Shown here piece by piece: positions 1 to 64,000 of a stretch of 64,000 nucleotides of DNA. Numbering within the stretch: position 1 is the first letter of the stretch; each line of letters starts with the position of its first letter. The translations under genes and the position numbers were made by a program. Source of the DNA: Azospirillum baldaniorum (GTDB lineage: Bacteria > Pseudomonadota > Alphaproteobacteria > Azospirillales > Azospirillaceae); assembly GCF_003119195.2 (NCBI RefSeq), contig NZ_CP022253.1, positions 2,613,001 through 2,677,000 on the forward strand. Reading direction: 5' to 3'. A model generated the notes under the pieces. The model did no database searches and was not told the DNA's origin. It worked only from the letters and a program-made list of their open reading frames with translations.

Positions 1-788
1 AAGGCGAAGATGGTTTCGACGATCACCACGCCACTGATGAGGTAGGCGACATTCATCGCGATGATGTTGATCAGCGGGCCGACGGCGTTGCGCAAGGCGT
101 GGACCGTGATCACGCGGACCGATCCGGCGCCTTTCAGCCGGGCCGTCTCGACATAAGGCTGCGTCAGGATGTTGCCGACCACGGCGCGGGTCATCCGGGC
201 GAGCTGCGCGGTGACGATGATGGTCATGGTGGCCAACGGCAACAGCATGGATTTGATCAGGGTCAGGACCCCCGAGCCGGGCGTCACGTAAGAGATTGCC
301 GGCAGCCAGCGCAGATGGATCGAGAAGACGAGCACACCCAGCGTGGCGACCAGGAATTCCGGCGTCGCGCACAGACCGACGATGACGATGGTCCCGACCC
401 GGTCCAGACGGGTGCCCTTGTGGACAGCCAGGACCATGCCGATCAGCAAGGCCAGGGGAACCGAGACCAACGTGGTCAGCCCGGCCAGCGTCAACGTGTT
501 GGACAGGCGTTCGGACAACATCACGCTGACGGGTTGACGGGAGGTCATCGAAACGCCCCAGTCGCCATGAAATATGCCCCACAGCCAAGCCAGATAGCGA
601 ACCGGTGCGGGCTGATCCAATCCCAGTTCGGCCCGCAACGCAGCCACGTTCTCGGGGCTGGCCGACTGTCCAAGCATGATTTGCGCCACATCGCCGGGCA
701 ACATCTCGCAGCCGACGAAAATGAGCAGGGAGATGACCAGCAGCAGGACGAAGCCTGCTGCCAGCCGCTTGACGATGAATCTGATCAC
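1..788 (-). CDS. Peptide/dipeptide-type ABC transporter permease (DppB family), 3' end cut by window
   Basis: Inner-membrane permease of a peptide/nickel-type ABC importer. Translating the minus strand from the GTG at 786-788 gives MIRFIVKRLAAGFVLLLVIS, a first membrane segment followed by a periplasmic loop ending in GDWGVSM and several more hydrophobic segments. The EAA-type loop that contacts the ATPase reads roughly VETARLKGAGSVRV. These are hallmarks of the DppB/OppB subfamily. About 262 residues are visible and the C-terminus lies beyond base 1. The gene starts 15 bp after the binding-protein gene, so the two are probably co-transcribed, with the second permease and ATPases expected outside the window. 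The substrate cannot be read from sequence. Confidence 0.88.
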   Translation of the reverse strand, partial: MIRFIVKRLAAGFVLLLVISLLIFVGCEMLPGDVAQIMLGQSASPENVAALRAELGLDQPAPVRYLAWLWGIFHGDWGVSMTSRQPVSVMLSERLSNTLTLAGLTTLVSVPLALLIGMVLAVHKGTRLDRVGTIVIVGLCATPEFLVATLGVLVFSIHLRWLPAISYVTPGSGVLTLIKSMLLPLATMTIIVTAQLARMTRAVVGNILTQPYVETARLKGAGSVRVITVHALRNAVGPLINIIAMNVAYLISGVVIVETIFA

Positions 789-803
789 GGTGAGACCTAG
801 CGC

Positions 804-2369
804 TTACGAAAGCCAGACCTGATCGGAGAACCGGAAGCCGGAAAAGTTTCCGATCTGGTTGGGTGTAAGCCCCTGGATGCGGCTTGAAACACCGTCGAGA
901 TAGCTCAGGAAGACCGGCATCGTCACCGCACCGCAGTTGTGCAGGATCTCCTGGATCTCATGGTACATGGCGATGCGCTTGTCCACATCCAGAGTGGCCC
1001 GAACGCCGTCGATGAGAGAGTCCAGGCGCGGGTTGCCGTAGTGGGAGAAGTTCCACTGCGAGCCGCTCTTCCAGGTCACGTTGAGCAGCAGATGCGGCGT
1101 CGGACGGGGGAAGAAGTTGGTTGCGAAGAAGCGGCGCTTGCCGGCGACGGCGGTCCAGTAGCTCTCCGAGGGCTCGCGCCGCAAGGTCAGGTTGAGGCCT
1201 GCCTGGGCGGCGGAGCGCTGCAGAAGCTGGGCGATTTCGACGCTGTAGACCACCCCATCGCTGACCGAGAGTTCGAGCGGGGTCCGCCCGATTCCCGATT
1301 TCTTCAGGTAATGCTTGGCTTTGTCGAGATCCAGTTCGCGCTGTGGCAGGTTGGCGTTGTAGTAGGGGCTCATCTTGCCGACCGGATGGTCATTGGCGAC
1401 GGAGCCGTGGCCCTTGAGCACGGTTTCGACGATCTTCGGGCGGTCGAACATGTTGGCGATGGCCAACCCGAGGTTCGGGTCGAAGTTGGTAGCGGCGTCA
1501 AACTGATACCCGGCGTAGCGGGTGCTCGGCGTCTCGAAGATCTTCGTGGACGGGTTCGCCGCGACTTGATCGATGCCCGCGCCTTTCAGGTCCGCGGCCA
1601 TGTCGATGTCGCCGGACAGCAAGGCGCTGACCCGTGCGTTGGCATCGGTGATCGAGATCATCTCGATCTCGTCCAGGTAAGGCTGACCGTCCTTCCAGAA
1701 ATTGGTGTTGCGAGTCAGCACGGTGCGAATGCCGGGCTGGAACTCCGCCATGACGAAGGGGCCCGTGCCGATCGGCTTGGAAAAGTCCTCTGTGCCGTCC
1801 TTCACCACGCAGAACTGCAGCAGGCCGAGCAGAACGGGCAACTCGACGTCCGCCTCAGCCAAGCGGACCAGAATGGTATCGTCACCTTCCGTGGTCACCG
1901 CGGCGATATTGGCCACCAGAGGCTTCGCCGACGAGGCCTTGCCTTCGTTCTTGTGGCGCATGATGGAGAACGCTATGTCCTGAAGCGACAGGGGCTGGCC
2001 ATCGCTGAATTCCACGCCCTTGCGGATCTTGAAGCGCCATTCGGTGGCCGACGGGTTGGCTTCCCAGGACAGGGCAAGTTCCGGTTGCGCCTGGCCCGAG
2101 CCATCGACGCGGGTCAGCGTGTTGAAGACAGCGGACCCGCGGATGTAGTCGTTGGCGTTGGTGAAACGCGCACTGTCGAAGGTATCGTTGGTGCTCTGCT
2201 GGGCAAGGGCCAGCCGGACGCGGCCACCTTTCTTCGGCACCATTGCGGAGGGGCTGTTCGTTGTCCCGGCCGCTTGGGCGATGACGGGAATTCCCCCGAG
2301 CACGGCCGTCCCCATAGCGGTTCCGAACAAGGTGTGGAAATCACGCCGGCTGATTTTTGAAAAATTCAT
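804..2369 (-). CDS. ABC transporter substrate-binding protein, family 5 (peptide/opine type), Tat-exported
   Basis: Periplasmic solute-binding protein of the SBP_bac_5 family, 521 residues, a usual length for it. The N-terminus MNFSKISRRDFHTLFG has a twin-arginine motif (SRRDF) followed by a hydrophobic stretch and an Ala-rich cleavage region, so export by Tat rather than Sec is likely. The family signature region around WRFKIRKGVEFSDGQPL is clear near residues 110-125. An AGGGAGA ribosome site lies before the ATG at 2369. The permease follows after 15 bp, and a LysR gene is divergent upstream and may control the operon. The ligand is unknown; family 5 proteins bind peptides, opines, nickel-chelates and sugars. 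Confidence 0.9.
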   Translation of the reverse strand: MNFSKISRRDFHTLFGTAMGTAVLGGIPVIAQAAGTTNSPSAMVPKKGGRVRLALAQQSTNDTFDSARFTNANDYIRGSAVFNTLTRVDGSGQAQPELALSWEANPSATEWRFKIRKGVEFSDGQPLSLQDIAFSIMRHKNEGKASSAKPLVANIAAVTTEGDDTILVRLAEADVELPVLLGLLQFCVVKDGTEDFSKPIGTGPFVMAEFQPGIRTVLTRNTNFWKDGQPYLDEIEMISITDANARVSALLSGDIDMAADLKGAGIDQVAANPSTKIFETPSTRYAGYQFDAATNFDPNLGLAIANMFDRPKIVETVLKGHGSVANDHPVGKMSPYYNANLPQRELDLDKAKHYLKKSGIGRTPLELSVSDGVVYSVEIAQLLQRSAAQAGLNLTLRREPSESYWTAVAGKRRFFATNFFPRPTPHLLLNVTWKSGSQWNFSHYGNPRLDSLIDGVRATLDVDKRIAMYHEIQEILHNCGAVTMPVFLSYLDGVSSRIQGLTPNQIGNFSGFRFSDQVWLS

Positions 2370-2521
2370 TCTCTGTTCTCCCTGTTACTTCCTCCGTGTA
2401 TGGAACAGGGCGACAAGCGTGGGAAGCGAGTTCGTAACAGACTGATAATAAATGATTTGTTTGCTTTGGCGGGGTGCTGTATACCGGCTGCATGGGGGTA
2501 ATCATAACCAAGGCGCATGAT

Positions 2522-3475
2522 ATGAAGCGGGTTTTGCCGCCAACGAACCTCTTTTTGGCTTTTGAGGCGGCTGCGCGGCACCGGAATTTTTCGCGCGCAG
2601 CGGAGGAATTGGGAATTAGCCAGCCTGCTGTCAGCCGGGCTGTGGCGTCCCTGGAGGAGGCCATCGGTGTGAAGCTGTTCTTGCGGTCAGGGCCGCGCGT
2701 GCGTCTGACCACGCGCGGCGCCGAGCTGAGCGGGTTGATGTCCAACAGCTTCGACGCCATCGAAAAACTGATTGCGTCGTGGAAGGACAAGGAGAGCGGG
2801 CGGAAGCCGGTGCTCTTGTCCATCTCTTCATCGATGGCCGCACATTGGCTGATTCCGCGGCTGTTCGACTTCCGGCTGGCGTTCCCCGACGTGGACCTGC
2901 GCTTCGAGCTGATCGCCGGAGGTGTCGGGCAGAGTCCGGTTCGGGCTGATCTTGGCTTGCGCCGCTTTCCAGAAACGGCCAAGGCTCCTCCAGAGAGCCA
3001 CTTCCTGGATGAGATCATCCAGCCGGTGGCCGCGTTGGACTACATAAAGCGCATGGGAACGCTCGACCAACCGCGGCGCAACCGGACGCACACCTTGATC
3101 ACCCTCAGCGCTCACTGGTGCGACTGGGATACGTTCGCCCGCCTCGCTGGCTTGGAATTGCCTCCGAACCACAAGACGATGGTTTTCTCCGATTATTCGG
3201 TGGCGCTTCAGTCGGCCTTGAACGGGCAAGGGATCGTCCTGGGATGGCTGTCGGTGACGTCCCGATTGCTTCGCTACCGCTCACTTCTGGCGGCGTCTGA
3301 CAAGGGTCTCAACACCCGCGCGACATTCAACTTCATACTTGGTGATCAAACGCCGGTGGGGAGTATTGCGGGAGATGTGCGCGAGTGGTTGTGCGCAGAG
3401 GTCGGGAAGGACGTAGCGAAGATCGGTAAAGGGGGACGGCTGCACTCCTTCGAGTGCCATGTTCTAGTCTCCTGA
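2522..3475 (+). CDS. LysR-family transcriptional regulator
   Basis: DNA-binding regulator, about 317 residues from the chosen ATG. The N-terminal winged helix-turn-helix is clear (FEAAARHRNFSRAAEELG, then ISQPAVSRAVASLE), followed by the periplasmic-binding-protein-like effector domain. An in-frame ATG exists at 2474, but LysR proteins normally start a few residues before the LxxFxAxA helix. AAGG sits upstream of the 2522 ATG, so 2522 is preferred. It is divergent from the peptide-type ABC operon with about 150 bp between the starts, the standard arrangement for a LysR protein acting on its neighbour. The GcvA-like layout (PPTNLFLAFEAAARH) is similar to the second LysR at 12597-13493. Confidence 0.88.
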   Translation: MKRVLPPTNLFLAFEAAARHRNFSRAAEELGISQPAVSRAVASLEEAIGVKLFLRSGPRVRLTTRGAELSGLMSNSFDAIEKLIASWKDKESGRKPVLLSISSSMAAHWLIPRLFDFRLAFPDVDLRFELIAGGVGQSPVRADLGLRRFPETAKAPPESHFLDEIIQPVAALDYIKRMGTLDQPRRNRTHTLITLSAHWCDWDTFARLAGLELPPNHKTMVFSDYSVALQSALNGQGIVLGWLSVTSRLLRYRSLLAASDKGLNTRATFNFILGDQTPVGSIAGDVREWLCAEVGKDVAKIGKGGRLHSFECHVLVS

Positions 3476-4083
3476 TGGGAGATCTGTGCGGGAGTTTGAA
3501 CCCCGCCGGGTTTTCCGGACCGGATGACTATGGATGCAGGGCCGGGAACGGCGAAACCACCACCGATCAAAGCCCACCTGAGCGGTTCTGACGCGCGACA
3601 AAACGCCAGTGACTTCCGGCTGGTCGGAGGCCACAGAAGGCGACGAAAGCCGCGCGAGACCAGTTGTGGAATGGATATGGCGGCGGTGACAGCACCTCTC
3701 GTCCGGAAAGGATCACTGGCAGATCGACGACATGGCAACAAGCCAAAGGCCACCCGAGGACGCTTTTCGCATGAACTGCCCGCATTTCGCACAAACCACC
3801 CGACGGCGACGTCCTCCACGATGGTCGACCGGTGACGGAAGCCAAAGGATGCGTTGCTAGGATTGCACCCCTAAAGCGTTGGCGCATAAGGCGAAGACTC
3901 GAACCGGGTCAGTTTTATTGTGGAAACGGGGTCACGCCGGTTCGGGCGAATTCAGCCTGTTCAATACGTTAATAGGGTCAGTCCATCTGTGGCCTGACAT
4001 AGATTCGTCGGTGCTCGCAGCCCATCAGCCGGCGCTCGGCCATACTGACACCGATCCCGCGGGCCACGCTGCCGCGCAGCCCC
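3476..4083. other. Gene-poor stretch ending in an IS end
   Basis: No credible gene is visible between the LysR stop and the XoxJ-type gene. Short open frames at 3524-3835 (plus) and 3567-3887 (minus) lack ribosome sites and recognisable domains. The right-hand part (3864-4002) is a diverged copy of the IS end found again at 12397-12536. The left part could be decayed insertion-sequence DNA but is not recognised. Confidence 0.5.
3864..4002. repeat. IS-end fragment, direct-repeat copy 1
   Basis: Aligns by eye over about 140 bp with 12397-12536, with about 26 differences including one indel (around 81% identity), same orientation. Shared stretches include AAAGCGTTG, ATAAGGC, GAACCGGGTC, GGGTCACGCC, GAATTCAGCC and CTGACATAG. 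In copy 2 the sequence lies just upstream of an IS5-type transposase start, so this looks like a solo end of the same element. The similarity stops abruptly at the TGCACCC edge. Confidence 0.7.
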
Positions 4084-4893
4084 TCAATCTCCGCCCCGAG
4101 GCTGCTCCAAGCGGGGCACGCCGAAATCGGCGAGAATGGCGTCGATGGCCGCGCGGTTCCGATCCAGCGCGCCACTGACAAGGTCATGGAACGCCCGGTC
4201 CCCGCGCCGCAGCCCCATGGAGATGTCGAAGGCCATGGGAAACAGCGGGCCTTCGGCGGGCGGCGCGACCGGGGTGAGAGCCAGCGGAACCGGCTGACGA
4301 CCGGCGTAGTAGCCGGCAACCGGCCCCCAGACGATGGCAACGTCCACTGCCCCGCTGGACACCGCCTCCACGATGCCCGCCGCCCCGTCATCACGGCTGT
4401 AGTCGCCGTAAACCATGTAGCCGCGCACGTTGTCGACAATGCCCCGCCGCGTCAGCGCGTGCGCCGGCGGCGTGTTGGCGAAGTCGTCGCCGATCATCTG
4501 CACGCCGATGCGCAGGCTCCGCAGGCGCGGGTCGTCGAAAGAGGTTATGACCGGCCCGTCCTGCGCCTTCGCGACGAACACATAGCCGGAGCGGTAATAG
4601 GGGGCTGTGGTGGACACCATCTCCAGGCCGCTCGGCACGCCGGGGATGAGGTCGCACAGCCCCTCCTTCAACGTGTTGCGAATGAAGCCGCGCCGTTGCG
4701 GCCACCATGTGTAGGCGACCGGAACGCCGAGGTCGGCGGCCAGAAGCTCCACGATCCTGTTCTCGAACCCCTCGCGACGCTCGTTGGAGAAGGGAAGGTT
4801 GTTCGGGTCGGCGCAGACGCGCAGTTCCTGGATGGGGCCGGCGCCGGCGGGTCCCGTGAGCAGCAGGCACAGCGCGAGGACCGTCCGGAACAT
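4084..4893 (-). CDS. Quinoprotein-dehydrogenase-associated periplasmic binding protein (MoxJ/XoxJ type)
   Basis: Exported solute-binding-fold protein of 269 residues from the ATG at 4891-4893. The signal peptide is MFRTVLALCLLLTGPAGAGP, then RVCADPNNLPFSNERREGFE, typical of the family that accompanies PQQ methanol/ethanol dehydrogenases. Further family traits are WWPQRRGFIRNTLKEGLCDL and the TTAPYYRSGYVFV segment. MoxJ/XoxJ proteins are thought to help load or activate the quinoprotein rather than serve an ABC importer, and no ABC permease or ATPase is nearby. It is the last gene of the PQQ-dehydrogenase/oxidase operon, 11 bp after a cytochrome c gene. A role in activating the dehydrogenase at 9799-11631 is inferred. 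Confidence 0.85.
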   Translation of the reverse strand: MFRTVLALCLLLTGPAGAGPIQELRVCADPNNLPFSNERREGFENRIVELLAADLGVPVAYTWWPQRRGFIRNTLKEGLCDLIPGVPSGLEMVSTTAPYYRSGYVFVAKAQDGPVITSFDDPRLRSLRIGVQMIGDDFANTPPAHALTRRGIVDNVRGYMVYGDYSRDDGAAGIVEAVSSGAVDVAIVWGPVAGYYAGRQPVPLALTPVAPPAEGPLFPMAFDISMGLRRGDRAFHDLVSGALDRNRAAIDAILADFGVPRLEQPRGGD

Positions 4894-4904
4894 CCCCAAC
4901 CCCC

Positions 4905-5318
4905 TCACTTCAAGGTGTAGAGAAAGGCCGCGATGTGCCGCGCGTCCTCCTCGCTCACGCCCAGGGACGGCATGGCGGTTTTCGGGTCGACGCCCTGCGG
5001 ATCGCGGAGCCACAGGACCAGATTGTCGGGTGTGTTCTGAAGCACCCCCGCCACATAGACCCGGTTGGCGATGCCGCCGAGCGGCGGACCGACGACGCCG
5101 TTGGCCCGCTGCACGCCCGGAATGCTGTGACAGGACCCGCAGCCGTAGCGCAGCACCGCCTCCCGCCCCGCGGACGGGGAGCCGCCGGTGAGGTCCGCGG
5201 CCCGCCGTTCCAGCTCCCACCGCTGGTCCTCCCAGGCATAGGCGGCGATCCCGGCGGCGCTCAGCGCCAGCAGCGCGGACACCACAGCGACGGAACGCAA
5301 GGAGAGGGTCGCGATCAT
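4905..5318 (-). CDS. Membrane-anchored or periplasmic c-type cytochrome
   Basis: Small monoheme cytochrome c, 137 residues. The N-terminus (MIATLSLRSVAVVSALLALS) is an uncleaved anchor or signal peptide. The heme site is YGCGSCHSIPG, the GPPL turn follows, and the distal Met is in TAMPSLG. The start ATG at 5316-5318 overlaps the stop of the preceding small membrane gene (ATGA), so translation is probably coupled. In this operon it probably carries electrons between the PQQ dehydrogenase and the oxidase, or serves as an extra subunit of the oxidase. Its true partner is not known from sequence. Confidence 0.88.
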   Translation of the reverse strand: MIATLSLRSVAVVSALLALSAAGIAAYAWEDQRWELERRAADLTGGSPSAGREAVLRYGCGSCHSIPGVQRANGVVGPPLGGIANRVYVAGVLQNTPDNLVLWLRDPQGVDPKTAMPSLGVSEEDARHIAAFLYTLK

Positions 5319-5668
5319 CGCTCGCATCCCGTCAGGAACACGGCCGCGAGCGCCTGCGCCAGAATCACCAGGATGAAGAAGGCGGCGGTTCCGGCGCTGA
5401 GCCCCGCGACGAAACGGCGGTTGCCGGGATCGGAGTCCCAAGCCCGCCCTTTCCCAGGCTGGCGGGCGCGCCAGGAGACGAATCCGGCGACCGCCGTGGC
5501 CGCAGCCAGCAGCAGTCCCAGCGCCACCGCCGGCCAGCCGCTGCTCTGCGCGCAGGTCCAGGGCACGAGGGCGCTGCCCCCCTGCTGTTGCAGGAAGGCG
5601 GCCACCGGGCCGGTGGCAAGCCCGGCCCAGATGCCGAAACGCCGTGTGCTGTGCTCGGCGGACGGCAT
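5315..5668 (-). CDS. Small membrane protein of the oxidase operon
   Basis: 117-residue protein with about three hydrophobic segments (around residues 10-25, 48-65 and 85-108), the last ending FLTGCER at the C-terminus. It has a good ribosome site (GAGGAGA) before the ATG at 5666-5668. It sits 9 bp after subunit III and overlaps the next cytochrome gene by 4 bp, so it belongs to the oxidase transcription unit. No family is recognised. By position it could be a small accessory subunit or assembly factor of the heme-copper oxidase; this is inference only. Confidence 0.75.
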   Translation of the reverse strand: MPSAEHSTRRFGIWAGLATGPVAAFLQQQGGSALVPWTCAQSSGWPAVALGLLLAAATAVAGFVSWRARQPGKGRAWDSDPGNRRFVAGLSAGTAAFFILVILAQALAAVFLTGCER

Positions 5669-5677
5669 GGCGTCTCC

Positions 5678-6286
5678 TCACGCGAACCGTGGGACGAGGT
5701 AGAGCAGCGCGTAGATGGGAACCCAGGCGCCGACCACGAAGTTCCAATACAGGGCGTTGTCGGTGACGTCGCCCATGCGCCGGGGGTCCTTGCCGTGCCT
5801 GGTGAGCATCAGGACGGCCAGCACCGCCGTGTCGCCCACGTCGGTCAGCAGGTGAACGGTGTGCAGGCCGAGGATCGTCCAGAGGATGGAGCCGTAGGCG
5901 TTGCTGTCCCACAGCGCGTTCAGCACCGTGAACTCGAACCAGCGGATGCCCAGCGTGACGAGACCGACCGCCAGCATCACCAGCACGGCGCGGCGCGTGC
6001 CGCGCAGGTCCGATGCCTCGCCCACCCGCTTGGCCCAGACGTTGGGAACCAGACTCAGCAGGAGAGCCGCGGTCATCAGCGTGCCCCAGGTCATATCGGG
6101 CGGGGGCATGCCCGGCGGCCAATGCCGGAACTGCATCATGATGTAGAGGTAGGTGAAGCCGGCTAGCACGAAGGCGAAGCCCTCGATCAGCATGAAGCCC
6201 ATCGTGCCCCACCAGGTCAGGGTGCTCGGCCCGTGGCCGTGGGTGGGCAGGTCGGACACGTCTCGGACGAAATGCCGCTCGCTCAT
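5678..6286 (-). CDS. coxC: Cytochrome c oxidase subunit III (heme-copper oxidase)
   Basis: 202-residue polytopic protein with about five membrane segments, the short form of subunit III found in caa3-type and bacterial oxidases. Recognisable stretches are GTMGFMLIEGFAFVLAGFTY at the start and TVLNALWDSNAYGSILWTI with the following LHTVHLL helix. The ATG at 6284-6286 overlaps the subunit I stop (ATGA), so the start is well fixed. It supports stability and proton uptake of the oxidase core. Confidence 0.92.
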   Translation of the reverse strand: MSERHFVRDVSDLPTHGHGPSTLTWWGTMGFMLIEGFAFVLAGFTYLYIMMQFRHWPPGMPPPDMTWGTLMTAALLLSLVPNVWAKRVGEASDLRGTRRAVLVMLAVGLVTLGIRWFEFTVLNALWDSNAYGSILWTILGLHTVHLLTDVGDTAVLAVLMLTRHGKDPRRMGDVTDNALYWNFVVGAWVPIYALLYLVPRFA

Positions 6287-8151
6287 GATTCCACCACCGG
6301 TTCCGGAGGGGTGTGGCGCCGCTTCGGCCAGAACCAGCCGACCAGCCCGACCGCCAGCGGCACCGCCCCCCAGACCAGCGCCCATGGCGTGAAGATCGAA
6401 CCGATGAACAGCACCGTCACCGCCAGGGCGGACAGCAGCGGCCAGATGGTCGGGCGTGGCGAGGGCTCCCGCAGGTCGGGATGCGCGTCCAGGACGGTGG
6501 TCAGCAATACCTCGCGCTCCTCCACCCGCAGGCCGTGGACCATGCCGAGCGGTCCGGCCTTGTCCCACAGCGGCTCCAGCCCCTCTACGACGGGTATGTG
6601 GGCGAAGTTGTAGCTGGGCGGCGGCGAGGCGGTCGCCCACTCCAGCGTGCCGGCGTTCCACGGGTTCGGGCCGGCGATGCGGCCGCCGCGCAGGCTGACC
6701 AGCACGTTGACGAGGAACAGCGCCACGCTGGCCGCGATCAGCAGGGCGCCGAGCGTGGCCGTCAGGTTCAGGTCCGCCCAGCCCAGCTCCGCCGGGTAGG
6801 TGTAGACGCGGCGCGGCATGCCCATCATGCCCAGCAGATGCATGGGGAAGAAGGCGACGTTGAAGCCGATGAAGAACAGCCAGAAATTCCAGCGCCCCAA
6901 CCGTTCCCCCAGCATCCGGCCGGTGATCTTGGGAAACCAGAAATAGAAGGCCCCGAACAGCGGGAAGACCGCCCCGCCGATCAGCACGTAATGGAAATGC
7001 GCCACGACGAAATAGCTGTCGTGCACCTGGAGGTCGAAGGGGACGGAGGCCTGCATGACGCCGGTCAGCCCGCCCAGCACGAAGATAACGATGAAGCCCA
7101 CGATGAAGAGCAGCGGCACCGTCCATTGCGGCCGGCCGTCCCACAGGGTGGCGATCCAGCAGAAGATCTGGATGCCGCTGGGGATGGCGATCATCATGCT
7201 CGCCGCCGTGAAATAGCCGCTGGCGAGGTGCGGCAGGCCGGTCGCGAACATGTGGTGGACCCACAGCCCGAAGCCGAGAAAGGCGGTGGCGACCAGCGCC
7301 AGCACCATGGGCACGTGCCCGAACACCGGCCGCCGTGCCATGGCGGCGACGATGCTCGACACCATGCCGAGCGCCGGCAGGAAGATGATGTAGACCTCCG
7401 GATGACCGAAGAACCAGAACAGGTGCTGCCACAGCAGCGGGTCGCCGCCTTCCGCCGGGTTGAAGAACTGCGTGCTGACCAGCCGGTCCATGATCAGGAA
7501 GCTGCTGGCCAGCATCACCGCGGGCATGGCGAAGATGACCATGAAGGAGGTCACCAGCATCGACCAGACGAACAGCGGGATGCGGTTCAGGCCCATGCCC
7601 GGCGCGCGCATCTTGAAGACGGTGACGATGATCTCCACGGCGACGGCCAGGGCCGCCACTTCGGTGAAGGTGATCATCTGCGCCCAGAAGTCGGTGCGCT
7701 TGCCGGGCGAATATTCCGGACCGGCCAGCGGCACGTAGCTGAACCAGCCGGTCTCCGGCCCCGTGTTCATCAGGAAGGCGACGACGATCATCACCCCGCC
7801 GAACAGGTAGACCCAGTAGCTGAAGGCGTTCAGCCGCGGAAAGGCGATGTTGCGCGTCCCCACCATCAGCGGCACGAGATAGACCGCCATCGCCTCCATG
7901 ATCGGCACGGCGAACAGGAACATCATCGTCGTGCCGTGCATGGAGAAGAGCTGGTTGTAGCGGTCCGGCCCGACCAGCGTGTTTTCCGGCTGCGCCAGTT
8001 GCAGCCGCATCAGCAGGGCGAGGACGCCGCCCACCAGAAAGAAGACGAAGCCGGTGGCGATGTAGCGCCGCCCGATCCGCTTGTGGTCCACCGTGGTCAG
8101 CCACCCCCACAGCCCGGGCGGCGTGCCCCAGGTCCGCTCCAGCCGGCGCAT
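6283..8151 (-). CDS. coxA: Cytochrome c oxidase subunit I
   Basis: Catalytic subunit of a heme-copper oxidase, 622 residues from the ATG at 8149-8151. This start has AGGAGGA eight bases upstream; a start 23 codons earlier is open but lacks such a site. Diagnostic features are WLTTVDHKRIG near the N-terminus, the CuB/cross-linked Tyr motif FGHPEVYIIFLP, the second CuB histidine pair in WVHHMFATGLP, and the heme ligand region HDSYFVVAHFHYVLIGG. The enzyme reduces O2 to water and pumps protons across the inner membrane. It follows subunit II after 81 bp and overlaps subunit III. No heme A synthase or CtaG-type assembly gene is in the operon, so these must come from elsewhere. Confidence 0.96.
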   Translation of the reverse strand: MRRLERTWGTPPGLWGWLTTVDHKRIGRRYIATGFVFFLVGGVLALLMRLQLAQPENTLVGPDRYNQLFSMHGTTMMFLFAVPIMEAMAVYLVPLMVGTRNIAFPRLNAFSYWVYLFGGVMIVVAFLMNTGPETGWFSYVPLAGPEYSPGKRTDFWAQMITFTEVAALAVAVEIIVTVFKMRAPGMGLNRIPLFVWSMLVTSFMVIFAMPAVMLASSFLIMDRLVSTQFFNPAEGGDPLLWQHLFWFFGHPEVYIIFLPALGMVSSIVAAMARRPVFGHVPMVLALVATAFLGFGLWVHHMFATGLPHLASGYFTAASMMIAIPSGIQIFCWIATLWDGRPQWTVPLLFIVGFIVIFVLGGLTGVMQASVPFDLQVHDSYFVVAHFHYVLIGGAVFPLFGAFYFWFPKITGRMLGERLGRWNFWLFFIGFNVAFFPMHLLGMMGMPRRVYTYPAELGWADLNLTATLGALLIAASVALFLVNVLVSLRGGRIAGPNPWNAGTLEWATASPPPSYNFAHIPVVEGLEPLWDKAGPLGMVHGLRVEEREVLLTTVLDAHPDLREPSPRPTIWPLLSALAVTVLFIGSIFTPWALVWGAVPLAVGLVGWFWPKRRHTPPEPVVES

Positions 8152-8232
8152 GGTGTCCTCCTCAGCAAGGGAGGGGCCGTCGCGGAGTTCGGAGGAGGAG
8201 ACGCCATCCCTGGGACCCATGACGCCCCTCCT

Positions 8233-9261
8233 TCACTTCAGGCTGTCGAGGTAGGCGACGAGCGCCTGCAGGTCCGATGGCGGCACGCCCACCAGCGGCA
8301 TGTGGTTGCCGGGCTTGATGCGCTGCGGGTCGGCGATCCAGCCGGCGAGATTTCCCCGGTTGTACGGCAGGGCGCCCGCGGCGATGCTCCGCCGGCTTGC
8401 CAGATGCGTCAGGTCCGGCGCCACGGAGGCCGAGGCCGGCGTGCCGCGGATGCCATGGCACATCGTGCAGGCGGAGGTGAGGAACAGGGCCTGCCCACGC
8501 GCCTGCGCCTCGTCCGTGGGGGCGGGAGCGGGCGCCAGCTGCGCCTCCTTCCAGGCGTCGAACGCCGCTCGGGAGTGGACGATCACGTCCAGCGCCATGT
8601 GCGCGTGCTGAAGCCCGCAGAACTCCGCGCACTGGCCGCGGAAGGTCCCTTCGCGGTCGGCGGTCAGGAACAGTTCGTTGTCCCGGCCGGGGATCAGGTC
8701 CATCTTGCCGTGCAGGTTCGGAATCCACAGGCTGTGGATGACGTCAGCCGCCTTCAGCTTGACCCGCACCGGCACGCCGACCGGCAGGTGGATCTCGTTG
8801 GCCGTGGTGATGCTGCGGCTGGGGTCGTCGTTGGGATAGCGGACGGTCCACCACCACTGCTTCCCCTCCACTTCGACGACGACCTCCTCCCGGTTGGCGA
8901 GGTGGGTGAGGCTCTTGTCCACGGCGTAGCTCGCCGTGACGAAGACGAACAGGATCAGCACCGTGCCGGCGACCCACACGGCCAGCCCGTTGGTCAGCCG
9001 CCGCTCGCCCCCGGCCTGACGCGGCAGAGTTCCGCCCGGCTCCACCCAGCGGTGCCGCCGCGCCAGCGCCCACAGCAGCCAGAGCAGGACGACGGTATAG
9101 ACGAAGGCGCAGCCGGCGAGGAGAATCCACCCCATCACGCCGATCCGCGCGGCCTGCCCGCCCGCCGGGTCCAGCATGGATTGCGGGCCGGAGCAGGCGG
9201 TCAGGACGAGGAAGGGAACAACCCTCCCCGGTCTCGGCAAGGGAACGGGCGGCCCTCTCAT
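8233..9261 (-). CDS. coxB: Cytochrome c oxidase subunit II fused to cytochrome c (caa3 type)
   Basis: 342-residue fusion. N-terminal lipobox VLTAC (Cys about residue 23) suggests a lipid-anchored precursor, followed by two membrane helices. The cupredoxin domain carries the CuA ligands in GQCAEFCGLQHAHM, with the aromatic EGKQWWWTVRYPN electron-entry patch. The C-terminal ~95 residues form a cytochrome c domain with SACTMCHG and a Met in NHMPLVG. This fused form defines caa3-type oxidases, which can take electrons directly from soluble cytochrome c. The ATG at 9259-9261 overlaps the stop of the cytochrome lipoprotein gene. Confidence 0.95.
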   Translation of the reverse strand: MRGPPVPLPRPGRVVPFLVLTACSGPQSMLDPAGGQAARIGVMGWILLAGCAFVYTVVLLWLLWALARRHRWVEPGGTLPRQAGGERRLTNGLAVWVAGTVLILFVFVTASYAVDKSLTHLANREEVVVEVEGKQWWWTVRYPNDDPSRSITTANEIHLPVGVPVRVKLKAADVIHSLWIPNLHGKMDLIPGRDNELFLTADREGTFRGQCAEFCGLQHAHMALDVIVHSRAAFDAWKEAQLAPAPAPTDEAQARGQALFLTSACTMCHGIRGTPASASVAPDLTHLASRRSIAAGALPYNRGNLAGWIADPQRIKPGNHMPLVGVPPSDLQALVAYLDSLK

Positions 9262-9827
9262 GGCCCGCGTCCTTCCGACGACGGAGAGGCCACGCCACCC
9301 GGCTTCGGTGGGGTCACGGGCTGGTTCTGCTCGCCCGGCGTGACGGCCATGTGATCGTCGCGGCCGGGCGCGACGTCCTTGCGGACCTCGCGCTGCATGG
9401 AGCGGACATAAGCGGCGATCTGCCACAATTGCTGGTCGGGGATCTTGTTGCGGAAGGACGGCATGCCGTTGGGCCGCCCCTCGACGATGGTCGCGGCGAT
9501 GTTCTCCAGCTCCCCGCCGTATATCCACACCGCGTCCATCAGCGGCGGTCCGATGTCGCCGCCGCCGTGGGCGTGGCAGCCCGAGCAGTTGAACCATTCG
9601 AACAGGCGCTTGCCTTCCGAGACGTGGTAGGCGTTGCCCTCATATTCCCGCCTCTGCGGGGGAGGTGGGCTGGGAGCGCCGGCGTAGAGCGTGCCCTGCA
9701 CGATGGCGCCGGGCTTGACCTCCCCCACCGGCTCGCCACGGTAGCTGCGCTCCTCCCGCTCGCAGGCGGCGAGCAGCAGGGCGCCGAGCAGGGCGAGGCT
9801 AACGGCGCTGCGGGAGAGCGAAGACAT
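9258..9827 (-). CDS. Cytochrome c lipoprotein, probable electron acceptor of the PQQ dehydrogenase
   Basis: 189 residues, with lipobox LLLAAC (Cys about residue 22), then a Pro-rich linker and a single heme site NCSGCHAHGGGDIGPP with distal Met in NGMPSFRNKIP. The C-terminal ~35 residues are Pro/Gln-rich and probably disordered. The start (ATG 9825-9827, preceded by GGGAGGGATG) lies 29 bp inside the 3' end of the PQQ dehydrogenase gene. It is the first product after the dehydrogenase, so it is the likely direct electron acceptor that relays electrons to the caa3 oxidase next door. The function is inferred from position and heme motif. Confidence 0.88.
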   Translation of the reverse strand: MSSLSRSAVSLALLGALLLAACEREERSYRGEPVGEVKPGAIVQGTLYAGAPSPPPPQRREYEGNAYHVSEGKRLFEWFNCSGCHAHGGGDIGPPLMDAVWIYGGELENIAATIVEGRPNGMPSFRNKIPDQQLWQIAAYVRSMQREVRKDVAPGRDDHMAVTPGEQNQPVTPPKPGGVASPSSEGRGP

Positions 9828-11631
9828 AGAGCATCCCTCCCTTGGTGGTCCGCTGCGGCAGGTCGGAGACGGCGTTGACGAAGCCCTTGGCGGCGCTGGC
9901 GTCGTGGGGGTCGAGATCGCCGGCCACGATGGCGCCGGCCCAGCCGCCCACGCCCGACAGGATGGCGATGTACTGCCGCCCGTCGGGCCCGCGGTAGCTG
10001 ATCGGCTGCCCGATGATCCCGGACCCGGTTTTGAACCGCCACAGCAGCTCCCCGCTGCCGGCGTCCACCGCCTTGAACCACCCGTCCATGGTTCCGTAGA
10101 AGACGAGGCCGCCGGCGGTCGCCAGCGCACCGGACCACAGCGGCAAGTCCTCCTTGAGTTCCCAAACCTTCCTGCGCTGTGCGGGGTCCCAGGCGGTGAA
10201 GGTGCCGCGGTGGCCGCCGGGGCCGGCGTACATCTTGACGTTGGCGCCGACATAGGGCGTGCCGGCGATGTAGTTCGCCTCGACGCTCTCCCAATCCATG
10301 CACAGGTTGTTGTGCGGAATGTAGACGTTCCCGGTCTTCGGCGAGAAGGCGGACGGGTTCCAGTCCTTGGCGCCCGGCGCGGTCGGGCAGATGTCGCGCA
10401 CCACCTTGCCGACGCGCGGATGCTTCTCCTCGTTGTATTCAATCAGGCCGGTCTTCAGGTCCACGCCCTTGGTGCTGTTGGCCGGGAAATAGGGGTCGGC
10501 GGCCAGCACCTCCCCGCTGCTGCGGTCGATGACGTAGAGATAGCCGTTGCGCTCCGGCCGGATCAGCACCTTGCGGGGCTGCCCCTGCCAGGGCAGGTCG
10601 AGCAGAATCAGCTCGTTGATGCCGTCGTAGTCGTACAGATCGTGGGGCACCGCCTGATAGAACCAGCGGGCCTGCCCGGTATCGGGGTTGCGGGCGAAGA
10701 TGCCGCCGGTCCATTTGTTGTCGCCGGGCCTCTGCTCCGGGTTCCAGGGGCCGGGATTGCCGGTGCCGTGGTAGATCAGGTCAAGCTCGGGGTCGTAGCT
10801 GATCCAGCCCCAGACCGTGCCGCCGCCGATCTCCCAGGCGTTGGGCGGCCATGTGCCGACGCCGAGGTCCTTGCCCTTTTCCTTGTCGTAGAAGGGTTTG
10901 TAATCGTCCCCGATCAACACGTCCTGATCGGGGCCGGTGTTGTAGGCACGCCAGACAATCTTGCCCGTCCCGGCATCGAGCGCGGTGATCCAGCCGCGCA
11001 CCCCGAACTCCCCACCCGCGTTGCCGACCAGCACCTTCCCTTTCACCACCAGGGGCGCCATGGTCATGGTCTCGCCCTTGTTGATGTCGCCGAGCTTGGT
11101 GCGCCACACCTCCCTCCCCGTCTCCGCGTCCACGGCGACGGTCTGGGCGTCCAGCGTGTTGATGAAGATCCGGCCGTCGGCGAAGGCAGGCCCGCGGTTC
11201 ACGTAATCGCAGCAGGCGACCCCCTGCGCGGAGGCGGCCGGTCTGGGCTCGAACGTCCATTTGGCGGGAGCGCCGGGCTTGGTGAGGTCGAGAGCGTAGA
11301 GTTTGTTGGGATAGGGGGTCACCACATACATGGTGTCGTTCACCACCAGCGGTGCCGCCTCATGCCCGCGCACGACACCGGTGGAGAAGGTGAAGGAAAC
11401 CTGGAGGTCACGAACGGTGTTCGTGTCGATCTCGTCCAGTTCGCTGTAGCGGGTGCTGGTGTAGTTCTTGGCGGCCATCACCCAATTGCCATCGTCGGGC
11501 GGCGAGGCCGCCGGAGCGGCAATGGCTCTGGCGGGCACGCCCGGTTCCTGACCAAGCGCCGGAAAAACGGGGCCGGCCATTCCGGAGGCCATAAGCCAGA
11601 GAAGGATGAAGCACGGAGGCGATCGTCTCAA
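9799..11631 (-). CDS. PQQ-dependent alcohol dehydrogenase with lanthanide-type active-site Asp
   Basis: Periplasmic eight-bladed quinoprotein, 610 residues, signal peptide at the N-terminus ending near FPALGQ. It oxidises an alcohol to aldehyde using PQQ. Visible active-site features are the vicinal disulfide Cys140-Cys141 (VACCDYVNRG), Glu208 in GGEFGVRG, Asn291 in GTGNPGPWN and the catalytic Asp334 in LYDYDGINE. Residue 336, two after the catalytic Asp, is also Asp; this position is Asp in XoxF/PedH-type lanthanide enzymes and Ala or Ser in calcium enzymes. The tryptophan-docking motifs near the C-terminus (LSGVGGWAGAI) are present. There is no fused heme domain, so a separate cytochrome is needed, and one follows directly. 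First gene of the operon. Substrate (ethanol, other alcohols or methanol) is not decided by sequence. Confidence 0.92.
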   Translation of the reverse strand: MRRSPPCFILLWLMASGMAGPVFPALGQEPGVPARAIAAPAASPPDDGNWVMAAKNYTSTRYSELDEIDTNTVRDLQVSFTFSTGVVRGHEAAPLVVNDTMYVVTPYPNKLYALDLTKPGAPAKWTFEPRPAASAQGVACCDYVNRGPAFADGRIFINTLDAQTVAVDAETGREVWRTKLGDINKGETMTMAPLVVKGKVLVGNAGGEFGVRGWITALDAGTGKIVWRAYNTGPDQDVLIGDDYKPFYDKEKGKDLGVGTWPPNAWEIGGGTVWGWISYDPELDLIYHGTGNPGPWNPEQRPGDNKWTGGIFARNPDTGQARWFYQAVPHDLYDYDGINELILLDLPWQGQPRKVLIRPERNGYLYVIDRSSGEVLAADPYFPANSTKGVDLKTGLIEYNEEKHPRVGKVVRDICPTAPGAKDWNPSAFSPKTGNVYIPHNNLCMDWESVEANYIAGTPYVGANVKMYAGPGGHRGTFTAWDPAQRRKVWELKEDLPLWSGALATAGGLVFYGTMDGWFKAVDAGSGELLWRFKTGSGIIGQPISYRGPDGRQYIAILSGVGGWAGAIVAGDLDPHDASAAKGFVNAVSDLPQRTTKGGMLYVFALPQRR

Positions 11632-11834
11632 GATACGGGCCCCCCGAAAGGAATTCCCCAGTCCGGGAACCGTCAGCCAAGGGAAAAAGTTCCCTCGCTT
11701 GGGCCTTTTCGATCAAATTTCAGAGCAATTGATTTGAGAGAAAATTCATTGCCGCGGCCAAATCATAAAGCGGTCCATACAATGAATTTGCAGTGCAGAT
11801 TAAAATGATGTGAGGGAAAGGGTCGCCCACCACA

Positions 11835-11990
11835 TCATCTCAAGGCGTTCATGATTGCACGACCATCAATCTTCTCATCGCAAATCCGCCTGAACACGCA
11901 GTTGATGTTTTCCACCGGCTCAACCGAAGCGTAAACCTCCACTTTGCCGTCTCCAGCGAACGGCAAGGGGAGGTCAGACTGGCGACAAGC
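11835..11990 (-). pseudogene. Probable C-terminal remnant of a zinc-dependent alcohol dehydrogenase
   Basis: The last ~50 codons of the open frame ending at 11835 read ...GKVEVYASVEPVENIN, CVFRRICDEKIDGRAIM. This resembles the extreme C-terminus of medium-chain zinc alcohol dehydrogenases, where a 'PLExINxxFxRLxxGxIDGR' type segment closes the protein. No NAD- or zinc-binding part is present upstream; the frame runs into unrelated DNA and then the IS remnant. The match is short and made by eye, so it could be chance. If right, it is a decayed alcohol dehydrogenase next to the PQQ alcohol dehydrogenase operon. Confidence 0.35.
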
Positions 11991-12199
11991 GATGCGGCAT
12001 GGCAGGGCATTGGGCATGTCCACCAAGCCGTACCGCGGTGTCCGTTTTCCTGCCGGGATCTTCCGCAAGGCAGCTTCGGTGTCCCATTGCTCCGGCCTGG
12101 GCCTTGAGGCCGGACTCATAACCAATGGGCGACGGTTGCCACGATGTGGACGGCCACCTGACCCCCGGTCAGCAGGAAAGCGAGCAGCCGACCGCGCGG

Positions 12200-12323
12200 G
12201 ACGATCCCGCTGATCACACGGCGATCATCAACGCGGGGCTTGCCACGGGTGTCGCGCGGAAGTTGCGGCTCAAGCCGCCCAAACTGCTCCACCATCAACC
12301 AGAACTGACCGTCGCTCAGTACA
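12200..12323 (-). mobile_element. IS5-family transposase, N-terminal fragment
   Basis: Minus-strand translation gives LSDGQFWLMVEQFGRLEPQL then PRDTRGKPRVDDRRVISGI, the conserved start of IS5-family transposases (DUF4096-type domain: W..L.P.LP...GKPRVDDRRVISGI). After SGI the similarity stops and no DDE domain follows, so the gene is truncated and inactive. The preceding ~75 bp and the repeat at 12397-12536 are the upstream end of the element. Confidence 0.75.
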
Positions 12324-12396
12324 AAGCCCCTTTCCAGGACTTTGAATCCAACGATTCCATCCGCGAAAGTTCCTTTATGGGTGCGGACCCCAGGAG

Positions 12397-12536
12397 TGCA
12401 CCCACAAAGCGTTGACGGATAAGGCAAATCCTTGAACCGGGTCGGTTTGATCGTGGAAGCAGGGTCACGCCAGATTGGCTGAATTCAGCCTTTTCATTAC
12501 TTTAATAAGAATCAGTCTATCTGTGGACTGACATAG
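12397..12536. repeat. IS-end fragment, direct-repeat copy 2
   Basis: About 81% identical to 3864-4002 in the same orientation. It lies immediately upstream of the truncated IS5-type transposase, which identifies the repeat as an IS terminal region. The two copies bracket the whole PQQ dehydrogenase/oxidase operon. Confidence 0.7.
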
Positions 12537-12596
12537 TCTCATCAGACATCACCTACGCCCACCATGGCCGAGGGTCCCGGGGTTCTGCCCGGCTCG

Positions 12597-13493
12597 TCAT
12601 CGTGATCCCCGCGCTTCTCCGGCAAGCCAGTCGACGAAGCCGGCAACCAGGTTTCCGGGAGCGGCCTGACGTGGAATAAGCGCGACGTAACCCGTCCTCG
12701 GCACCCGGATCTCCGGCAGCGGCGTCATCAGCCTTCCGTTGGCAACGTCGATCTCGAGCATTGGCAACGGGCCGATCCCAATGCCAAGCCCATCTTCCAC
12801 CGCCTGACGGGTCACGAAAAAGTGATCAAATATCTGGCGGGGATGCCCGGCAGGGTGTTCGAGCCCTGCCGCCTCCAGCCAGTTCGCCCAATCACCGGCG
12901 CGGGTTTCGCTTGCAAGCAGCGTATGTCCCTCGATGTCGGCGGGCTTCAGGATCGGCCGTTGCGCGAACAGCGCCGGGCTCATGATCAGCGTATCCACAT
13001 CATCCAGCACCGGGACGACGCGATGGTGAGGCCATGCATCGTCCCGGGCAACGCCGCGCCGGATCGCCACGTCGACCCCACCGCGCAATTCCTCAAGCAC
13101 GGTCGAAACCGTGGTAACCGCGACTTCGACCTGCGGATGATCGGCGTGGTACCGGTTGAGGCGCGGGATCAGCCAGCGCATCGCGAAGCTGGTCGGGGCG
13201 CTGACACGCAAGATGCGGCGCGCGTCGGGCCGGCCACACGCTTCCGCCGCGACAGCCAGGCGATCGAAGGAAAGGCCGACCTCGGCGGCGAAAATTCTCG
13301 CCATCGGCGTCGCGACCATGCGGCGCCCGTCCTTCATGAAAAGCCTCTGCCCGAGCCAGCTTTCGAGCGCAGCGATCTGGCGGCTTACCGCGCCATGGGT
13401 GAGGCCGAGTTCGGCCCCGGCTTCGGCATAGCTGCCGGTCCGAGCCGCAACCTCGAAAATGCGCAAGGCATTCAAGGGGGGAAGGCGGCGCAT
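12597..13493 (-). CDS. LysR-family transcriptional regulator (GcvA-like)
   Basis: 298-residue regulator starting at the ATG at 13491-13493 (MRRLPPLNALRIFEVAARTG). The N-terminal helix-turn-helix includes SYAEAGAELGLTHGAVSRQI, followed by the effector domain with FAMRWLIPRLNRYHADHP, typical of the GcvA/AmpR branch. A longer frame opens at 13538 but adds residues not found in the family. It is divergent from the MFS transporter gene with about 100-135 bp between starts, so it probably controls the transporter and the following SDR. The inducer is unknown. Confidence 0.88.
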   Translation of the reverse strand: MRRLPPLNALRIFEVAARTGSYAEAGAELGLTHGAVSRQIAALESWLGQRLFMKDGRRMVATPMARIFAAEVGLSFDRLAVAAEACGRPDARRILRVSAPTSFAMRWLIPRLNRYHADHPQVEVAVTTVSTVLEELRGGVDVAIRRGVARDDAWPHHRVVPVLDDVDTLIMSPALFAQRPILKPADIEGHTLLASETRAGDWANWLEAAGLEHPAGHPRQIFDHFFVTRQAVEDGLGIGIGPLPMLEIDVANGRLMTPLPEIRVPRTGYVALIPRQAAPGNLVAGFVDWLAGEARGSR

Positions 13494-13628
13494 GTGCGAT
13501 CCGTGAGAAAAACGAACGTTATTCGTGATGCAAAGCATACTAGTCGATGAAATCTCACACGTATACCATGCTGTTCAGATGAGCCCAGCCGAGCAATGCC
13601 CGTTGCATTTGCGAGAAATCCATCAACG

Positions 13629-14830
13629 ATGAAATCAAGACATCGCAGCAATCAACAAAAGAGAAGTCTGGTGGGGGCATGCCTCGCCCACGCGCTGCAC
13701 GACGGGTACACCGACGCTCTCTATGTCTTCCTGCCGGTATGGCAGGCGCAGTTCGGCCTTTCCTATGCGGCGCTTGCCATCGTCCGCGCTCTCTATTCCG
13801 GGACGATGGGTGGCCTGCAAATCCCGGCCAACCGGGCCCTCCGCGGCTTGTCGCCGCGAGCGGCGTTGATCCTGTCGACCGTCCTCGCATTGACGGGCTT
13901 GCTGATCATGGCGTCGCCGTTCGGCTTTGCGGGTCTTTGCATCGGCCTCGTGGTGGCCGGCGTCGGATCGAGCATCCAGCACCCATGTGGGTCCATGCTC
14001 GTCACCGTGAGTTACGGCGCGGCATCGCGACACCCGCTCGGCATCTACAACTTTTCGGGCGATCTTGGAAAAGCCGCGCTGCCGGCACTCGTCGCGGTGC
14101 TGCTGCCGACTCTCGGCTGGCAGCCGGTGCTGGGGCTGATGGCGGTGCTTGGAATCGCCCTGTCGGTCGTCCTGGTGCCGCTGGTGCCGGCGGCCCCCTC
14201 ACCAGGACCGCCAAGACGGAGGCGGCTTCCGGCCAGGGCCGCGGCGGCTTCGGCATTCTGACGGTGATCGGCGCGCTCGATACGGCGACCCGCATGGGCT
14301 ATCTGCTGTTTCTGCCCTTCCTCATCCATGGACAGGGTGGAGACTCGGCGACGGTCGGAATCGCGCTCGCCCTGCTGTTCATCGGCGGTGCGTTCGGAAA
14401 GGCGACGTGCAGCCGGCTCGGGGAGCGGCTGGGGGTCGTCGGCAGCGTCATGCTGACCGAAGCCGCAACGGCCTTGCTGATCACGGCGACGCTGCTCACG
14501 CCGTTGACGCCGACGCTCATCCTGCTGCCGCTGCTCGGCATCGTGCTCAACGGCACCTCTTCGGTGCTCTACGGCACCGTGCCGGAGCTTTCCGACGGCG
14601 ATACGGGCCGGGCTTTCGCAGTTTTTTACACGAGTGTGATCGGTTCCGGAGGCGTTGCACCGATCCTTTACGGCGCGATTGCCGATCACAGCACCCAGAC
14701 GATTGGTGTGCTGGCTTCGGCGGCGACCGCCGCCCTGATCGTTCCGCTTGTCCTGACGCTGAGGCCCCATCTGAGCAACTCCACCGCGGGACCGTACGGG
14801 CAGGCCGGCGTCTCCCGGCACCGGAGTTGA
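13629..14830 (+). pseudogene. MFS transporter, frameshifted (or sequencing error at a C run)
   Basis: Two frames together encode one major facilitator protein of about 400 residues. The N-terminal half (LVGACLAHALHDGYTDALYV onward, six membrane segments) runs in one frame to about 14195. The C-terminal half (GILTVIGALDTATRMGYLLF onward, six more) is in another frame to 14830. The switch falls at the five-C run 14194-14198; a sixth C would restore one continuous protein through VPAA to LTRTAKTEA. An alternative in-frame start lies at 13596. The family resembles fosmidomycin-resistance-type MFS exporters (HALHDGYTD motif). Divergent from the LysR gene. Confidence 0.8.
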
Positions 14831-14921
14831 GGTGGATTGGCCAAGGCCGGCAATGAGCCGCCGGCATTCCGTCGCTTCCGGCCCCGCTCGAATTTCCCGC
14901 CACCGCATGAAGGTTCTTCCA

Positions 14922-15683
14922 ATGAACACCATCCCTCAGGCGCCGCTGATTCTGATAACGGGCGGCGGGCGTGGCATGGGCGCGGCGACCGCACGGCTTG
15001 CCGCCGCCCAGGGCTACGATGTCGCAATCAGCTTCGTCGCCAACGAGTCCGCGGCCCGTGCGGTGGCGGCGGATGTGGAAGCTCTGGGGCGCCGGGCTTT
15101 GCCCGTGCGCGCCGACAGCGCGGACCCGGCGCAGGTCACCCAACTGTTCGCCGCGATCGACCGGGAGTTCGGCCGGATCGACGTCCTGGTCAACAACGCC
15201 GCGGTGCTTGCGCGGCAGTCCCGGACCGAGGATCTCGACTTCGAGCGGATGCAGCGCATTTTCGCGGTCAACGCGATCGGCCCGATCCTCTGCGCGCAGC
15301 AGGCAGCGAAGCGCATGTCGTATCGCCACAACGGGCGGGGCGGCGTGGTGATCAACATCTCATCGGCATCGGCCCGGCTCGGCAGTCCAAACGAATATGT
15401 CGACTACGCCGCCTCGAAGGGTGCCCTTGAAACCTTCACGACCGGCTTCGCCAAGGAGGTCGCGCGGGAGGGCATCCGCGTCAACTGCATCCGCCCCGGG
15501 CACATCTACACGGACATGCATGCGAGCGGCGGAGAGCCGGGACGGGTGGATCGAGTCAAGGACTCGATCCCCATGGGACGAGGCGGTCAGCCCGAGGAGG
15601 TCGCGCGGGCGATCCTATGGCTGGCGAGCGCCGAGGCCTCCTTCATCACCGGCACGTTCCTCGATGTCACCGGCGGCAAGTGA
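14922..15683 (+). CDS. SDR-family oxidoreductase
   Basis: Short-chain dehydrogenase of 253 residues from the ATG at 14922. The nucleotide-binding motif is ITGGGRGMGAATARLAA, NNAA follows the Rossmann core, and the catalytic Ser and YxxxK are in INISSASARLGSPNEYVDYAASKG. The C-terminal FITGTFLDVTGGK is the usual SDR ending. It follows the MFS gene by about 90 bp on the same strand and may share its LysR control. NADP(H) preference and substrate are not clear; the family includes sugar and glucose-1-dehydrogenase-like enzymes. An upstream ATG at 14907 is possible. Confidence 0.88.
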   Translation: MNTIPQAPLILITGGGRGMGAATARLAAAQGYDVAISFVANESAARAVAADVEALGRRALPVRADSADPAQVTQLFAAIDREFGRIDVLVNNAAVLARQSRTEDLDFERMQRIFAVNAIGPILCAQQAAKRMSYRHNGRGGVVINISSASARLGSPNEYVDYAASKGALETFTTGFAKEVAREGIRVNCIRPGHIYTDMHASGGEPGRVDRVKDSIPMGRGGQPEEVARAILWLASAEASFITGTFLDVTGGK

Positions 15684-15740
15684 GCAACGGGATCGGCGTT
15701 GGGCCCTTCCCTCGACGAACCGTACCAACACAGATCATAT

Positions 15741-15870
15741 CAGCGCCTCGGCCTGTGCGAGCGTCTGGCCCGCTGCATAGAGGACCCGCGCCCTGCTGAT
15801 CGCTGCCGGGTACGCCGATGCCGACGACGGCGATACCCTGCGCAGCGATCCCGCGATCATCACCGCCCTG
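15741..15870 (+). mobile_element. IS1380-family transposase fragment with internal deletion
   Basis: One frame reads QRLGLCERLARCIEDPR from 15741, then after a frame change ALLIAAGYADADDGDTLRSD and [10 protein letters not shown]. In IS1380-family transposases the same two segments (ERLA..I.DPR and the IAAGYEDA.D...LR.DP block) occur about 15-20 residues apart. Here the linker is deleted and the frame broken. The fragment runs into the 3' end of lipA on the opposite strand. It is non-functional. Confidence 0.7.
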
Positions 15871-16777
15871 TTGGGATCGGTTGCCCTGCGCTTCGCACCA
15901 ACGCCGCGAAGTCCTGTTCGGCGTGGTAGGAGGAGCGGGTCAGCGGGCTTGCCGAAACCATCCGGAAACCCTTGGCCCGTGCTACTCGTTCGTATTCGGC
16001 GAACTCCCCCGGCGGGGCGTAGCGCGCCACCGGGTGGTGGCGCGGCGTGGGCCGCAGATACTGGCCGATGGTCAGGAAATCGACGCCCGCCACCCGCAGA
16101 TCGTCCATGACCTGAAGCACCTCGGCGCGCTCCTCGCCAAGGCCCAGCATGATGCCGGATTTGGTGAAGATCTCCGGGTGCCGGTTTTTGGCCTGATCGA
16201 GAAGGCGCAACGAGTGATAGTAGCGCGCCCCCGGCCGCACCGTCGCGTACAGGCGGGGCACGGTTTCCAGGTTGTGGTTGAAGACGTCCGGCCGGGCATC
16301 GGCGACGGTCTCGATGGCTCCCGTCTTGTTGCGGAAGTCGGGAGTCAGGATCTCGATCGTCGTCGTGGGCGAGACGGCGCGGACCCGTTCAATGCAACGC
16401 ACGAACTGCCGGGCTCCGCCGTCCGGCAGGTCGTCGCGGTCCACCGAGGTGATGACCACATGACGCAGGCCGAGTTCCAGAACCGCCTCCGCCAGGCGGT
16501 CCGGTTCCTGTGGATCGAGCGCGTCGGGCCGTCCGGTCGCCACGTTGCAGAAGGCGCAGGCCCGCGTGCACACGCTGCCCAGGATCATCACCGTCGCGTG
16601 CCGCTTGCTCCAGCATTCGCCGATGTTGGGACAGGCGGCCTCCTCGCAGACCGTGTGCAGGGCATGCCGGCGAACGAGGGCGCGGGTGTCCTCATTGGCA
16701 CCGGTGGACGGCGCGCGGGCCCGAAGCCAAGCCGGCTTCTCGGCCTGATGAACAAGCGCAGTGGGTGACGCGGGCAT
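15860..16777 (-). CDS. lipA: Lipoyl synthase of the acetoin operon
   Basis: Radical-SAM enzyme that inserts two sulfurs into protein-bound octanoyl groups, 305 residues. The auxiliary cluster cysteines are C44, C49 and C55 ([13 protein letters not shown]) and the radical-SAM cluster is C70, C74, C77 (CTRACAFC). The conserved C-terminal serine region is [10 protein letters not shown]. It is the last gene of the acetoin operon, where it probably supplies lipoate for AcoC; a housekeeping lipA is expected elsewhere in the genome. The start at 16775-16777 lies 5 bp after the butanediol dehydrogenase remnant. Confidence 0.93.
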
Positions 16778-16782
16778 GGCCG

Positions 16783-16881
16783 TTAGCCCGCCGCGACGGC
16801 CGGGGCCGCCGGCTGCACGATGATCTTCATGTGCCGGTCCTTGTTGTGGACCAGCTCCTCGAACCCGCGCGAGACGATCAT
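16783..16881 (-). pseudogene. C-terminal remnant of 2,3-butanediol dehydrogenase (32 codons)
   Basis: Minus-strand reading from the ATG at 16879-16881 gives [20 protein letters not shown] then [12 protein letters not shown] and a stop. This matches the extreme C-terminus of medium-chain zinc 2,3-butanediol dehydrogenases (IVxxGFExLxxNKDxHxKI). The other ~330 residues are absent. A strong ribosome site (GGAGGAAACGAAC) directly precedes the ATG, so the piece may still be translated. It sits exactly where a butanediol dehydrogenase gene is expected, between the BudC-like SDR and lipA, so it is likely a deletion scar within the operon. Confidence 0.65.
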
Positions 16882-16958
16882 GTTCGTTTCCTCCAATTAA
16901 GTCGTTGCCAATTTTGCCGTTGAACGGTGCGCGTCGCCCCGATATCGCCGGGTTGCGG

Positions 16959-17744
16959 TCAGGCGAAGACCATCCCGCCGTCGACCAGCAGGGATTGGCC
17001 GGTCATGAAGTCGGAATCGGACGAGGCGAGGAAGCGCGCCACCCCCACCAGATCCTCCGCCGTCGAAGGACGGCCCAGCACGGCCCCGGCCGCGAAATGG
17101 TTGAACGCCTCGTCCTCGGCCGTCGTCAGGCCGGTGTCGCGGAAGCCCTTGTCGATGATCTTCCACATCTCCGTCGCGACGACGCCGGGGCAGATCGCGT
17201 TGGCGGTGATCTTCTCCTTGCCGAAGGCGCGCGCGGCCGCCTGGGTCAAGGCAACCACCGCGAACTTGCTGGCCGAGTAATGGGCAAGCGGTTCGTACCC
17301 CTGCTTCCCGGCGATGGAGGCGGTGTTGATGATCTTTCCACCCCCGCCTTGCGCGCGGAAGGTCTTGATCGCCTCCTGCATGCCGATCAGCACGCCCAGC
17401 GCGTTGACGTCGGTGACGAAACGCCAATCCTCCTCCGTGATATCGAGAAAAGGCTTGGTCTGGGCGACGCCCGCGTTGTTGAAGAGGACGTCGAGGCGTC
17501 CGAAGGAGGTGACGGCCGTGTCGATCATGCGGCGGACGGCGGCGCGGTCGCGGACGTCCACCGTGACCGCGACGGCGTCGCCACCCTTCGCGCGGATGGA
17601 CTCCGCCACCGTCTTCGCATCCTCCTCCGTGCGATCGGCGATGATCAGCCGCGCGCCGTCGGCCGCGAGCGCGCGGGCCATGGTGGCGCCGATCCCGCGG
17701 CCGGCGCCGGTGACGATGATGCTCTTGTCCTTGAGGTTGGACAT
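16959..17744 (-). CDS. Acetoin/diacetyl reductase or butanediol dehydrogenase (BudC-like SDR)
   Basis: 261-residue short-chain dehydrogenase. Cofactor motif [24 protein letters not shown] in the core, catalytic Ser/Tyr/Lys in [20 protein letters not shown] and the following K, and C-terminal [14 protein letters not shown]. The [13 protein letters not shown] and [19 protein letters not shown] segments are typical of meso-2,3-butanediol dehydrogenase/diacetyl reductase. Placed directly after acoC (60 bp), it would interconvert butanediol, acetoin and diacetyl to feed acetoin to the cleavage complex. Stereochemistry cannot be read. Confidence 0.85.
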
Positions 17745-17804
17745 GGTGCGTCTCCAAGGGCCGGCTTGAGGGAGAGCCGCAAGCCGGCCGGACGGGTGGA
17801 AAGG

Positions 17805-18938
17805 TCAGGCGTTTTTCGTGACGTGGTCCTTGAGGAGGGTGTTGACCGTCCCGGCCGCCTCCATCTGCACCATGTGACCGGCCTTCGGGACCACCTCGAC
17901 CCGCGCGGCGGAGCCCAGCGCCGTGGCGTGGGCGGCGGGAATGACACGATCCTCCGCGCCCCACACGACCAGCGTCGGCACCTTCGCGGCCCCGACCGCC
18001 TCACCGAGAAGGGCCGTCTGCTCCCCGTTCTCGAACATCGAGGACGCAATGGCCCGAAGCGCACCGTCCACGCCGTCCAGCCGCTTGTACTTCAGCAGGT
18101 CGTCGGTCATCTGGCGGCTGACGAGGCCGGCGTCGGCGAACAGGGTCTCCAGCACCGGCTTCAGGTCGCGGCGCGAGGTCGCATCGATGAAGCCGGCGAT
18201 GTAGTCCTGGTTGATCTCCCGCCCCAGGCCGGCCGAGCAGATCAGCGACAGCGACACCACCCGCTCCGGCGCGTCGAGCGCCGTGCGCATGGACACCGCA
18301 CCGCCCATCGAATGGCCGACCAGATGCGCGGCCTCGATGCCCACCGCGTCCATGAAGTCCCGCACCGCTTTCGACAGGCCGGTCAGCGTCGGGTCGGGCA
18401 GCGTCTTGGCGGACTGGCCGTGCCCCGGCAGATCCAGCGCGTAGACCGTGGCGCCCTCCGCCAGGGCGTCGATGGTGAACAGCCAGTTGTCGAGGTCGCC
18501 GCCGAAGCCGTGGACCAGCAGCACGGTCGTCGCCCCGTCGCCGCGCTTGGCGTAGCGGATGGTGCCCGCCGCCGTCTCGGCGAACTCGTAGCGCGGGCCG
18601 GCATCCGCCCCGTCCTCCTCGCCATCGGCGGCAGGAACGGCGTAGCCGGCGATGAAGGCGTCGATGTCGCTGTCCGGCACGTCGGGTTCAGCCAGCACGG
18701 CGATCAGCGCCTTCACCGGGTAGACGGTGCCGGGCTCGCCCAGCACCCGGCGCAGGACGCCGGTCTCGCCGGCCTCGACCACGTTGGTGATCTTGTCGGT
18801 CTCGACCTCCAGAAGGTCGTCGCCCAGGTTGACGGTGGCCCCCGGCTGCTTCAGCCAGCCGGTGACCTTGCCCTCCGACATGGACAGGCCCCATTTGGGC
18901 ATGACGATGGGCTTGATACGCTCGTTGAGAGTGGTCAT
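17805..18938 (-). CDS. acoC: Acetoin dehydrogenase E2 (dihydrolipoamide acetyltransferase, hydrolase-fold type)
   Basis: 377 residues in two domains. The N-terminal lipoyl domain (about 8-85) carries the lipoylated Lys49 in LEVETDKITNVVEA. After a short acidic linker comes an alpha/beta-hydrolase domain (about 118-375) with oxyanion motif LLVHGFGGDLDNW, nucleophile Ser210 in GHSMGG and His in KAGHMVQME. This architecture, rather than the usual 2-oxoacid dehydrogenase acyltransferase core, is specific to AcoC. It transfers acetyl from E1 to CoA. No E3 gene is in the operon, so a shared dihydrolipoamide dehydrogenase is presumably used. Confidence 0.94.
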   Translation of the reverse strand: MTTLNERIKPIVMPKWGLSMSEGKVTGWLKQPGATVNLGDDLLEVETDKITNVVEAGETGVLRRVLGEPGTVYPVKALIAVLAEPDVPDSDIDAFIAGYAVPAADGEEDGADAGPRYEFAETAAGTIRYAKRGDGATTVLLVHGFGGDLDNWLFTIDALAEGATVYALDLPGHGQSAKTLPDPTLTGLSKAVRDFMDAVGIEAAHLVGHSMGGAVSMRTALDAPERVVSLSLICSAGLGREINQDYIAGFIDATSRRDLKPVLETLFADAGLVSRQMTDDLLKYKRLDGVDGALRAIASSMFENGEQTALLGEAVGAAKVPTLVVWGAEDRVIPAAHATALGSAARVEVVPKAGHMVQMEAAGTVNTLLKDHVTKNA

Positions 18939-18956
18939 GAAAAAGCGGCTCCGGGA

Positions 18957-19988
18957 TCAGGCGGCGAGGGTGCTGCGGGGCGAGGGGGCCAGCGTGCGGC
19001 GGACGGCGGCGGCGACGGCCTCGGCGCTGGGGATGTAGAGATCCTCCAGCGAGGGCGAGAAGGGCACCGGCGTGTGCGGCGGCGTCACCATCTGGATGCC
19101 GGACTTCAGCGCGCCGAAGGCGTTCTGCGCCACGAAGGCCGAAATGTCGGTGGCGAGGTTGCAGCGCGGGTGCGCCTCATCCACCACGACCAGCCGGCCG
19201 GTGCGCTCCACGCTGTCGATGATGGTGTCCCAGTCGATGGGCGACAGGGTGCGCAGGTCGATGACCTCCGCCTCCACCTTGTCCTTGGCGAGCGCGTCCG
19301 CGGCCTCCATGGCGCGGTGGACGGTCAGGCCGTAGCTGACGATGGTGACGTGATCGCCGTCGCGGAGCACGTTCGCCTCGCCGAAGGGGATGGCGTAGGA
19401 CTCCGCCGGCACCTCGGTCTCATGGCCGTAGAGGTTCTTGTGCTCGCAGAAGATGACCGGGTCGTTGTCGCGGATCGACTGGATCAGCAGGCCCTTGGCG
19501 TCATAGGCGTTCGACGGGCAGACGACCTTCAACCCCGGGATGTGGGTGAACAGCGGGGTGAGCATCTGCGAATGCTGGGCCGCCGCGCGGAAGCCCGCGC
19601 CGACCATGCCGCGGATCACCACCGGCGTCTCCGCCTTGCCCCCGAACATGTAGCGGAACTTGGCCGCCTGATTGAAGATCTGGTCGAAGCAGACGCCCAT
19701 GAAGTCCATGAACATCAGCTCCGCGACCGGGCGCATGCCGCAGGTGGCGGCGCCGATGGCGGCACCGATGTAGGCGGATTCCGACAGGGGCGTGTCCAGC
19801 AGGCGGTCGCCGTGCTTGGCGAACAGGCCCTTGGTGACGCCCAGCACGCCGCCCCAGGCGTCGTCCTCGCCGGGCGCGCCGGTGCCGCCGACGATGTCCT
19901 CGCCCATGAGGATGACGGTCGGGTCGCGGCGCATTTCGAGGTCCAACGCCTCGTTGATCGCCGTCTTCATGCTGATTTTGCGGGACAT
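18957..19988 (-). CDS. acoB: Acetoin dehydrogenase E1 beta subunit
   Basis: 343 residues. The start (MSRKISMKTAINEALDLEMR) is at 19986-19988, with GGAGGAAACACC upstream. The family pattern includes VILMGEDIVGGTGAPGEDDA, LDTPLSESAYIGAAIGAA and ARHSQ-like AAAQHSQMLTPLFTHIPGLK, as in pyruvate/acetoin E1-beta. With AcoA it forms the TPP-dependent enzyme that cleaves acetoin to acetaldehyde and an acetyl group. It starts 41 bp after acoA and is followed 18 bp later by acoC. Confidence 0.94.
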   Translation of the reverse strand: MSRKISMKTAINEALDLEMRRDPTVILMGEDIVGGTGAPGEDDAWGGVLGVTKGLFAKHGDRLLDTPLSESAYIGAAIGAATCGMRPVAELMFMDFMGVCFDQIFNQAAKFRYMFGGKAETPVVIRGMVGAGFRAAAQHSQMLTPLFTHIPGLKVVCPSNAYDAKGLLIQSIRDNDPVIFCEHKNLYGHETEVPAESYAIPFGEANVLRDGDHVTIVSYGLTVHRAMEAADALAKDKVEAEVIDLRTLSPIDWDTIIDSVERTGRLVVVDEAHPRCNLATDISAFVAQNAFGALKSGIQMVTPPHTPVPFSPSLEDLYIPSAEAVAAAVRRTLAPSPRSTLAA

Positions 19989-20029
19989 GGTGTTTCCTCC
20001 GGTGAATGCCGTTTTTTGGCGTGGGCCGC

Positions 20030-21013
20030 TCAGTAGGCGACGTAGACGTCTTTCAGCAGGTCGGCGGCGACGGGCAGCGGGGCCGCCTTGGCGCAGCGCA
20101 CGGCGTCCTCGATCAGCGCGTTCACCTCGCGGTCGATGGCCTCCAGCTCGGCGGGGGCGACGGTGCCGGTTTCGGTCAGGCGCTGGGCGAGCAGCTTGAT
20201 GCAGTCGCGGTTGGCGCGCAGGGTCTCCACCTCGCCCTTGGCGCGGTAGGTCTGGGCGTCGCCTTCGAAATGGCCGTAGAAGCGGACCATGTTGCATTCC
20301 AGCAGCGCCGGACCGCCGCCTTCGCGGGCGCGCCGGATGATCTCGCCGGCCGCCTCGTGCACCGCGAAGAAATCGGTGCCGTCCACCGTCACGCCGGGCA
20401 GGCCGAAGCCGGTGGCACGGTCGATGTAGCTGTCGCAGGAAACCGCCCATTCCATGGCGGTGGACTCGGCGTAGCCGTTGTTCTCGACCACGAAAACGAC
20501 CGGCAGGTTCCACACCGCCGCGAGGTTCATGCTCTCTAGAAAGGTGCCCTGGTTCGACGCGCCGTCGCCGACGAAGGTGATGCCGACCCCGCCGTCGCCC
20601 CGGAACTTGGCGGCCAGCGCCGCCCCGCAGATCAGCGGCGCGCCGGCGCCCAGGATGCCGTTGGCGCCCATCATGCCCTTCGACAGGTCGGCGATGTGCA
20701 TCGACCCGCCCTTGCCCCGGCAGGCGCCGGTGGAACGGCCGTAGATCTCCGCCATCATCTCGTGGACATCGACCCCCTTGGCGATGCAATGACCGTGTCC
20801 GCGATGGGTCGAGGCGATGCGGTCGTTGTCGTTCAGGTGCATCATGATGCCGGTGGCGCAGGCCTCCTCACCGGCGTAGAGGTGCACGAAGCCCGGAATG
20901 TCGCCCTTGGCGAAGTCGATGTGCAGACGCTCCTCGAACTCGCGGATGGTCCGCATGGTCCGGTAGGCTTGCAGCAGGTCCGCTTTGTCGAGTGGATAAG
21001 GATTGTTGGTCAC
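20030..21013 (-). CDS. acoA: Acetoin dehydrogenase E1 alpha subunit (TPP-dependent)
   Basis: 327 residues. The thiamine-diphosphate motif GDGASNQGTF starts at about residue 149, with the Asn-Gln typical of E1 alpha. GHCIAKGVDVHEMMAEIYGR and KGGSMHIAD are the usual cofactor-loop segments. Phosphorylation-site loops of mitochondrial E1 are missing, as expected for the bacterial acetoin enzyme. The gene follows acoX by 54 bp and begins the structural part of the complex. The acetyl-CoA formed enters the TCA cycle, and acetaldehyde needs a further dehydrogenase. Confidence 0.95.
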   Translation of the reverse strand: MTNNPYPLDKADLLQAYRTMRTIREFEERLHIDFAKGDIPGFVHLYAGEEACATGIMMHLNDNDRIASTHRGHGHCIAKGVDVHEMMAEIYGRSTGACRGKGGSMHIADLSKGMMGANGILGAGAPLICGAALAAKFRGDGGVGITFVGDGASNQGTFLESMNLAAVWNLPVVFVVENNGYAESTAMEWAVSCDSYIDRATGFGLPGVTVDGTDFFAVHEAAGEIIRRAREGGGPALLECNMVRFYGHFEGDAQTYRAKGEVETLRANRDCIKLLAQRLTETGTVAPAELEAIDREVNALIEDAVRCAKAAPLPVAADLLKDVYVAY

Positions 21014-21067
21014 GGACGTTTCTCCCTTGTCAGGTTTTTCAAAGGCAGGTTTTTAAAGGCGGGTTTT

Positions 21068-22126
21068 TCAAAGTTCGGCCGTGACCGGCGCCGGGGCGCC
21101 GGTCAGCAGCCTGTATTGGGCGGCGTGCTGCATGCAGCCGCCCACGTTCACGGTGCGGAAGGCGTCGTCCCGGAGCGTCAGGGACACGCGGTCTTGCGCC
21201 GAGAATGCGATTTCCCGCTCGCCGTCGAGCGCGATGGAGCCGGCCTTCACCTCCGGCACGAAGGGCACGCCGGCCGGCATGCGGCGCCAGTCAGCGACGC
21301 CGACCGAGGCCATCAGCCCCGGCGCGATGGGCGCGCGCAGCACCGTCATGCCGGACGCCGCCGTGCCGGGTGCGGGCGTGCCGAGACGCACCATCAGCCC
21401 GCCGCTCTCCTCCCGCGTCACCGGCTCCAGCAGGCCGGCAATGGCCGACATGCCGATGACCTCCGGGTCGGCGAAGGTGACGAACAGCTCGCGGAAGCTG
21501 TCCGGTTTCCACAGGGCGCGGGCCCCGACGTAGCGCTCGGTCACCAGGGCGACATCGACCAGCGCGATCTCCTCCACCCGGCCGTTGAGCGACACGTCGA
21601 TGCGCTTGTTCGCCGCGAAGGCGATGTCCGCCGGCACCTGCCCGGTCACGGCCAAGCCGGTCGCCAGCCCGGTGATGGTCGGCTCGCGGTGTTCGGGAAA
21701 GGCGTTGTTGGTGCCGGTGGAGATGCCGGCCACTGGCACCGCCCCGCAGTGCGCCACCACGGCGCGGTGCGTGCCGTCGCCGCCCAGCACGACGATGGCG
21801 GCGACTCCCGCCCGGCGCATCCCGTCCGCCGCCCGATGGGTGTCGGCGACGGTGCCGGTGACCGGCATGGGCAGCGGGTGAATGGCGGGATAGGGCGCCT
21901 CGCCGTGCGCCGCCGCCCGTGACAGCCCGCGCGCCACATGACGCCCGATGCCGCCATGCTCCGGCATCATCAGGACGTCGGTGACCCCGCAGGCGCGCAG
22001 CGCGGCCAGCACCCGCAGGACGATGTTGGCGCGATCCGTGATCTGGAGGTTCGCCGCGTTCGCGACGACCCGGCGGATGTCGCGTGCGGATACTGGATTG
22101 GCAATGATGCCGATGACCGGTGCCAC
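21068..22126 (-). CDS. acoX: AcoX, NAD-kinase-like protein of the acetoin operon
   Basis: 352-residue protein of the ATP-NAD kinase-like family. The kinase-type loop GGDGTHRAVVAHC is at about residue 118, and GISTGTNNAFPEH follows; both are shared with NAD and sphingosine kinases. AcoX is co-transcribed with acoABC in several proteobacteria, but its exact reaction is not established. It is the first gene downstream of the sigma-54 promoter, with about 40 bp between promoter and ATG. Confidence 0.9.
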   Translation of the reverse strand: MAPVIGIIANPVSARDIRRVVANAANLQITDRANIVLRVLAALRACGVTDVLMMPEHGGIGRHVARGLSRAAAHGEAPYPAIHPLPMPVTGTVADTHRAADGMRRAGVAAIVVLGGDGTHRAVVAHCGAVPVAGISTGTNNAFPEHREPTITGLATGLAVTGQVPADIAFAANKRIDVSLNGRVEEIALVDVALVTERYVGARALWKPDSFRELFVTFADPEVIGMSAIAGLLEPVTREESGGLMVRLGTPAPGTAASGMTVLRAPIAPGLMASVGVADWRRMPAGVPFVPEVKAGSIALDGEREIAFSAQDRVSLTLRDDAFRTVNVGGCMQHAAQYRLLTGAPAPVTAEL

Positions 22127-22165
22127 GCGTCCTCCCCTTCGCTTCGATGCTTTGAAGGGGTGTAT

Positions 22166-22182
22166 GGCAAGAGCCGTGCCAA
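22166..22182 (-). promoter_or_regulatory. Sigma-54 promoter of the acoXABC operon
   Basis: On the minus strand the sequence reads TTGGCACGGCTCTTGCC, matching the -24/-12 consensus TGGCACG-N4-TTGC with correct GG-to-GC spacing. It ends 40 bp before the acoX ATG and faces acoX. Together with the adjacent sigma-54-dependent activator gene acoR this is strong evidence for RpoN control. Confidence 0.88.
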
Positions 22183-22255
22183 ATGTGCGTGTGGCTGACT
22201 ATCCTGGTTCCGCAACGGTTTGCACGACGAGTGGCGGTGTTGCGATCACCTCACC

Positions 22256-22297
22256 TGTTGCATGACCTGTTGCAGGGGCGTTGCAACAGGTGTTGCA
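22256..22297. promoter_or_regulatory. Probable AcoR upstream activating sites (TGTTGCA box cluster)
   Basis: Heptamer TGTTGCA occurs at 22256-22262, 22268-22274 and 22291-22297, and its complement TGCAACA at 22282-22288. The second and fourth form the dyad CCTGTTGCA...TGCAACAGG. A degenerate copy (TGTTGCG) is at 22238-22244. The cluster lies about 75-130 bp upstream of the sigma-54 promoter, the right distance for enhancer-type binding by AcoR, and abuts the acoR stop codon. Assignment to AcoR is inference. Confidence 0.65.
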
Positions 22298-22301
22298 TGC
22301 C

Positions 22302-24236
22302 TCAATCCAGCCGGTGCGGTGGGACGATGCCGAAACGGCGCATCTGGCGGTGGATGGTCGAGCGGTCCACGCCCATGTCCCGCGCCGCCGCCGACACGTT
22401 CCAGTGCAGGCGGCGCAACACCTCGCGCAGGCGGACGGCGGGGTCAGCGCTGTCCGGGGCGGGCGTCGGAGCGCTCGCCGGCCACGCCTCGAACACGCCG
22501 CTGCGCTGCACGGGGTCGGGAATGTCCATCAGTTCGATCAGCCCGTCGGTGCAGACGGCGCAGGCGTAGTCGAGCGCGTTCACCAGTTCGCGCACGTTGC
22601 CGGGCCAGCCGTGGGCGCGCAGGGCCGCCAGCGCCGGAGCGGCGATGGTGTAGCCGATGCCGTCCCGCTCCGCCCGCTCGGCCAGCAGCCGGTCGATCAG
22701 CCAGTCGAGGTCGCCGCGCTGGCGCAGCGGCGGCACGGTGAACACCGCGCCGTTGAGACGGAAATACAGGTCGTCGCGGAACGTCCCGGCCTTGATCAGT
22801 TCGACCAGATCGCGGTGGGTGGCGGCAATGACGCGCACGTCCACCGACACCGCCTTGGTGCGGCCGATGGGGGTGACCTCCCGCTCCGCCAGGACGCGCA
22901 GCAGGCGTGTCTGCGAGGACAGCGGCATGTCGCCGATCTCGTCCAGGAACAGCGTGCCGCCGTCCGCCTCCAGGATCAGCCCCTTCTTCCCCCGCGACGT
23001 GGCTCCGGTGAAGGAGCCGGGCTCATAACCGAACAACTCGCTCTCGATCAGCGCCTCCGGCAGCGCGGCGCAGTTCACGGCGACGAAGGGCTTGGCCGCG
23101 CGCACGCTCGACTGGTGCAGGGCCTTGGCAAGGTGTTCCTTGCCGGTGCCGGTCTCGCCGTGGATCAGCAGGCTCATCCGCGTGTTCACCAGCTTCGCCG
23201 CGCGCGTCAGCACCGCTTTCAGCGCCGGATCATCCCCGCACATCGCCTGGAGCGGCTTGGGCAGGTTTCCCTCGTCCTCTTTGCGTGGACGCGGGACGGC
23301 GATGGCCGGCGGCGGCATCGCCTGCGCGAACAGGGGTGTCCCACTGCGCCGCAGATGGAGGGTGCGCTGGTCGGTAGGCAGAGAGCGCACGAACCGCACC
23401 AGATCGTCCACCTGGCAGTCGAACAGGTCGGAGAAGGATCGTCCGATGAGATCCTCCCGCCCCTCCCCCTCCCCGGCCAGCAATTGCCACGCGCGGTGAT
23501 TGAAGCCGATGATCCGCCCGGCGCCGTCCAGCGCCATCACGAAGTCCGGATCGACTTCCGCGAACTCCTGGGAGGCGGAGAGCTTGACCACCCACTCCCG
23601 GCGGAAATTGTTGTAGAGGTTGGCATTTTCGATCTTGTGCGTGTAGGCCTTGACCAGTTGGAGGGCCAGATACTGGCTGATCTTGGGCTCCGGCGAACGG
23701 AGCGCGGAGATGTCCAGCACCGCCGCAAGCCCGCCGCCGCTGTGGAACACCGGGGCCGCTGTGCAGGTGAGGGGAATGTGGGTCGCGTCGAAATGGTCCG
23801 TCTGGTGGACGGTCAACGCCTCGCCCGTGGCGATGCAGGTGCCGACCGCGCAGGTGCCGGCCCGTCCCTCGTTCCAGTCCGCGCCGAGATAGAGGCCGGT
23901 CCGGCGCAGGTCGTCGTCCGACGCCCGGTCGCCGATGAAGTCGACGGTGACGCCGTTGCTGTCGGTCAGCAGCAGAGCGTAGCCCATGCCGGCCACTTGG
24001 TGATACAGCGCCTCCAGACCGAAGCGGGCCATGCGCAGGAACTCGTCCATCGCGTCGCGGTGCAGGCACAGACGCTCGTGCGGGAGGATGTAGGCCTCGC
24101 GCCGGACGGTCGGATCCAGCTTGTGGTCGGCCACGCACCGGCGCCAGGATGCGGTGATGATGGCGTCACGCTTCGACGCGATCCCTTCCGAGACGCGGAC
24201 CAATTCGTTGATGTGCGCCGCTTTGGCGTTCTCCAT
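22302..24236 (-). CDS. acoR: Sigma-54-dependent activator of acetoin catabolism
   Basis: About 644 residues from the ATG at 24234-24236, which has GGAGGAAACGCTG upstream; a start eight codons earlier is less likely. N-terminal GAF-type sensor (about 70-205), a PAS-like segment (about 225-300), the AAA+ domain with Walker A GETGTGKE (360-367) and Walker B GGTLFLDE (426-433), and a Fis-type helix-turn-helix at the C-terminus (SAAARDMGVDRSTIHRQM). The sigma-54-contact loop reads GSFTGA (407-412) instead of the common GAFTGA. Expected to sense acetoin or its breakdown products and activate acoX onward from the promoter at 22166-22182. Confidence 0.92.
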   Translation of the reverse strand: MENAKAAHINELVRVSEGIASKRDAIITASWRRCVADHKLDPTVRREAYILPHERLCLHRDAMDEFLRMARFGLEALYHQVAGMGYALLLTDSNGVTVDFIGDRASDDDLRRTGLYLGADWNEGRAGTCAVGTCIATGEALTVHQTDHFDATHIPLTCTAAPVFHSGGGLAAVLDISALRSPEPKISQYLALQLVKAYTHKIENANLYNNFRREWVVKLSASQEFAEVDPDFVMALDGAGRIIGFNHRAWQLLAGEGEGREDLIGRSFSDLFDCQVDDLVRFVRSLPTDQRTLHLRRSGTPLFAQAMPPPAIAVPRPRKEDEGNLPKPLQAMCGDDPALKAVLTRAAKLVNTRMSLLIHGETGTGKEHLAKALHQSSVRAAKPFVAVNCAALPEALIESELFGYEPGSFTGATSRGKKGLILEADGGTLFLDEIGDMPLSSQTRLLRVLAEREVTPIGRTKAVSVDVRVIAATHRDLVELIKAGTFRDDLYFRLNGAVFTVPPLRQRGDLDWLIDRLLAERAERDGIGYTIAAPALAALRAHGWPGNVRELVNALDYACAVCTDGLIELMDIPDPVQRSGVFEAWPASAPTPAPDSADPAVRLREVLRRLHWNVSAAARDMGVDRSTIHRQMRRFGIVPPHRLD

Positions 24237-24652
24237 CAGCGTTTCCTCCCTGGAGCGCAATCGCTCTGATCTGGTCAGCCAAATCGGAGCAATATATCAA
24301 GCGCCTCGTCTCACAGGCAATTTGTGCAAAGGTATTGCCGGCACCTGCACCGCGGCCCGGAAATGAGCTTCCCGGCTGGGACTGTTCAGATTCCGGCGGC
24401 TTTCGTGCCAGCGTGAGCGCCGCGGGACCTGACGGTGGAGGACCACCTCCGATTTGGAGGTGAAGGATGCGCAACGCTCCGGCGGCGTCCCGCTGACCAA
24501 AGGCCATGGTGAAAGCTACGGCGATCGACTGTTAAAGCCAGGAACCATGCGGGACAGCAACTTGCCGACGCACCGGCCTGCCTTCGGACCCTTCATTCTC
24601 GGGGCTCATCGGCCATAAGGCAGCCTAAGCGTTCGGATCGGGGGCCAGGAAC
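24237..24652. other. Intergenic region between acoR and the histidine kinase
   Basis: About 416 bp between two divergently transcribed genes. It should hold both promoters. No sigma-54 motif, convincing -35/-10 pair, RNA gene or recognisable gene fragment was seen. Short frames here lack ribosome sites and known domains. Confidence 0.5.
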
Positions 24653-26983
24653 ATGAGTCGAGATCCGCACGCCGGGGGAAGCGCACAGGGGAGCACGCGG
24701 CCGTCCACCCGGCCGTCCCCCCGGCCACCCGCCCGGTATGACGATGAGCTGGAACAGGCGATCACCGCGGCCGAGGACGCCCGCGATGAGGCCACGCGCT
24801 TGGCCCGAGAGAGCGACCGTCTCCAGGCGCTCCTGATCGACCGCGACCGCGAGGTGGCCCGTTTGCGGGCGGAGGCCGAGCAACGCGAGGCGATCTCCCG
24901 GATGCTCTTGAGTCAGTTCGAGACGACGGTGCGCGACCGGCACTTCCGGGACGCCAGCACGGCCGAGGAGTTGCAGGTCGCCTTGGAGGAGTTGGAGGTC
25001 ACCAACGCCGCCCTTGCCCACGCCAACGAAGAGCTTGAGAGGAAGATCGTCGAGAGGACCGCGGCCATCCGCGCGAGCGAGACCAAATACCGCCTTCTGT
25101 TCGAGGCGATGGACGAGGGCTTTCTGCTCGGCGATGTCCTCTTTGACGAAGCCGGCCGACCGGTCGACATCCGGTTCCTGGAGGCGAACCCCTCCGCGAC
25201 CCGCTTGATGAGGCAGGATATCGTCGGGCGGCGGCTTCGGGAGATCGATCCGTCCTTCGAGCCCCATTGGTACGAGGTCTTCGGCCGCGCCGCGCGCGCC
25301 GGCAAGGCCACCCGTGCGGAGCTGTACGCGAAGCCGTTGCGCGCCTGGTTCGACTTTTACGTCTTCAAGGTGGGCGGTGCCGAGGACCGGCGTGTCGCCA
25401 TCGTGTTCAAGGACGTCACCGAGCGCAAGCGGATCGAAGACGCGCTGAAGCGGTTCAACGCCACCCTGGAAGAGCGGATCGCCGAACGCACCCGCGAGCG
25501 TGACCACTTGTGGGAACTCAGCGAGGACCTCCTCGTTTACGCCGATTACGACGGCCGCCTGCTGCGGATCAGCCCGTCCTGGTCGCGCCTGCTGGGCCAT
25601 GAGCATGCGGCGTTGCTCGCGCGTCCTTACAGCGAGATCATTCACCCGGATGATGCCGGGCTGGTGAGGGCGGCGCTGGACGAGCTTCGCGACCGCCGCA
25701 ACCCCATGCGACTCAAGTACCGAATTCTTGCGGCGGACGGCTCCTGGCGCTGGATCGCCTGGGTTCTTTCTCCCGATCCGGACGGCTGCCACCTGCATGG
25801 CGTCGGCCGCGACGTCACCGCCGAGGAGGCGGCCACGGCGGCGCTTCACTCCGCCGAGGAGCAGCTTCATCAGGCGCAGAAGATGGAGGCGGTGGGCCAG
25901 TTGACCGGCGGTGTCGCCCACGACTTCAACAACCTGCTGATGGCGGTGCTCGGCAACCTCGATCTGCTGCGCAAGCACCTGTCCACCGACCCCAAGGCCA
26001 AACGGCTGATCAGCGGCGCCATGCAGGGTGCACAGCGCGGGGCGACGCTGACCCAGCGGCTTCTCGCCTTCGCCCGACGACAGGATCTGCAGGCGCAGCC
26101 GGTTGCCTTGGGTGCCCTTCTGGACGACATGAGGAATTTGCTGGAACGCTCGGTAGGCCCGCGCATCGTGGTGCGCCTGAAGGTGCCCGCCGCACTGCCG
26201 CCGGCCCTGGTCGATCCCAACCAGCTCGAACTGGCGATCCTCAATCTGGCGGTCAACGCCCGCGACGCCATGCCGGAGGGCGGCACGCTCACCTTCGACG
26301 TCACCGAAGCCGCCGGAACCGCAGCGGGCGGCGGGCGCGCATCCGGTCCCTTCCTGCGCCTGAGCGTTCAGGACTCCGGCATGGGCATGGACGCGGACAC
26401 GCTCGCGCGGGCCGTCGAGCCGTTCTTCTCGACCAAGGGCGTGGGCAAGGGCACGGGGCTCGGGCTTTCGATGGTGCATGGGTTGGCGGTGCAGTCCGGC
26501 GGGGCGTTTCGGCTGTCCAGCGCGCCCGGTCGGGGGACTCTCGCGGAACTGTGGCTGCCGGTGGCCGCCACGCCGGCCGAAGCCGCCGAGCCGACCACGG
26601 AACCGGCTGAGGAACCGGTGGTGGAAGCGGCCTCGGCCACGATCCTCGTTGTCGATGACGACGCGTTGATCGCCATGAGCACCGTCGACATGCTCACCGA
26701 TCTCGGCCACACCGTTCTCGAGGCGAACGCCGGCCCGCTGGCGCTCGATGTGCTGAGAGGGAACCAGGACATCGACCTGCTCGTCACCGACTACGCGATG
26801 CCCGGTATGACGGGGGCTGAACTCGCGTGCGAGGCGCACAGGATCCGCCCCGACCTGCCGGTGCTGCTGGTGACCGGCTACGCGGATCTCCCCGACGGCA
26901 CCGTCATCGATGTCCCGCGGCTTGCCAAGCCGTACACGCAACAGCAACTCGCCATGGCCGTGGCCAAGCTGCTGGCGGGGTAG
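24653..26983 (+). CDS. PAS-domain hybrid histidine kinase with C-terminal receiver
   Basis: 776 residues with no membrane segment, so probably cytoplasmic. Order: disordered Pro/Arg start (1-30), coiled coil (about 30-140), PAS domain (about 143-258), second coiled coil, PAS domain with PAC (about 288-390, HPDDAGLVRAAL and RDVTAEEA), HisKA with phospho-acceptor His423 in GGVAHDFNNLL, HATPase with NLAVNARDAMPEGG and GTGLGLSMVHG, then a receiver (about 658-775) with DDD acid pocket and phospho-acceptor Asp713 in VTDYAMPG. This is the PAS/HWE-unlike 'HDFNNLL' kinase group, common in Alphaproteobacteria with many orphans. No response regulator with an output domain is adjacent, so the target is unknown. 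Confidence 0.92.
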   Translation: MSRDPHAGGSAQGSTRPSTRPSPRPPARYDDELEQAITAAEDARDEATRLARESDRLQALLIDRDREVARLRAEAEQREAISRMLLSQFETTVRDRHFRDASTAEELQVALEELEVTNAALAHANEELERKIVERTAAIRASETKYRLLFEAMDEGFLLGDVLFDEAGRPVDIRFLEANPSATRLMRQDIVGRRLREIDPSFEPHWYEVFGRAARAGKATRAELYAKPLRAWFDFYVFKVGGAEDRRVAIVFKDVTERKRIEDALKRFNATLEERIAERTRERDHLWELSEDLLVYADYDGRLLRISPSWSRLLGHEHAALLARPYSEIIHPDDAGLVRAALDELRDRRNPMRLKYRILAADGSWRWIAWVLSPDPDGCHLHGVGRDVTAEEAATAALHSAEEQLHQAQKMEAVGQLTGGVAHDFNNLLMAVLGNLDLLRKHLSTDPKAKRLISGAMQGAQRGATLTQRLLAFARRQDLQAQPVALGALLDDMRNLLERSVGPRIVVRLKVPAALPPALVDPNQLELAILNLAVNARDAMPEGGTLTFDVTEAAGTAAGGGRASGPFLRLSVQDSGMGMDADTLARAVEPFFSTKGVGKGTGLGLSMVHGLAVQSGGAFRLSSAPGRGTLAELWLPVAATPAEAAEPTTEPAEEPVVEAASATILVVDDDALIAMSTVDMLTDLGHTVLEANAGPLALDVLRGNQDIDLLVTDYAMPGMTGAELACEAHRIRPDLPVLLVTGYADLPDGTVIDVPRLAKPYTQQQLAMAVAKLLAG

Positions 26984-27299
26984 CGGGAGCCGCCCGAACG
27001 TGAGCCAAGCGGGCGCGGGAGACGTGAACAGTTTCCGTCGGTGAGCAATGCGGCGCCCGGACAACCACCGGCGCCTGCTCGAACCCATCGGCAACATTCC
27101 TCCCGTCGCGGTCGAAGCCCGCGACCATGCCCGAACCGAGGGCATCGCCTTGGCGGCGTGACTCAAGCCAAATGACCTCCGACTAACCCGGCGCGGTTCA
27201 GTGCGCTTGCCGACCGAAAATCTTTGAAAGCGGTTGCGTAGCCAGCGGCTCTCCTTAAAATAGAGCGCCCTATGAACAGCTCCCACCCTGAGAGGATTC
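26984..27299. other. Intergenic region containing an IS3-type remnant
   Basis: About 316 bp without an intact gene. It holds the transposase C-terminal fragment at 27048-27161 and, further right, an AT-richer segment that probably carries the promoter of the small exported-protein gene. Nothing else is recognised. Confidence 0.5.
27048..27161 (+). mobile_element. IS3-family transposase OrfB, C-terminal remnant
   Basis: The frame encodes NHRRLLEPIGNIPPVAVEAR then DHARTEGIALAA and a stop. IS3-family OrfB proteins end NxRRLLEPIGNIPPAEAEARYYA...AA. The frame after the stop (LKPNDLRLTRRGS) also matches the conserved sequence following that stop in these elements, near their right end. The rest of the transposase is gone. 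Confidence 0.75.
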
Positions 27300-27746
27300 G
27301 TGAACCGCACCGCCGCATTAACGCTGATCGCCACAATCGTTGCTACTAGTTTCCCGGCACTAGCGCGCGATGAACGCCTCATGTTCCCGGTGGAAGCTGC
27401 CCTCAGCACAGCCGCAGCTCAGGAAAAGTTGGACAGGGGCGTGAGGCTCTATTTCGGTGAGCAGAAGCATCCCAAGCCCGTTGCCAACCTCGGCGAATGG
27501 GCGACCAACAAGAAGACCAACGCCTTCAACAAGACCGATCGGGAAGCCTGCGAGTGGGTCTTCCTCAGCGCCGTTCTGGAACTGCAGGAGCGCGCCCGCA
27601 AACAGGGCGGTGATGCGGTGATCAACATCAAAAGCAATTACAAGAACACGGAGACGAACAGCAACACGGAGTACATGTGCGGCGCTGGCAACATCATGGC
27701 AGGCGTGGCGCTCAAGGGAACCGTGGTGAAATTGGGCGCCAAGTAG
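27300..27746 (+). CDS. Small exported protein of unknown function
   Basis: 148 residues from a GTG start with GAGAGGATTC upstream. A Sec signal peptide (MNRTAALTLIATIVATSFPA, cleaved near ALA) is followed by a compact domain with conserved-looking stretches YFGEQKHPKPVANLGEWATN and KKTNAFNKTDREACEWVF, and two cysteines (DREAC and EYMCG) that could pair in the periplasm. Similar proteins are often labelled 'excinuclease' in databases although no UvrA motif is present; that label should not be trusted. Role unknown. Confidence 0.82.
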   Translation: MNRTAALTLIATIVATSFPALARDERLMFPVEAALSTAAAQEKLDRGVRLYFGEQKHPKPVANLGEWATNKKTNAFNKTDREACEWVFLSAVLELQERARKQGGDAVINIKSNYKNTETNSNTEYMCGAGNIMAGVALKGTVVKLGAK

Positions 27747-27830
27747 AGCTGCCGTCATGGGCCTTGCGGCCGCCGCAGCGATGCCGGGGCGGATGATGCC
27801 TGGGCGGATATGGAAGACGAGGAGCGAGCG

Positions 27831-28937
27831 ATGCGGCGTCGGCTGTTGCTGGCGGTGGCCTTTGCAACGACGGTGCTGACCGGCGCCTGCACCGCTGATC
27901 CGCCGCCGCCATCGTCGGCGGCGATCACCACTCCGATGCTGATGGGCGGGGCGATGATCGCGAACGACGGCGCGCCGATACCGCTTCACACCTGGCAGGC
28001 GGAGAGCGCGTTGCGCGCGGTGATCGTCGCCGTCCACGGCATGAACGATTACGGCCTCGCGTTCGACCGGCCGGCGCGGCTGTGGGCGCAGGCGGGCATC
28101 GCCACCTACGCCATCGACCAGCGTGGCTTCGGAAAGGCCATGGAGCGCGGTCATTGGTACGGCGGAGAACGCATGGCCGAGGATGTCGTCGCGCTGTCCA
28201 GGCTGGCGCGCGAACGCCATCCCGGCGTGCCCGTCTATCTGCTGGGCGAAAGCATGGGCGGGGCGGTCGTCGTGCTGGCGGCGGCGCGGGCGGAACAGGG
28301 ACTGCTGTCCGGCATCGTGCTGTCCGCTCCGGCGGTCTGGGGCACCGGCTTCCGGGCGACGGTGACGCTGGATGCGGCCATGATCCTCGGTTCGCTGGTG
28401 CCCGACGTGACGGTGCCGCCGCTTCGGGTGGCCACCCCCTCCACCGACGATCCCGTGGTTCTGCGGCGCATGCGCGAGGACCCTCTGATCATCCATCGGA
28501 CGCGCTTCCAGACGCTGGCCGGCATCGTGGACCTGATGCATGACGCCCGTTTCGAGGCACGCAAGGTGGACGTTCCGGTGCTGCTGATGCTGGGCGACCT
28601 GGATGTCCATGTGCCGCGCGACGGGGTGGCGGCATTGGCCAGATCCCTGCCGCCGGACACGCGCATCGCGCTCTATCCGAAAGGGCGGCACCTGCTGATG
28701 CGCACGCTGGACGGCGACCGGGTGACGCAGGACGTGGCCTCATGGGTGTCCGACACACGGCGCGCCCTGCCAAGCGGTGCCGACGCGCGCGCGCAGGCAT
28801 GCCCGGCCCTGATGACCAGACCGCACCGCGGCTGCCCCCCGCCCCGGGCGGTGGCCGCCCCACGCCCTCCCAAGCCGGCCATCGACGGCAAGACCGGCAA
28901 CCGCCTGCCTACGCCGGCCACCGCACCGCAAAATTGA
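27831..28937 (+). CDS. Alpha/beta-hydrolase lipoprotein, lysophospholipase or monoacylglycerol-lipase-like
   Basis: 368 residues from the ATG at 27831, chosen because GAGGAGCGAGCG precedes it. A signal sequence ends in the lipobox LTGAC. The hydrolase fold shows the HGMNDYG oxyanion region, nucleophile elbow GESMGG, acid in GDLDVHVP and His in KGRHLLMR. The C-terminal ~70 residues are Pro/Arg/Ala-rich and low in structure. The nearest family is the serine aminopeptidase S33/monoacylglycerol lipase group. Likely lipid-anchored in the periplasm; substrate not known. Confidence 0.86.
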   Translation: MRRRLLLAVAFATTVLTGACTADPPPPSSAAITTPMLMGGAMIANDGAPIPLHTWQAESALRAVIVAVHGMNDYGLAFDRPARLWAQAGIATYAIDQRGFGKAMERGHWYGGERMAEDVVALSRLARERHPGVPVYLLGESMGGAVVVLAAARAEQGLLSGIVLSAPAVWGTGFRATVTLDAAMILGSLVPDVTVPPLRVATPSTDDPVVLRRMREDPLIIHRTRFQTLAGIVDLMHDARFEARKVDVPVLLMLGDLDVHVPRDGVAALARSLPPDTRIALYPKGRHLLMRTLDGDRVTQDVASWVSDTRRALPSGADARAQACPALMTRPHRGCPPPRAVAAPRPPKPAIDGKTGNRLPTPATAPQN

Positions 28938-28959
28938 TGCACCCCTCTATCCACAACGT

Positions 28960-28979
28960 GACCCTGTCATGATAGGGTC
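28960..28979. promoter_or_regulatory. Near-perfect 20 bp palindrome upstream of a lipoprotein gene
   Basis: The stretch GACCCTGTCATGATAGGGTC is a palindrome at 18 of 20 positions. It lies between the hydrolase stop and the small lipoprotein gene, 36 bp before the latter's ATG. It could be a regulator site for the polyene-cluster boundary or a weak terminator stem; no T run follows it, so an operator is favoured. Confidence 0.4.
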
Positions 28980-29015
28980 CCGATTCGCCCCCATGGCGTC
29001 CGGAAACGGCAGGAC

Positions 29016-29423
29016 ATGACTTTGAAGACCGGTATCCGCGCGCTTTTCCTAATTCTCGCGACGGTCGCCGTGCTCGGCGGCTGCAGCCGTCGGCAACCCA
29101 TCTACAGGGTAACCGACCACCCCATCCCCGCGGCATCGCGCGACCTGCCCGCCGCGGCGCTCCAGCGGACGATCATGGAGGCGGCGACCGACCGCGGCTG
29201 GTCCGCGGAGTGGAAGGCGCCCGGTGAGATTCTGGCGACGAAGGCATGGAAGGACCACGAGGCGGTCGTCGAAATCCGGTATTCGCATGAAAGTTACACC
29301 ATCGATCATGTGTCCACGACCAACCTGCGGGAGCGTGGTGAAACCGTTCATCACGCTTACAACAAGTTGGTGCGCGCGTTGGAAGACGAGATCGAACGGC
29401 GCCTGCGCCAAGCCAAACACTGA
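29016..29423 (+). CDS. Small lipoprotein, paralogue of the one at 44767-45156
   Basis: 135 residues with signal peptide and lipobox LGGC (Cys about 23). The mature domain has the pattern AT..AW..HEAVVEIRYSHESYTIDHVSTTN...HHAYNKLVRALEDEI, which aligns well with the lipoprotein at 44767-45156. The pair brackets the polyene cluster. No enzymatic motif is seen. A role in outer-membrane handling of the polyene product is possible from position only. Confidence 0.82.
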   Translation: MTLKTGIRALFLILATVAVLGGCSRRQPIYRVTDHPIPAASRDLPAAALQRTIMEAATDRGWSAEWKAPGEILATKAWKDHEAVVEIRYSHESYTIDHVSTTNLRERGETVHHAYNKLVRALEDEIERRLRQAKH

Positions 29424-29437
29424 GTCCGGCCCGCACC

Positions 29438-30169
29438 ATGACTGAAACCCTGCGTGTCGCCATCCGCGGCTGGTGTGCCTGGGCACCGGACCGCAGCACC
29501 CGGGCCGCGTGGCGGGCCTGGGCGGGCGCGCCCGCCATGCCCGACGATGCCCCGCCGCCGGCGCTCCCCATGATGCTGCGCCGTCGCACCTCGCCCATCG
29601 GGCAGAAGCTGATCGCCGCCGCGCTGGCCTGCGGCAACGCGGCGCACACGGCGCGCTATGTCCTCGCCTCCGGCCATGGGGAACTGGCGCGGACCGTCGG
29701 CATCATCGACTCGCTGCGGCAGGGCGAATTGCCGTCGCCGGCCGAGTTCAGCCTGTCCGTGCATCACGGCTTGGCCGGTTTGTTGTCCATCCACACCGGC
29801 AACCGCCGCGGCCACACGGCGCTGGCTGCCGGTCCCGACAGCTTCGGCTTCGGGCTCCTGGAAGCCGCCGCCAGCGTGGCCGAAACCCCTTCGGAGCCGG
29901 TGCTGCTGCTCTACGCCGACGCGCCGATGCCTGACGAATACGCGCCATTCCGCACCGAAGCCGACGAAGTCCTGCCGCTGGTGGTCGCCCTGGCGCTCGG
30001 CCCCGCGGATGGTGAGGGCGAAGGGCTTGCGCTGCGGTGCGCGCCGGCGACCGGGGGGCCGCCAGCGGCGTCCACAGCCCTCGACTTCATGCGATTCCTG
30101 CTGTCCGGAGCGCCCCGGGCGACCTCGCACGGGGGACGGCTCGACTGGGTGTGGCACCGTGCTGACTAG
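29438..30169 (+). CDS. apeC: Ketosynthase chain-length-factor-like protein (ApeC type)
   Basis: 243 residues, a short beta-ketoacyl-synthase-like protein without the catalytic Cys. Typical stretches are IRGWCAWAPD at the start, RRRTSPIGQKLIAAALACGN and FSLSVHHGLAGLLSIHTGNR. In aryl-polyene systems this subunit pairs with the ketosynthase ApeO to set chain elongation. It opens the plus-strand operon, and its stop overlaps the acyltransferase start by 11 bp. Confidence 0.86.
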   Translation: MTETLRVAIRGWCAWAPDRSTRAAWRAWAGAPAMPDDAPPPALPMMLRRRTSPIGQKLIAAALACGNAAHTARYVLASGHGELARTVGIIDSLRQGELPSPAEFSLSVHHGLAGLLSIHTGNRRGHTALAAGPDSFGFGLLEAAASVAETPSEPVLLLYADAPMPDEYAPFRTEADEVLPLVVALALGPADGEGEGLALRCAPATGGPPAASTALDFMRFLLSGAPRATSHGGRLDWVWHRAD

Positions 30170-30941
30170 CTGTCTGGACAAGCTGTGGCGGCGCGCGGCC
30201 ACCGGCTTCGCCTTCGCCTTCCTGTTCGGCGGCGGCGCGATCCTGGCGCCCACCGTCTTTCCGCTGGTGGCGTTGACCAGCCCGGCGGGCGCGGTGCGGC
30301 GCCAGCGCTGCCAACACCTCGTGCATCTCATCTTCCGCTTCTACATCCGGATGCTGCGTGTGCTGCGCGTCATCAACGTGGAGGTCGAGGGCGCCGAGCG
30401 CCTGCGCGATGGACGTGGCAAGCTGGTGGTGGCGAACCACCCCTCGCTGCTCGACGTGGTGCTTCTGATGGCGCTGATGCCGCGTGCCCAGTGCATCGTG
30501 AAGAAGGAGTTGTGGGAGAGCCGCTGGCTGGGTGGCATGGTGCGCGGCGCCGGCTACATCCGCAACGACCTCGACCCCGAGGCCCTGCTCGACGCCTGCC
30601 GCGCCGCGCTGGAGGCCGGTGACGGAATCATCATCTTCCCCGAAGGCACGCGCACCGTCCCCGGTGAGCCGGTCCGCTTCCGCCGCGGCTTCGCCAATCT
30701 GGCGACCCTGCTGGAAGCCGAGGTGCAACCGGTTACGATAACCTGCGATCCGCCCACGCTCATAAAGGGCGAAAAATGGTGGATGATCCCGCCGCGCCGA
30801 CCGATTTTTCGCGTCATGGTAGGGGATCGTCTGGACGTTACGGGGTTGCTCGGCTATCAGTACCGCTCGCTGGCGGCCAGAAAGTTGGTGCGCAGCCTCG
30901 AGGATTATTTTGCGGAACGGTTGGCCGATGGAAAAGCTTGA
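30159..30941 (+). CDS. apeD: Lysophospholipid-type acyltransferase (ApeD type)
   Basis: About 260 residues from the GTG at 30159 that overlaps the end of apeC. It has an N-terminal membrane segment, then the PlsC-family motifs NHPSLLDVV (HX4D-like), IIIFPEGTRT and a later VQPVTITCD block. The family transfers acyl chains onto lipid or glycan acceptors in the inner membrane. In this cluster it probably helps attach the polyene chain to its carrier lipid. It overlaps apeE by 14 bp. Confidence 0.88.
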   Translation: MLTSCLDKLWRRAATGFAFAFLFGGGAILAPTVFPLVALTSPAGAVRRQRCQHLVHLIFRFYIRMLRVLRVINVEVEGAERLRDGRGKLVVANHPSLLDVVLLMALMPRAQCIVKKELWESRWLGGMVRGAGYIRNDLDPEALLDACRAALEAGDGIIIFPEGTRTVPGEPVRFRRGFANLATLLEAEVQPVTITCDPPTLIKGEKWWMIPPRRPIFRVMVGDRLDVTGLLGYQYRSLAARKLVRSLEDYFAERLADGKA

Positions 30942-31188
30942 ACGTGAGTTGAAGACCTTGATTGTTGACGCGCTCAAGCTGGAAGACATTGCCCCAGAAG
31001 AAATTGACAGCGAGGAACCGCTCTTCAACGACGGGCTGGGCCTCGATTCCATCGACGCACTGGAATTGGGCGTCGCGCTGCGCAAGGCTTACGGCATCAA
31101 GATCGAATCCGTGACCGACGACGTGAAGCAGCACTTCGCCAATGTGCGCTCCCTCGCCCGCTTCATTCAATCCCAGCGTGCGGAGTAA
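30928..31188 (+). CDS. apeE: Acyl carrier protein 1 of the polyene cluster (ApeE type)
   Basis: 86-residue acidic four-helix protein. The phosphopantetheine site is Ser41 in GLGLDSIDALELG. The ATG at 30928 is preferred over one six codons earlier. It carries growing chains or the starter for the ketosynthases of this operon. A phosphopantetheinyl transferase is not present in the window, so a general one must act. Followed 5 bp later by a second carrier. Confidence 0.92.
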   Translation: MEKLERELKTLIVDALKLEDIAPEEIDSEEPLFNDGLGLDSIDALELGVALRKAYGIKIESVTDDVKQHFANVRSLARFIQSQRAE

Positions 31189-31193
31189 GGGCC

Positions 31194-31442
31194 ATGCTGA
31201 CGCAGGATGAGATCTACGCACGTCTGCAGAGCTATCTCGAAGACATGTTCGAGGTGCCGCCCGAGAAGATTTCCCGCGAGGCTCGGCTGTTCGAGGATCT
31301 CGATCTCGACAGCATCGACGCGGTCGATCTCGTGGTGAAGCTGCAGGAACTGACCGGCCGCAAGTTCAAGCCCGAGGAGTTCAAGAGCGTCCGCACGGTC
31401 GGCGATGTTCTCGACCGCGTGCATGCCCTCCTCCAGGAATAG
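31194..31442 (+). CDS. apeF: Acyl carrier protein 2 of the polyene cluster (ApeF type)
   Basis: 82 residues with the phosphopantetheine Ser40 in DLDLDSIDAVDLVVKL. Two adjacent carrier proteins of different sequence are typical of aryl-polyene clusters, where one is thought to load the starter and the other to extend. Which is which here cannot be told from sequence. Ribosome site TAAGGGCC before the ATG. Confidence 0.92.
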   Translation: MLTQDEIYARLQSYLEDMFEVPPEKISREARLFEDLDLDSIDAVDLVVKLQELTGRKFKPEEFKSVRTVGDVLDRVHALLQE

Positions 31443-32004
31443 GCTGCCCCCGTTCGGCGTCGCGGCCCTGGTCGTCGCCGGGGCTCTCTATCCCGTGCTG
31501 GTCTATGGCGGGCGGGCTTTTGTTCCGCCGCTGGCCTTCGTGGCGGTGGCGCTGGCGCTGCTCGGCGTGCGCTTCGCCATCTGCTCCTCGCCTGCGGCGC
31601 GGGTCTGGCGCCTGCCGCTGGCGGCGGCGGCGGCCCTGGTCGGCGTGCTCGCCGCGCTCGATGGCGCGCTGGCGGCCAAGGCCTATCCGGTCGCGCTCAG
31701 CCTCGGCACCGCGGCGGTGTTCGGCACCTCACTGCTGCGTCCGCCCAGCCTCGTCGAACGGTTCGCCCGCCTCCAGGAGCCCGATCTGCCGCCGGCGGGT
31801 CAAGCCTATTGCCGCACCGTCACCGTGGTATGGACCGTCTGGCTGGTGTCGAACGCCGCCGTTGCCGGGGCGCTGGCCCTGTGGGGCAGCGACGAGGCGT
31901 GGGCGCTGTGGACCGGGCTCATCGCCTACATCGTCATGGGCCTGTTGTTCGGCAGCGAAGTCCTGGTCCGCCGCTCCATGCGCCGGAGGCACGCCGGGGC
32001 ATGA
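31423..32004 (+). CDS. apeG: Membrane protein of the polyene cluster (ApeG type)
   Basis: About 193 residues with six hydrophobic segments, from the ATG at 31423 that overlaps the carrier gene by 20 bp. Belongs to the COG4648-like group of integral membrane proteins seen only in such clusters. It contains LSLGTAAVFGTSLLRPPSLV and ends in a basic tail. Function unknown; anchoring of the assembly line to the inner membrane is a common guess. Confidence 0.78.
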   Translation: MPSSRNRLPPFGVAALVVAGALYPVLVYGGRAFVPPLAFVAVALALLGVRFAICSSPAARVWRLPLAAAAALVGVLAALDGALAAKAYPVALSLGTAAVFGTSLLRPPSLVERFARLQEPDLPPAGQAYCRTVTVVWTVWLVSNAAVAGALALWGSDEAWALWTGLIAYIVMGLLFGSEVLVRRSMRRRHAGA

Positions 32005-33677
32005 CCGCCATCCCGCTCTCCCGTCTGCTCGCCGTGGGGCGGCCGGACGACGCGCCGGTTGCCGACGGCGTCACCTTCGCCCGCTTCCGCGCCGACGTGG
32101 CCGGCAACGCGGCACGGCTGAAGGGGTGCCGGCGCGGGCTTCTGGTCGCGCCGGACGGTTACTGGGGCGCGGTGGGGTTGTTGGCGCTGCTGCACGCCGG
32201 CGCCGAGGTGACGATACCGCCCAACGCCCAGCCGGGAACGCTGGCCGCCCTGACCGCGGACGGGGCCGTGCCGGTCGGCGGCGATCTCGGCGGCAACCTG
32301 GGGCCGGGTGGCGCGGGGATGGCGTTGGCCCCGCTCGACCCCGAGACGCCCTTGACCTTCTTCACCTCCGGCTCGACCGGCGAGCCGAAGCGGGTGGTTC
32401 GCACCCTCGGCATGCTGGAGGCCGAAGCGCTGGCGACCGAGGCCGTGCTCGGGCGGCTCGCCGGAGCAACCGCTCGCGTGCACGCCACGGTCCCCCACCA
32501 GCACGTCTACGGCCTGAACTTCCGCCTGCTGTGGCCGCTGGTCACCGGCCGCCCCTTCGCCAGCGCCATGCACGAGCTGTGGGAGACGGCGCTGGCCGCG
32601 CTCGACGCGGGGTCCGTGCTGGTCACCAGCCCGGCGCATCTGACCCGGCTGGCTGGGATCGCGCCGCTGCCACCGTCGCGGCGTCCGGCGCTGGTGCTGT
32701 CGGCCGGAGCCCCTCTCCCGGAGCCCGCTGCGCGGGAGGCGGCGGCCGTCTTCGGCACGCCGGTCACCGAGATCTTCGGCAGCACCGAAACCGGAGCCAT
32801 CGCCCACCGCCGCCGCGAGGCCGGTGATCCGTCCTGGCGCCCGCTGCCCGGCGTCGTCGCCGGACGCACCCCGGACGGTCGCCTGCGGGTCGGCGCGACG
32901 CATGTCGAGGGCCGGGAGCATATCGGCTCGGACCTCGTGGAGATGGCCGAGGACGGCGGCTTCCGTGTCCTTGGCCGCGCCGACCGGATCGCGAAGGTGG
33001 AGGGCAAGCGCGTCAGCCTGCCCGAGGTGGAGGCGCAGCTGCGCCGGTCCCCCCTGGTGGCCGACGCCGCCGTGCTGACGCTGGAGCAGCTCTGCGCCGT
33101 CGTGGTGCCGAGCGCCGAGGGCGTGGCGCGCCTGGCGGACCTCGGCGCCTTCCGCTTCGGCCGCCTGCTGCGCCGGGAATTGTCCACCGTTCAGGAGCCC
33201 GCCGGCCTGCCGCGCCGCTGGCGTTTCGTGAGCCGTTTGCCGGATGGTGCGCTGGGCAAGCGTCGCCATGCCGACATCGCCGCCCTGTTCGAGGAGAGCG
33301 CCCTGCCTGAGATCGCTACACATCGGCCGACCACCCCCGACGTCCGCGCCGTCCGGCCGCTCGCCGACGGGGTGGAACTGGACCTCTTCATTCCCGGCGA
33401 CCTTGCGCAGCTCGATGGTCATTTCCCCGGCATGCCGATCGTGCCGGGCGTGGCGCAGATCGATTGGGCGGTGATGTTCGCCAACACGCATCTCGGCCTC
33501 GGGATCGAGGCGGCGCAGTCGCTCCAGGTGAAGTTCCGGCGCGTCACCGTTCCGGACACGCTGGTGACGCTGGCGTTGCGCCACGCCCCGGCACGGCGGC
33601 GCCTGACTTTCGAGTACCGCTGCGGGGACGAAACGCTGTCCTCCGGCTCCATCGGCGTGGAGGGGATCGCCCCATGA
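32001..33677 (+). CDS. apeH: Acyl/aryl-AMP ligase fused to a dehydratase (ApeH-ApeI fusion)
   Basis: 558 residues with two domains. The N-terminal ~420 residues form an AMP-forming ligase with the ATP-binding loop FFTSGSTGEPK (about 120-130), ITxxGSTE-like VTEIFGSTETG and hinge VLGRADRIAKVEGKRVS. It would activate the starter acid and load it on a carrier. The C-terminal ~110 residues are a hot-dog dehydratase domain with HFPGMPIVPGVAQIDWAV, matching ApeI. In E. coli-type clusters the two are separate genes, so the fusion is a local feature. ATGA overlaps at both ends. Confidence 0.88.
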   Translation: MTAIPLSRLLAVGRPDDAPVADGVTFARFRADVAGNAARLKGCRRGLLVAPDGYWGAVGLLALLHAGAEVTIPPNAQPGTLAALTADGAVPVGGDLGGNLGPGGAGMALAPLDPETPLTFFTSGSTGEPKRVVRTLGMLEAEALATEAVLGRLAGATARVHATVPHQHVYGLNFRLLWPLVTGRPFASAMHELWETALAALDAGSVLVTSPAHLTRLAGIAPLPPSRRPALVLSAGAPLPEPAAREAAAVFGTPVTEIFGSTETGAIAHRRREAGDPSWRPLPGVVAGRTPDGRLRVGATHVEGREHIGSDLVEMAEDGGFRVLGRADRIAKVEGKRVSLPEVEAQLRRSPLVADAAVLTLEQLCAVVVPSAEGVARLADLGAFRFGRLLRRELSTVQEPAGLPRRWRFVSRLPDGALGKRRHADIAALFEESALPEIATHRPTTPDVRAVRPLADGVELDLFIPGDLAQLDGHFPGMPIVPGVAQIDWAVMFANTHLGLGIEAAQSLQVKFRRVTVPDTLVTLALRHAPARRRLTFEYRCGDETLSSGSIGVEGIAP

Positions 33678-34081
33678 TTTCGGCAGAGGTCAGCACCCGC
33701 GCGCAGTTCTACGACCTGGACCCCATGCAGGTGGTCTGGCACGGCAACTACGCCCGGTATCTGGAGCAGGCGCGCTGCGCGCTGCTCGACCGCATCGGCT
33801 ACAACTATCCGGAGATGGCGTCGTCGGGATACGTGTTCCCCATCGTCGACCTCCATGTGAAGTACGTGCGGCCGATCCGCTTCGGCCAGTCGATCCGGAT
33901 CACGGCCACGCTGGTCGAGTACGAGAACCGCATCCGCATCGATTACCGCATCCACGACGAGCCGGGCGGCGAATTGCTGACCAAGGCGCGCACCGTGCAA
34001 CTCGCGGTGAAGGAGGACGGGGCGGAGCTGTGCTTCGAATGCCCCGCGGTGTTCACGGACAAGGTGAGGGCTCTGCTGTGA
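33674..34081 (+). CDS. apeK: Hot-dog thioesterase (ApeK type, 4-hydroxybenzoyl-CoA thioesterase family)
   Basis: 135 residues. The family motif YDLDPMQVVWHGNYARYLEQ (Asp/Trp-His-Asn-Tyr) is intact, followed by the LHVKYVRPIRFGQSI strand. Acyl-CoA/ACP thioesterases of this type hydrolyse or proofread chains; in aryl-polyene clusters one is always present. ATGA overlap with the preceding fusion gene fixes the start; GTGA overlap links it to the next gene. Confidence 0.9.
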   Translation: MISAEVSTRAQFYDLDPMQVVWHGNYARYLEQARCALLDRIGYNYPEMASSGYVFPIVDLHVKYVRPIRFGQSIRITATLVEYENRIRIDYRIHDEPGGELLTKARTVQLAVKEDGAELCFECPAVFTDKVRALL

Positions 34082-34695
34082 CGCGCATCGTCGTCTTCCT
34101 CCTGGCGCTGCTGGCCGCCTTTCCGGTTCTTGTTGCCGAGACGCGGGCCGCCGAAACACTGAGCGAGGGGCAGGTGCTGCGCGGCGCCTTCGTGCAGGAG
34201 CGTTTCCTCAAGGGCTTCCAGGCGCCGCTGAAGAGCGAGGGCCGCTTCGCCCTGGCGCCCGGCCGCGGGCTGATCTGGCGCACCGAAACCCCCTTCGCCG
34301 TCACCACCGTCATGAGCCCCGCCGGTCTCGTGCAGGAGGTGAAGGGCAACGAGACCATGCGCCTGCCCGCCGCGCGCCTGCCCTTCATGTCGAAGCTCTA
34401 CACCATGCTGGGCGGCGCGCTGACCGGTGACTGGAAGGCGCTGGAGGACATGTTCGCGGTGGAGCGCGGGGGCGGTGCCGACGCCTGGACCCTCCACCTG
34501 ACGCCGCGCCGGGCCGACGACCCGACCATGCCGATCCGCGCCATCGACGTGCGCGGCGGGCGCTTCGTGGACGAGGTGGAGATCGTCAAGCCCGACGGCG
34601 ACCGCGACCGCCTGACCTTCCGCGACCAAGTCCTGAAGGCGGAGCCGCCGACGGCGGACGAGGCGGCGCTGCTGGCCTCGGCGGGCCGTCCGTGA
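34078..34695 (+). CDS. apeL: LolA-like periplasmic carrier protein (ApeL type)
   Basis: 205 residues from the GTG at 34078. Signal peptide (VVFLLALLAAFPVLVAETRA), then a LolA-like fold with GAFVQERFLKGFQAPLKSEG and GLIWRTETPFAVTTV, similar to outer-membrane lipoprotein carriers. In polyene clusters it is expected to shuttle the lipid-linked product across the periplasm together with the MMPL exporter next to it. GTGA overlap with both neighbours. Confidence 0.84.
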   Translation: MTRIVVFLLALLAAFPVLVAETRAAETLSEGQVLRGAFVQERFLKGFQAPLKSEGRFALAPGRGLIWRTETPFAVTTVMSPAGLVQEVKGNETMRLPAARLPFMSKLYTMLGGALTGDWKALEDMFAVERGGGADAWTLHLTPRRADDPTMPIRAIDVRGGRFVDEVEIVKPDGDRDRLTFRDQVLKAEPPTADEAALLASAGRP

Positions 34696-37028
34696 GACGG
34701 CTGGGGGCGCTGCTCTGGCTCGCGCTCGTCCTGCTGGCCAGCGGCTATCTCGCGCTGCGCCTCCACGACGGGCTGGGCTTCCGCACCGATCTGCTGGCCC
34801 TGCTGCCGCGCGAGGAGCAGGACCCCGTCCTGCAGCGCGCCAACGACGCGGTGACCAAGGCGCTGGGTCGCCGGGTGCTGGCGCTGGTCGGGCACGCCGA
34901 CCGCGAGACCGCCCGCAAGGCGGCGGCGACGCTTGGCGACGCCCTTCTGGCCACGGGGCAGGTGGAACGGATCGGCGAGGGCATCGACGTCGACCGGCTG
35001 AAGCGGCTGGGGGCTCTCTACTTCCCCCATCGTCAAAGCCTGCTCAGCGATGGCGACCGGGCGCTCCTGACGGCCGGCAAGGGGGAGGAGGTCGCCACCC
35101 GCGCGCTGTCCCAGGCGTTCGGCTTCGCCGGGCTCGTCGACGCCGGGCTGCTGCGCAACGACCCGTTCCTGCTGCTGCCCTCCTTCCTCACCAACCTGCC
35201 TTTCCCGCTGTCGCGCCTCACCCCCGATGAGGGCATGCTCAGCGTCACCGAGAACGGCACGACCTGGGTGCTGGTCAGCGCCGTGCTCGCCGGCGAACCG
35301 TTCGAGCTGGACTTGCAGGACCGGCTGGTCGGCGCCTTCGACGCCGCCGTCAGGGACATGCCGGGCGTCACGGTGAAGCGGCTGGGCGCCGTGTTCTTCG
35401 CGCACGCCGGCTCCAAGACCGCGATCACCGAGGCGTCCACCCTCGGCACGCTGTCGCTGGTCGGCACCATATTGCTGGTGGGGCTGGCGTTCCGCCGGCC
35501 GGGGCCGCTGCTGCACAATCTGCTGGCCCTGGGCGTCGGGATGACGGTCGGGCTGAGCGGCAGCCTGCTGCTGTTCGGCGAGTTGCATGTGGCGGCGCTG
35601 CTGTTCGGGTCCAGTCTGATCGGCGTGGCGGTGGACTACAGCCTGCATTACAGCGCCAGCCTGTTCGACCCCTTGTCGGGGAGCCCGAGCGACCGGCTGC
35701 GCCACGTGCTGCCGGGCATCGCGCTGGGGCTGGTCACCACCTTGATCGGCTACGCGGCGCTGATGCTGGCGCCCTTTCCGGGGCTCCGCCAGATCGCCGC
35801 CTTCTCGATCATCGGGCTGGTGGGCGCCTTCCTGACGGTGGTGCTGTGGCTGCCCTCGCTCGACCGGGCGCGGCGGCTGACGCACGGCGCCTTGATGCTG
35901 CGCGCCGCGGCGGGCCTGTGGAGCTTCTGGGAGGAGCGGCGCTGGCGTGGCGTGCGCCTCGTTCTCGTGCTGGGCTGCGCGCTGGCCGGAGCGGTCGGGC
36001 TGGCGCGGCTGTCGGCGGACGACGACGTCCGGCGGTTGCAGGCGGTCTCGGCGGAGCTGAGGCACGAGCAGGACGAGATCCAACGGCTGATCGGCGCCAC
36101 CACCGCCGCGCAGTTCCTGCTGGTGCAGGCCGCGGACGACGAGGCGGCGCTGCGGCGGCAGGAGGACCTCGCCGCCACGCTGGCCGGACTGAAGGCGAAG
36201 GGAAGCATCGCCGGCTACCAGATGCCGGCCGCCTTCGTGCCGTCCGCCCGGACGCAGCGGGAAAACCGTGCGCTGGTCGCCACGGCGCTCGACGCCCCGC
36301 TGCTGGCGGCGCAGCGCGCCAGCCTCGGCCTGCCGCCGGCCGATCCGAATGATAAGGGGCCGAACAGCAAGGCGCCGGAGGGGGTGCTGACTTTGGGAGA
36401 CGCGCTGGCGTCGGACAGCGTGCCGTTCCTGCGCGAACTCGTGCTTGGGCCGGGACTGCATGTGGTGGCCTTGCAGGGGCTGAGCGATCCGGACGCCGTA
36501 CGCGCCGCGGTGGCCGGCACGGCCGGCGTCCGGCTGGTCAATCCGACGGCGGACTTCTCGGCGCTGCTCGCCAAGTACCGGCACCGGGCGCTGCTGCTGA
36601 CCGGGCTGGCGGGGCTGCTGATGCTGCCCGTGCTGATGTGGCGCTACGGCTGGCGCGGGGGGCTGTGGGCGCTGCTGCCACCCGGGGCGGCGCTCGTCCT
36701 GGCGCCCGCGGTGGTCGGGCTGATGGGCCAGGACTTCACCTTCTTCCATGCCATGGCGCTGGTGCTGATCCTCTCCATCGGCGTGGATTACGCCGTCTTC
36801 TGCGCGGAGAGCGGCGTGGAGCAGCAGCCGGTGACCATGCTGGCGGTGTGGCTGGCGACGCTGACGACCCTGCTGTCCTTCGGGCTTCTGGCCTTCAGCG
36901 CCGTTCCGGCGGTGCACAGCTTCGGCGTGACCATGCTGGTCGGAATCTCGATTGCCTTTCTTTTCGCACCACTGGCCGCGCGCGGCACACGCCACAATGA
37001 AGCCACAAACAATGCGCGGCTACGCTGA
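34692..37028 (+). CDS. apeM: MMPL/RND-family exporter (ApeM type)
   Basis: 778 residues with two repeated halves of about six membrane helices each and large periplasmic loops after helices 1 and 7. The GTG start gives VRRLGALLWLALVLLASGYL. The GVAVDYSLHYSASLFDP and IGVDYAVFCAESG segments at equivalent points of the two halves are the proton-relay-type motifs of MMPL exporters. Predicted to extract the finished polyene lipid from the inner membrane. The next ATG is about 50 bp downstream. Confidence 0.9.
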   Translation: MRRLGALLWLALVLLASGYLALRLHDGLGFRTDLLALLPREEQDPVLQRANDAVTKALGRRVLALVGHADRETARKAAATLGDALLATGQVERIGEGIDVDRLKRLGALYFPHRQSLLSDGDRALLTAGKGEEVATRALSQAFGFAGLVDAGLLRNDPFLLLPSFLTNLPFPLSRLTPDEGMLSVTENGTTWVLVSAVLAGEPFELDLQDRLVGAFDAAVRDMPGVTVKRLGAVFFAHAGSKTAITEASTLGTLSLVGTILLVGLAFRRPGPLLHNLLALGVGMTVGLSGSLLLFGELHVAALLFGSSLIGVAVDYSLHYSASLFDPLSGSPSDRLRHVLPGIALGLVTTLIGYAALMLAPFPGLRQIAAFSIIGLVGAFLTVVLWLPSLDRARRLTHGALMLRAAAGLWSFWEERRWRGVRLVLVLGCALAGAVGLARLSADDDVRRLQAVSAELRHEQDEIQRLIGATTAAQFLLVQAADDEAALRRQEDLAATLAGLKAKGSIAGYQMPAAFVPSARTQRENRALVATALDAPLLAAQRASLGLPPADPNDKGPNSKAPEGVLTLGDALASDSVPFLRELVLGPGLHVVALQGLSDPDAVRAAVAGTAGVRLVNPTADFSALLAKYRHRALLLTGLAGLLMLPVLMWRYGWRGGLWALLPPGAALVLAPAVVGLMGQDFTFFHAMALVLILSIGVDYAVFCAESGVEQQPVTMLAVWLATLTTLLSFGLLAFSAVPAVHSFGVTMLVGISIAFLFAPLAARGTRHNEATNNARLR

Positions 37029-37077
37029 TTGGTGTATGCTCTACGTCAGATTCGCTTCTGGGAAATCGCCTCACGTC

Positions 37078-37680
37078 ATGACCATGCATAAGGGGTGGGT
37101 CGCGCTCCTGTTCCTGCTCGGAGCGTGCGCCTCCGTGCCCGGCGGCGGCCCGGCGGACCCAAGCACGCCGCTGCTCGCCCCCGGCGAGCCGCTGGCCCTG
37201 CCCCGCCCGTCCGATCTCGGGCAGAGCGTCGAGGCAGCACAGCTCATCACCGCCAGCCGCGACGGCCAGACCTTCGTCTTCGAGGGCCGGATCAGCGTCA
37301 CGCCGGAGCGCTTCCTGCTGGTCGGTGTGGACAGTCTGGGCCGCCGCGCCATGACCGTCACCTGGAGCGATGCCGGGCTGGAGGTGGAGACCGCACCCTG
37401 GCTGCCCCCGGCCCTGCGGCCGGGCAGCATGCTGGCCGACATCGTCGTGCTGTACTGGCCCGAAGCGGTCGTGCGGCAGGCGCTCGCCCCCGCGGGCGGC
37501 ACGCTGAGCGCCGACGCGCACCGGCGCAGCGTGCGCATCGGCGGCAAGGAGGTGCTGCACGCCGAACGCAGCTGGGCCGACGGCGCGCCGTGGACCGGCA
37601 CGCTGTGCTACGCCAACCTCGCCTGGGGCTACGAGATCGAGGTGCAGTCCATGGCAGCATCCCAGGCGGCGGCGCCATGA
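37078..37680 (+). CDS. apeN: DUF3261-type lipoprotein of the polyene cluster (ApeN type)
   Basis: 200 residues from the ATG at 37078; an ATG at 37084 is equally possible. Signal peptide with lipobox LLGAC, then a beta-rich domain (FVFEGRISVTPERFLLVGVD, LEVETAPWLPPALRPG) reminiscent of DUF3261 and LolB-like proteins. It may receive product at the outer membrane. The stop overlaps the ketosynthase ATG (ATGA). Open frame upstream of 37078 adds residues without a ribosome site. Confidence 0.8.
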   Translation: MTMHKGWVALLFLLGACASVPGGGPADPSTPLLAPGEPLALPRPSDLGQSVEAAQLITASRDGQTFVFEGRISVTPERFLLVGVDSLGRRAMTVTWSDAGLEVETAPWLPPALRPGSMLADIVVLYWPEAVVRQALAPAGGTLSADAHRRSVRIGGKEVLHAERSWADGAPWTGTLCYANLAWGYEIEVQSMAASQAAAP

Positions 37681-38888
37681 GACGTCCGCTCGGACTTGCC
37701 GCCCTGGGCCTCGCCACCCCCATCGGCACCGGGGCGGGCGCGGTCGCCGACGCCTTGTTTGCCGGCACCCGCGACGGCCTGCGCCCGCGCTCCGGCTTCG
37801 TGCCCGGCCGCGCCGTGCATGTCGGTTCGGTGGACGCGCCGCTGCCGCCGGTGCCGGCGGGGCTGGAGACCTACGACTGCCGCAACAACCGCCTGCTGCT
37901 GCTGGCCCTGGAGCAGATCCGCGACGCCGTCGAAACGGCGGCCGCGCGCCACGGCCGGCACCGGATCGCCGTGATCATCGGCACCAGCACCTCGGGCATG
38001 GCCGAGGCGGAGGCCGGCTTCGCGGCGATGCGCCGCGACGGCGCGTGGACGGGTCCGTTCCATTACGACCAGCTCGCCACCGGCGGGCCAGGGGAGTTCG
38101 CGGCGCGCGCGCTCGACCTGCCGGGGCCGGCCTACACGGTGGCGACGGCCTGCTCGTCCAGCGGCAAGGTGTTCGCGTCCGCCCGGCGGCTGATCCGCTC
38201 CGGCTTGTGCGACGCCGCTGTCGTCGGCGGCGCCGACACGCTGTGCGGCACCACGCTCGGCGGCTTCAGCGCGTTGGAGGCGGTGTCGGCGGGCCTCTGC
38301 AATCCCTTCAGCGCCAATCGCGACGGCATCAACATCGGCGAGGCGGCGGCGGTCTTCCTGCTGACCGCGGAGGACGCCCCGGTGCGGCTGCTGGGCGTGG
38401 GCGAGAGCTCCGACGCGCACCATGTCAGCGCCCCCGACCCGGAGGGCCACGGCGCCCTCGCCGCCATGCGGGCGGCGTTGGATGACGCCGGGCTGACGCC
38501 GTCGGACATCGCCTACGTCAACCTGCACGGCACCGCGACGGCGCTGAACGATTCCATGGAGGGCAAGGCGGTGCACGCGCTGTTCGGCGACGCGACGCCA
38601 TGCAGCTCCACCAAGGCGATGACCGGCCACACGCTGGGCGCCGCCGGGGCGTGCGAGGCGGCGTTCCTCTGGCTGGCGCTGCATCCGGCCCACAACCCGG
38701 ACGGGCGGCTGCCCCCGCACCTGTGGGACGGTGCGCCCGACCCGGAGATCCCGCCGCTGAACCTGATCGGCCCCGGCGCCACCTTCTCCGGCGGGCTTCC
38801 CGCCGGGCCGGCGGCGATGCTCAGCAACTCCTTCGCGTTCGGCGGCAGCAACGTGGCCCTGGTGCTGGGCCGGGGGGAATGGCGATGA
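37677..38888 (+). CDS. apeO: Beta-ketoacyl-ACP synthase (ApeO type)
   Basis: 403-residue FabF-like condensing enzyme. Active-site Cys159 in TVATACSSSGK, first His in VNLHGTATALND and second in KAMTGHTLGAAG; the C-terminal NSFAFGGSNVALV is typical. In aryl-polyene systems ApeO forms a heterodimer with the Cys-less ApeC and performs elongation. Here the apeC homologue is at 29438-30169, the usual partner. ATGA overlaps at both ends. Confidence 0.9.
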   Translation: MRRPLGLAALGLATPIGTGAGAVADALFAGTRDGLRPRSGFVPGRAVHVGSVDAPLPPVPAGLETYDCRNNRLLLLALEQIRDAVETAAARHGRHRIAVIIGTSTSGMAEAEAGFAAMRRDGAWTGPFHYDQLATGGPGEFAARALDLPGPAYTVATACSSSGKVFASARRLIRSGLCDAAVVGGADTLCGTTLGGFSALEAVSAGLCNPFSANRDGINIGEAAAVFLLTAEDAPVRLLGVGESSDAHHVSAPDPEGHGALAAMRAALDDAGLTPSDIAYVNLHGTATALNDSMEGKAVHALFGDATPCSSTKAMTGHTLGAAGACEAAFLWLALHPAHNPDGRLPPHLWDGAPDPEIPPLNLIGPGATFSGGLPAGPAAMLSNSFAFGGSNVALVLGRGEWR

Positions 38889-39361
38889 GCGCGTGTCCGT
38901 GGCCCATCGAGGATCTGCTGCCGCACGCACGGCCGATGATCCTGCTGGACGAGGCGGTCGGACGGGTGGACGGCCGCTTCGTGTCGGCCCTGACCGTGCG
39001 GGAGGGGGCGCCCTTCGTGGTGACGGGGCGCGGCGCCCCGGCCCATGTCGCCGTGGAGTGGATGGCGCAGACCTGCGGTGCCCAGGTCGGGGCCGAGGCC
39101 AGGGAAGCCGGCGGCGACGTCCGCCTCGGGCTGCTGCTGGGCACGCGCGACTTCCGCGCCTCCGTCCCCTGGTTCGCCATCGGCGAGCGGCTGGAGGTGT
39201 CGGTGGCGCCGGTCTTCCGGGACGAGAACATCGGGTCTTTTGATTGTGTGGTGACGCGCGCGGGCACCGGGGAGGAGCTGGCGAAGGCCCAGCTCACCGT
39301 CTACCAGCCCGAGGATACGGTCGCGCTGCTCGCCAGCCAGGGAGTTCAGGTCAAGCGATGA
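38885..39361 (+). CDS. apeP: Beta-hydroxyacyl-ACP dehydratase (ApeP type)
   Basis: 158 residues, hot-dog fold. The start MSACPWPIEDLLPHARPMIL (catalytic-type H-x-R-P-M) and AVEWMAQTCGAQVGAEA helix place it with ApeP/FabZ-like proteins. Together with the C-terminal domain of the ligase fusion it gives the cluster two dehydratases, as usual in these pathways. Dehydration leaves the conjugated double bonds, since no enoyl reductase is present. Confidence 0.88.
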   Translation: MSACPWPIEDLLPHARPMILLDEAVGRVDGRFVSALTVREGAPFVVTGRGAPAHVAVEWMAQTCGAQVGAEAREAGGDVRLGLLLGTRDFRASVPWFAIGERLEVSVAPVFRDENIGSFDCVVTRAGTGEELAKAQLTVYQPEDTVALLASQGVQVKR

Positions 39362-40083
39362 AGAAGACGATCCTGGTCACCGGTGCCAGCAAGGGCATCG
39401 GCCGCGCGGTCGCGGAACGGCTGGCCGCCGACGGTTTCGCGGTGGTGGTGCATTACGGCCGCGATGCGGCCGGCGGCGAGGCGACGCTGGCCGACGTCCG
39501 CAAGGCCGGCGGCGAGGGCCGGCTGCTCGCTTTCGACATCGCCGACCGCGCCGCCGCCCGCGCCGCGCTGGAGGCCGACATGGAGGCGCACGGCCCCTAT
39601 TGGGGCGCCGTCCTGAACGCCGGCATCGCCCGCGACGCCGCCTTCCCGGCCATGGCGGACGACGATTGGGATTCGGTCCTCAACACCAACCTCGACGGCT
39701 TCTACAACGTGCTGAAGCCGCTGGTGATGCCGATGGTCTCGGCCCGCAGGGGCGGACGGATCGTGACGCTGTCGTCGGTGTCGGGGCTGATCGGCAACCG
39801 CGGGCAGGTCAATTACAGCGCCGCGAAGGCCGGCATCATCGGCGCCACCAAGGCGCTGGCGATCGAGTTGGCGAAACGGAACATCACGGTGAATTGCGTG
39901 GCCCCCGGCATCATCGAAACGCAGATGACCGACGGGCTGCCCATGGAGGAAGCCTTGAAGCTGGTCCCCATGCGCCGGGCCGGACGGCCGGAGGACGTCG
40001 CGGCGGTGGTGTCCTTCCTGTGTTCCGACGGGGCGGCGTACGTGACGCGGCAGGTGATCGCGGTGAACGGGGGTATGGTGTGA
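39358..40083 (+). CDS. apeQ: 3-oxoacyl-ACP reductase (ApeQ type)
   Basis: 241-residue FabG-like SDR. NADPH motif VTGASKGIGRAVAERLA, catalytic Ser-Tyr-Lys in TLSSVSGLIGNRGQVNYSAA followed by KAG, and ending VIAVNGGMV. It reduces the beta-keto group after each condensation. Start ATG at 39358 overlaps the dehydratase stop. No enoyl-ACP reductase gene occurs in the cluster, consistent with a polyene product. Confidence 0.92.
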   Translation: MKKTILVTGASKGIGRAVAERLAADGFAVVVHYGRDAAGGEATLADVRKAGGEGRLLAFDIADRAAARAALEADMEAHGPYWGAVLNAGIARDAAFPAMADDDWDSVLNTNLDGFYNVLKPLVMPMVSARRGGRIVTLSSVSGLIGNRGQVNYSAAKAGIIGATKALAIELAKRNITVNCVAPGIIETQMTDGLPMEEALKLVPMRRAGRPEDVAAVVSFLCSDGAAYVTRQVIAVNGGMV

Positions 40084-41306
40084 TGCGCAGGGTTGTCGTC
40101 ACGGGCATGGGCGGGGTGAGCGCGCTGGGCGAGGACTGGCCGACCATCCGCGCCCGCATGGCGAAGGGCGAGACCGCCGTCCGCACCATGGCGGAGTGGG
40201 ACCGTTTCCACGGGATCAACACGCGCCTCGCCGCCCCGGTGACCGGCTTTTCGGTGGACGACCGCTACCCGCGCAAGAAGACGCGGACCATGGGGCCGGT
40301 CTCCCGGATGGCGGTCTACGCCACCGAGAAGGCGCTGAACGACGCGGCCCTGCTGAACGACCCGTTCGTCCGCGGCGGGCGCGTGGGCATCGCCTACGGA
40401 TCGTCGTTCGGCAGCCCCGCCCCGGTGATCGCCTTCGCCGAGCTGATGACCCAGGGCGCGTCGAAGACCCTCAACGCCACCAGCTACATCCAGATGATGA
40501 GCCACACGGCGGCGGTGAACATCGGGTTGTTCTACGGCGTGACCGGCCGCATCATCCCGACCAGCAGCGCCTGCACCTCCGGCAGCCAAGCCATCGGCTA
40601 CGCCTACGAGGCGATCAAGTGGGGCAAGGCCGACGCCATGATCGCCGGCGGCGCCGAGGAGCTGGACGTGACCGAATCGGCGGTCTTCGACACGCTGTTC
40701 GCCACCTCCACCCGCAACGACCGTCCGCACACCAGCCCCCGCCCCTACGACCGCGACCGCGACGGGCTGGTGATCGGCGAAGGCGCCACCACCCTGGTCC
40801 TGGAGGAACGCGAGCGCGCGCTTGCCCGCGGGGCCAACATCCACGCGGAGATCGTCGGCTTCGCCTGCAACTCCGACGGCAACCACGTCACCCAGCCGCA
40901 GGCCGGGACCATGGAGATCGCCCTGCGCATGGCGTTGGAGGACGCCGGGCTGTCGGCGGACGCCATCGGCTTCGTCAACGGCCACGGCACGGCCACCGAA
41001 TGGGGCGACATCGCCGAGACCGCCGCGACCCACGCCGTCTTCGGCCCGCGCGCGCCCATCCATTCGCTGAAGAGCTATTTCGGCCATTCGCTGGGCGCCT
41101 GCGGCGCTCTGGAAGCGTGGCTGGGCATCGAGATGATGCGCGAGGGCTGGTTCGCTCCCACCGCCAACCTGGACCATGTGGACGAACGCTGCGCCGAGCT
41201 GGACTACATCATGGGCGAGGGCCGGCGGATCGACACCGAATTCCTGATGTCCAACAACTTCGCCTTCGGCGGCATCAACACGTCGCTGGTGTTCCGGCGC
41301 GCGTAG
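40083..41306 (+). CDS. apeR: Beta-ketoacyl-ACP synthase (ApeR type)
   Basis: 407-residue FabF-like enzyme. Cys164 in TSSACTSGSQAIGYA, His in VNGHGTATEWGD and in KSYFGHSLGACG; C-terminus NNFAFGGINTSLVF. A stand-alone second ketosynthase, probably used for the first condensation with the starter. The ATG shares its A with the TGA of apeQ. It ends the plus-strand operon, 22 bp from the convergent flavoenzyme gene. Confidence 0.9.
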   Translation: MRRVVVTGMGGVSALGEDWPTIRARMAKGETAVRTMAEWDRFHGINTRLAAPVTGFSVDDRYPRKKTRTMGPVSRMAVYATEKALNDAALLNDPFVRGGRVGIAYGSSFGSPAPVIAFAELMTQGASKTLNATSYIQMMSHTAAVNIGLFYGVTGRIIPTSSACTSGSQAIGYAYEAIKWGKADAMIAGGAEELDVTESAVFDTLFATSTRNDRPHTSPRPYDRDRDGLVIGEGATTLVLEERERALARGANIHAEIVGFACNSDGNHVTQPQAGTMEIALRMALEDAGLSADAIGFVNGHGTATEWGDIAETAATHAVFGPRAPIHSLKSYFGHSLGACGALEAWLGIEMMREGWFAPTANLDHVDERCAELDYIMGEGRRIDTEFLMSNNFAFGGINTSLVFRRA

Positions 41307-41328
41307 ACGGGCGCGGGTAGACGGGCGC

Positions 41329-42903
41329 CTACTCCGCCGCTTCGGCCTCCGCCACCTTGGACTCCGCCGGGACCCCCGTCGCCAGGTTCGCCGCGCCCAT
41401 GCCGGAGATCACCACCGCCTCGACGCCGGGACCGCTTTGGCAGCCGGCGCCGACCAGCATCAGCCCCGGCAGCGGCGTCTTGTTCGGCGGGCACCATTGA
41501 CCGCGGGCGGCGCCGTAGATGGCGCCATTGTCGGCGAGCGCGTAGCGGGTGAAGGTCGTCGGGCTGGCCGTCTGGCGGTAGAGGATGCGCCCCCGCAGCC
41601 CGGGAAGCACGCTCTCCGCCGCGGTGACCAGACGATCGGCGAAGGCTTCCTTGCGCTGGCGGTTGGCGGCCTTTCCGGCGGCGAACCATTCGGCGGCCTC
41701 CGGTTCGGGCCGCAGGCAGAGCATGGTGACGGCGGCATGGCCCTCGGGGGCCAGGGACGGATCGACCGCGCTCGGGTTGCCGATGCCGAAATGCAGGCCG
41801 CCCGCCCCGACGAACACGCGGGCCGGCAGGTCCGGAACGCCCTCCACGGCGAGGCTGACCAGCACCGCCGTGGGGCCGCGCTTCAGTCCCTTCACACGCT
41901 GGGCGTAGCGCCTGGGCAGCAACGCCGGGTCCACCAGCCGCGTCAACGTGGCGACCACGTCGGAATTGGCCAGCACCAGCGGCGCCCGGTGCACCGTTCC
42001 GTCGGCGGTGGCGATGCCGGCGGCCCGGCCGTCCTCGGTCAGGATGCGTTCGGCGCGGGTGCGCAGAAGGACAGCGCCGCCCCGCTCCCGCACCACCGCG
42101 CACAGCAGTTCCGCCAGCCGCTGAGAGCCGCCGGCCGGGTACCAGCCGCCTTCCAGATAATAGCCGAACAGCGGGGCCATCTCACGCACCGGCAGCAGCT
42201 CGGGGCGGTCGGTGACGTACTCGCTGATGGTGGTCAGCAGGGCCTTCAGCCGCGGGTCGCGCAGATGGGTGTCGAGCATCTCGGCGTAGGGGCGGTGCAT
42301 CCAACGCCAAGCGTCGGGCCGGCGGGCGGTCCAGGACCGCATGGCCTCCAGCGTCGCGGGCGGCATCGGCACGCCGCCGGTCTCGTCCACATCGGCGTAG
42401 AGATCGGCGTAGACGCGCCCCATCTCCGCGAAGAAGGCGGCGATCCCCGGCGCCTCTAGCGGGAACAGCGCCTGGAGGCGCGTCACCAGGTCGGCCGGCT
42501 GGTCCGGCACATCCAGGCACAGGCCGTCCTGCACATAGCGGTGGCGGACCCGGCGCCAGTCCATGCGCTGCGCCACGCCCAGGCCGTCCAGCAGCCGCCG
42601 CAGCGGGCCGCGCGGTCCCAGCCCGCTGAAATCCTGCACCCCGGCGTCGAAGATGTAGCGCCCAACCGAACCGTCCCGGCCGCGGACCTTGCGCAGCCAG
42701 GACGAGCAGTAGCCTCCCGGCCGGTCGTGCGCTTCCACCACCAGCACCTTCAGCCCGCGCACCGCCAGAGTCGCCGCGGCCGACAACCCGCCGATCCCGG
42801 CGCCGACCACCACCGCGTGATGCTCGTGTTCCCTGGCCGGCCAACCGCCGAACGTCGGCATCGGCCACGCCGAGGACTGACCGGACGAGGGACGATGCGT
42901 CAT
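41329..42903 (-). CDS. FAD-dependent oxidoreductase, phytoene-desaturase-like
   Basis: About 524 residues from the ATG at 42901-42903. FAD dinucleotide motif VVVGAGIGGLSAAATLAVRG, LKVLVVEAHDRPGGYCSSW, and a C-terminal flavin motif (LPGLMLVGAGCQSGPGVEAV). This is the carotenoid/retinol desaturase superfamily (CrtI-like). No phytoene synthase is in the window. In the polyene cluster it might desaturate or isomerise the chain or modify the head group; this is inferred from location only. It is convergent with apeR and followed on the same strand side by the GT2-acyltransferase fusion 98 bp further upstream. Confidence 0.82.
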   Translation of the reverse strand: MTHRPSSGQSSAWPMPTFGGWPAREHEHHAVVVGAGIGGLSAAATLAVRGLKVLVVEAHDRPGGYCSSWLRKVRGRDGSVGRYIFDAGVQDFSGLGPRGPLRRLLDGLGVAQRMDWRRVRHRYVQDGLCLDVPDQPADLVTRLQALFPLEAPGIAAFFAEMGRVYADLYADVDETGGVPMPPATLEAMRSWTARRPDAWRWMHRPYAEMLDTHLRDPRLKALLTTISEYVTDRPELLPVREMAPLFGYYLEGGWYPAGGSQRLAELLCAVVRERGGAVLLRTRAERILTEDGRAAGIATADGTVHRAPLVLANSDVVATLTRLVDPALLPRRYAQRVKGLKRGPTAVLVSLAVEGVPDLPARVFVGAGGLHFGIGNPSAVDPSLAPEGHAAVTMLCLRPEPEAAEWFAAGKAANRQRKEAFADRLVTAAESVLPGLRGRILYRQTASPTTFTRYALADNGAIYGAARGQWCPPNKTPLPGLMLVGAGCQSGPGVEAVVISGMGAANLATGVPAESKVAEAEAAE

Positions 42904-43000
42904 GGAAGGAAGGCCGGGCCATGCAGGACGAGGGTCGCACACTCTGTACGATTCGCCCCGCGCGACGCCATCTTAGGCTGTATCATTGCGTGGAGAGGTA

Positions 43001-44674
43001 TCACCGCGGTCCCGTCTTCGGGTCGGCCCAGAAATCGAAGAAGTTGTACCATTGCAATGGATCGCGCAAGCAATGGTGTTCCAGCCGTTGCGCGTAGCGT
43101 GCGGCGAGCGCGGCAAGCGCGTCGTCCTTCCCGCGCCGCGGCAATTCGATGCGCTCGGCGAAGGGCTCGAAGGTGACGCGGTGGCCCTGCCCCTCGCGCA
43201 GGCAGAACAGGAGATAGACCGGGCAGCCCATCAACGCCGCCAGCACGTAGGGCCCCTGCGAGAAGGCGGCCTCCCGGCCGAGGAACGGAACCCGGCTGAC
43301 CCGGCCGTTGAACTCCACCGGCGTGCGGTCCCCGGCGATGGCGATCCACTCGCCACGCTCCACCCTCTCCTTGAGATCGATGGCGGTCTGCGGGCCGATG
43401 TCGGTGACCTGTATGGTGTGGTCCGCGGCGTCGGGACGGACGGAGCGGATCATCCGGTTGTAGCGGACGGCGTGCCGCGTGTGCAGCAGCACGTTGATGT
43501 CCTTCTCGAACCGGGTCCCCAGGCGGGCCCGCGACAACTCCGCGTTGCCCAGGTGCGAGACGATCAGCAGCGCCCCCCGCCCCTCCGCGGCGAGGCGGCT
43601 CAGCGCCTCCGCCCCGTCGACGTCGATGGGGCCGGTGCGCTCCGGGGCGGCCCAGGCGATGAAGGTGTCGAGCGCCTTGACGGCGAAGCTCATGTGGTGA
43701 CGCAGCCCGTCCCACCAGGAGGGGGCGGGCCGGCCCTTCGCCGCGTTGGCCTGCGCCAGGAAGTCCAGTGAATGCCGCCGCCCCGCGGCGTTGGTCGCAT
43801 AGAAGTAGCTGACCACCGGCCACAGGAGCGCGATGCAGCCCGGCCGGCCGAGCAGCCGGTAGACCAGCGTCACCAGCCTCATGCCCCACCAGGCGCCCCG
43901 TTCCCCCACGGTCGACCAGTGCGCATCGGCTCCGCTTGCTGGCGGGCGGTTGCGCAGCACCGAGGGCAGGCGCAGGAGCATGGTCAGCACGAGGCGCGTG
44001 TGCATGCGCGTCAGCAGCACGTTGTCCCGCAGGAGATTGAAGTTGGAGGTGTTTCCCTCGGGATAGACGACCCGCACGGGGATGTGGATCAGCGGAACGC
44101 CACGCCAGAACAGGCGGACGACGATTTCCGGGTCGAAGTCCATGCGGGTGCCGATCCGCTCGCTGTCCAGCACCGCCATGGTGGGGGCCAGCGGGTAGAC
44201 GCGGAAGCCGCACATGCTGTCCTTCACCCGCAGCGACAGCGTCTCCACCCAAATCCACACATGGGTGGCCCAGCGCGCGATCAGCCGCGAGCGGGGAACG
44301 GAGTGGTCATAGACCGGCCGGCCGCTGACCAGCGCATCGGGATGCGCCGCCGCGGTGGACAGGAGGTCGGCAACGGCCGCAAGGTCATGCTGCCCGTCGG
44401 CGTCCACCTGCACCGCGTGGGTGAAACCGCGCTCATGAGCGCGCCGGAGGCCGGCCATGACGGCGCCGCCCTTGCCCCGGTTCACCTCCAGCCGCAGCGC
44501 CTCGACCCCGTCCGCAGGGGCGTGCAGCGCCGCGATGGCGGTGCGGGCAGGCTCACCGCTGCCGTCATCGATCAGGATGACCTCCAGCCCATGCCCCCGC
44601 AACGCCGCGACGATTCCGCCGAGCGCCGTGTGGTGGTTGTGGCTAGGGATGATGGCGCAGGCCCGGATGCTCAT
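43001..44674 (-). CDS. apeJ: Glycosyltransferase-2 / acyltransferase fusion (ApeJ type)
   Basis: 557 residues. The N-terminal ~240 residues are a GT2 domain (AIIPSHNHHTALGGIVAALR, VILIDDGSGEPAR, VQVDADGQHDL with the DxD-like DADG). The remainder is an LpxL-like acyltransferase domain (SHLGNAELSRARLGTRFE, IAGDRTPVEF). This fusion is characteristic of aryl-polyene clusters and probably builds the lipid anchor. Here it is on the opposite strand from the other ape genes rather than between apeI and apeK. Confidence 0.88.
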   Translation of the reverse strand: MSIRACAIIPSHNHHTALGGIVAALRGHGLEVILIDDGSGEPARTAIAALHAPADGVEALRLEVNRGKGGAVMAGLRRAHERGFTHAVQVDADGQHDLAAVADLLSTAAAHPDALVSGRPVYDHSVPRSRLIARWATHVWIWVETLSLRVKDSMCGFRVYPLAPTMAVLDSERIGTRMDFDPEIVVRLFWRGVPLIHIPVRVVYPEGNTSNFNLLRDNVLLTRMHTRLVLTMLLRLPSVLRNRPPASGADAHWSTVGERGAWWGMRLVTLVYRLLGRPGCIALLWPVVSYFYATNAAGRRHSLDFLAQANAAKGRPAPSWWDGLRHHMSFAVKALDTFIAWAAPERTGPIDVDGAEALSRLAAEGRGALLIVSHLGNAELSRARLGTRFEKDINVLLHTRHAVRYNRMIRSVRPDAADHTIQVTDIGPQTAIDLKERVERGEWIAIAGDRTPVEFNGRVSRVPFLGREAAFSQGPYVLAALMGCPVYLLFCLREGQGHRVTFEPFAERIELPRRGKDDALAALAARYAQRLEHHCLRDPLQWYNFFDFWADPKTGPR

Positions 44675-44766
44675 GCCTTCTCCATGAGGCTTGCCGGTCG
44701 GAGAAGCGACCTCCTACCCCCGTTGCAGGAGCAACGTCAAGCGACCGAACTGTCTAGCGACCGAAC

Positions 44767-45156
44767 TCAGCGGCGAGTGGCGATCTGGTCCAGCCTGGCC
44801 GCAATGTCGCGTTCGAGATTGCCGACCCAGCGGTTGTAAGCCCGCTCCACCCCGTCGTTGCTGCGCTCCATGTTCTTTGCGCTGACGTATTGGATGCGGT
44901 AGCTCCGGTTCGAGAACAGCACATCGGCCTCGGCCACCCACGGCCACTTGGTGTAGGTGGCGCGGACCTGTCCATCCGCAAGGTGCTGGAAACGCCAGCC
45001 GCGCCTGGCACCGGCCTCGACGATGGCGAGCTCGATGGCGTTCAACGGCAGCGCCTGCGCCCCAGGAGGCACAGGGTGTTCCTGAGTCGTCGTGATCGGT
45101 CGGGTCTGGCAAGCGGCCAGAAAGAGAATGGCGGCGGCAGCCAGAATGTTGCGCAC
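44767..45156 (-). CDS. Small lipoprotein, paralogue of the one at 29016-29423
   Basis: 129 residues with a signal peptide and lipobox LAAC (Cys about 16). The mature part aligns with the 29016-29423 lipoprotein through RGW, ATYTKW, AEADVLFSNRSYRIQYVSAK, ERAYNRWVGNLERDIAARL. The two face outwards from opposite ends of the polyene cluster, so they seem to mark it. Function unknown; outer-membrane role possible. Confidence 0.82.
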   Translation of the reverse strand: MRNILAAAAILFLAACQTRPITTTQEHPVPPGAQALPLNAIELAIVEAGARRGWRFQHLADGQVRATYTKWPWVAEADVLFSNRSYRIQYVSAKNMERSNDGVERAYNRWVGNLERDIAARLDQIATRR

Positions 45157-45342
45157 AGGCGGGTCCTTCTTCGGTGTAGCAGAGGTGCGGCATACTTCCT
45201 TTTCGGGTGCTTCCCGTCAATGCCCATACTTAAGATTTCAGTTTTCCTCCCCCCGCGCTTCACGTATATGCTCGCCTAAGTGGCGACAGTTTGCTGAAAC
45301 ACGCTTGCAACGCCCGAGTCACGAACCGAAGGAACGACAAGG

Positions 45343-45930
45343 ATGCGGAAGGCCGCGCTGGGGGCTCTGATTGCAGCAAGTCTGTTGGGCGCATGCTCGA
45401 CGCATCAGGTCCCGATGAGCTACAGTCCGGCCGCCGTGCAGAGACCACCATTGGCGAAGCCGGATGTCGAGGTGCTCGCCGTCACCGACTCGCGCAAGTA
45501 CACCGGCAAGCACCTGGGCGCGATCCGCGGTGGCTATGGCAACGCCTTGAAGACCATCGAAGCGTCAGGCCCGGTCAAGGACGTGGTGCACAAGGCTTTC
45601 GAGGACGCTCTCAAAGCACGCGGCCTTCTCGCCGCGAACAATGGCGGAAGCTACGGCCTGGACATCACGGTCGAGAAACTCGATTGCAGTCAGTTGGTCC
45701 GCAAGGAGGCGCACGCGCGGTTCCGTGTCGCGGTCCTGGATAAGAACACGGGCCGGCCGGTCTACAGCAAGGTCGTGGAAGACAGCCGCGAGGGCGCGGG
45801 AAACCCGTTCATAACCGGTGTCTTTGGTTCGGTTGAGGAGCTAGCCAAACTGACCAACGACAGCATGCAGGCGGCCATTGACGAAGCCCTTGATAACCCC
45901 GCCTTTCTCACCGTTGTCAGGGCACGCTGA
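45343..45930 (+). CDS. Lipoprotein, YajG-like
   Basis: 195 residues. Lipobox LLGAC (Cys about 18), then VEVLAVTDSRKYTGKHLGAI and a repeated beta-alpha pattern with RFRVAVLDKNTGRPVYSKVV, as in YajG-type lipoproteins that bind peptidoglycan or stress-related partners. AGGAACGACAAGG before the ATG. Divergent from the small lipoprotein at 44767-45156 with ~186 bp between them. Role unknown. Confidence 0.78.
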   Translation: MRKAALGALIAASLLGACSTHQVPMSYSPAAVQRPPLAKPDVEVLAVTDSRKYTGKHLGAIRGGYGNALKTIEASGPVKDVVHKAFEDALKARGLLAANNGGSYGLDITVEKLDCSQLVRKEAHARFRVAVLDKNTGRPVYSKVVEDSREGAGNPFITGVFGSVEELAKLTNDSMQAAIDEALDNPAFLTVVRAR

Positions 45931-46270
45931 ACGAAGCTGGATATGGCAGCCGCCATGAATGGCGCAGGTCGTCGCGACCGGGGGTCGCTGCTGCTCGGTC
46001 GTGACACGCTGGCTCGCGCTGAAGCGAACTTCCGTTCGCTTTAGACTCATATCGCCTCATTCGTCGGCGGGCTCCGGTCGCATGTGCGACCGGGACCGCC
46101 GGCGCGGTCCAAAGCGGAGTGCAATCCGCTTTAATGAGCCGGCGGCACGCCGCTGACCGGACTTGGCAACGGGCGCGCTGCACCGGGTCCCGCCTTCCCG
46201 GCCAAGACACGGCGGCGGATACGCCAGACGCTGATGAATGAGCGGAAACGTCCCGGTTGCCAGCAGAGGC
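45931..46270. other. Non-coding stretch with a triple-hairpin repeat
   Basis: 340 bp between convergent genes (lipoprotein and mepA). It contains the 111 bp repeat at 46022-46132; the rest has no recognised gene. The repeat hairpins could act as a bidirectional terminator. Confidence 0.5.
46022..46132 (-). repeat. Triple-hairpin intergenic repeat, copy 1
   Basis: Reverse-complement of the element at 50512-50624 with roughly 93% identity by eye. Ends: AAGCGAAC...GTTCGCTT hairpin (46022-46042) and AAAGCGGAGTG...ATCCGCTTT hairpin (46111-46132). The middle palindrome (GGGCTCCGGTCGCA...TGCGACCGGG) has decayed by a few bases on its right arm. Located between convergent genes. Confidence 0.85.
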
Positions 46271-47158
46271 TCAATGCCCCGCCAGAACCTCCAGACAGGC
46301 TGCCGGTGGCTCGGGGATGGCTTTGGGTGGCCGGGGCACCGGCGCTTCCTTCGGCGGCTCGAACCAGCTCAGAAGCTCCTGGCCGCAGCCGTCGCCCGGC
46401 GGAATGGGGGCTTGCGGGACGCAGGCCGTCGATCCGGCCGGGCAGTTCATCCGCACATGGAAGTGCGAGTCGTGCCCGCCCCAGGGGCGCACAGCGTTCA
46501 GCCAGGAGCGGTCGCCCTGCTCGCTCTGGCACAGCGCCAGCTTGATCGCCGGGTTCACGAACACCCGCGCGACCTTCGGGCTCGTCGCCGCCAGTTGCAG
46601 AAGGCGGGCCTGACGGGGACCGAACCGCTCCGGCAGAACGCGCTGCGTCTGCCGGTTCACCATGGTCGGAAAGTCCGTACGCTCCCGCGCCTCCCGCACG
46701 AGAGGCGGCTGGTCGAGATCGAACCACACGTCGACGTCGAGGCCGATCTGGTGGCTGGCATGCCCGCTTTCCATACGGCCGCCATAAAGCTTGGAGATGT
46801 CGCCGATGGCCAGCCGCCCCAACCGCTCGGCCTGCGCCCGGCGGGCAAGCTCCTGGACGAAGGCGATGGTGTCGGGATGCCCGTGGTTCCGGTTCCGTGA
46901 CAGGTTGACCGCCTGGTAGCCGAGTCCTTCGGGAGGCAGCGTCTGCGCGCCGCGGATGCAGCCGTTGGCGTAGCCGCCGATCGGCTGTGCCGACAGGGAC
47001 GGCAACGGCGGCTGCAAGGCCACCGTGCTGAGGTCCATCCGCACGGCGCCGGAAACCGGGGGCGCCGATCGGGAGACCGCATCGGCCGCCACCGCGTCAC
47101 CGGTGAACCAGACCCCGCAAAGGATCGTCAGCGCAGCGAAAGACCATCGTCGAGCCAT
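46271..47158 (-). CDS. mepA: Penicillin-insensitive murein endopeptidase
   Basis: About 295 residues from the ATG at 47156-47158; a longer frame begins at 47179. Signal peptide (MARRWSFAALTILCGVWFTG) and LAS-type metallopeptidase motifs: HASHQIGLDVDVWF with the zinc His and Asp, and GGHDSHFHVRMNC with the second zinc His and catalytic His. It cleaves D-Ala-mDAP cross-links in periplasmic peptidoglycan. The C-terminus is Pro-rich. Stand-alone gene. Confidence 0.92.
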   Translation of the reverse strand: MARRWSFAALTILCGVWFTGDAVAADAVSRSAPPVSGAVRMDLSTVALQPPLPSLSAQPIGGYANGCIRGAQTLPPEGLGYQAVNLSRNRNHGHPDTIAFVQELARRAQAERLGRLAIGDISKLYGGRMESGHASHQIGLDVDVWFDLDQPPLVREARERTDFPTMVNRQTQRVLPERFGPRQARLLQLAATSPKVARVFVNPAIKLALCQSEQGDRSWLNAVRPWGGHDSHFHVRMNCPAGSTACVPQAPIPPGDGCGQELLSWFEPPKEAPVPRPPKAIPEPPAACLEVLAGH

Positions 47159-47322
47159 GACCGGCCTGAAACCTCTCATCTTTGAGCCGACCCGACATTA
47201 GCACGGGGCTTGTGGTCTGGGCGTGCATTGGGTGGGAGGCGGGCTGCTCATGAATCGATGCCGGCCGGCGCGCCCCCCCGGACAACCGCCGGGTGGGCAT
47301 GCGCCGGCGGCGGCGGGCGTCG

Positions 47323-48171
47323 TCAGAGGCCGTGTTGATCGAGCAGCAATTGCCCGTCGCGCGCCACGTCGTCGCCATGGTCGAACAGGTTGCGCCAGGA
47401 CGCCACGCCCGCGGTGATGTCCGGGTGCGACACGGCGGAGGAGAAGGCTTCGACGCCGATCAGCCCCCGATAGTCGGCCGCCTTCAACCGGCGCAGCATC
47501 GGGGCGAAATCGATGGACCCCTCCGTCAGGCGGCCGCGATGGTTCTGGTCGATCTCGAAATAGCCGAGATGGGGCATCGCCAGCTCAAGCGCGCCCAGCA
47601 GGTCGTTCTCTTCGATGTTCATGTGGAAGGTGTCGAGATGGATGCGGACGTTGTCGGCGCCGATCAGCTTGACCATCCGGACGGCCTGTTCCGCCGTGTT
47701 GATCAGGTTGCTCTCGTACCGGTTGACCACTTCGAGCGCCAGCAGCATCCCGTAGGACGCGGCCCGTTCGGCGACGATCCGCAAGCCGTCCGCCGCCGCC
47801 TGGAAGTTGGCGTCGCTCGGCACCTTCGACGCCTTGCCGAAGGCGCTGTAGAGGATGCCGCCCATGCGGTCCGCGCCCATGTCGCGCGCCAGGGCGAGCG
47901 CCGCGCAATGCCGCTCGACCCCGCGGCGGTGCACCTCCGGGTCCGTGCTCGAAATGTCGTTGTCGACCTGAAGGGGCGAGGTCGCGACGGGGCGGACCCC
48001 CGCCCGCTCGCAGAGCGCGGCGATGGCCGCCGGTTCGATGCTGTCATGGTCGCGGATCGGCACGACGAGCTGGCCATAGCCGAAGGCCGCGGCCCGCTCG
48101 GCCGCGTAGGCGCCGTCCTTGGTGGACCATTTCGGGATCCAGGTGTAGCTGTGGATCGACCGTCTGTTCAT
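47323..48171 (-). CDS. Sugar-phosphate isomerase/epimerase-type TIM-barrel protein
   Basis: About 282 residues, start ATG at 48169-48171 with AGGAGGAAACGCG upstream. Xylose-isomerase-like AP-endonuclease-2 fold: ALEVVNRYESNLINTAEQAV with metal-binding Glu, LDTFHMNIEEND with Asp/His, FEIDQNHRGRLTEG and IGVEAFSSAV with the last Glu. Closest to tagatose/psicose 3-epimerase-like enzymes. It lies with a GntR regulator and TRAP transporter, so it probably acts on the transported sugar acid or ketose. Substrate not known. Confidence 0.86.
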   Translation of the reverse strand: MNRRSIHSYTWIPKWSTKDGAYAAERAAAFGYGQLVVPIRDHDSIEPAAIAALCERAGVRPVATSPLQVDNDISSTDPEVHRRGVERHCAALALARDMGADRMGGILYSAFGKASKVPSDANFQAAADGLRIVAERAASYGMLLALEVVNRYESNLINTAEQAVRMVKLIGADNVRIHLDTFHMNIEENDLLGALELAMPHLGYFEIDQNHRGRLTEGSIDFAPMLRRLKAADYRGLIGVEAFSSAVSHPDITAGVASWRNLFDHGDDVARDGQLLLDQHGL

Positions 48172-48347
48172 CGCGTTTCCTCCTGATTGTGCCCGCGTGC
48201 GGGGTCGTTGGTCTTGCCGACGGTTCGCAAAGGGCAAGCGGCCCCCTTCCCCGCCGGCGGTCCAACCGGCCTGGGGTCTGCGTCCGTCAACGATGCCCGG
48301 ATCAACCGTCCGGCGGTGGGGCCCCTCGGCGGGGTCCCGGACGGGGT

Positions 48348-49043
48348 CTATTCGAAGAGAATGTCGTGACGCTTGAGGATGTCGTCGCGCATCGCCTCGA
48401 TCATCTTCAAATGCGCCAGCAGGAGCGACTGGGTTCCCGCGACGTCGTTCGCCATGATCGAGCGCATCAGCTTGACGTGGTCGGCGATCGCATCGTCCTC
48501 ATGGTGGGCCTCCTGAAGCTCGAGGAAGCGCACCCGTGTCAGATGCGTCCTCACGTCGCTCAGCATCTCCAGCAGCATGGCGTTTCCCAGAACCCCGATG
48601 ACGGTGTCGTGGAACGCCACGTCCAGTTCGGTGAAACCGACATAGTCCTTCTCCTGCACGACCTGTCTCTGCTGCTCGATCAGCGACAGCGCCTTGCTTT
48701 GCGCCGCGCTGTGATCGGCGGTCTTGTTCCAGATGCGCGCCACCTCGCCGAACGCCGACACCTCCAGCGCCTCCCGGATGAACTGGGCCTCCTTCACCTT
48801 GGCCACGGACAGGTGGGACACCTGCGCCCCGCGCTGCGGCAGGATGCTCAGCAGCCCTTCGTTCGCCAGCCGGGAAAAGGCCTGACGCACCGGTGTCCGG
48901 CTGACGCCGTATTCGTCGGCGACGGCGTTTTCGTAGATCATCGAGCCGGGCTGGAACGACAGCGAAATGATCCTCTTCCGCAGCTCCTTGTAGATCACGC
49001 TGTCCAGCGTGTTGCGTTCCAACACCAGCCGTTCGTTCTTCAC
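48348..49043 (-). CDS. GntR-family (FCD subfamily) transcriptional regulator
   Basis: About 231 residues from the GTG at 49041-49043. N-terminal winged helix (VIYKELRKRIISLSFQPGSM, VSRTPVRQAFSRLANEGLL) and the all-helical FCD effector domain with metal-type residues (ELDVAFHDTVIG, IADHVKLMRSI). A longer frame to 49151 exists but adds a low-complexity start. Divergent from the TRAP operon, whose upstream region carries dyads; probably represses it until the substrate binds. Confidence 0.86.
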   Translation of the reverse strand: MKNERLVLERNTLDSVIYKELRKRIISLSFQPGSMIYENAVADEYGVSRTPVRQAFSRLANEGLLSILPQRGAQVSHLSVAKVKEAQFIREALEVSAFGEVARIWNKTADHSAAQSKALSLIEQQRQVVQEKDYVGFTELDVAFHDTVIGVLGNAMLLEMLSDVRTHLTRVRFLELQEAHHEDDAIADHVKLMRSIMANDVAGTQSLLLAHLKMIEAMRDDILKRHDILFE

Positions 49044-49268
49044 CGTGTTCCCCCAGCCGCCGTGCAAGCGGACATCGCCCTTTCCGAGCCCAGAATCGCG
49101 ATTATCGCCGGATCGGATTGGCCCACGCAAGGTCGCAGCGCCGCTGAACACAGTCCGGAACGCGGGTGGAACCGGACCGATGACTGATACAGCCGGACGA
49201 ACACTTTGACATTATTGGTTGCACCTCCCCTCCGTCACGCCGCCCTTGGTCGGCGAAATTCATCCGAG

Positions 49269-49300
49269 GGCGGATTTGATTGTATTCCAATCAAACCGCC
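49269..49300. promoter_or_regulatory. Dyad TTTGATTG-n5-CAATCAAA upstream of the TRAP operon
   Basis: Perfect 8 bp arms (49275-49282 and 49288-49295) around TATTC, extended by GGCGG on the left and CCGCC on the right with one bulged A. Could be an operator or, on the RNA, a stem-loop. It lies about 220 bp before dctP. Confidence 0.5.
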
Positions 49301-49318
49301 TTCTGGATGATCCGTACC

Positions 49319-49350
49319 ATCTTGCATCCTTGGATACAAGTGTGCAAGAT
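49319..49350. promoter_or_regulatory. Nested dyad ATCTTGCA...CTTG-GATA-CAAG...TGCAAGAT, probable GntR operator
   Basis: 32 bp symmetric site with outer arms ATCTTGCA/TGCAAGAT and inner arms CTTG/CAAG around GATA. The inner TTGGATACAA resembles the short TTG-TACAA-type sites bound by FCD-family GntR proteins. It sits about 165 bp upstream of dctP. Assignment to the neighbouring regulator is inference. Confidence 0.55.
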
Positions 49351-49514
49351 AACCGAACGTTGCGCTGGATGAGCGGTTCGCCATCCGCACACCGCCTGTC
49401 CGCTCCGCGCGGGCGGACAGTAAGCGAATGGCATAAGGGCAATCTCAGGCACCGCGCTCAAAGCAACGGGTGCCCTTGATCACCAAACTCATAATAATTC
49501 CTAGGGAGTAGGCA

Positions 49515-50513
49515 GTGACCAACATGTCCAAGCGCCTTGGCGCTTTTCTCGGAGCCACCGCGCTGACGCTGATCGCGGGCATGGGGATGGCCCAGGCCCA
49601 GACGCAGAAGCACATCCTGCGCATGAACCACGTCCACAGCCCGGTCGAAGCCTATCATTCGGCGTTCCAGGAATGGGCCAAGCGCGTCGAGGAGCGGACC
49701 AACGGCGGCCTGAAGATCGAGGTCTTCCACAGCGCCCAGCTCGGCAACGAAGAGGACATCATCGAGCAGATCCGCCAGGGCGCCAACATCGGCCAGAACA
49801 CCGACGCGGCGCGCCTCGGCAACTATGTCCGCGAGATTGCCGTCCTGAACGGCCCGTACTTCGTCGAGACGCTCGACGAGGCCTTCGCGCTGTCGAAGCT
49901 CGACATCGTCAAGAAATGGAAAACGGAATTGGCGGACAAGCACGGCCTCCAGGTCGTCTGCTTCGATTTCGTGCAGGGCAAGCGCCATGTCTTCGCCAAC
50001 AAGCCGGTCCGCAACCCGGGTGAGCTGTCCGGGCTGCGCATCCGCACCCCGCCCGCCCCGATCTGGCAGGAATCGGTGCGCGCCATCGGCGCGGCCCCGA
50101 CGGCGATGAGCTTCGGCGACATCTACCCCGGCCTTCAGCAGCGGGCCGTCGACGGCGCGGAGCTGACCTACGCCAACATCCGTCCGGGCAACCTCCAGGA
50201 GGTCGTTCGGAACGTCAGCGAGACCGGCCACATCCTGCTGATCAACTTCGAGGTCGTCAGCGCCTCCTGGTTCAAGAAGCTGCCCGCCGACTACCAGACC
50301 GCGCTGGTCGAGGAATGCAGCGCCGCCGGCCAGAAGGTGTCGAAGGTGCTCGCCGACGCCGCGGAGAGCGAGAAGGCCGCGCTGGTCAAGGGCGGCATGA
50401 AGGTGACCGAGAACGTCGATCTGGAGGCCTTCCGCAAGGCCGGCGACGCCGCGTACCAGAAGCTCGGCCTCACCGAGGTGCGCGCGGCTGTCTACAAGGA
50501 AATGGGACGCTAA
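49515..50513 (+). CDS. dctP: TRAP transporter solute-binding protein
   Basis: 332 residues from the GTG at 49515 (an ATG is three codons in). Sec signal peptide ending AMAQAQ-like GMGMAQAQ, then DctP-family features: LRMNHVHSPVEAYHSAFQEW, FHSAQLGNEEDIIEQIRQG and the Arg in GLRIRTPPAPIWQESVRAIG that usually binds a carboxylate. PTAMSFGDIYPGLQQRAVDG is the conserved loop. It suggests uptake of an organic or sugar acid. Its stop codon lies inside the first bases of the repeat at 50512-50624. Confidence 0.93.
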   Translation: MTNMSKRLGAFLGATALTLIAGMGMAQAQTQKHILRMNHVHSPVEAYHSAFQEWAKRVEERTNGGLKIEVFHSAQLGNEEDIIEQIRQGANIGQNTDAARLGNYVREIAVLNGPYFVETLDEAFALSKLDIVKKWKTELADKHGLQVVCFDFVQGKRHVFANKPVRNPGELSGLRIRTPPAPIWQESVRAIGAAPTAMSFGDIYPGLQQRAVDGAELTYANIRPGNLQEVVRNVSETGHILLINFEVVSASWFKKLPADYQTALVEECSAAGQKVSKVLADAAESEKAALVKGGMKVTENVDLEAFRKAGDAAYQKLGLTEVRAAVYKEMGR

Positions 50514-50624
50514 AGCGGATTGCAATCCGCTTTGGACCGCGCCGGCGGGCTCCGGTCGCACATGCGACCGGAGCCCGCCGGCGAATGAGGCGATATGTGT
50601 CTAAAGCGAACGGAAATTCGCTTT
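50512..50624 (+). repeat. Triple-hairpin intergenic repeat, copy 2, between dctP and dctQ
   Basis: 113 bp element of three stem-loops: AAAGCGGATTG and its exact complement (50512-50533, perfect 22 bp palindrome), a central pair of perfect 20 bp arms beginning GCCGGCGGGCTCCGG (50541-50582, 2 bp loop), and AAAGCGAA/TTCGCTTT (50603-50624). The first two bases coincide with the last two of the dctP stop codon TAA. Same element as 46022-46132, inverted. No ORF of its own. Confidence 0.9.
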
Positions 50625-50654
50625 AAGTCATCCGAAGCCGGCGAGGCCTGCCTT

Positions 50655-51158
50655 ATGAAAACTCTCTACGACTATGTGCTGAAGCTGGAGGCGATCCTCG
50701 CCGGCTTGTTCCTGATGCTGATGGTGGGGTTGCTTCTGCTGGGCGGCGTGGCGCGGATGATGCAGCACCCGCTCAACTGGACCATCGATCTGGCGACCTG
50801 CTTCTTCGCCTGGGCGGTGTTCCTGTGCGCGGACATCGCCTGGCGCAAGGACATGCTGATGTCCCTCGATCTGGTGACCGCGAAGCTGTCCGAGCGGTAC
50901 CAGCGGACCCTGCTGTTCGTGAACTACGCGCTGATCGCGCTGTTCCTCTGCTACGCCATCTACGGCGGCACCCTGCTCGCCTGGACCAGCCGGTCCCGCA
51001 CCTTCAACGGCATTCCCGGCGTCAGCTATTCCTGGGTCACCGCCAGCATCGCCGTCGGCGCGGCCCTGATGCTCGTCACCACCATTCTCAAGATACGGGC
51101 CCTGATGCGGTCCGACGGCGTTCCGTGCGCCGCTGCCGCCAGCGGGGAGGTCGCCTGA
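50655..51158 (+). CDS. dctQ: TRAP transporter small membrane subunit
   Basis: 167 residues with four membrane helices (MKTLYDYVLKLEAILAGLFL; LATCFFAWAVFLCADIAWRK; then two more). The DctQ-family core W-R-K-D pattern is in ADIAWRKDMLMSLDLV. Start ATG 50655 is preferred over one in the repeat tail at 50595, which would place the N-terminus inside the hairpin element. It works with DctM to form the sodium-coupled transporter. Confidence 0.9.
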   Translation: MKTLYDYVLKLEAILAGLFLMLMVGLLLLGGVARMMQHPLNWTIDLATCFFAWAVFLCADIAWRKDMLMSLDLVTAKLSERYQRTLLFVNYALIALFLCYAIYGGTLLAWTSRSRTFNGIPGVSYSWVTASIAVGAALMLVTTILKIRALMRSDGVPCAAAASGEVA

Positions 51159-51160
51159 CC

Positions 51161-52441
51161 ATGCTGCTCGTCGTTCTCGCCTTCGCGGTCTTCCTGCTCA
51201 TCGGCATGCCCGTCGCCTTCGCGATCGGCATCTCCGGCGTGCTGTTCTTCCTCCAGCATCCGGAACTGCCCTTCACCATCCCGCTCCAGGTGACGGTCTC
51301 CCAGACCCAGAATTTCGCCCTGCTCGCCGTTCCCCTGTTCATCATGGCGGGCAACTACATGAACCGGTCCGGCATCACCGAAAGCCTGCTGAATCTGGCG
51401 TCGGTGGCCACCGGGCACCTCAAGGGCGGGCTCGCCCAGATTTCCATCGTCCTGTCGGCGCTGATGGGCGGCGTGTCGGGCTCGGCCATCGCGGACGCGG
51501 CGATGCAGTCGCGCATCCTTGGCGAGGAGATGACGAAACGGGGCATGTCGCGCGGTTTCACCGCCGGCGTGATCTCCTTCACCTCGCTCCTCACCCCGCT
51601 GATCCCGCCGGGCATCGGCATGATCCTCTTCGGGACCATCGGCCAAGTGTCGATCGGGCGGCTGTTCGCGGCGGGCTTCGCCCCGGCGCTCCTGCTCGGC
51701 ATCGCCATGAGCGCCGCCGTCTGGTACACCTCCAACAAGCGCGGATACCCCGCCGAGCGCGAGAAGCGGGCGTCGCTGGCCGAAGTCGGCAGCGCCCTGA
51801 AGGGCGGCGTCTGGGCGCTGCTGTTCCCGGTCATCCTGCTCGTCGGCTTGCGCATGGGCATCTTCACGCCCTCGGAGATCGGCGCCTTCGCGGTGCTCTA
51901 CGCGCTGTTCATCGGCTTCGTGGTCTACCGCCGGCTCAAGGCGAAGAGCTTCGTGGAGGCCCTGGAGGTCAGCCTCGCCGACGTCGGCTCCGCGATGTTC
52001 CTCATCAGCCTGTCGGCGATCTTCAGCTACGGCATCGTCTTCGAGCGCATTCCGGAGGTCATCGCCTCGTCCCTGACCAGCCTCACCGACAACGTCCAGT
52101 TGGTGATGGTGTTGATCGTCCTCCTGGTGCTGGCGGCCGGCCTGTTCATCGACGCGACGGTGATCATCATCATGATGACGCCGATCTTCCTGCCCGCCGT
52201 GCGGGCGATGGGCGGCGATCCGGTGCATTTCGGCGTCGTCTTCATCGTCGCGGCGACCATCGGCAACTTCACGCCACCGGTCGGGGCGGCGATGTTCACC
52301 GTCTGCTCGATCCTGAAAGTGTCGGTGGGAGCCTATGTCCGGGAGTCCCTGCCCTTGATGATCGCCATCGGGCTGACGACCATCCTTCTGATCTTCGTGC
52401 CCGAGTTCATCCTCCTGATCCCGAACCTGCTCTTCGGATGA
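51161..52441 (+). CDS. dctM: TRAP transporter large membrane subunit
   Basis: 426 residues, about 12-13 membrane segments. Family features include IGMPVAFAIGISGVLFF, ALMGGVSGSAIADAAMQSRI and TPPVGAAMFTVCSI, the two pseudo-symmetric hairpin regions for sodium and substrate. GGGGAGG ribosome site. Starts right after dctQ. The 3' part is followed by about 117 bp before the SDR. Confidence 0.93.
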   Translation: MLLVVLAFAVFLLIGMPVAFAIGISGVLFFLQHPELPFTIPLQVTVSQTQNFALLAVPLFIMAGNYMNRSGITESLLNLASVATGHLKGGLAQISIVLSALMGGVSGSAIADAAMQSRILGEEMTKRGMSRGFTAGVISFTSLLTPLIPPGIGMILFGTIGQVSIGRLFAAGFAPALLLGIAMSAAVWYTSNKRGYPAEREKRASLAEVGSALKGGVWALLFPVILLVGLRMGIFTPSEIGAFAVLYALFIGFVVYRRLKAKSFVEALEVSLADVGSAMFLISLSAIFSYGIVFERIPEVIASSLTSLTDNVQLVMVLIVLLVLAAGLFIDATVIIIMMTPIFLPAVRAMGGDPVHFGVVFIVAATIGNFTPPVGAAMFTVCSILKVSVGAYVRESLPLMIAIGLTTILLIFVPEFILLIPNLLFG

Positions 52442-52557
52442 TGGCGGCGCGCCGGGTGCGGCGGTGGAAACGCCGCCCTCCCGGCCCTTGGACTCATCGA
52501 ATCCCTGCGTCCAACCCGGCGCCCGGTACGGCGCCGACTGGTGGAGTTCCAAACACG

Positions 52558-53301
52558 ATGACCGGCAGACTAGACGGAAAACGCGCGCTGGTGACCGGCG
52601 CGGGACAGGGCATGGGACGGGCCATCGCGCTCGCCTTCGCCCGGGAGGGGGCCAGCGTCGTCGCGGCCAGCCGCACGCTGTCCAAGATGGAGGATCTGCC
52701 CCGCATCGATTCCAAAATCACCCCGGTCGCTCTCGACGTGACCGATCCGGCGGCGGTCCGGCGCGTCGTCGCCGAGGCCGGGCCGCTCGACATCCTCGTC
52801 AACAACGCCGGGTGGGTCCACAACGGCACCATCCTGGACTGCAGCGACGAGGATTGGGCGCGCAGCCTGGACCAGAACGTCACCTCGATGTTCCACACCA
52901 TCCGGGCGGCGCTTCCCGGCATGATCGAGCGGCGCCAAGGCTCCATCGTGAACGTCGCCTCGGTGGCGTCGAGCCTGACCGGCGTCGCCAACCGCACCGC
53001 CTACGGGACCAGCAAGGCGGCGGTGATCGGCCTGACCAAGGCCGTGGCCCGCGACTTCATCGGCGCCGGCGTCCGCTGCAACGCGCTGTGCCCCGGCACC
53101 ACCCACTCGCCGTCGCTGGAGGAGCGCATACAGTCGAGCGCCGATCCCGAGGGCATGCGGGCGCAGTTCATCGCGCGCCAGCCGATGGGCCGCCTGGGCA
53201 CCGTCGAGGAGATGGCCGCCGCCGCGGTGTATCTGGCCAGCGACGAGTCCGGCTTCATGACGGGCAGCCTGCTCGTCGCCGACGGGGGGCAGACGCTGTG
53301 A
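52558..53301 (+). CDS. SDR-family dehydrogenase of the TRAP operon
   Basis: 247 residues from the ATG at 52558 with GTGGAGT upstream; an ATG at 52438 is open but overlaps the dctM stop. Cofactor motif VTGAGQGMGRAIALAFAREG, NNAGWVHNG, catalytic Ser, Tyr and Lys in VASVASSLTGVANRTAYGTS followed by KAA, and ending LLVADGGQTL. Similar to sugar-acid or 2-keto-3-deoxy-fuconate-type dehydrogenases. It probably oxidises the substrate imported by the TRAP system. GTG of the next gene overlaps its stop. Confidence 0.88.
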   Translation: MTGRLDGKRALVTGAGQGMGRAIALAFAREGASVVAASRTLSKMEDLPRIDSKITPVALDVTDPAAVRRVVAEAGPLDILVNNAGWVHNGTILDCSDEDWARSLDQNVTSMFHTIRAALPGMIERRQGSIVNVASVASSLTGVANRTAYGTSKAAVIGLTKAVARDFIGAGVRCNALCPGTTHSPSLEERIQSSADPEGMRAQFIARQPMGRLGTVEEMAAAAVYLASDESGFMTGSLLVADGGQTL

Positions 53302-54383
53302 CCGGACCGGCTCAGCCGACCGCCCGCTATGGCGCGGATGCCCTGGACTCCTTCTGCCGCGCGGTGTTCCTGGCCGCGGGAGCGGACGAGGCGACGGCGG
53401 ACGCGGCCACCCGCGCGATGATGCACGGCTCCCGGCTGGGGGTCGACAGCCACGGCGTGCGGCTGCTCGGGCACTATGTGGCCACCATGACCCAGGGACG
53501 GGTGAACCCGCGCCCCGCCCCGCGCATCCTGTCGGAATTCGGCGCCGTCGCCACGCTGGACGCCGACAACGCCCACGGCGCGCTCGGCGCTTATCGCGCC
53601 CAGGAGAAGGCGGTCGAGCTGGCCGGCCGGTTCGGCATCGGCGCGGTCGCCATCCGCAACAACTCCCATTTCGGCCCGGCCGGCGCCTTCGCGCTCGCCG
53701 CGGCGGAGGCGGGCTGCATCGGCATGGCTTTCTGCAACTCCGACAGCTTCATGAGGCTGCACGACGGTGCCGAACGCTTCCACGGCACCAACCCGATCGC
53801 CATCGCCGTTCCGGTGAAGGACGGCGATCCGTGGCTGTTCGACATGGCCACCAGCGCCATCCCCTACAACCGCGTCCAGCTCTACCGCAGCCTCGGCATA
53901 CCGCTTCCCGAAGCCACCGCGTCGGACCCCGAGGGGCGCGACACCACCGATCCCGAGCGGGCCGAGATGCTGGCGCCGCTGGGTGGCGAGTTCGGCTTCA
54001 AGGGGGCCGGGCTGGCGGGTTTCGTGGAAATCCTCAGCGCCGTCCTGACCGGCATGAAGCTGAGCTTCGAAATCCTTCCGATGCCGGGGCCGGACCTGAG
54101 CACGCCGCGCGGCATGGGCGCCTTCGTGATGGCGATCCGTCCGGAGGCCTTCCTGCCGCAGGAAAACTTCCAGGACAACATGGCGCGCTATCTGGCCGCC
54201 CTGCGCGGGTCCCGGGCGGTGCCGGGCCGAACGGTCATGGCGCCCGGCGACCGCGAATGGGCCGAGGCGGAGCGTCGCAGGTCGCTTGGCATTCCCATCG
54301 ACCAGACGACCGTCGACAGCTTCAACCAACTCGCCCAGGCCTATGGCGTTCCCGCTCCGGCCCCGGCGGCCTCGCCATCATAA
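53298..54383 (+). CDS. Malate/L-lactate/ureidoglycolate dehydrogenase-family oxidoreductase (Ldh family)
   Basis: 361 residues from the GTG at 53298. Ldh_2-family features: GSRLGVDSHGVRLLGHYVAT (catalytic His), NAHGALGAYRAQEKAVELA, IAIRNNSHFGPAGAFA-like AIRNNSHFGPAGAF and FKGAGLAGFVEILSAVLTG. The family, NAD(P)-dependent and unrelated to true lactate dehydrogenase, includes YiaK-type 2,3-diketogulonate, sulfolactate and piperideine-carboxylate reductases. With the SDR and epimerase-type protein it points to breakdown of an imported 2-hydroxy or 2-keto acid. Confidence 0.9.
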   Translation: MTGPAQPTARYGADALDSFCRAVFLAAGADEATADAATRAMMHGSRLGVDSHGVRLLGHYVATMTQGRVNPRPAPRILSEFGAVATLDADNAHGALGAYRAQEKAVELAGRFGIGAVAIRNNSHFGPAGAFALAAAEAGCIGMAFCNSDSFMRLHDGAERFHGTNPIAIAVPVKDGDPWLFDMATSAIPYNRVQLYRSLGIPLPEATASDPEGRDTTDPERAEMLAPLGGEFGFKGAGLAGFVEILSAVLTGMKLSFEILPMPGPDLSTPRGMGAFVMAIRPEAFLPQENFQDNMARYLAALRGSRAVPGRTVMAPGDREWAEAERRRSLGIPIDQTTVDSFNQLAQAYGVPAPAPAASPS

Positions 54384-54475
54384 GGCCGGGTGGAGCGGAG
54401 AAGGCGGCGCCGGAGGTGATCCGGGGCTGACGGTGTCGTGATTGGTCGCCGGGCACGGCGCCCACCAGCCCCCGA

Positions 54476-55603
54476 TCAAGGCACGGAGGAAGCGTCGCCC
54501 GGCTCGTTTCCTCCGCTCCATTCCCGGATGAGGCCGTACGCCACGGCGAGCAGCGTCGGGCCGAGAAAGATGCCGATCAGGCCGAAAGCGACGAGACCGC
54601 CGACGATGCCCAGGAAAATGATGATGAAGGGAAGATCGCTGCTTCGGCCGATCAGGATCGGGCGCAGGATGTTGTCGAGGCTGCCGACCAGCAGGCCGAC
54701 CCAGGCCACCAGGAAGATCGCCATGCCGGTGCGGCCCTGGCTGGCCAGCCAGATCGCGGCGGGCAACCAGATCAGCGCCGGCCCCATCGGCACCAGCGTC
54801 AGGAAAAAGGTGACGAAGCCGAGGAGCAGGACGCCGGGAAGCCCCGCGATCCAATAGCCCACGGTGGCGGCGATGGCTTGAACCAGCGCGGTGCCGAGCA
54901 CGCCATGCACGACCCCGTTGATCGTTTCGGCGGCGACGTCGAGGGATTGCCGCGCGCGGTCGCCGGCGATCCGCCCCACGATGCTGCGCAGCCGGTGCAC
55001 GGCGGTGCGACCGTCCCGATAGAGGAAGAAGGCGATCAGAACGCTCAGCGCGATCAGCGACGTCCCTGAGAGAAGATGCCCGCCGCTCGCCAGCACCCCG
55101 TCGCGGATCTGGCCGAGATAGGGCTGGAGCGTCGTGCGCAGATTGGACTCGCCGCTCGCCAGCACGCTCCACATCTCCTGAAGCCGGTCCCCCAGGATCG
55201 GAATGCCGACCAGCCAGTCCGGCAAGGGTGGAAACCCCTGCTCCATGGCCGCGTGAATCGTCTCGAAGACCCGGAAAACACTCTCGGACAGCTTCGTTCC
55301 AAGCGCGACGAGAGGCACCACGAGAACCGCCATGATCATCAGCGTCATGATCGCCGCAGACAGCGTCGTGCGGCCGCCGAGCGCGTGCTCGATGCGCCGA
55401 TGCAGCGGCCAGGTGCTGAAGGACAGGATGACGGCCCACAGGATCGCCGCGATGAAGGGGCGCAACACGACGAAGCAGCCGATCAGCAGGACCAGCATCA
55501 TGGACAGGACGAGCGCCTTGCGGACGTAGCTCATCTCGTGCCGCTCCGGGACCTCCGAGGCGTCGGCGTGCGGCATGAACCGGTCGTGAATGAAGTCCGC
55601 CAT
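54476..55603 (-). CDS. AI-2E/PerM-family transporter
   Basis: 375 residues with about eight membrane segments in the AI-2E exporter (TqsA/PerM) arrangement: an N-terminal pair (YVRKALVLSMMLVLLIGCFV, ILWAVILSFSTWPLHRRIEH), a long periplasmic segment and C-terminal helices with PMGPALIWLPAAIWL and IFLGPTLLAVAYGLI. Substrates in this family are poorly known. Single gene, 127 bp downstream of the RND gene on the same strand. Confidence 0.88.
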   Translation of the reverse strand: MADFIHDRFMPHADASEVPERHEMSYVRKALVLSMMLVLLIGCFVVLRPFIAAILWAVILSFSTWPLHRRIEHALGGRTTLSAAIMTLMIMAVLVVPLVALGTKLSESVFRVFETIHAAMEQGFPPLPDWLVGIPILGDRLQEMWSVLASGESNLRTTLQPYLGQIRDGVLASGGHLLSGTSLIALSVLIAFFLYRDGRTAVHRLRSIVGRIAGDRARQSLDVAAETINGVVHGVLGTALVQAIAATVGYWIAGLPGVLLLGFVTFFLTLVPMGPALIWLPAAIWLASQGRTGMAIFLVAWVGLLVGSLDNILRPILIGRSSDLPFIIIFLGIVGGLVAFGLIGIFLGPTLLAVAYGLIREWSGGNEPGDASSVP

Positions 55604-55730
55604 GGCTTCTGTCCCCTTCGGCGCGCGCTGGTCCGAGCACCGCCGGTCTTGCGGAAAATCATCGGGTGGGAATTCGACCGCCGCACACGCATGACATCGA
55701 GTCGGGCATGTCGGCAGGATCGGCGGGTGG

Positions 55731-58700
55731 TCACACGCCGCTCGTCACCCCCTTGGTCGGCGCCGCACCCGGCGGGTGCATGGCCCCGTCGTACCGGGGC
55801 TTGGCGCGCTCCTCCGCCGCCGGTTCCCGGATCCGGAACCAGGCGACGTAGAGCGCCGGCAGGAAGAGCAGCGTCAGCAGGGTTGCCACGATCAGGCCGC
55901 CGATGATCGCGTAGGCCATGGGACCCCAGAAGACCTCGGGCGCAATGGGGATCATGCCCAGGCTGGCCGCCGCCGCCGTCAGCAGGATCGGCCGCACGCG
56001 GTGCATGGTGGCGTTGATGACGGCGTCCCAGGGATGTTCCCCCGCCTCCAGATGCTCGTCGATCTGGGCGATCATGATGACCGAGTTGCGGACGATCATG
56101 CCGATCAGCGCGACCACGCCCAGAATGGCGACGAAGCCCAGCGGCGTGCCGGTCGGCAGCAGCGCCGCGACGACGCCGATCAGGCCGAGCGGCGCCACGC
56201 TGATGACCAGGAACAGCTTCTGGAAGCTCTGAAGCTGAATCATCAGGATGGTCAGCATGACGAAGATCATGATCGGGAAGACGGCGGTGATCGAGGCCAT
56301 GCCCTTGGCGCTGTTTTCCACCGTGCCGCCCGCCTCGACGGTGTAGCCGGGCGGCAGGCTGCGCCGCAGCTCGTCCACCGCCGGGGCCAGCTGCTGCACC
56401 ACCGTCGCGGCCTGCAACGGGGGAACCAGATCGGCCTGGACGGTGATGGTCGGCAGGCGCGTCCGCCGCCAGACCACCGGCTGTTCCAGGTCGTAGCGCA
56501 TGGTCGCGACCTCGCCCAGCGGCACGGTGCGGCCATCCGGAATGGCGATCTGGAGGTTGCGCAGCGTCTCGATGGAGCTGCGCTCCGCGTTGGTCGCCTG
56601 GGCGACCACGTCGATCAGGTAGATGTCGTCGCGCACCTGCGTGAAGGCGGCACCCGACACCGTGGCGTTCAGCGCCTGATTGAGCGACTTGGAGCTGATC
56701 CCCAGCAGGCGGGCCTTGTCCTGGTCCACGTCGACCCGCACCACCTTCGACGGCTCGTTCCAGTCGTAGTTGACCAGCAGCGTGTAGGGGTTGGTGCCGA
56801 TGGTGTCGGCCATCCGGGCGGCGATGGCCCGCACCTCGCCCACGTCGGGTCCGGAGACGCGGTACTGGATCGGCCAGCCGACCGGCGGCCCCATCTCCAG
56901 CGGGCTGACCCGCGTGTTCAGATCGGAGAAGTTCTCGTTCAGCACCTTCTCCAGCCGGGCACGGACGGCCTCGCGGACCTTGTAGCCCTTGGTCACCACC
57001 ACGGCTTGGGCGAAGTAGTCGTTGGCCAGTTGCACGTCGAGCGGCAGGTAGAAGCGCACCGCACCCTGGCCGACGTAGAAGCTCCACCGATCGACGTCGG
57101 GATCGGCCGCCAGCACCTTCTCGAAGCGATCCACCACCTCCTCGGTCGACCGGATCGAGGCCGTCTGCGGCAGGGTCAGATTGACCAGCAGTTCCGGACG
57201 GTCGGAGGCGGGGAAGAACTGCTGCTGGACGAAGCGCAGGCCGAAGACCGACAGGCCGAACAGCAGCAGCGTCGCAACGATCACCACATAGCGCGCCCGC
57301 ATGGCCATGCGCAGGCTGCCCCGGAACATCCGCATCAGGCGCCCCGGCTCGCTGCCATGCTTCGCCTTCATGGTTTTGGGCAGCACGTTCACCCCGATGA
57401 GGGGCGCGAACAAGACCGCCACGATCCAGGAGAACAGCAGCGCCATCGCCACCACGGCGAACAGCGTGAAGCAGTATTCCGCCGCACCGCCCTGGGCGAA
57501 GCCGATGGGGATGAAGCCGGCGACGGTGATCAGCGTGCCGGTCAGCATGGGAAAAGCCGTGGAGGTGTAGGCGAAGGTCGCCGCCTTATCGAGGCTGAAG
57601 CCCTCCTCCAGCTTGGTGATCATCATCTCCACGGTGATCATCGCATCGTCGACCAGCAGGCCGAGCGCGATGATCAGCGCGCCCAGCGAGATGCGCTGGA
57701 GCGTGATGCCGTAGAACTCCATGCCGATGAAGGTCATGCCCAGCACCAGCGGGATGGAGGTCGCCACCACCAGCCCGGCACGCAGGCCCAGGCTGATGAA
57801 GCTGACCACCAGGACGATGACGACCGCCTCCTTCAGCGCCTTGGTGAAGCCGGCGACCGACTCCTCGACCACCACCGACTGGTTGGCGACGAGGTGGACG
57901 CCGATGCCCACCGGCAGGTTCGCTTCGACCTGCCGCATCCGCTCGCGGATGCCCTCGCCGAAGGTCAGCACGTTGCCGCCGGCCGCCATGGAGATGATCA
58001 TCCCGATGGCCGGCTGCCCGTTGTAGCGGAACAGCGGCGACGGCGGGTCGGCGTAGCCGCGCCGGATGTCCGCCAGATCGGCCAGCCGGTAGAACTTGTC
58101 GTTGGCGCGCAGGCTGATGGCGCGCAGGCTGTCCTCCGACGTGAAGGCGCCGCTGACCCGGACCGAGATCTTCTCGTCGCCCGCTTGGACCACGCCGGCC
58201 GGGGCCACGGCGTTCTGGGCCTGAAGCTCGGCGATGACCTGCTCGCGGTCGATCCCCATCGCGGCCAGCTTGCGCGTCGAGAAGTCGAGGTAGATCCGCT
58301 CGTTCTGGACGCCGACGAACTGGATCTTGCCGACGTCCGGCACGCGCATCAGATCGGCCCGCGCGGTCTCCGCGTAGTCCTTCAGTTCGCGGTAGCTGAA
58401 GCCGTCGGCGGTGAAGGCGAAGACCGTGCCGAAGGTGTCGCCAAACTCGTCGTTGAAGGCCGGCCCCTGCACGCCCTGCGGCAGGGTGGACTTCATGTCG
58501 GCGATCTTCTTGCGGACCTGATACCACAGGTCGGGCACCGCCTCGGCCGGCGTGTAGTCCTTCAGGTTGACGTAGACGACCGAGATGCCGGGCTTGGTGT
58601 AGCTCTTGACGTAGTCGAGATAAGGGATCTCCTCCAGCTTCTTCTCGATCGGGTCGGTCACCAGCTTCATGGTGTCCTCGATGGTGGCGCCGGGCCAGTT

Positions 58701-58856
58701 GGCCTGGACCACCATGGTCTTGATCGTGAAGGCCGGGTCCTCCTCGCGGCCGAGGCGCATGTAGGCCATGCCGCCCGCCAGCGTCAGAGAGATGATCAGG
58801 TACCAGACGAAGGAACGGTGGCGCAGAGCCCACTCGGAGAGATTGAAGCCGGTCAT
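55731..58856 (-). CDS. RND efflux pump inner-membrane subunit (AcrB/HAE1 type)
   Basis: 1041 residues, the full length for the family, with 12 membrane helices and two large periplasmic domains. Helix 4 has the proton-relay pair in ALGLLVDDAMITVEMMI, and RND motifs such as GLRAGLVVATSIPLVLGMTF and RHTPILLT-like HRVRPILLTAAAASLG are present. The closest group is the HAE1-like exporters of unknown drugs. It follows two adaptor genes and overlaps the nearer one by 4 bp. No outer-membrane factor is in the window. Confidence 0.94.
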   Translation of the reverse strand: MTGFNLSEWALRHRSFVWYLIISLTLAGGMAYMRLGREEDPAFTIKTMVVQANWPGATIEDTMKLVTDPIEKKLEEIPYLDYVKSYTKPGISVVYVNLKDYTPAEAVPDLWYQVRKKIADMKSTLPQGVQGPAFNDEFGDTFGTVFAFTADGFSYRELKDYAETARADLMRVPDVGKIQFVGVQNERIYLDFSTRKLAAMGIDREQVIAELQAQNAVAPAGVVQAGDEKISVRVSGAFTSEDSLRAISLRANDKFYRLADLADIRRGYADPPSPLFRYNGQPAIGMIISMAAGGNVLTFGEGIRERMRQVEANLPVGIGVHLVANQSVVVEESVAGFTKALKEAVVIVLVVSFISLGLRAGLVVATSIPLVLGMTFIGMEFYGITLQRISLGALIIALGLLVDDAMITVEMMITKLEEGFSLDKAATFAYTSTAFPMLTGTLITVAGFIPIGFAQGGAAEYCFTLFAVVAMALLFSWIVAVLFAPLIGVNVLPKTMKAKHGSEPGRLMRMFRGSLRMAMRARYVVIVATLLLFGLSVFGLRFVQQQFFPASDRPELLVNLTLPQTASIRSTEEVVDRFEKVLAADPDVDRWSFYVGQGAVRFYLPLDVQLANDYFAQAVVVTKGYKVREAVRARLEKVLNENFSDLNTRVSPLEMGPPVGWPIQYRVSGPDVGEVRAIAARMADTIGTNPYTLLVNYDWNEPSKVVRVDVDQDKARLLGISSKSLNQALNATVSGAAFTQVRDDIYLIDVVAQATNAERSSIETLRNLQIAIPDGRTVPLGEVATMRYDLEQPVVWRRTRLPTITVQADLVPPLQAATVVQQLAPAVDELRRSLPPGYTVEAGGTVENSAKGMASITAVFPIMIFVMLTILMIQLQSFQKLFLVISVAPLGLIGVVAALLPTGTPLGFVAILGVVALIGMIVRNSVIMIAQIDEHLEAGEHPWDAVINATMHRVRPILLTAAAASLGMIPIAPEVFWGPMAYAIIGGLIVATLLTLLFLPALYVAWFRIREPAAEERAKPRYDGAMHPPGAAPTKGVTSGV

Positions 58857-60007
58857 GGTGCCGCCGCCGTTTCGATTTTCTGGTTGAACCGGACCCGCTG
58901 GCCTTCGCTCAGGCTGTGCACGCCGGCGGTGACCACGACGTCGCCGCGGGTCAGGCCCTCGGTGACGATGACCGGGCCATCACCATCCCTGGGCCGGATC
59001 GCGACCGGCTGGCGCCGGACGGTCTGGGCCTTCGGGTCGACGAGCCAGACGAAGCTCCGCCCCGCCTCCTCGAACAGCGCCGTTCCCGGCAGCTCAACCA
59101 CCGGGGCGGGCGGCTGCTTCAAACGGCCGATGACGGTCGCGCCGAGGCGCAGGGCGTCGGGCGGGTTGTCCAGAGCGATCCGGACGGTGTGGGTCCGGGT
59201 GACGGGATCGGCCTGGGGCGAGATTTCGCGGACGCGACCCACCGCCACGATGTCCGGCGCGCCGGCCAGCGAGACGTCGATCACCGGGTCCTTCGGCGCT
59301 GCCCGGATGCCGGTTTCGGCGACGTTGAAGACGGCTTCGCGCTCCTCCGGCTGGGCGACGCGCACCACCATCTGCCCGGCTTCGACCACCTGTCCGGGCT
59401 CGGCCCCGATGGTGGTCACCACGCCGTCCCGGTCCGCCCGCAGCTCCGTGTAGCCGACCCGGTCGCGGGCCGATTGCAGCGCCGCCTGCGTCGCGACGAC
59501 CTTGGCGTCGGCGGTGCGCATCGCCAGCAGCGCCGCGTCGTACTGCGCCTGCGGGGCGTTGCCGTTGGCCAGCAGTTCCCGCTTGCGGGACTCCTCGTTG
59601 CGCGCCTGCACCTGATCGGCCTTGGCGGAGGCGAGGTTCGCCTCGGCGGTCCGCAGCGCGTTGCGCTGGTCCTGGTCGTCCAGCCGCGCCAGCACGTCGC
59701 CGGCCTTGGCCAGACTGCCCACGTCGACCTTGCGCTCGATCAGCTTTCCGGCGATGCGGAAGCCGAGGTCGGCGTCGGCCCGCGCTTCGATGGTTCCGGT
59801 GGCGGAACCGCCCATCCGGAAGGTCACCGGCTCCACGGTGACGGTCCGCACCGGGCGGATCACCGGCGCCGCGTCGGCGTGATGGCCGCCCTGCGGCTGA
59901 CAGGCGGCCAGCGCGGTGGCCAGCGCCAGCAGCGCGACGAGAAGCGGCTTCGCGGGTGGCCGCCACATGGTTGGGAGCCGCGTGGTTGGTCGCGCGATGC
60001 GGGTCAT
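58853..60007 (-). CDS. RND periplasmic adaptor protein (membrane fusion) A
   Basis: 384 residues with a lipobox-type signal (TALAAC). Lipoyl/barrel-sandwich half motifs GTIEARADADLGFRIAGKLI and GYTELRADRDGVVTTIGAEP, a coiled-coil hairpin between them (NLASAKADQVQARNEESRKR), and a beta-barrel. It overlaps the RND gene at one end and adaptor B at the other, so all three are translationally coupled. Confidence 0.92.
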   Translation of the reverse strand: MTRIARPTTRLPTMWRPPAKPLLVALLALATALAACQPQGGHHADAAPVIRPVRTVTVEPVTFRMGGSATGTIEARADADLGFRIAGKLIERKVDVGSLAKAGDVLARLDDQDQRNALRTAEANLASAKADQVQARNEESRKRELLANGNAPQAQYDAALLAMRTADAKVVATQAALQSARDRVGYTELRADRDGVVTTIGAEPGQVVEAGQMVVRVAQPEEREAVFNVAETGIRAAPKDPVIDVSLAGAPDIVAVGRVREISPQADPVTRTHTVRIALDNPPDALRLGATVIGRLKQPPAPVVELPGTALFEEAGRSFVWLVDPKAQTVRRQPVAIRPRDGDGPVIVTEGLTRGDVVVTAGVHSLSEGQRVRFNQKIETAAAP

Positions 60008-61116
60008 GCGCCGCTCCCCTGCTTGATGGTGACCTTCTGGTCCGGCCGCAGCTTCTGGACGCCGCCGACCACCACCAGATCGCCATCGCTGAGGCCGCTG
60101 GAGACGGTGACCGTGCCGGTGTCGTATTGCAGGACGGAGACGGGGCGCAGGCTCACCGTGTCGGCCGGCCGCGCCACGACCCAGACCGCCGGCTCCCCGT
60201 TCCCCGTCTGGAACAGGGCCGAGGACGGCAGATTGACCACCGGGCGCGTCGGCAGCTTGGCCCGCCCGACGACGGAGGAGCCGAGCAGGAAGGCGTCGGG
60301 GGCGTTGGGCAGGGAGACCTTCACGGTGTAGGTCCGGGTCACCGGATCGACCCCCGGAGACACCTCGCGGATCGTGCCCTCGGTGACGGTCTTGGCATCG
60401 TTGACGAGCCGCACCTCGACCGGCGGCAGGCCCTCCCGCCCTTCCAGCCGGATGCTGGCGCCCGGCACCTGGAAGACCGCTTCCCGCTCGTTCGGGTCGG
60501 CCAGCCGCAGCACCGGCTGGCCGACGGCGACCACCTGACCGGGCTCCGCCGCCTTCGCCGTGATGACCCCGTCGCGGTCGGCCCGCAGTTCGGTGTAGGA
60601 CAGCGTGTCGCGGGCCGAGCCCAGCTGCGCCTCGGCGGAGTTCAGCTCGGCCTGCGCCTGCTGGAAGCGCTTCTGGGCGTTGTCGTACTGGACCCGGGTG
60701 GTGAAGCCGTTGGCGAGCAGGGAGCGCTGGCGCTCCTCCTGCGTCCGGCTCTGCTCGACGGCGGCCTGCGCCGCCGCCACGTCGGACTCGGCGGACCTCA
60801 CGGCGTTGGTCTGGTCCTGGTTGTCGAGCCGCGCCAGCAGCTGGCCGGACGTGACCGTCTGCCCGACGTCCACCAGCCGCTCGATCACCTTGCCGCTGAC
60901 GCGGAAGCCGAGGTTGCTTTCGTGGCGGGCCTGGATTTCACCGGTCAGCGCGGCGGTGCGGTCGAACTGGCTCACCTGCACCGGCAGGGCGCGGATCAGC
61001 GTCGCCTCGGCCGGCGGCGGCGTCGGCTGCTCGCAGCCGAGAAGCAGGAGGCCGGCGAAAACAGCCGATCTGGATGACCCAAAACCGGATGACCCAAAAC
61101 CGGATGACCAGGACAT
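60004..61116 (-). CDS. RND periplasmic adaptor protein B
   Basis: 370 residues, paralogue of adaptor A: GEIQARHESNLGFRVSGKVI and YTELRADRDGVITAKAAEPG frame the hairpin. The signal ends in lipobox LLLLGC. Residues 3-14 consist of repeated Ser-Ser-Gly-Phe-Gly units from a 15 bp tandem repeat before the hydrophobic core. Two adaptors for one pump may form a mixed hexamer, as in some MdtABC-like and CusB-like arrangements, or one may be redundant. Confidence 0.92.
   Translation of the reverse strand: MSWSSGFGSSGFGSSRSAVFAGLLLLGCEQPTPPPAEATLIRALPVQVSQFDRTAALTGEIQARHESNLGFRVSGKVIERLVDVGQTVTSGQLLARLDNQDQTNAVRSAESDVAAAQAAVEQSRTQEERQRSLLANGFTTRVQYDNAQKRFQQAQAELNSAEAQLGSARDTLSYTELRADRDGVITAKAAEPGQVVAVGQPVLRLADPNEREAVFQVPGASIRLEGREGLPPVEVRLVNDAKTVTEGTIREVSPGVDPVTRTYTVKVSLPNAPDAFLLGSSVVGRAKLPTRPVVNLPSSALFQTGNGEPAVWVVARPADTVSLRPVSVLQYDTGTVTVSSGLSDGDLVVVGGVQKLRPDQKVTIKQGSGA
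61072..61110 (-). repeat. 15 bp tandem repeat in the start of adaptor B
   Basis: Unit AAAACCGGATGACCC occurs twice in full (61081-61095 and 61096-61110, last base differs) after a partial copy at 61072-61080. It encodes SSGFG repeats right after the start codon. Being 15 bp, changes in copy number keep the frame. Confidence 0.85.
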
Positions 61117-61143
61117 GGTGCCTCTCTCCTTCTCGGGGCCGTG

Positions 61144-62355
61144 TCACGCGGAGCGGTGGCGGCGGAGGATGGCGCGGGTGTGGAGCGCGATCATCCGTTC
61201 CTCGTCGGTCGGGATGACCCAGCCCTTGACCCGGCTGTCCGGCGTCGTGATGCACAGCGCGTTCGCGGCGTTGCCCGCCTCGTCGAGGTCGACGCCGAGC
61301 CAGCGCGCCCGCTCCGCGATGGCCTTGCGGATGGCCGGCGCACGCTCGCCGATGCCGGCCGTGAACACCAGCCCGTCGATGCCCCCCATGGCGGCGGCCA
61401 GCGCCCCGATGGCGAGGCTTGCCCGGTAGACGAAGCAGTCCAGCGCAAGCTTGGCGCGCGGATCGGTGCTGGCCAGCAGGTCGCGGACGTCGTTGCTGAT
61501 GCCGGACAGCCCCTTCAGGCCGCAGTCGTGGTAGAGCAGCCGTTCGATGGCGCGGGCGTCCATGCCCTTGTCCATCAGGTACAGGACCACGCCGGGGTCC
61601 AACTGCCCCGGCCGCGTGCCCATCGGCAGCCCGTCCAGCGCGGTGAAGCCCATGGTGCTGTCGACGCTGCGCCCGTCCTGGATGGCGCACATGCTGGCCC
61701 CGCTGCCGAGATGCGCGACGACGACCCGCCCGCCGGCGATGCCGGGGGCGAGGTCTGGCAGGCGCCCGGCGATGTATTCGTAGCTCAGGCCATGAAAGCC
61801 GTAGCGCCGCACACCCTCCCGATGGAGGGCGTCCGGGATGGCGTAGCGGTCGGCCGGTTCGGAATGGTGCCGGTGAAAGGCCGTGTCGAAGCAGGCGACC
61901 TGAAGCACGTCCGGCAAAAGCTTCCGGATCGCCCGGATCGGCGCCAGATTGTTCGGCTGGTGGAGCGGGGCGAGCGGAACGTAGGTCTCCAGCGTCCCGA
62001 TCACCGCGTCGTCCACCGCCACATGGCTGTCGTAGGCCGGCCCGCCGTGAACCACCCGATGCCCGACCGCAACCGGCATGGCGCCGCCCAGCCGCCCCCG
62101 CAGCCACGCGCCGAGAAAGGCCAGCGCACCGGGAACCCCGTCGCCGGACTCCGCCGGCAAGGTCACGCCGCCGTCCCGGCTGCCGTCCTGGCCGCTCTCC
62201 TGAACGATCAGCCGGGGCGCCGTGCCAATCCCCTCGATCCGGCCGCGCAGGCGCACCGGCAGCGTCCCGTCCGCCGCGTCGAACAGCTGGAACTTGATGC
62301 TGGAGGAACCGGCGTTGATGACCAGGATCGTCTCGGTCATGCTCATCTCGGTCAT
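61144..62355 (-). CDS. ackA: Acetate kinase
   Basis: 403 residues. VINAGSSSIKFQLFD start motif, GHRVVHGG, CFDTAFHRH, YGFHGLSYEY and GIGERAP are ASKHA-fold acetate kinase signatures. It converts acetyl phosphate and ADP to acetate and ATP or the reverse. AAGGGGTGAGG is the ribosome site and includes the pta stop, 7 bp apart. Confidence 0.95.
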   Translation of the reverse strand: MTEMSMTETILVINAGSSSIKFQLFDAADGTLPVRLRGRIEGIGTAPRLIVQESGQDGSRDGGVTLPAESGDGVPGALAFLGAWLRGRLGGAMPVAVGHRVVHGGPAYDSHVAVDDAVIGTLETYVPLAPLHQPNNLAPIRAIRKLLPDVLQVACFDTAFHRHHSEPADRYAIPDALHREGVRRYGFHGLSYEYIAGRLPDLAPGIAGGRVVVAHLGSGASMCAIQDGRSVDSTMGFTALDGLPMGTRPGQLDPGVVLYLMDKGMDARAIERLLYHDCGLKGLSGISNDVRDLLASTDPRAKLALDCFVYRASLAIGALAAAMGGIDGLVFTAGIGERAPAIRKAIAERARWLGVDLDEAGNAANALCITTPDSRVKGWVIPTDEERMIALHTRAILRRHRSA

Positions 62356-62362
62356 GGCGGCC

Positions 62363-63322
62363 TCACCCCTTCACCGGCTGCTCGATCCGCTGCCGGTGCG
62401 CGTACAGCGCCGCCACGGCGCAGGAGGCCATGCGCGTCATGACGCTGTCGGCCCGGCTGGTCAGCACGATGGGCACCCGCGCCCCCAGCACGATGCCGGC
62501 GGCATCGGCGTTCGCCAGGAAGGTCAGGTTCTTGGCGAGCATGTTGCCCGCCTCCAGATCCGGCACGACGAGGATGTCGGCCTGCCCGGCGACCGGGGAG
62601 GCGATGCCCTTGATCCTGACCGCTTCCGGGCTGATGGCGTTGTCGAGCGCCAGCGGCCCGTCGAGCAGGCCGCCGGTGATCTGCCCCCGGTCGGCCATCT
62701 TGCACAAGGCGCCGGCCTCGACGGTGGAGGGGATCTTCGGGTTGATGGTCTCGACCGCCGACAGGATCGCCACCTTCGGCTGGGGATTCCCCAGCGCCCG
62801 CGCCAGATCGATGGCGTTCTGGATGATGTCGCGCTTGTCCTCCAGGGTCGGCGCGATGTTCACCGCGGCGTCGGTGATGAACAGCGGCTTGGCGTAGGTC
62901 GGCACGTCCATGATGAAGACGTGGCTGATGCGCCGTTCCGTCCTCAAGCCACTGTCCTTCCTCGCCACCTCGCGCAGCAGTTCGTCCGTGTGCAGGCTTC
63001 CCTTCATGAGGAGCTGGGCGCGCCCCTGGCGCACCATCTCCACCGCCGTGGCGGCGGCGGCGTGGCTGTGCGGCACGTCCACGATCTCGTACGGGACGAT
63101 GTCGAGTCCGGACTCGTCCGCCACGGCCCGGATGCGCGCGGCCGGACCGATCAGGATCGGGATGATGAAGCCCTGACGGGCCGCGTCGACGGCGCCGCCC
63201 AGGGACGAGGCGTCGCAAGGGTGCGCCACCGCCGTGGAGACGGGGGAAATCGCGCGGCAGGCGGCGACCAGCCGTTCGTACTTTTCGTGCCGATGCGCGG
63301 GCGGTGGCTGGCTGCCGGCCAT
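62363..63322 (-). CDS. pta: Phosphate acetyl/butyryltransferase
   Basis: 319 residues, the short single-domain form. KGSLHTDELL, ITDAAVNIAPTLEDKRDIIQ, VAILSAVETINPKIPSTVEA and GARVPIVLTSRADS are the typical Pta/Ptb motifs. It is paired with ackA to interconvert acetyl-CoA and acetate. Phosphotransbutyrylase specificity is possible. It follows the small gene at 63335-63811 by 12 bp. Confidence 0.92.
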   Translation of the reverse strand: MAGSQPPPAHRHEKYERLVAACRAISPVSTAVAHPCDASSLGGAVDAARQGFIIPILIGPAARIRAVADESGLDIVPYEIVDVPHSHAAAATAVEMVRQGRAQLLMKGSLHTDELLREVARKDSGLRTERRISHVFIMDVPTYAKPLFITDAAVNIAPTLEDKRDIIQNAIDLARALGNPQPKVAILSAVETINPKIPSTVEAGALCKMADRGQITGGLLDGPLALDNAISPEAVRIKGIASPVAGQADILVVPDLEAGNMLAKNLTFLANADAAGIVLGARVPIVLTSRADSVMTRMASCAVAALYAHRQRIEQPVKG

Positions 63323-63334
63323 GACGCGCCCTCC

Positions 63335-63811
63335 TCACCAGCGCAGATACAGCCCGACGTCCCCCGGCATTCCGCCGGGATAGTCCAGGATCTGCGCCCG
63401 CAGCTTGTAGCCCTTCGCCCTCAGGCTCTTGTCGAAGACCTCGTAGGCTTCGCGGGCGTAGCCGGTCAGGGAATCCGGCCAGTCCGGCTCGAAATTGTTG
63501 ATCGCCCGGCCGCCGTCGGTGCAGTAGCTGCTCGGGAAGCGCGCCACCTGGATTTCCTTCACGCCGCGCGACGCGGCGTCGCGCACCGCGCGGGTGAACC
63601 GCTCCTTGGCGTCGGGGCGGACGTGCTGGTTCATGAAGGCTTCGCGGACAGTGTCCTGTTCCTTCATGTGCTTCTTTTCCCGCTCCAGGGCTTCCTGGAG
63701 CAACGCCATCTCGTGCTCCTCGCCGAGTTTCCGGAGTTCGTCGGGCGAGATCAGGTCGTCACCGATGTCGGGGGCGGCCGCGGCCGCCCTGGTCTGGTCC
63801 ATGTTGCTCAT
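63335..63811 (-). CDS. Conserved hypothetical protein of the pta-ackA operon
   Basis: 158 residues from the ATG at 63809-63811 with GGGGAACGCG upstream; a GTG at 63860-63862 overlapping the previous stop would add 17 residues. Charged N-terminal helix (KLGEEHEMALLQEALEREKK) followed by a compact domain with GVKEIQVARFPSSYCTDGGR and INNFEPDWPDSLTGYAREAY, ending GDVGLYLRW. No known family is recognised. Its link to acetate metabolism rests only on position. Confidence 0.8.
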   Translation of the reverse strand: MSNMDQTRAAAAAPDIGDDLISPDELRKLGEEHEMALLQEALEREKKHMKEQDTVREAFMNQHVRPDAKERFTRAVRDAASRGVKEIQVARFPSSYCTDGGRAINNFEPDWPDSLTGYAREAYEVFDKSLRAKGYKLRAQILDYPGGMPGDVGLYLRW

Positions 63812-63858
63812 GACGCGTTCCCCTTGTTGCTTGTCAGCCTCTTGTCTCGGCGCCGGGT

Positions 63859-64000
63859 TCACTTGGCCTTCGCGGTGCCCATCGCCCTGGGCGGCGCGTC
63901 CGCCCGGCTGATGTCGGAGGCGGCCTTGGCCAGCGACGCTCCGCCGGCCCCTGGCAGCACGCGCAGGGGCGGCTCGCGTTCGGCCTCGATGCGCTCCTCC
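63859..64000 (-). CDS. C-terminal end of an unidentified gene (5' part outside window)
   Basis: Minus-strand frame open to the window edge, ending at TGA 63859-63861. The visible 46 residues include EERIEAEREPPLRVLPGAGG and finish MGTAKAK. The segment is low-complexity and cannot be assigned. It lies just upstream of the hypothetical gene in the same operon, with a possible GTGA overlap. Confidence 0.6.
   Translation of the reverse strand, partial: EERIEAEREPPLRVLPGAGGASLAKAASDISRADAPPRAMGTAKAK

What the first reader, a model, noticed from the sequence alone, without database searches (positions are those of the whole stretch)
4084..11631. Self-contained alcohol-to-oxygen electron transport operon
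One minus-strand operon encodes a PQQ alcohol dehydrogenase, a cytochrome c lipoprotein, a caa3-type oxidase (subunits II-cytochrome c, I, III), a small membrane protein, another cytochrome c and a MoxJ/XoxJ-type protein, with several 4 bp overlaps. Usually PQQ dehydrogenases feed a shared oxidase, so a dedicated oxidase in the same transcription unit suggests a private respiratory chain. The small 117-residue membrane protein has no known family.
Basis: partly seen in the sequence, partly recalled or inferred. Interest (0 to 1): 0.75.

Follow-up and report, generated by a model that had tools for sequence, protein, structure and literature searches.

The report
Lanthanide alcohol dehydrogenase with own oxidase
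An Azospirillum operon makes a predicted rare-earth-dependent alcohol-burning enzyme together with an oxidase that can pass the electrons to oxygen; the gene arrangement is already known from soil bacteria, but the oxidase lacks the usual proton-uptake residues, which makes it worth testing.

Summary
In detail: eight tightly packed minus-strand genes, 11631-4084, in what is most likely an Azospirillum genome. The dehydrogenase carries the ligand set of a lanthanide-dependent XoxF methanol dehydrogenase. The arrangement is not new: xoxF3 clusters with CoxI-III, CtaG, cytochromes c, XoxG, XoxJ and a ~110-residue protein are in print (PMC10875860). Among the 80 closest loci kept, 62 of the 64 with at least 7 kb downstream have cox1 within 7 kb, across four phyla. 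'Private chain' is only partly supported: found Cox1-first, 7 of 13 oxidase copies have no xoxF beside them, and four of these (plus one that has an xoxF-like gene) lie near an FdhF/YdeP-type oxidoreductase. The window also lacks the ctaG of most relatives opened. The least expected point is the oxidase itself. The K-channel lysine is glutamine in all 75 XoxF3-type Cox1 rows, the K-channel glutamate of subunit II is gone, the D-channel aspartate is non-acidic in 70 of 75, and a new glutamate (window E164) always accompanies the Lys-to-Gln change. A second, mostly XoxF-linked clade lacks the lysine and the gating glutamate. What this does to proton pumping is untested; K-channel loss has precedent in family A oxidases.

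The parts
9799..11631 (-). XoxF-type PQQ methanol/alcohol dehydrogenase, 610 aa; metal ligands E208, N292, D334 and the lanthanide-type extra Asp D336; Cys140-Cys141 pair (roles of the residues recalled from XoxF/MxaF structures)
   Evidence: TIGR03075 648.6 bits; best solved relative 4mae, E 1e-198; same six residues in 79 of 80 loci
9258..9827 (-). mono-haem cytochrome c lipoprotein (LAAC at 19-22, CSGCH), the probable XoxG-like acceptor
   Evidence: PF13442, PF00034; weak MoxG match, 36.9 bits, below its cut-off of 147.8; motifs; found in 76 of 80 loci
8233..9261 (-). oxidase subunit II with CuA-type motif (by eye) and fused cytochrome c (CTMCH), lipobox LTAC; lacks the LE..WT glutamate of canonical subunit II
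   Evidence: PF00116, PF00034, CoxB 156 bits; motif count
6283..8151 (-). oxidase subunit I, 622 aa: haem/CuB His, Tyr254 and Glu252 kept; Q328 for K-channel Lys354, N101 for D-channel Asp124, V90 for Asn113, A167 for Ser193, E173 for Asn199, new E164 for Gly190 (P. denitrificans numbers)
   Evidence: CtaD_CoxA 734.1 bits; alignments; numbering checked on the 1ar1 alignment
5678..6286 (-). oxidase subunit III
   Evidence: PF00510 25.4 bits against cut-off 23.8
5315..5668 (-). 117-aa membrane protein predicted as three long helices; Cys39 and Cys115 conserved in the whole family found (53 of 53 aligned, 59 of 59 profile hits); probable oxidase accessory subunit or assembly protein
   Evidence: AlphaFold2 helices 4-41, 45-68, 81-112, mean pLDDT 75; no PDB fold match at E <= 0.001
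4905..5327 (-). mono-haem cytochrome c (CGSCH) with an N-terminal hydrophobic stretch, anchor or signal peptide (by eye)
   Evidence: PF00034, motif
4084..4893 (-). XoxJ/MoxJ-type periplasmic binding protein, presumed dehydrogenase maturation or activation factor
   Evidence: TIGR03871 295.1 bits, cut-off 212.15; found in 67 of 80 loci
11632..12596 (-). 965-bp intergenic stretch up to the next gene (a LysR-like reading frame, name by eye) that should hold the promoter; no sigma-70 consensus found

Best explanation
The operon is an XoxF3-type alcohol-to-oxygen module. XoxF, predicted to hold PQQ and a lanthanide, oxidises methanol or a related alcohol in the periplasm. Its electrons pass to the neighbouring cytochrome c lipoprotein and/or the second cytochrome c, then to the cytochrome c domain fused to subunit II, CuA and the haem-copper centre, where O2 is reduced. 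XoxJ activates the dehydrogenase, and the small three-helix protein belongs to the oxidase. The oxidase is of a divergent A-type lineage in which the canonical K channel is gone and the canonical D-channel entry is replaced; proton uptake must use another route, most simply one built around the new helix-IV glutamates E164 and E173 (helix number recalled). Shown: gene content, order, residues, conservation. Inferred: lanthanide use, substrate, electron path, proton route.
For: Gene families and motifs; XoxF ligand set in 79 of 80 loci; synteny in 62 of 64 loci with at least 7 kb downstream; published XoxF3 clusters of the same content; pqqC at C1:2049131, GSH-dependent formaldehyde dehydrogenase at C2:745462 and one RuBisCO-large-family gene at C5:868337 in the same genome; second XoxF without oxidase. 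Channel residues: K354 site Q in 75 of 75 XoxF3-type rows and 120 of 120 listed database relatives (the two sets may share records), E164 in the same rows, against K and G in 13 of 13 canonical rows.
Against: Oxidase copies with no xoxF beside them (7 of 13). The ctaG of most relatives opened is absent here, and the only PF09678 gene of the genome is at C5:457969, so assembly is not self-contained. The cluster is accessory: XoxF at 76% identity or more in 7 of 45 genomes of the genus. D-channel entry has Glu in 25 of 120, and Asp or Glu in 5 of 75 rows, so its loss is not universal. The XoxG match is weak. XoxF3 clade membership was not tested on a tree with named references.
Confidence: 0.7

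Rival explanations
1. General-purpose oxidase module that happens to sit beside xoxF: the oxidase takes electrons from any periplasmic cytochrome c donor, and XoxF electrons also reach the canonical aa3 or another oxidase.
For: 7 of 13 Cox1-first copies have no xoxF beside them. Near four of these (L155, L156, L157, L158) and near G277 (L162) lies an FdhF/YdeP-type oxidoreductase: TIGR01701 1189.3, 894, 878.5 and 951.6 bits in L155, L156, L158 and L162; the L157 protein is 97% identical to that of L156. The genome has five other PF00115 proteins.
Against: 62 of 64 XoxF-first loci with at least 7 kb downstream keep the oxidase; a cytochrome c is found in 76 and xoxJ in 67 of the 80 loci.
Confidence: 0.35
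2. Operon for formaldehyde or other aldehyde/alcohol detoxification or energy supply rather than methylotrophic growth.
For: The cluster is accessory within the genus, while a second XoxF (50-53% identical) is in 36 of 45 genomes. A formaldehyde dehydrogenase is present.
Against: No specific evidence; substrate cannot be read from sequence.
Confidence: 0.25
3. The altered channel residues do not matter: Gln328 and water replace Lys, E164/E173 rebuild a D-type channel, and the oxidase pumps normally.
For: E164 accompanies Q in 103 of 103 rows and is absent from the 24 others, which looks like compensation. The catalytic ligands and Glu252 are kept.
Against: Both ends of the K channel are gone. 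A passage of PMC8079940 calls the K-channel lysine essential; it says that mutants without it still make the first reduction of the oxidised state, and assigns one later proton to the K channel.
Confidence: 0.45

Closest known systems
XoxF3 gene clusters of Acidobacteria, Gemmatimonadetes and Verrucomicrobia (PMC10875860, passages; the cox/ctaG content of a few xoxF3 operons is credited there to an earlier mini-review, not seen)
   Same: XoxF with the lanthanide Asp, XoxG, XoxJ, CoxI-III, CytC and a ~110-aa protein after CoxIII
   Different: The window lacks CtaG in the cluster; host is Azospirillum; XoxJ is last rather than next to xoxF as in many relatives
PDB 4mae methanol dehydrogenase (XoxF2 of strain SolV, recalled)
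   Same: Ligands and Cys-Cys pair; best solved match, E 1e-198
   Different: Only the best of several XoxF structures; clade not shown
A1-type haem-copper oxygen reductases (1ar1, 1m56; definition in PMC3084760, passages)
   Same: Fold family, haem and CuB ligands, Tyr280, Glu278
   Different: K354, D124, N113, N199 and S193 all replaced; no K-channel Glu in subunit II
K-channel-less family A oxidases mentioned in PMC8239418 (passages, on a tree of mainly archaeal sequences)
   Same: Precedent for natural K-channel loss in family A
   Different: No XoxF link and no paired Gly-to-Glu change in the passages that I saw; its supplement was not seen

Membership tests
XoxF-type lanthanide methanol dehydrogenase | Extra Asp beside the catalytic Asp, plus Glu, Asn and Cys-Cys | tested here: met
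   E208, N292, D334, D336, C140-C141; 79 of 80 loci alike
XoxF-type lanthanide methanol dehydrogenase | Activity dependent on a lanthanide | not testable with these tools
   needs protein or growth assay
XoxF3 cluster (PMC10875860) | Co-localised CoxI-III, CytC, XoxG-like cytochrome, XoxJ, ~110-aa protein after CoxIII | tested here: met
   XoxG match is weak (36.9 bits)
XoxF3 cluster (PMC10875860) | CtaG in the cluster | tested here: not met
   no ctaG between the small protein and cytochrome c in the window, L007 and L024; present in L008, L011, L068 and others; sole PF09678 gene at C5:457969
XoxF3 clade | Placement with named XoxF3 sequences on a tree | not tested
   no named XoxF3 reference was fetched; filed by cluster content only
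A1-type haem-copper oxygen reductase | K channel Lys354, Thr351, Ser291, Tyr280 | tested here: not met
   Q328, S325, S265, Y254 (list from PMC3084760)
A1-type haem-copper oxygen reductase | D channel Asp124, Asn199, Asn113, Asn131, Tyr35, Ser134, Ser193, Glu278 | tested here: not met
   N101, E173, V90 and A167 replace four; N108, Y30, S111, E252 kept
caa3 oxidase | Cytochrome c fused to a CuA subunit II | tested here: met
   PF00116 + PF00034, CTMCH
caa3 oxidase | Haem A content | not testable with these tools
   needs spectroscopy

The most novel reading that the evidence does not exclude
XoxF-linked oxidases are a rewired class of family A oxidase. Two separate XoxF-associated clades have lost the canonical proton inputs: the XoxF3-type clade (K to Q, D-channel entry lost, Gly190 to Glu gained) and a second clade with Trp for the gating Glu278 and Ala/Ser/Thr/Gly for Lys354. 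Such an oxidase may pump few or no protons, or take protons by a new helix-IV route, trading energy yield for fast, unhindered disposal of high-potential alcohol electrons.
Probability: 0.3. Interest if true: 0.75.

Novelty: new variant of a known kind. Interest (0 to 1): 0.45.

Why it matters
XoxF3 was the most abundant XoxF in the weathered-granite and soil set of PMC10875860 (340 of 411 sequences), which says that no biochemical data on it are available. If its companion oxidase takes up protons by a non-canonical route, energy-yield estimates for such soil methylotrophs would change. The K and D channels are usually treated as essential for A-type oxidases, so a natural lineage without their key residues, found in four phyla and with a perfectly paired Gly-to-Glu substitution, gives a concrete site to test how much of the channel architecture is needed.

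Tried and rejected
(1) Exclusive oxidase: rejected by the Cox1-first counts. (2) Small protein as a known family: of 53 members scanned no Pfam family matched more than 4 at E <= 0.01; one member matched PRA1 (E 6.3e-4), a eukaryotic vesicle-traffic family by recall, perhaps related to the 'vesicle-mediated transport' similarity reported in PMC10875860. My model found no PDB match at E <= 0.001 (mean pLDDT 75, so weak evidence). A viral-contig scan found none. (3) Promoter/terminator scan: no sigma-70 match; nine terminator-like sites against 4.9 expected, none decisive. (4) Paper searches for K/D-channel features with caa3, coxN or XoxF and for XoxF or xoxF3 with oxidase or cluster terms: in their listings and in the passages opened I saw no description of altered proton channels in XoxF-linked oxidases. 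The library is open-access only, several listings were capped, and I read passages, not whole papers. (5) Mantel test does not separate co-transfer from common species descent; nearest neighbours agree in only 29 of 62. (6) The automatic gene call was poor in L160, so its neighbours are unknown apart from the absence of an XoxF hit. (7) The genome searches scored at most three or four candidates per genome, so absence there is only at that depth; the local tblastn covers the fetched flanks.
Full report
WHAT IS THERE. The window is G000:C1:2613001-2677000 of a 7.68-Mb genome. The genome is most likely Azospirillum: the XoxF is 96% identical to A. tabaci and 95.9% to an A. argentinense plasmid, and the Cox1 98% to A. 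argentinense. Eight genes run from 11631 to 4084 on the minus strand with junctions between a 29-nt overlap and an 81-nt gap. The dehydrogenase is XoxF-type: best solved relative 4mae, with E208, N292, D334, D336 and C140-C141; 79 of the 80 loci fetched with it carry the same six residues and one (L062) does not.

THE ARRANGEMENT IS CONSERVED AND KNOWN. Of 270 relatives found by the scan, the best 80 were kept, so this is a sample of close relatives. Sixty-four have at least 7 kb downstream of xoxF, and 62 of these have a cox1 (tblastn above 300 bits) within 7 kb; the two without are L012 and L065. Of 16 with less flank, four show such a cox1. xoxJ is found in 67 of 80 and the first cytochrome c in 76 of 80. 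Hosts include Acidobacteriota, Gemmatimonadota, Verrucomicrobiota and alpha-, beta- and gamma-proteobacteria by record title. The commonest order is xoxF-xoxJ-cytc-cox2c-cox1-cox3-small protein-ctaG-cytc; the window and L007, L024 have no ctaG and carry xoxJ last (ctaG was read only in the handful of loci opened and). [quoted passage not shown] I therefore file this as a XoxF3-type cluster by content; the clade itself was not tested on a tree.

HOW PRIVATE IS IT. Starting from Cox1 instead, copies of at least 57% identity other than the window's own are 3 in 289 class genomes (G277, G071, G095) and 10 in 398 phylum genomes; the G071 contig is the same record as L019. A PQQ dehydrogenase lies beside G277, G071, G623, G641, G618 and one of the two G395 copies; the G277 one has lost the ligands (L162: D, H, A, G). 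The other seven copies (G095, G540, G348, G330, G440, G632 and the second of G395) have none: nothing at E <= 1e-100 (G095) or 1e-170 on that contig (at most three or four candidates per genome were scored), and no tblastn hit to XoxF at 1e-10 in the 16-18 kb fetched around each (L155-L161). G395 does have xoxF on other contigs. In L155, L156, L158 and L162 (G540, G348, G440, G277) a TIGR01701 FdhF/YdeP-type oxidoreductase lies nearby, and L157 (G330) has one 97% identical to that of L156. So XoxF3 nearly always brings the oxidase, but the oxidase does not always need XoxF. In the same genome a second XoxF-type dehydrogenase (52%) has a MoxJ-like neighbour and no oxidase hit in 18 kb. In the genus, XoxF of at least 76% identity is in 7 of 45 genomes and a 50-53% type in 36 of 45.

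THE OXIDASE. I aligned 127 Cox1 rows (126 found in loci plus the window; the window's own copy L002 is among them, so it counts twice). Numbering follows P. denitrificans 1ar1, checked through the genome's own canonical aa3, and the channel lists come from PMC3084760. At Lys354, 13 canonical rows have K, 103 have Q, 11 have A, S, T or G. At Gly190 all 103 Q rows have Glu and all 24 others Gly. Grouped: 75 XoxF3-type rows (57% identity or more) have Q 75 of 75 and E164 75 of 75; Asp124 is N 52, S 12, A 4, T 2, D 4, E 1; Asn113 is replaced in all; Asn199 is E in 42. The 120 best-listed of 7,996 database relatives (some may be the same records) have Q 120, E164 120, and at Asp124 N 68, E 25, A 14, S 12, I 1. 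The 28 more distant Q rows, among them this genome's I+III fusion at C7, keep Asp124. A third group of 11 rows keeps Asp124 (11) and Asn113 (10) but has Trp for Glu278; in 8 of these 11 a XoxF gene is near (L061, L074, L079, L170, L171, L172, G140, G137), in G584, G246 and G586 none was found on the contig. Haem and CuB histidines and Tyr280 are kept in all 127 rows; Glu278 is kept in 12 of 13 canonical and all 103 Q rows. In subunit II, the LE..WT glutamate motif is in 9 of 127 rows, all canonical, and in none of the other 118. A quick tree with these columns left out puts the canonical rows on one side of a branch (SH-aLRT 99), the Trp clade at 100, the distant Q clade at 100 and the XoxF3-type clade of 74 rows, four of them keeping Asp124, at 94 (midpoint root, no bootstrap). 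Most simply, Lys-to-Gln predates the XoxF3 link, and loss of the D-channel entry came later.

MECHANISM. Electrons: XoxF to cytochrome c to the fused cytochrome c, CuA and the haem-copper centre. This is inference from gene families. Protons: PMC8079940 (passages) states that A-family oxidases take chemical protons by D and K channels and pump protons through D, and that mutants lacking the lysine still make the first reduction. The operon's oxidase must therefore either use a new path (E164, E173 on the same helix are the candidates) or work with lower pumping. PMC8239418 (passages) mentions seven independent K-channel losses in family A under one hypothesis, so the loss alone is not unheard of.

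THE SMALL PROTEIN. A profile search found 59 such ORFs in the loci searched (L007-L086 and L155-L174), including loci without xoxF; two cysteine columns are filled by Cys in 59 of 59. Fifty-three sequences were aligned, the window's plus 52 of the 59 (left out: L020, L061, L074, L079, L161, L163, L172); Cys39 and Cys115 are the invariant columns. The model has three long helices and no PDB match at E <= 0.001. It tracks the oxidase rather than XoxF, which favours an oxidase subunit or copper/disulfide-related assembly role (inference).

CONTEXT. The genome also holds pqqC, one CtaG elsewhere, a GSH-dependent formaldehyde dehydrogenase over its cut-off and one RuBisCO-large-family gene, so methanol oxidation to CO2 is plausible but not shown.

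Noticed in passing
L162:9846-11567 (G277): XoxF-like gene beside the oxidase has lost the metal and catalytic ligands (D, H, A, G), and one search counted one stop inside the match: a dead or repurposed dehydrogenase.
   Followed up: partly
L062:10001-11743 (Microvirga calopogonii): XoxF copy with Q, S, A in place of the Glu, Asn and catalytic Asp.
   Followed up: no
L155, L156, L157, L158, L162: Copies of the oxidase lie near an FdhF/YdeP-type molybdopterin oxidoreductase (TIGR01701), in the first four without xoxF; a cytochrome c with several CxxCH (by eye) is also near in L156 and L158.
   Followed up: partly
L061, L074, L079, L170, L171, L172 and others: Second oxidase clade, mostly XoxF-linked, with HPWVY in place of HPEVY and no K-channel Lys.
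   Followed up: partly
L167 (G000:C7:551000-570000): Another oxidase of this genome, in a 1037-aa open frame (I+III fusion, name by length and eye), also has Gln for the K-channel Lys and Glu at the 164 site, but keeps the D-channel Asp.
   Followed up: partly
L164:9847-10638 (G623): An HbpS-like haem-related gene lies between ctaG and xoxF in a cluster with reversed order (cox before xoxF).
   Followed up: no
L060: A contig labelled Gemmatimonadetes whose XoxF and Cox1 are both nearest to a Burkholderiales contig, L044 (0.87 and 0.92): recent transfer or a binning error.
   Followed up: no
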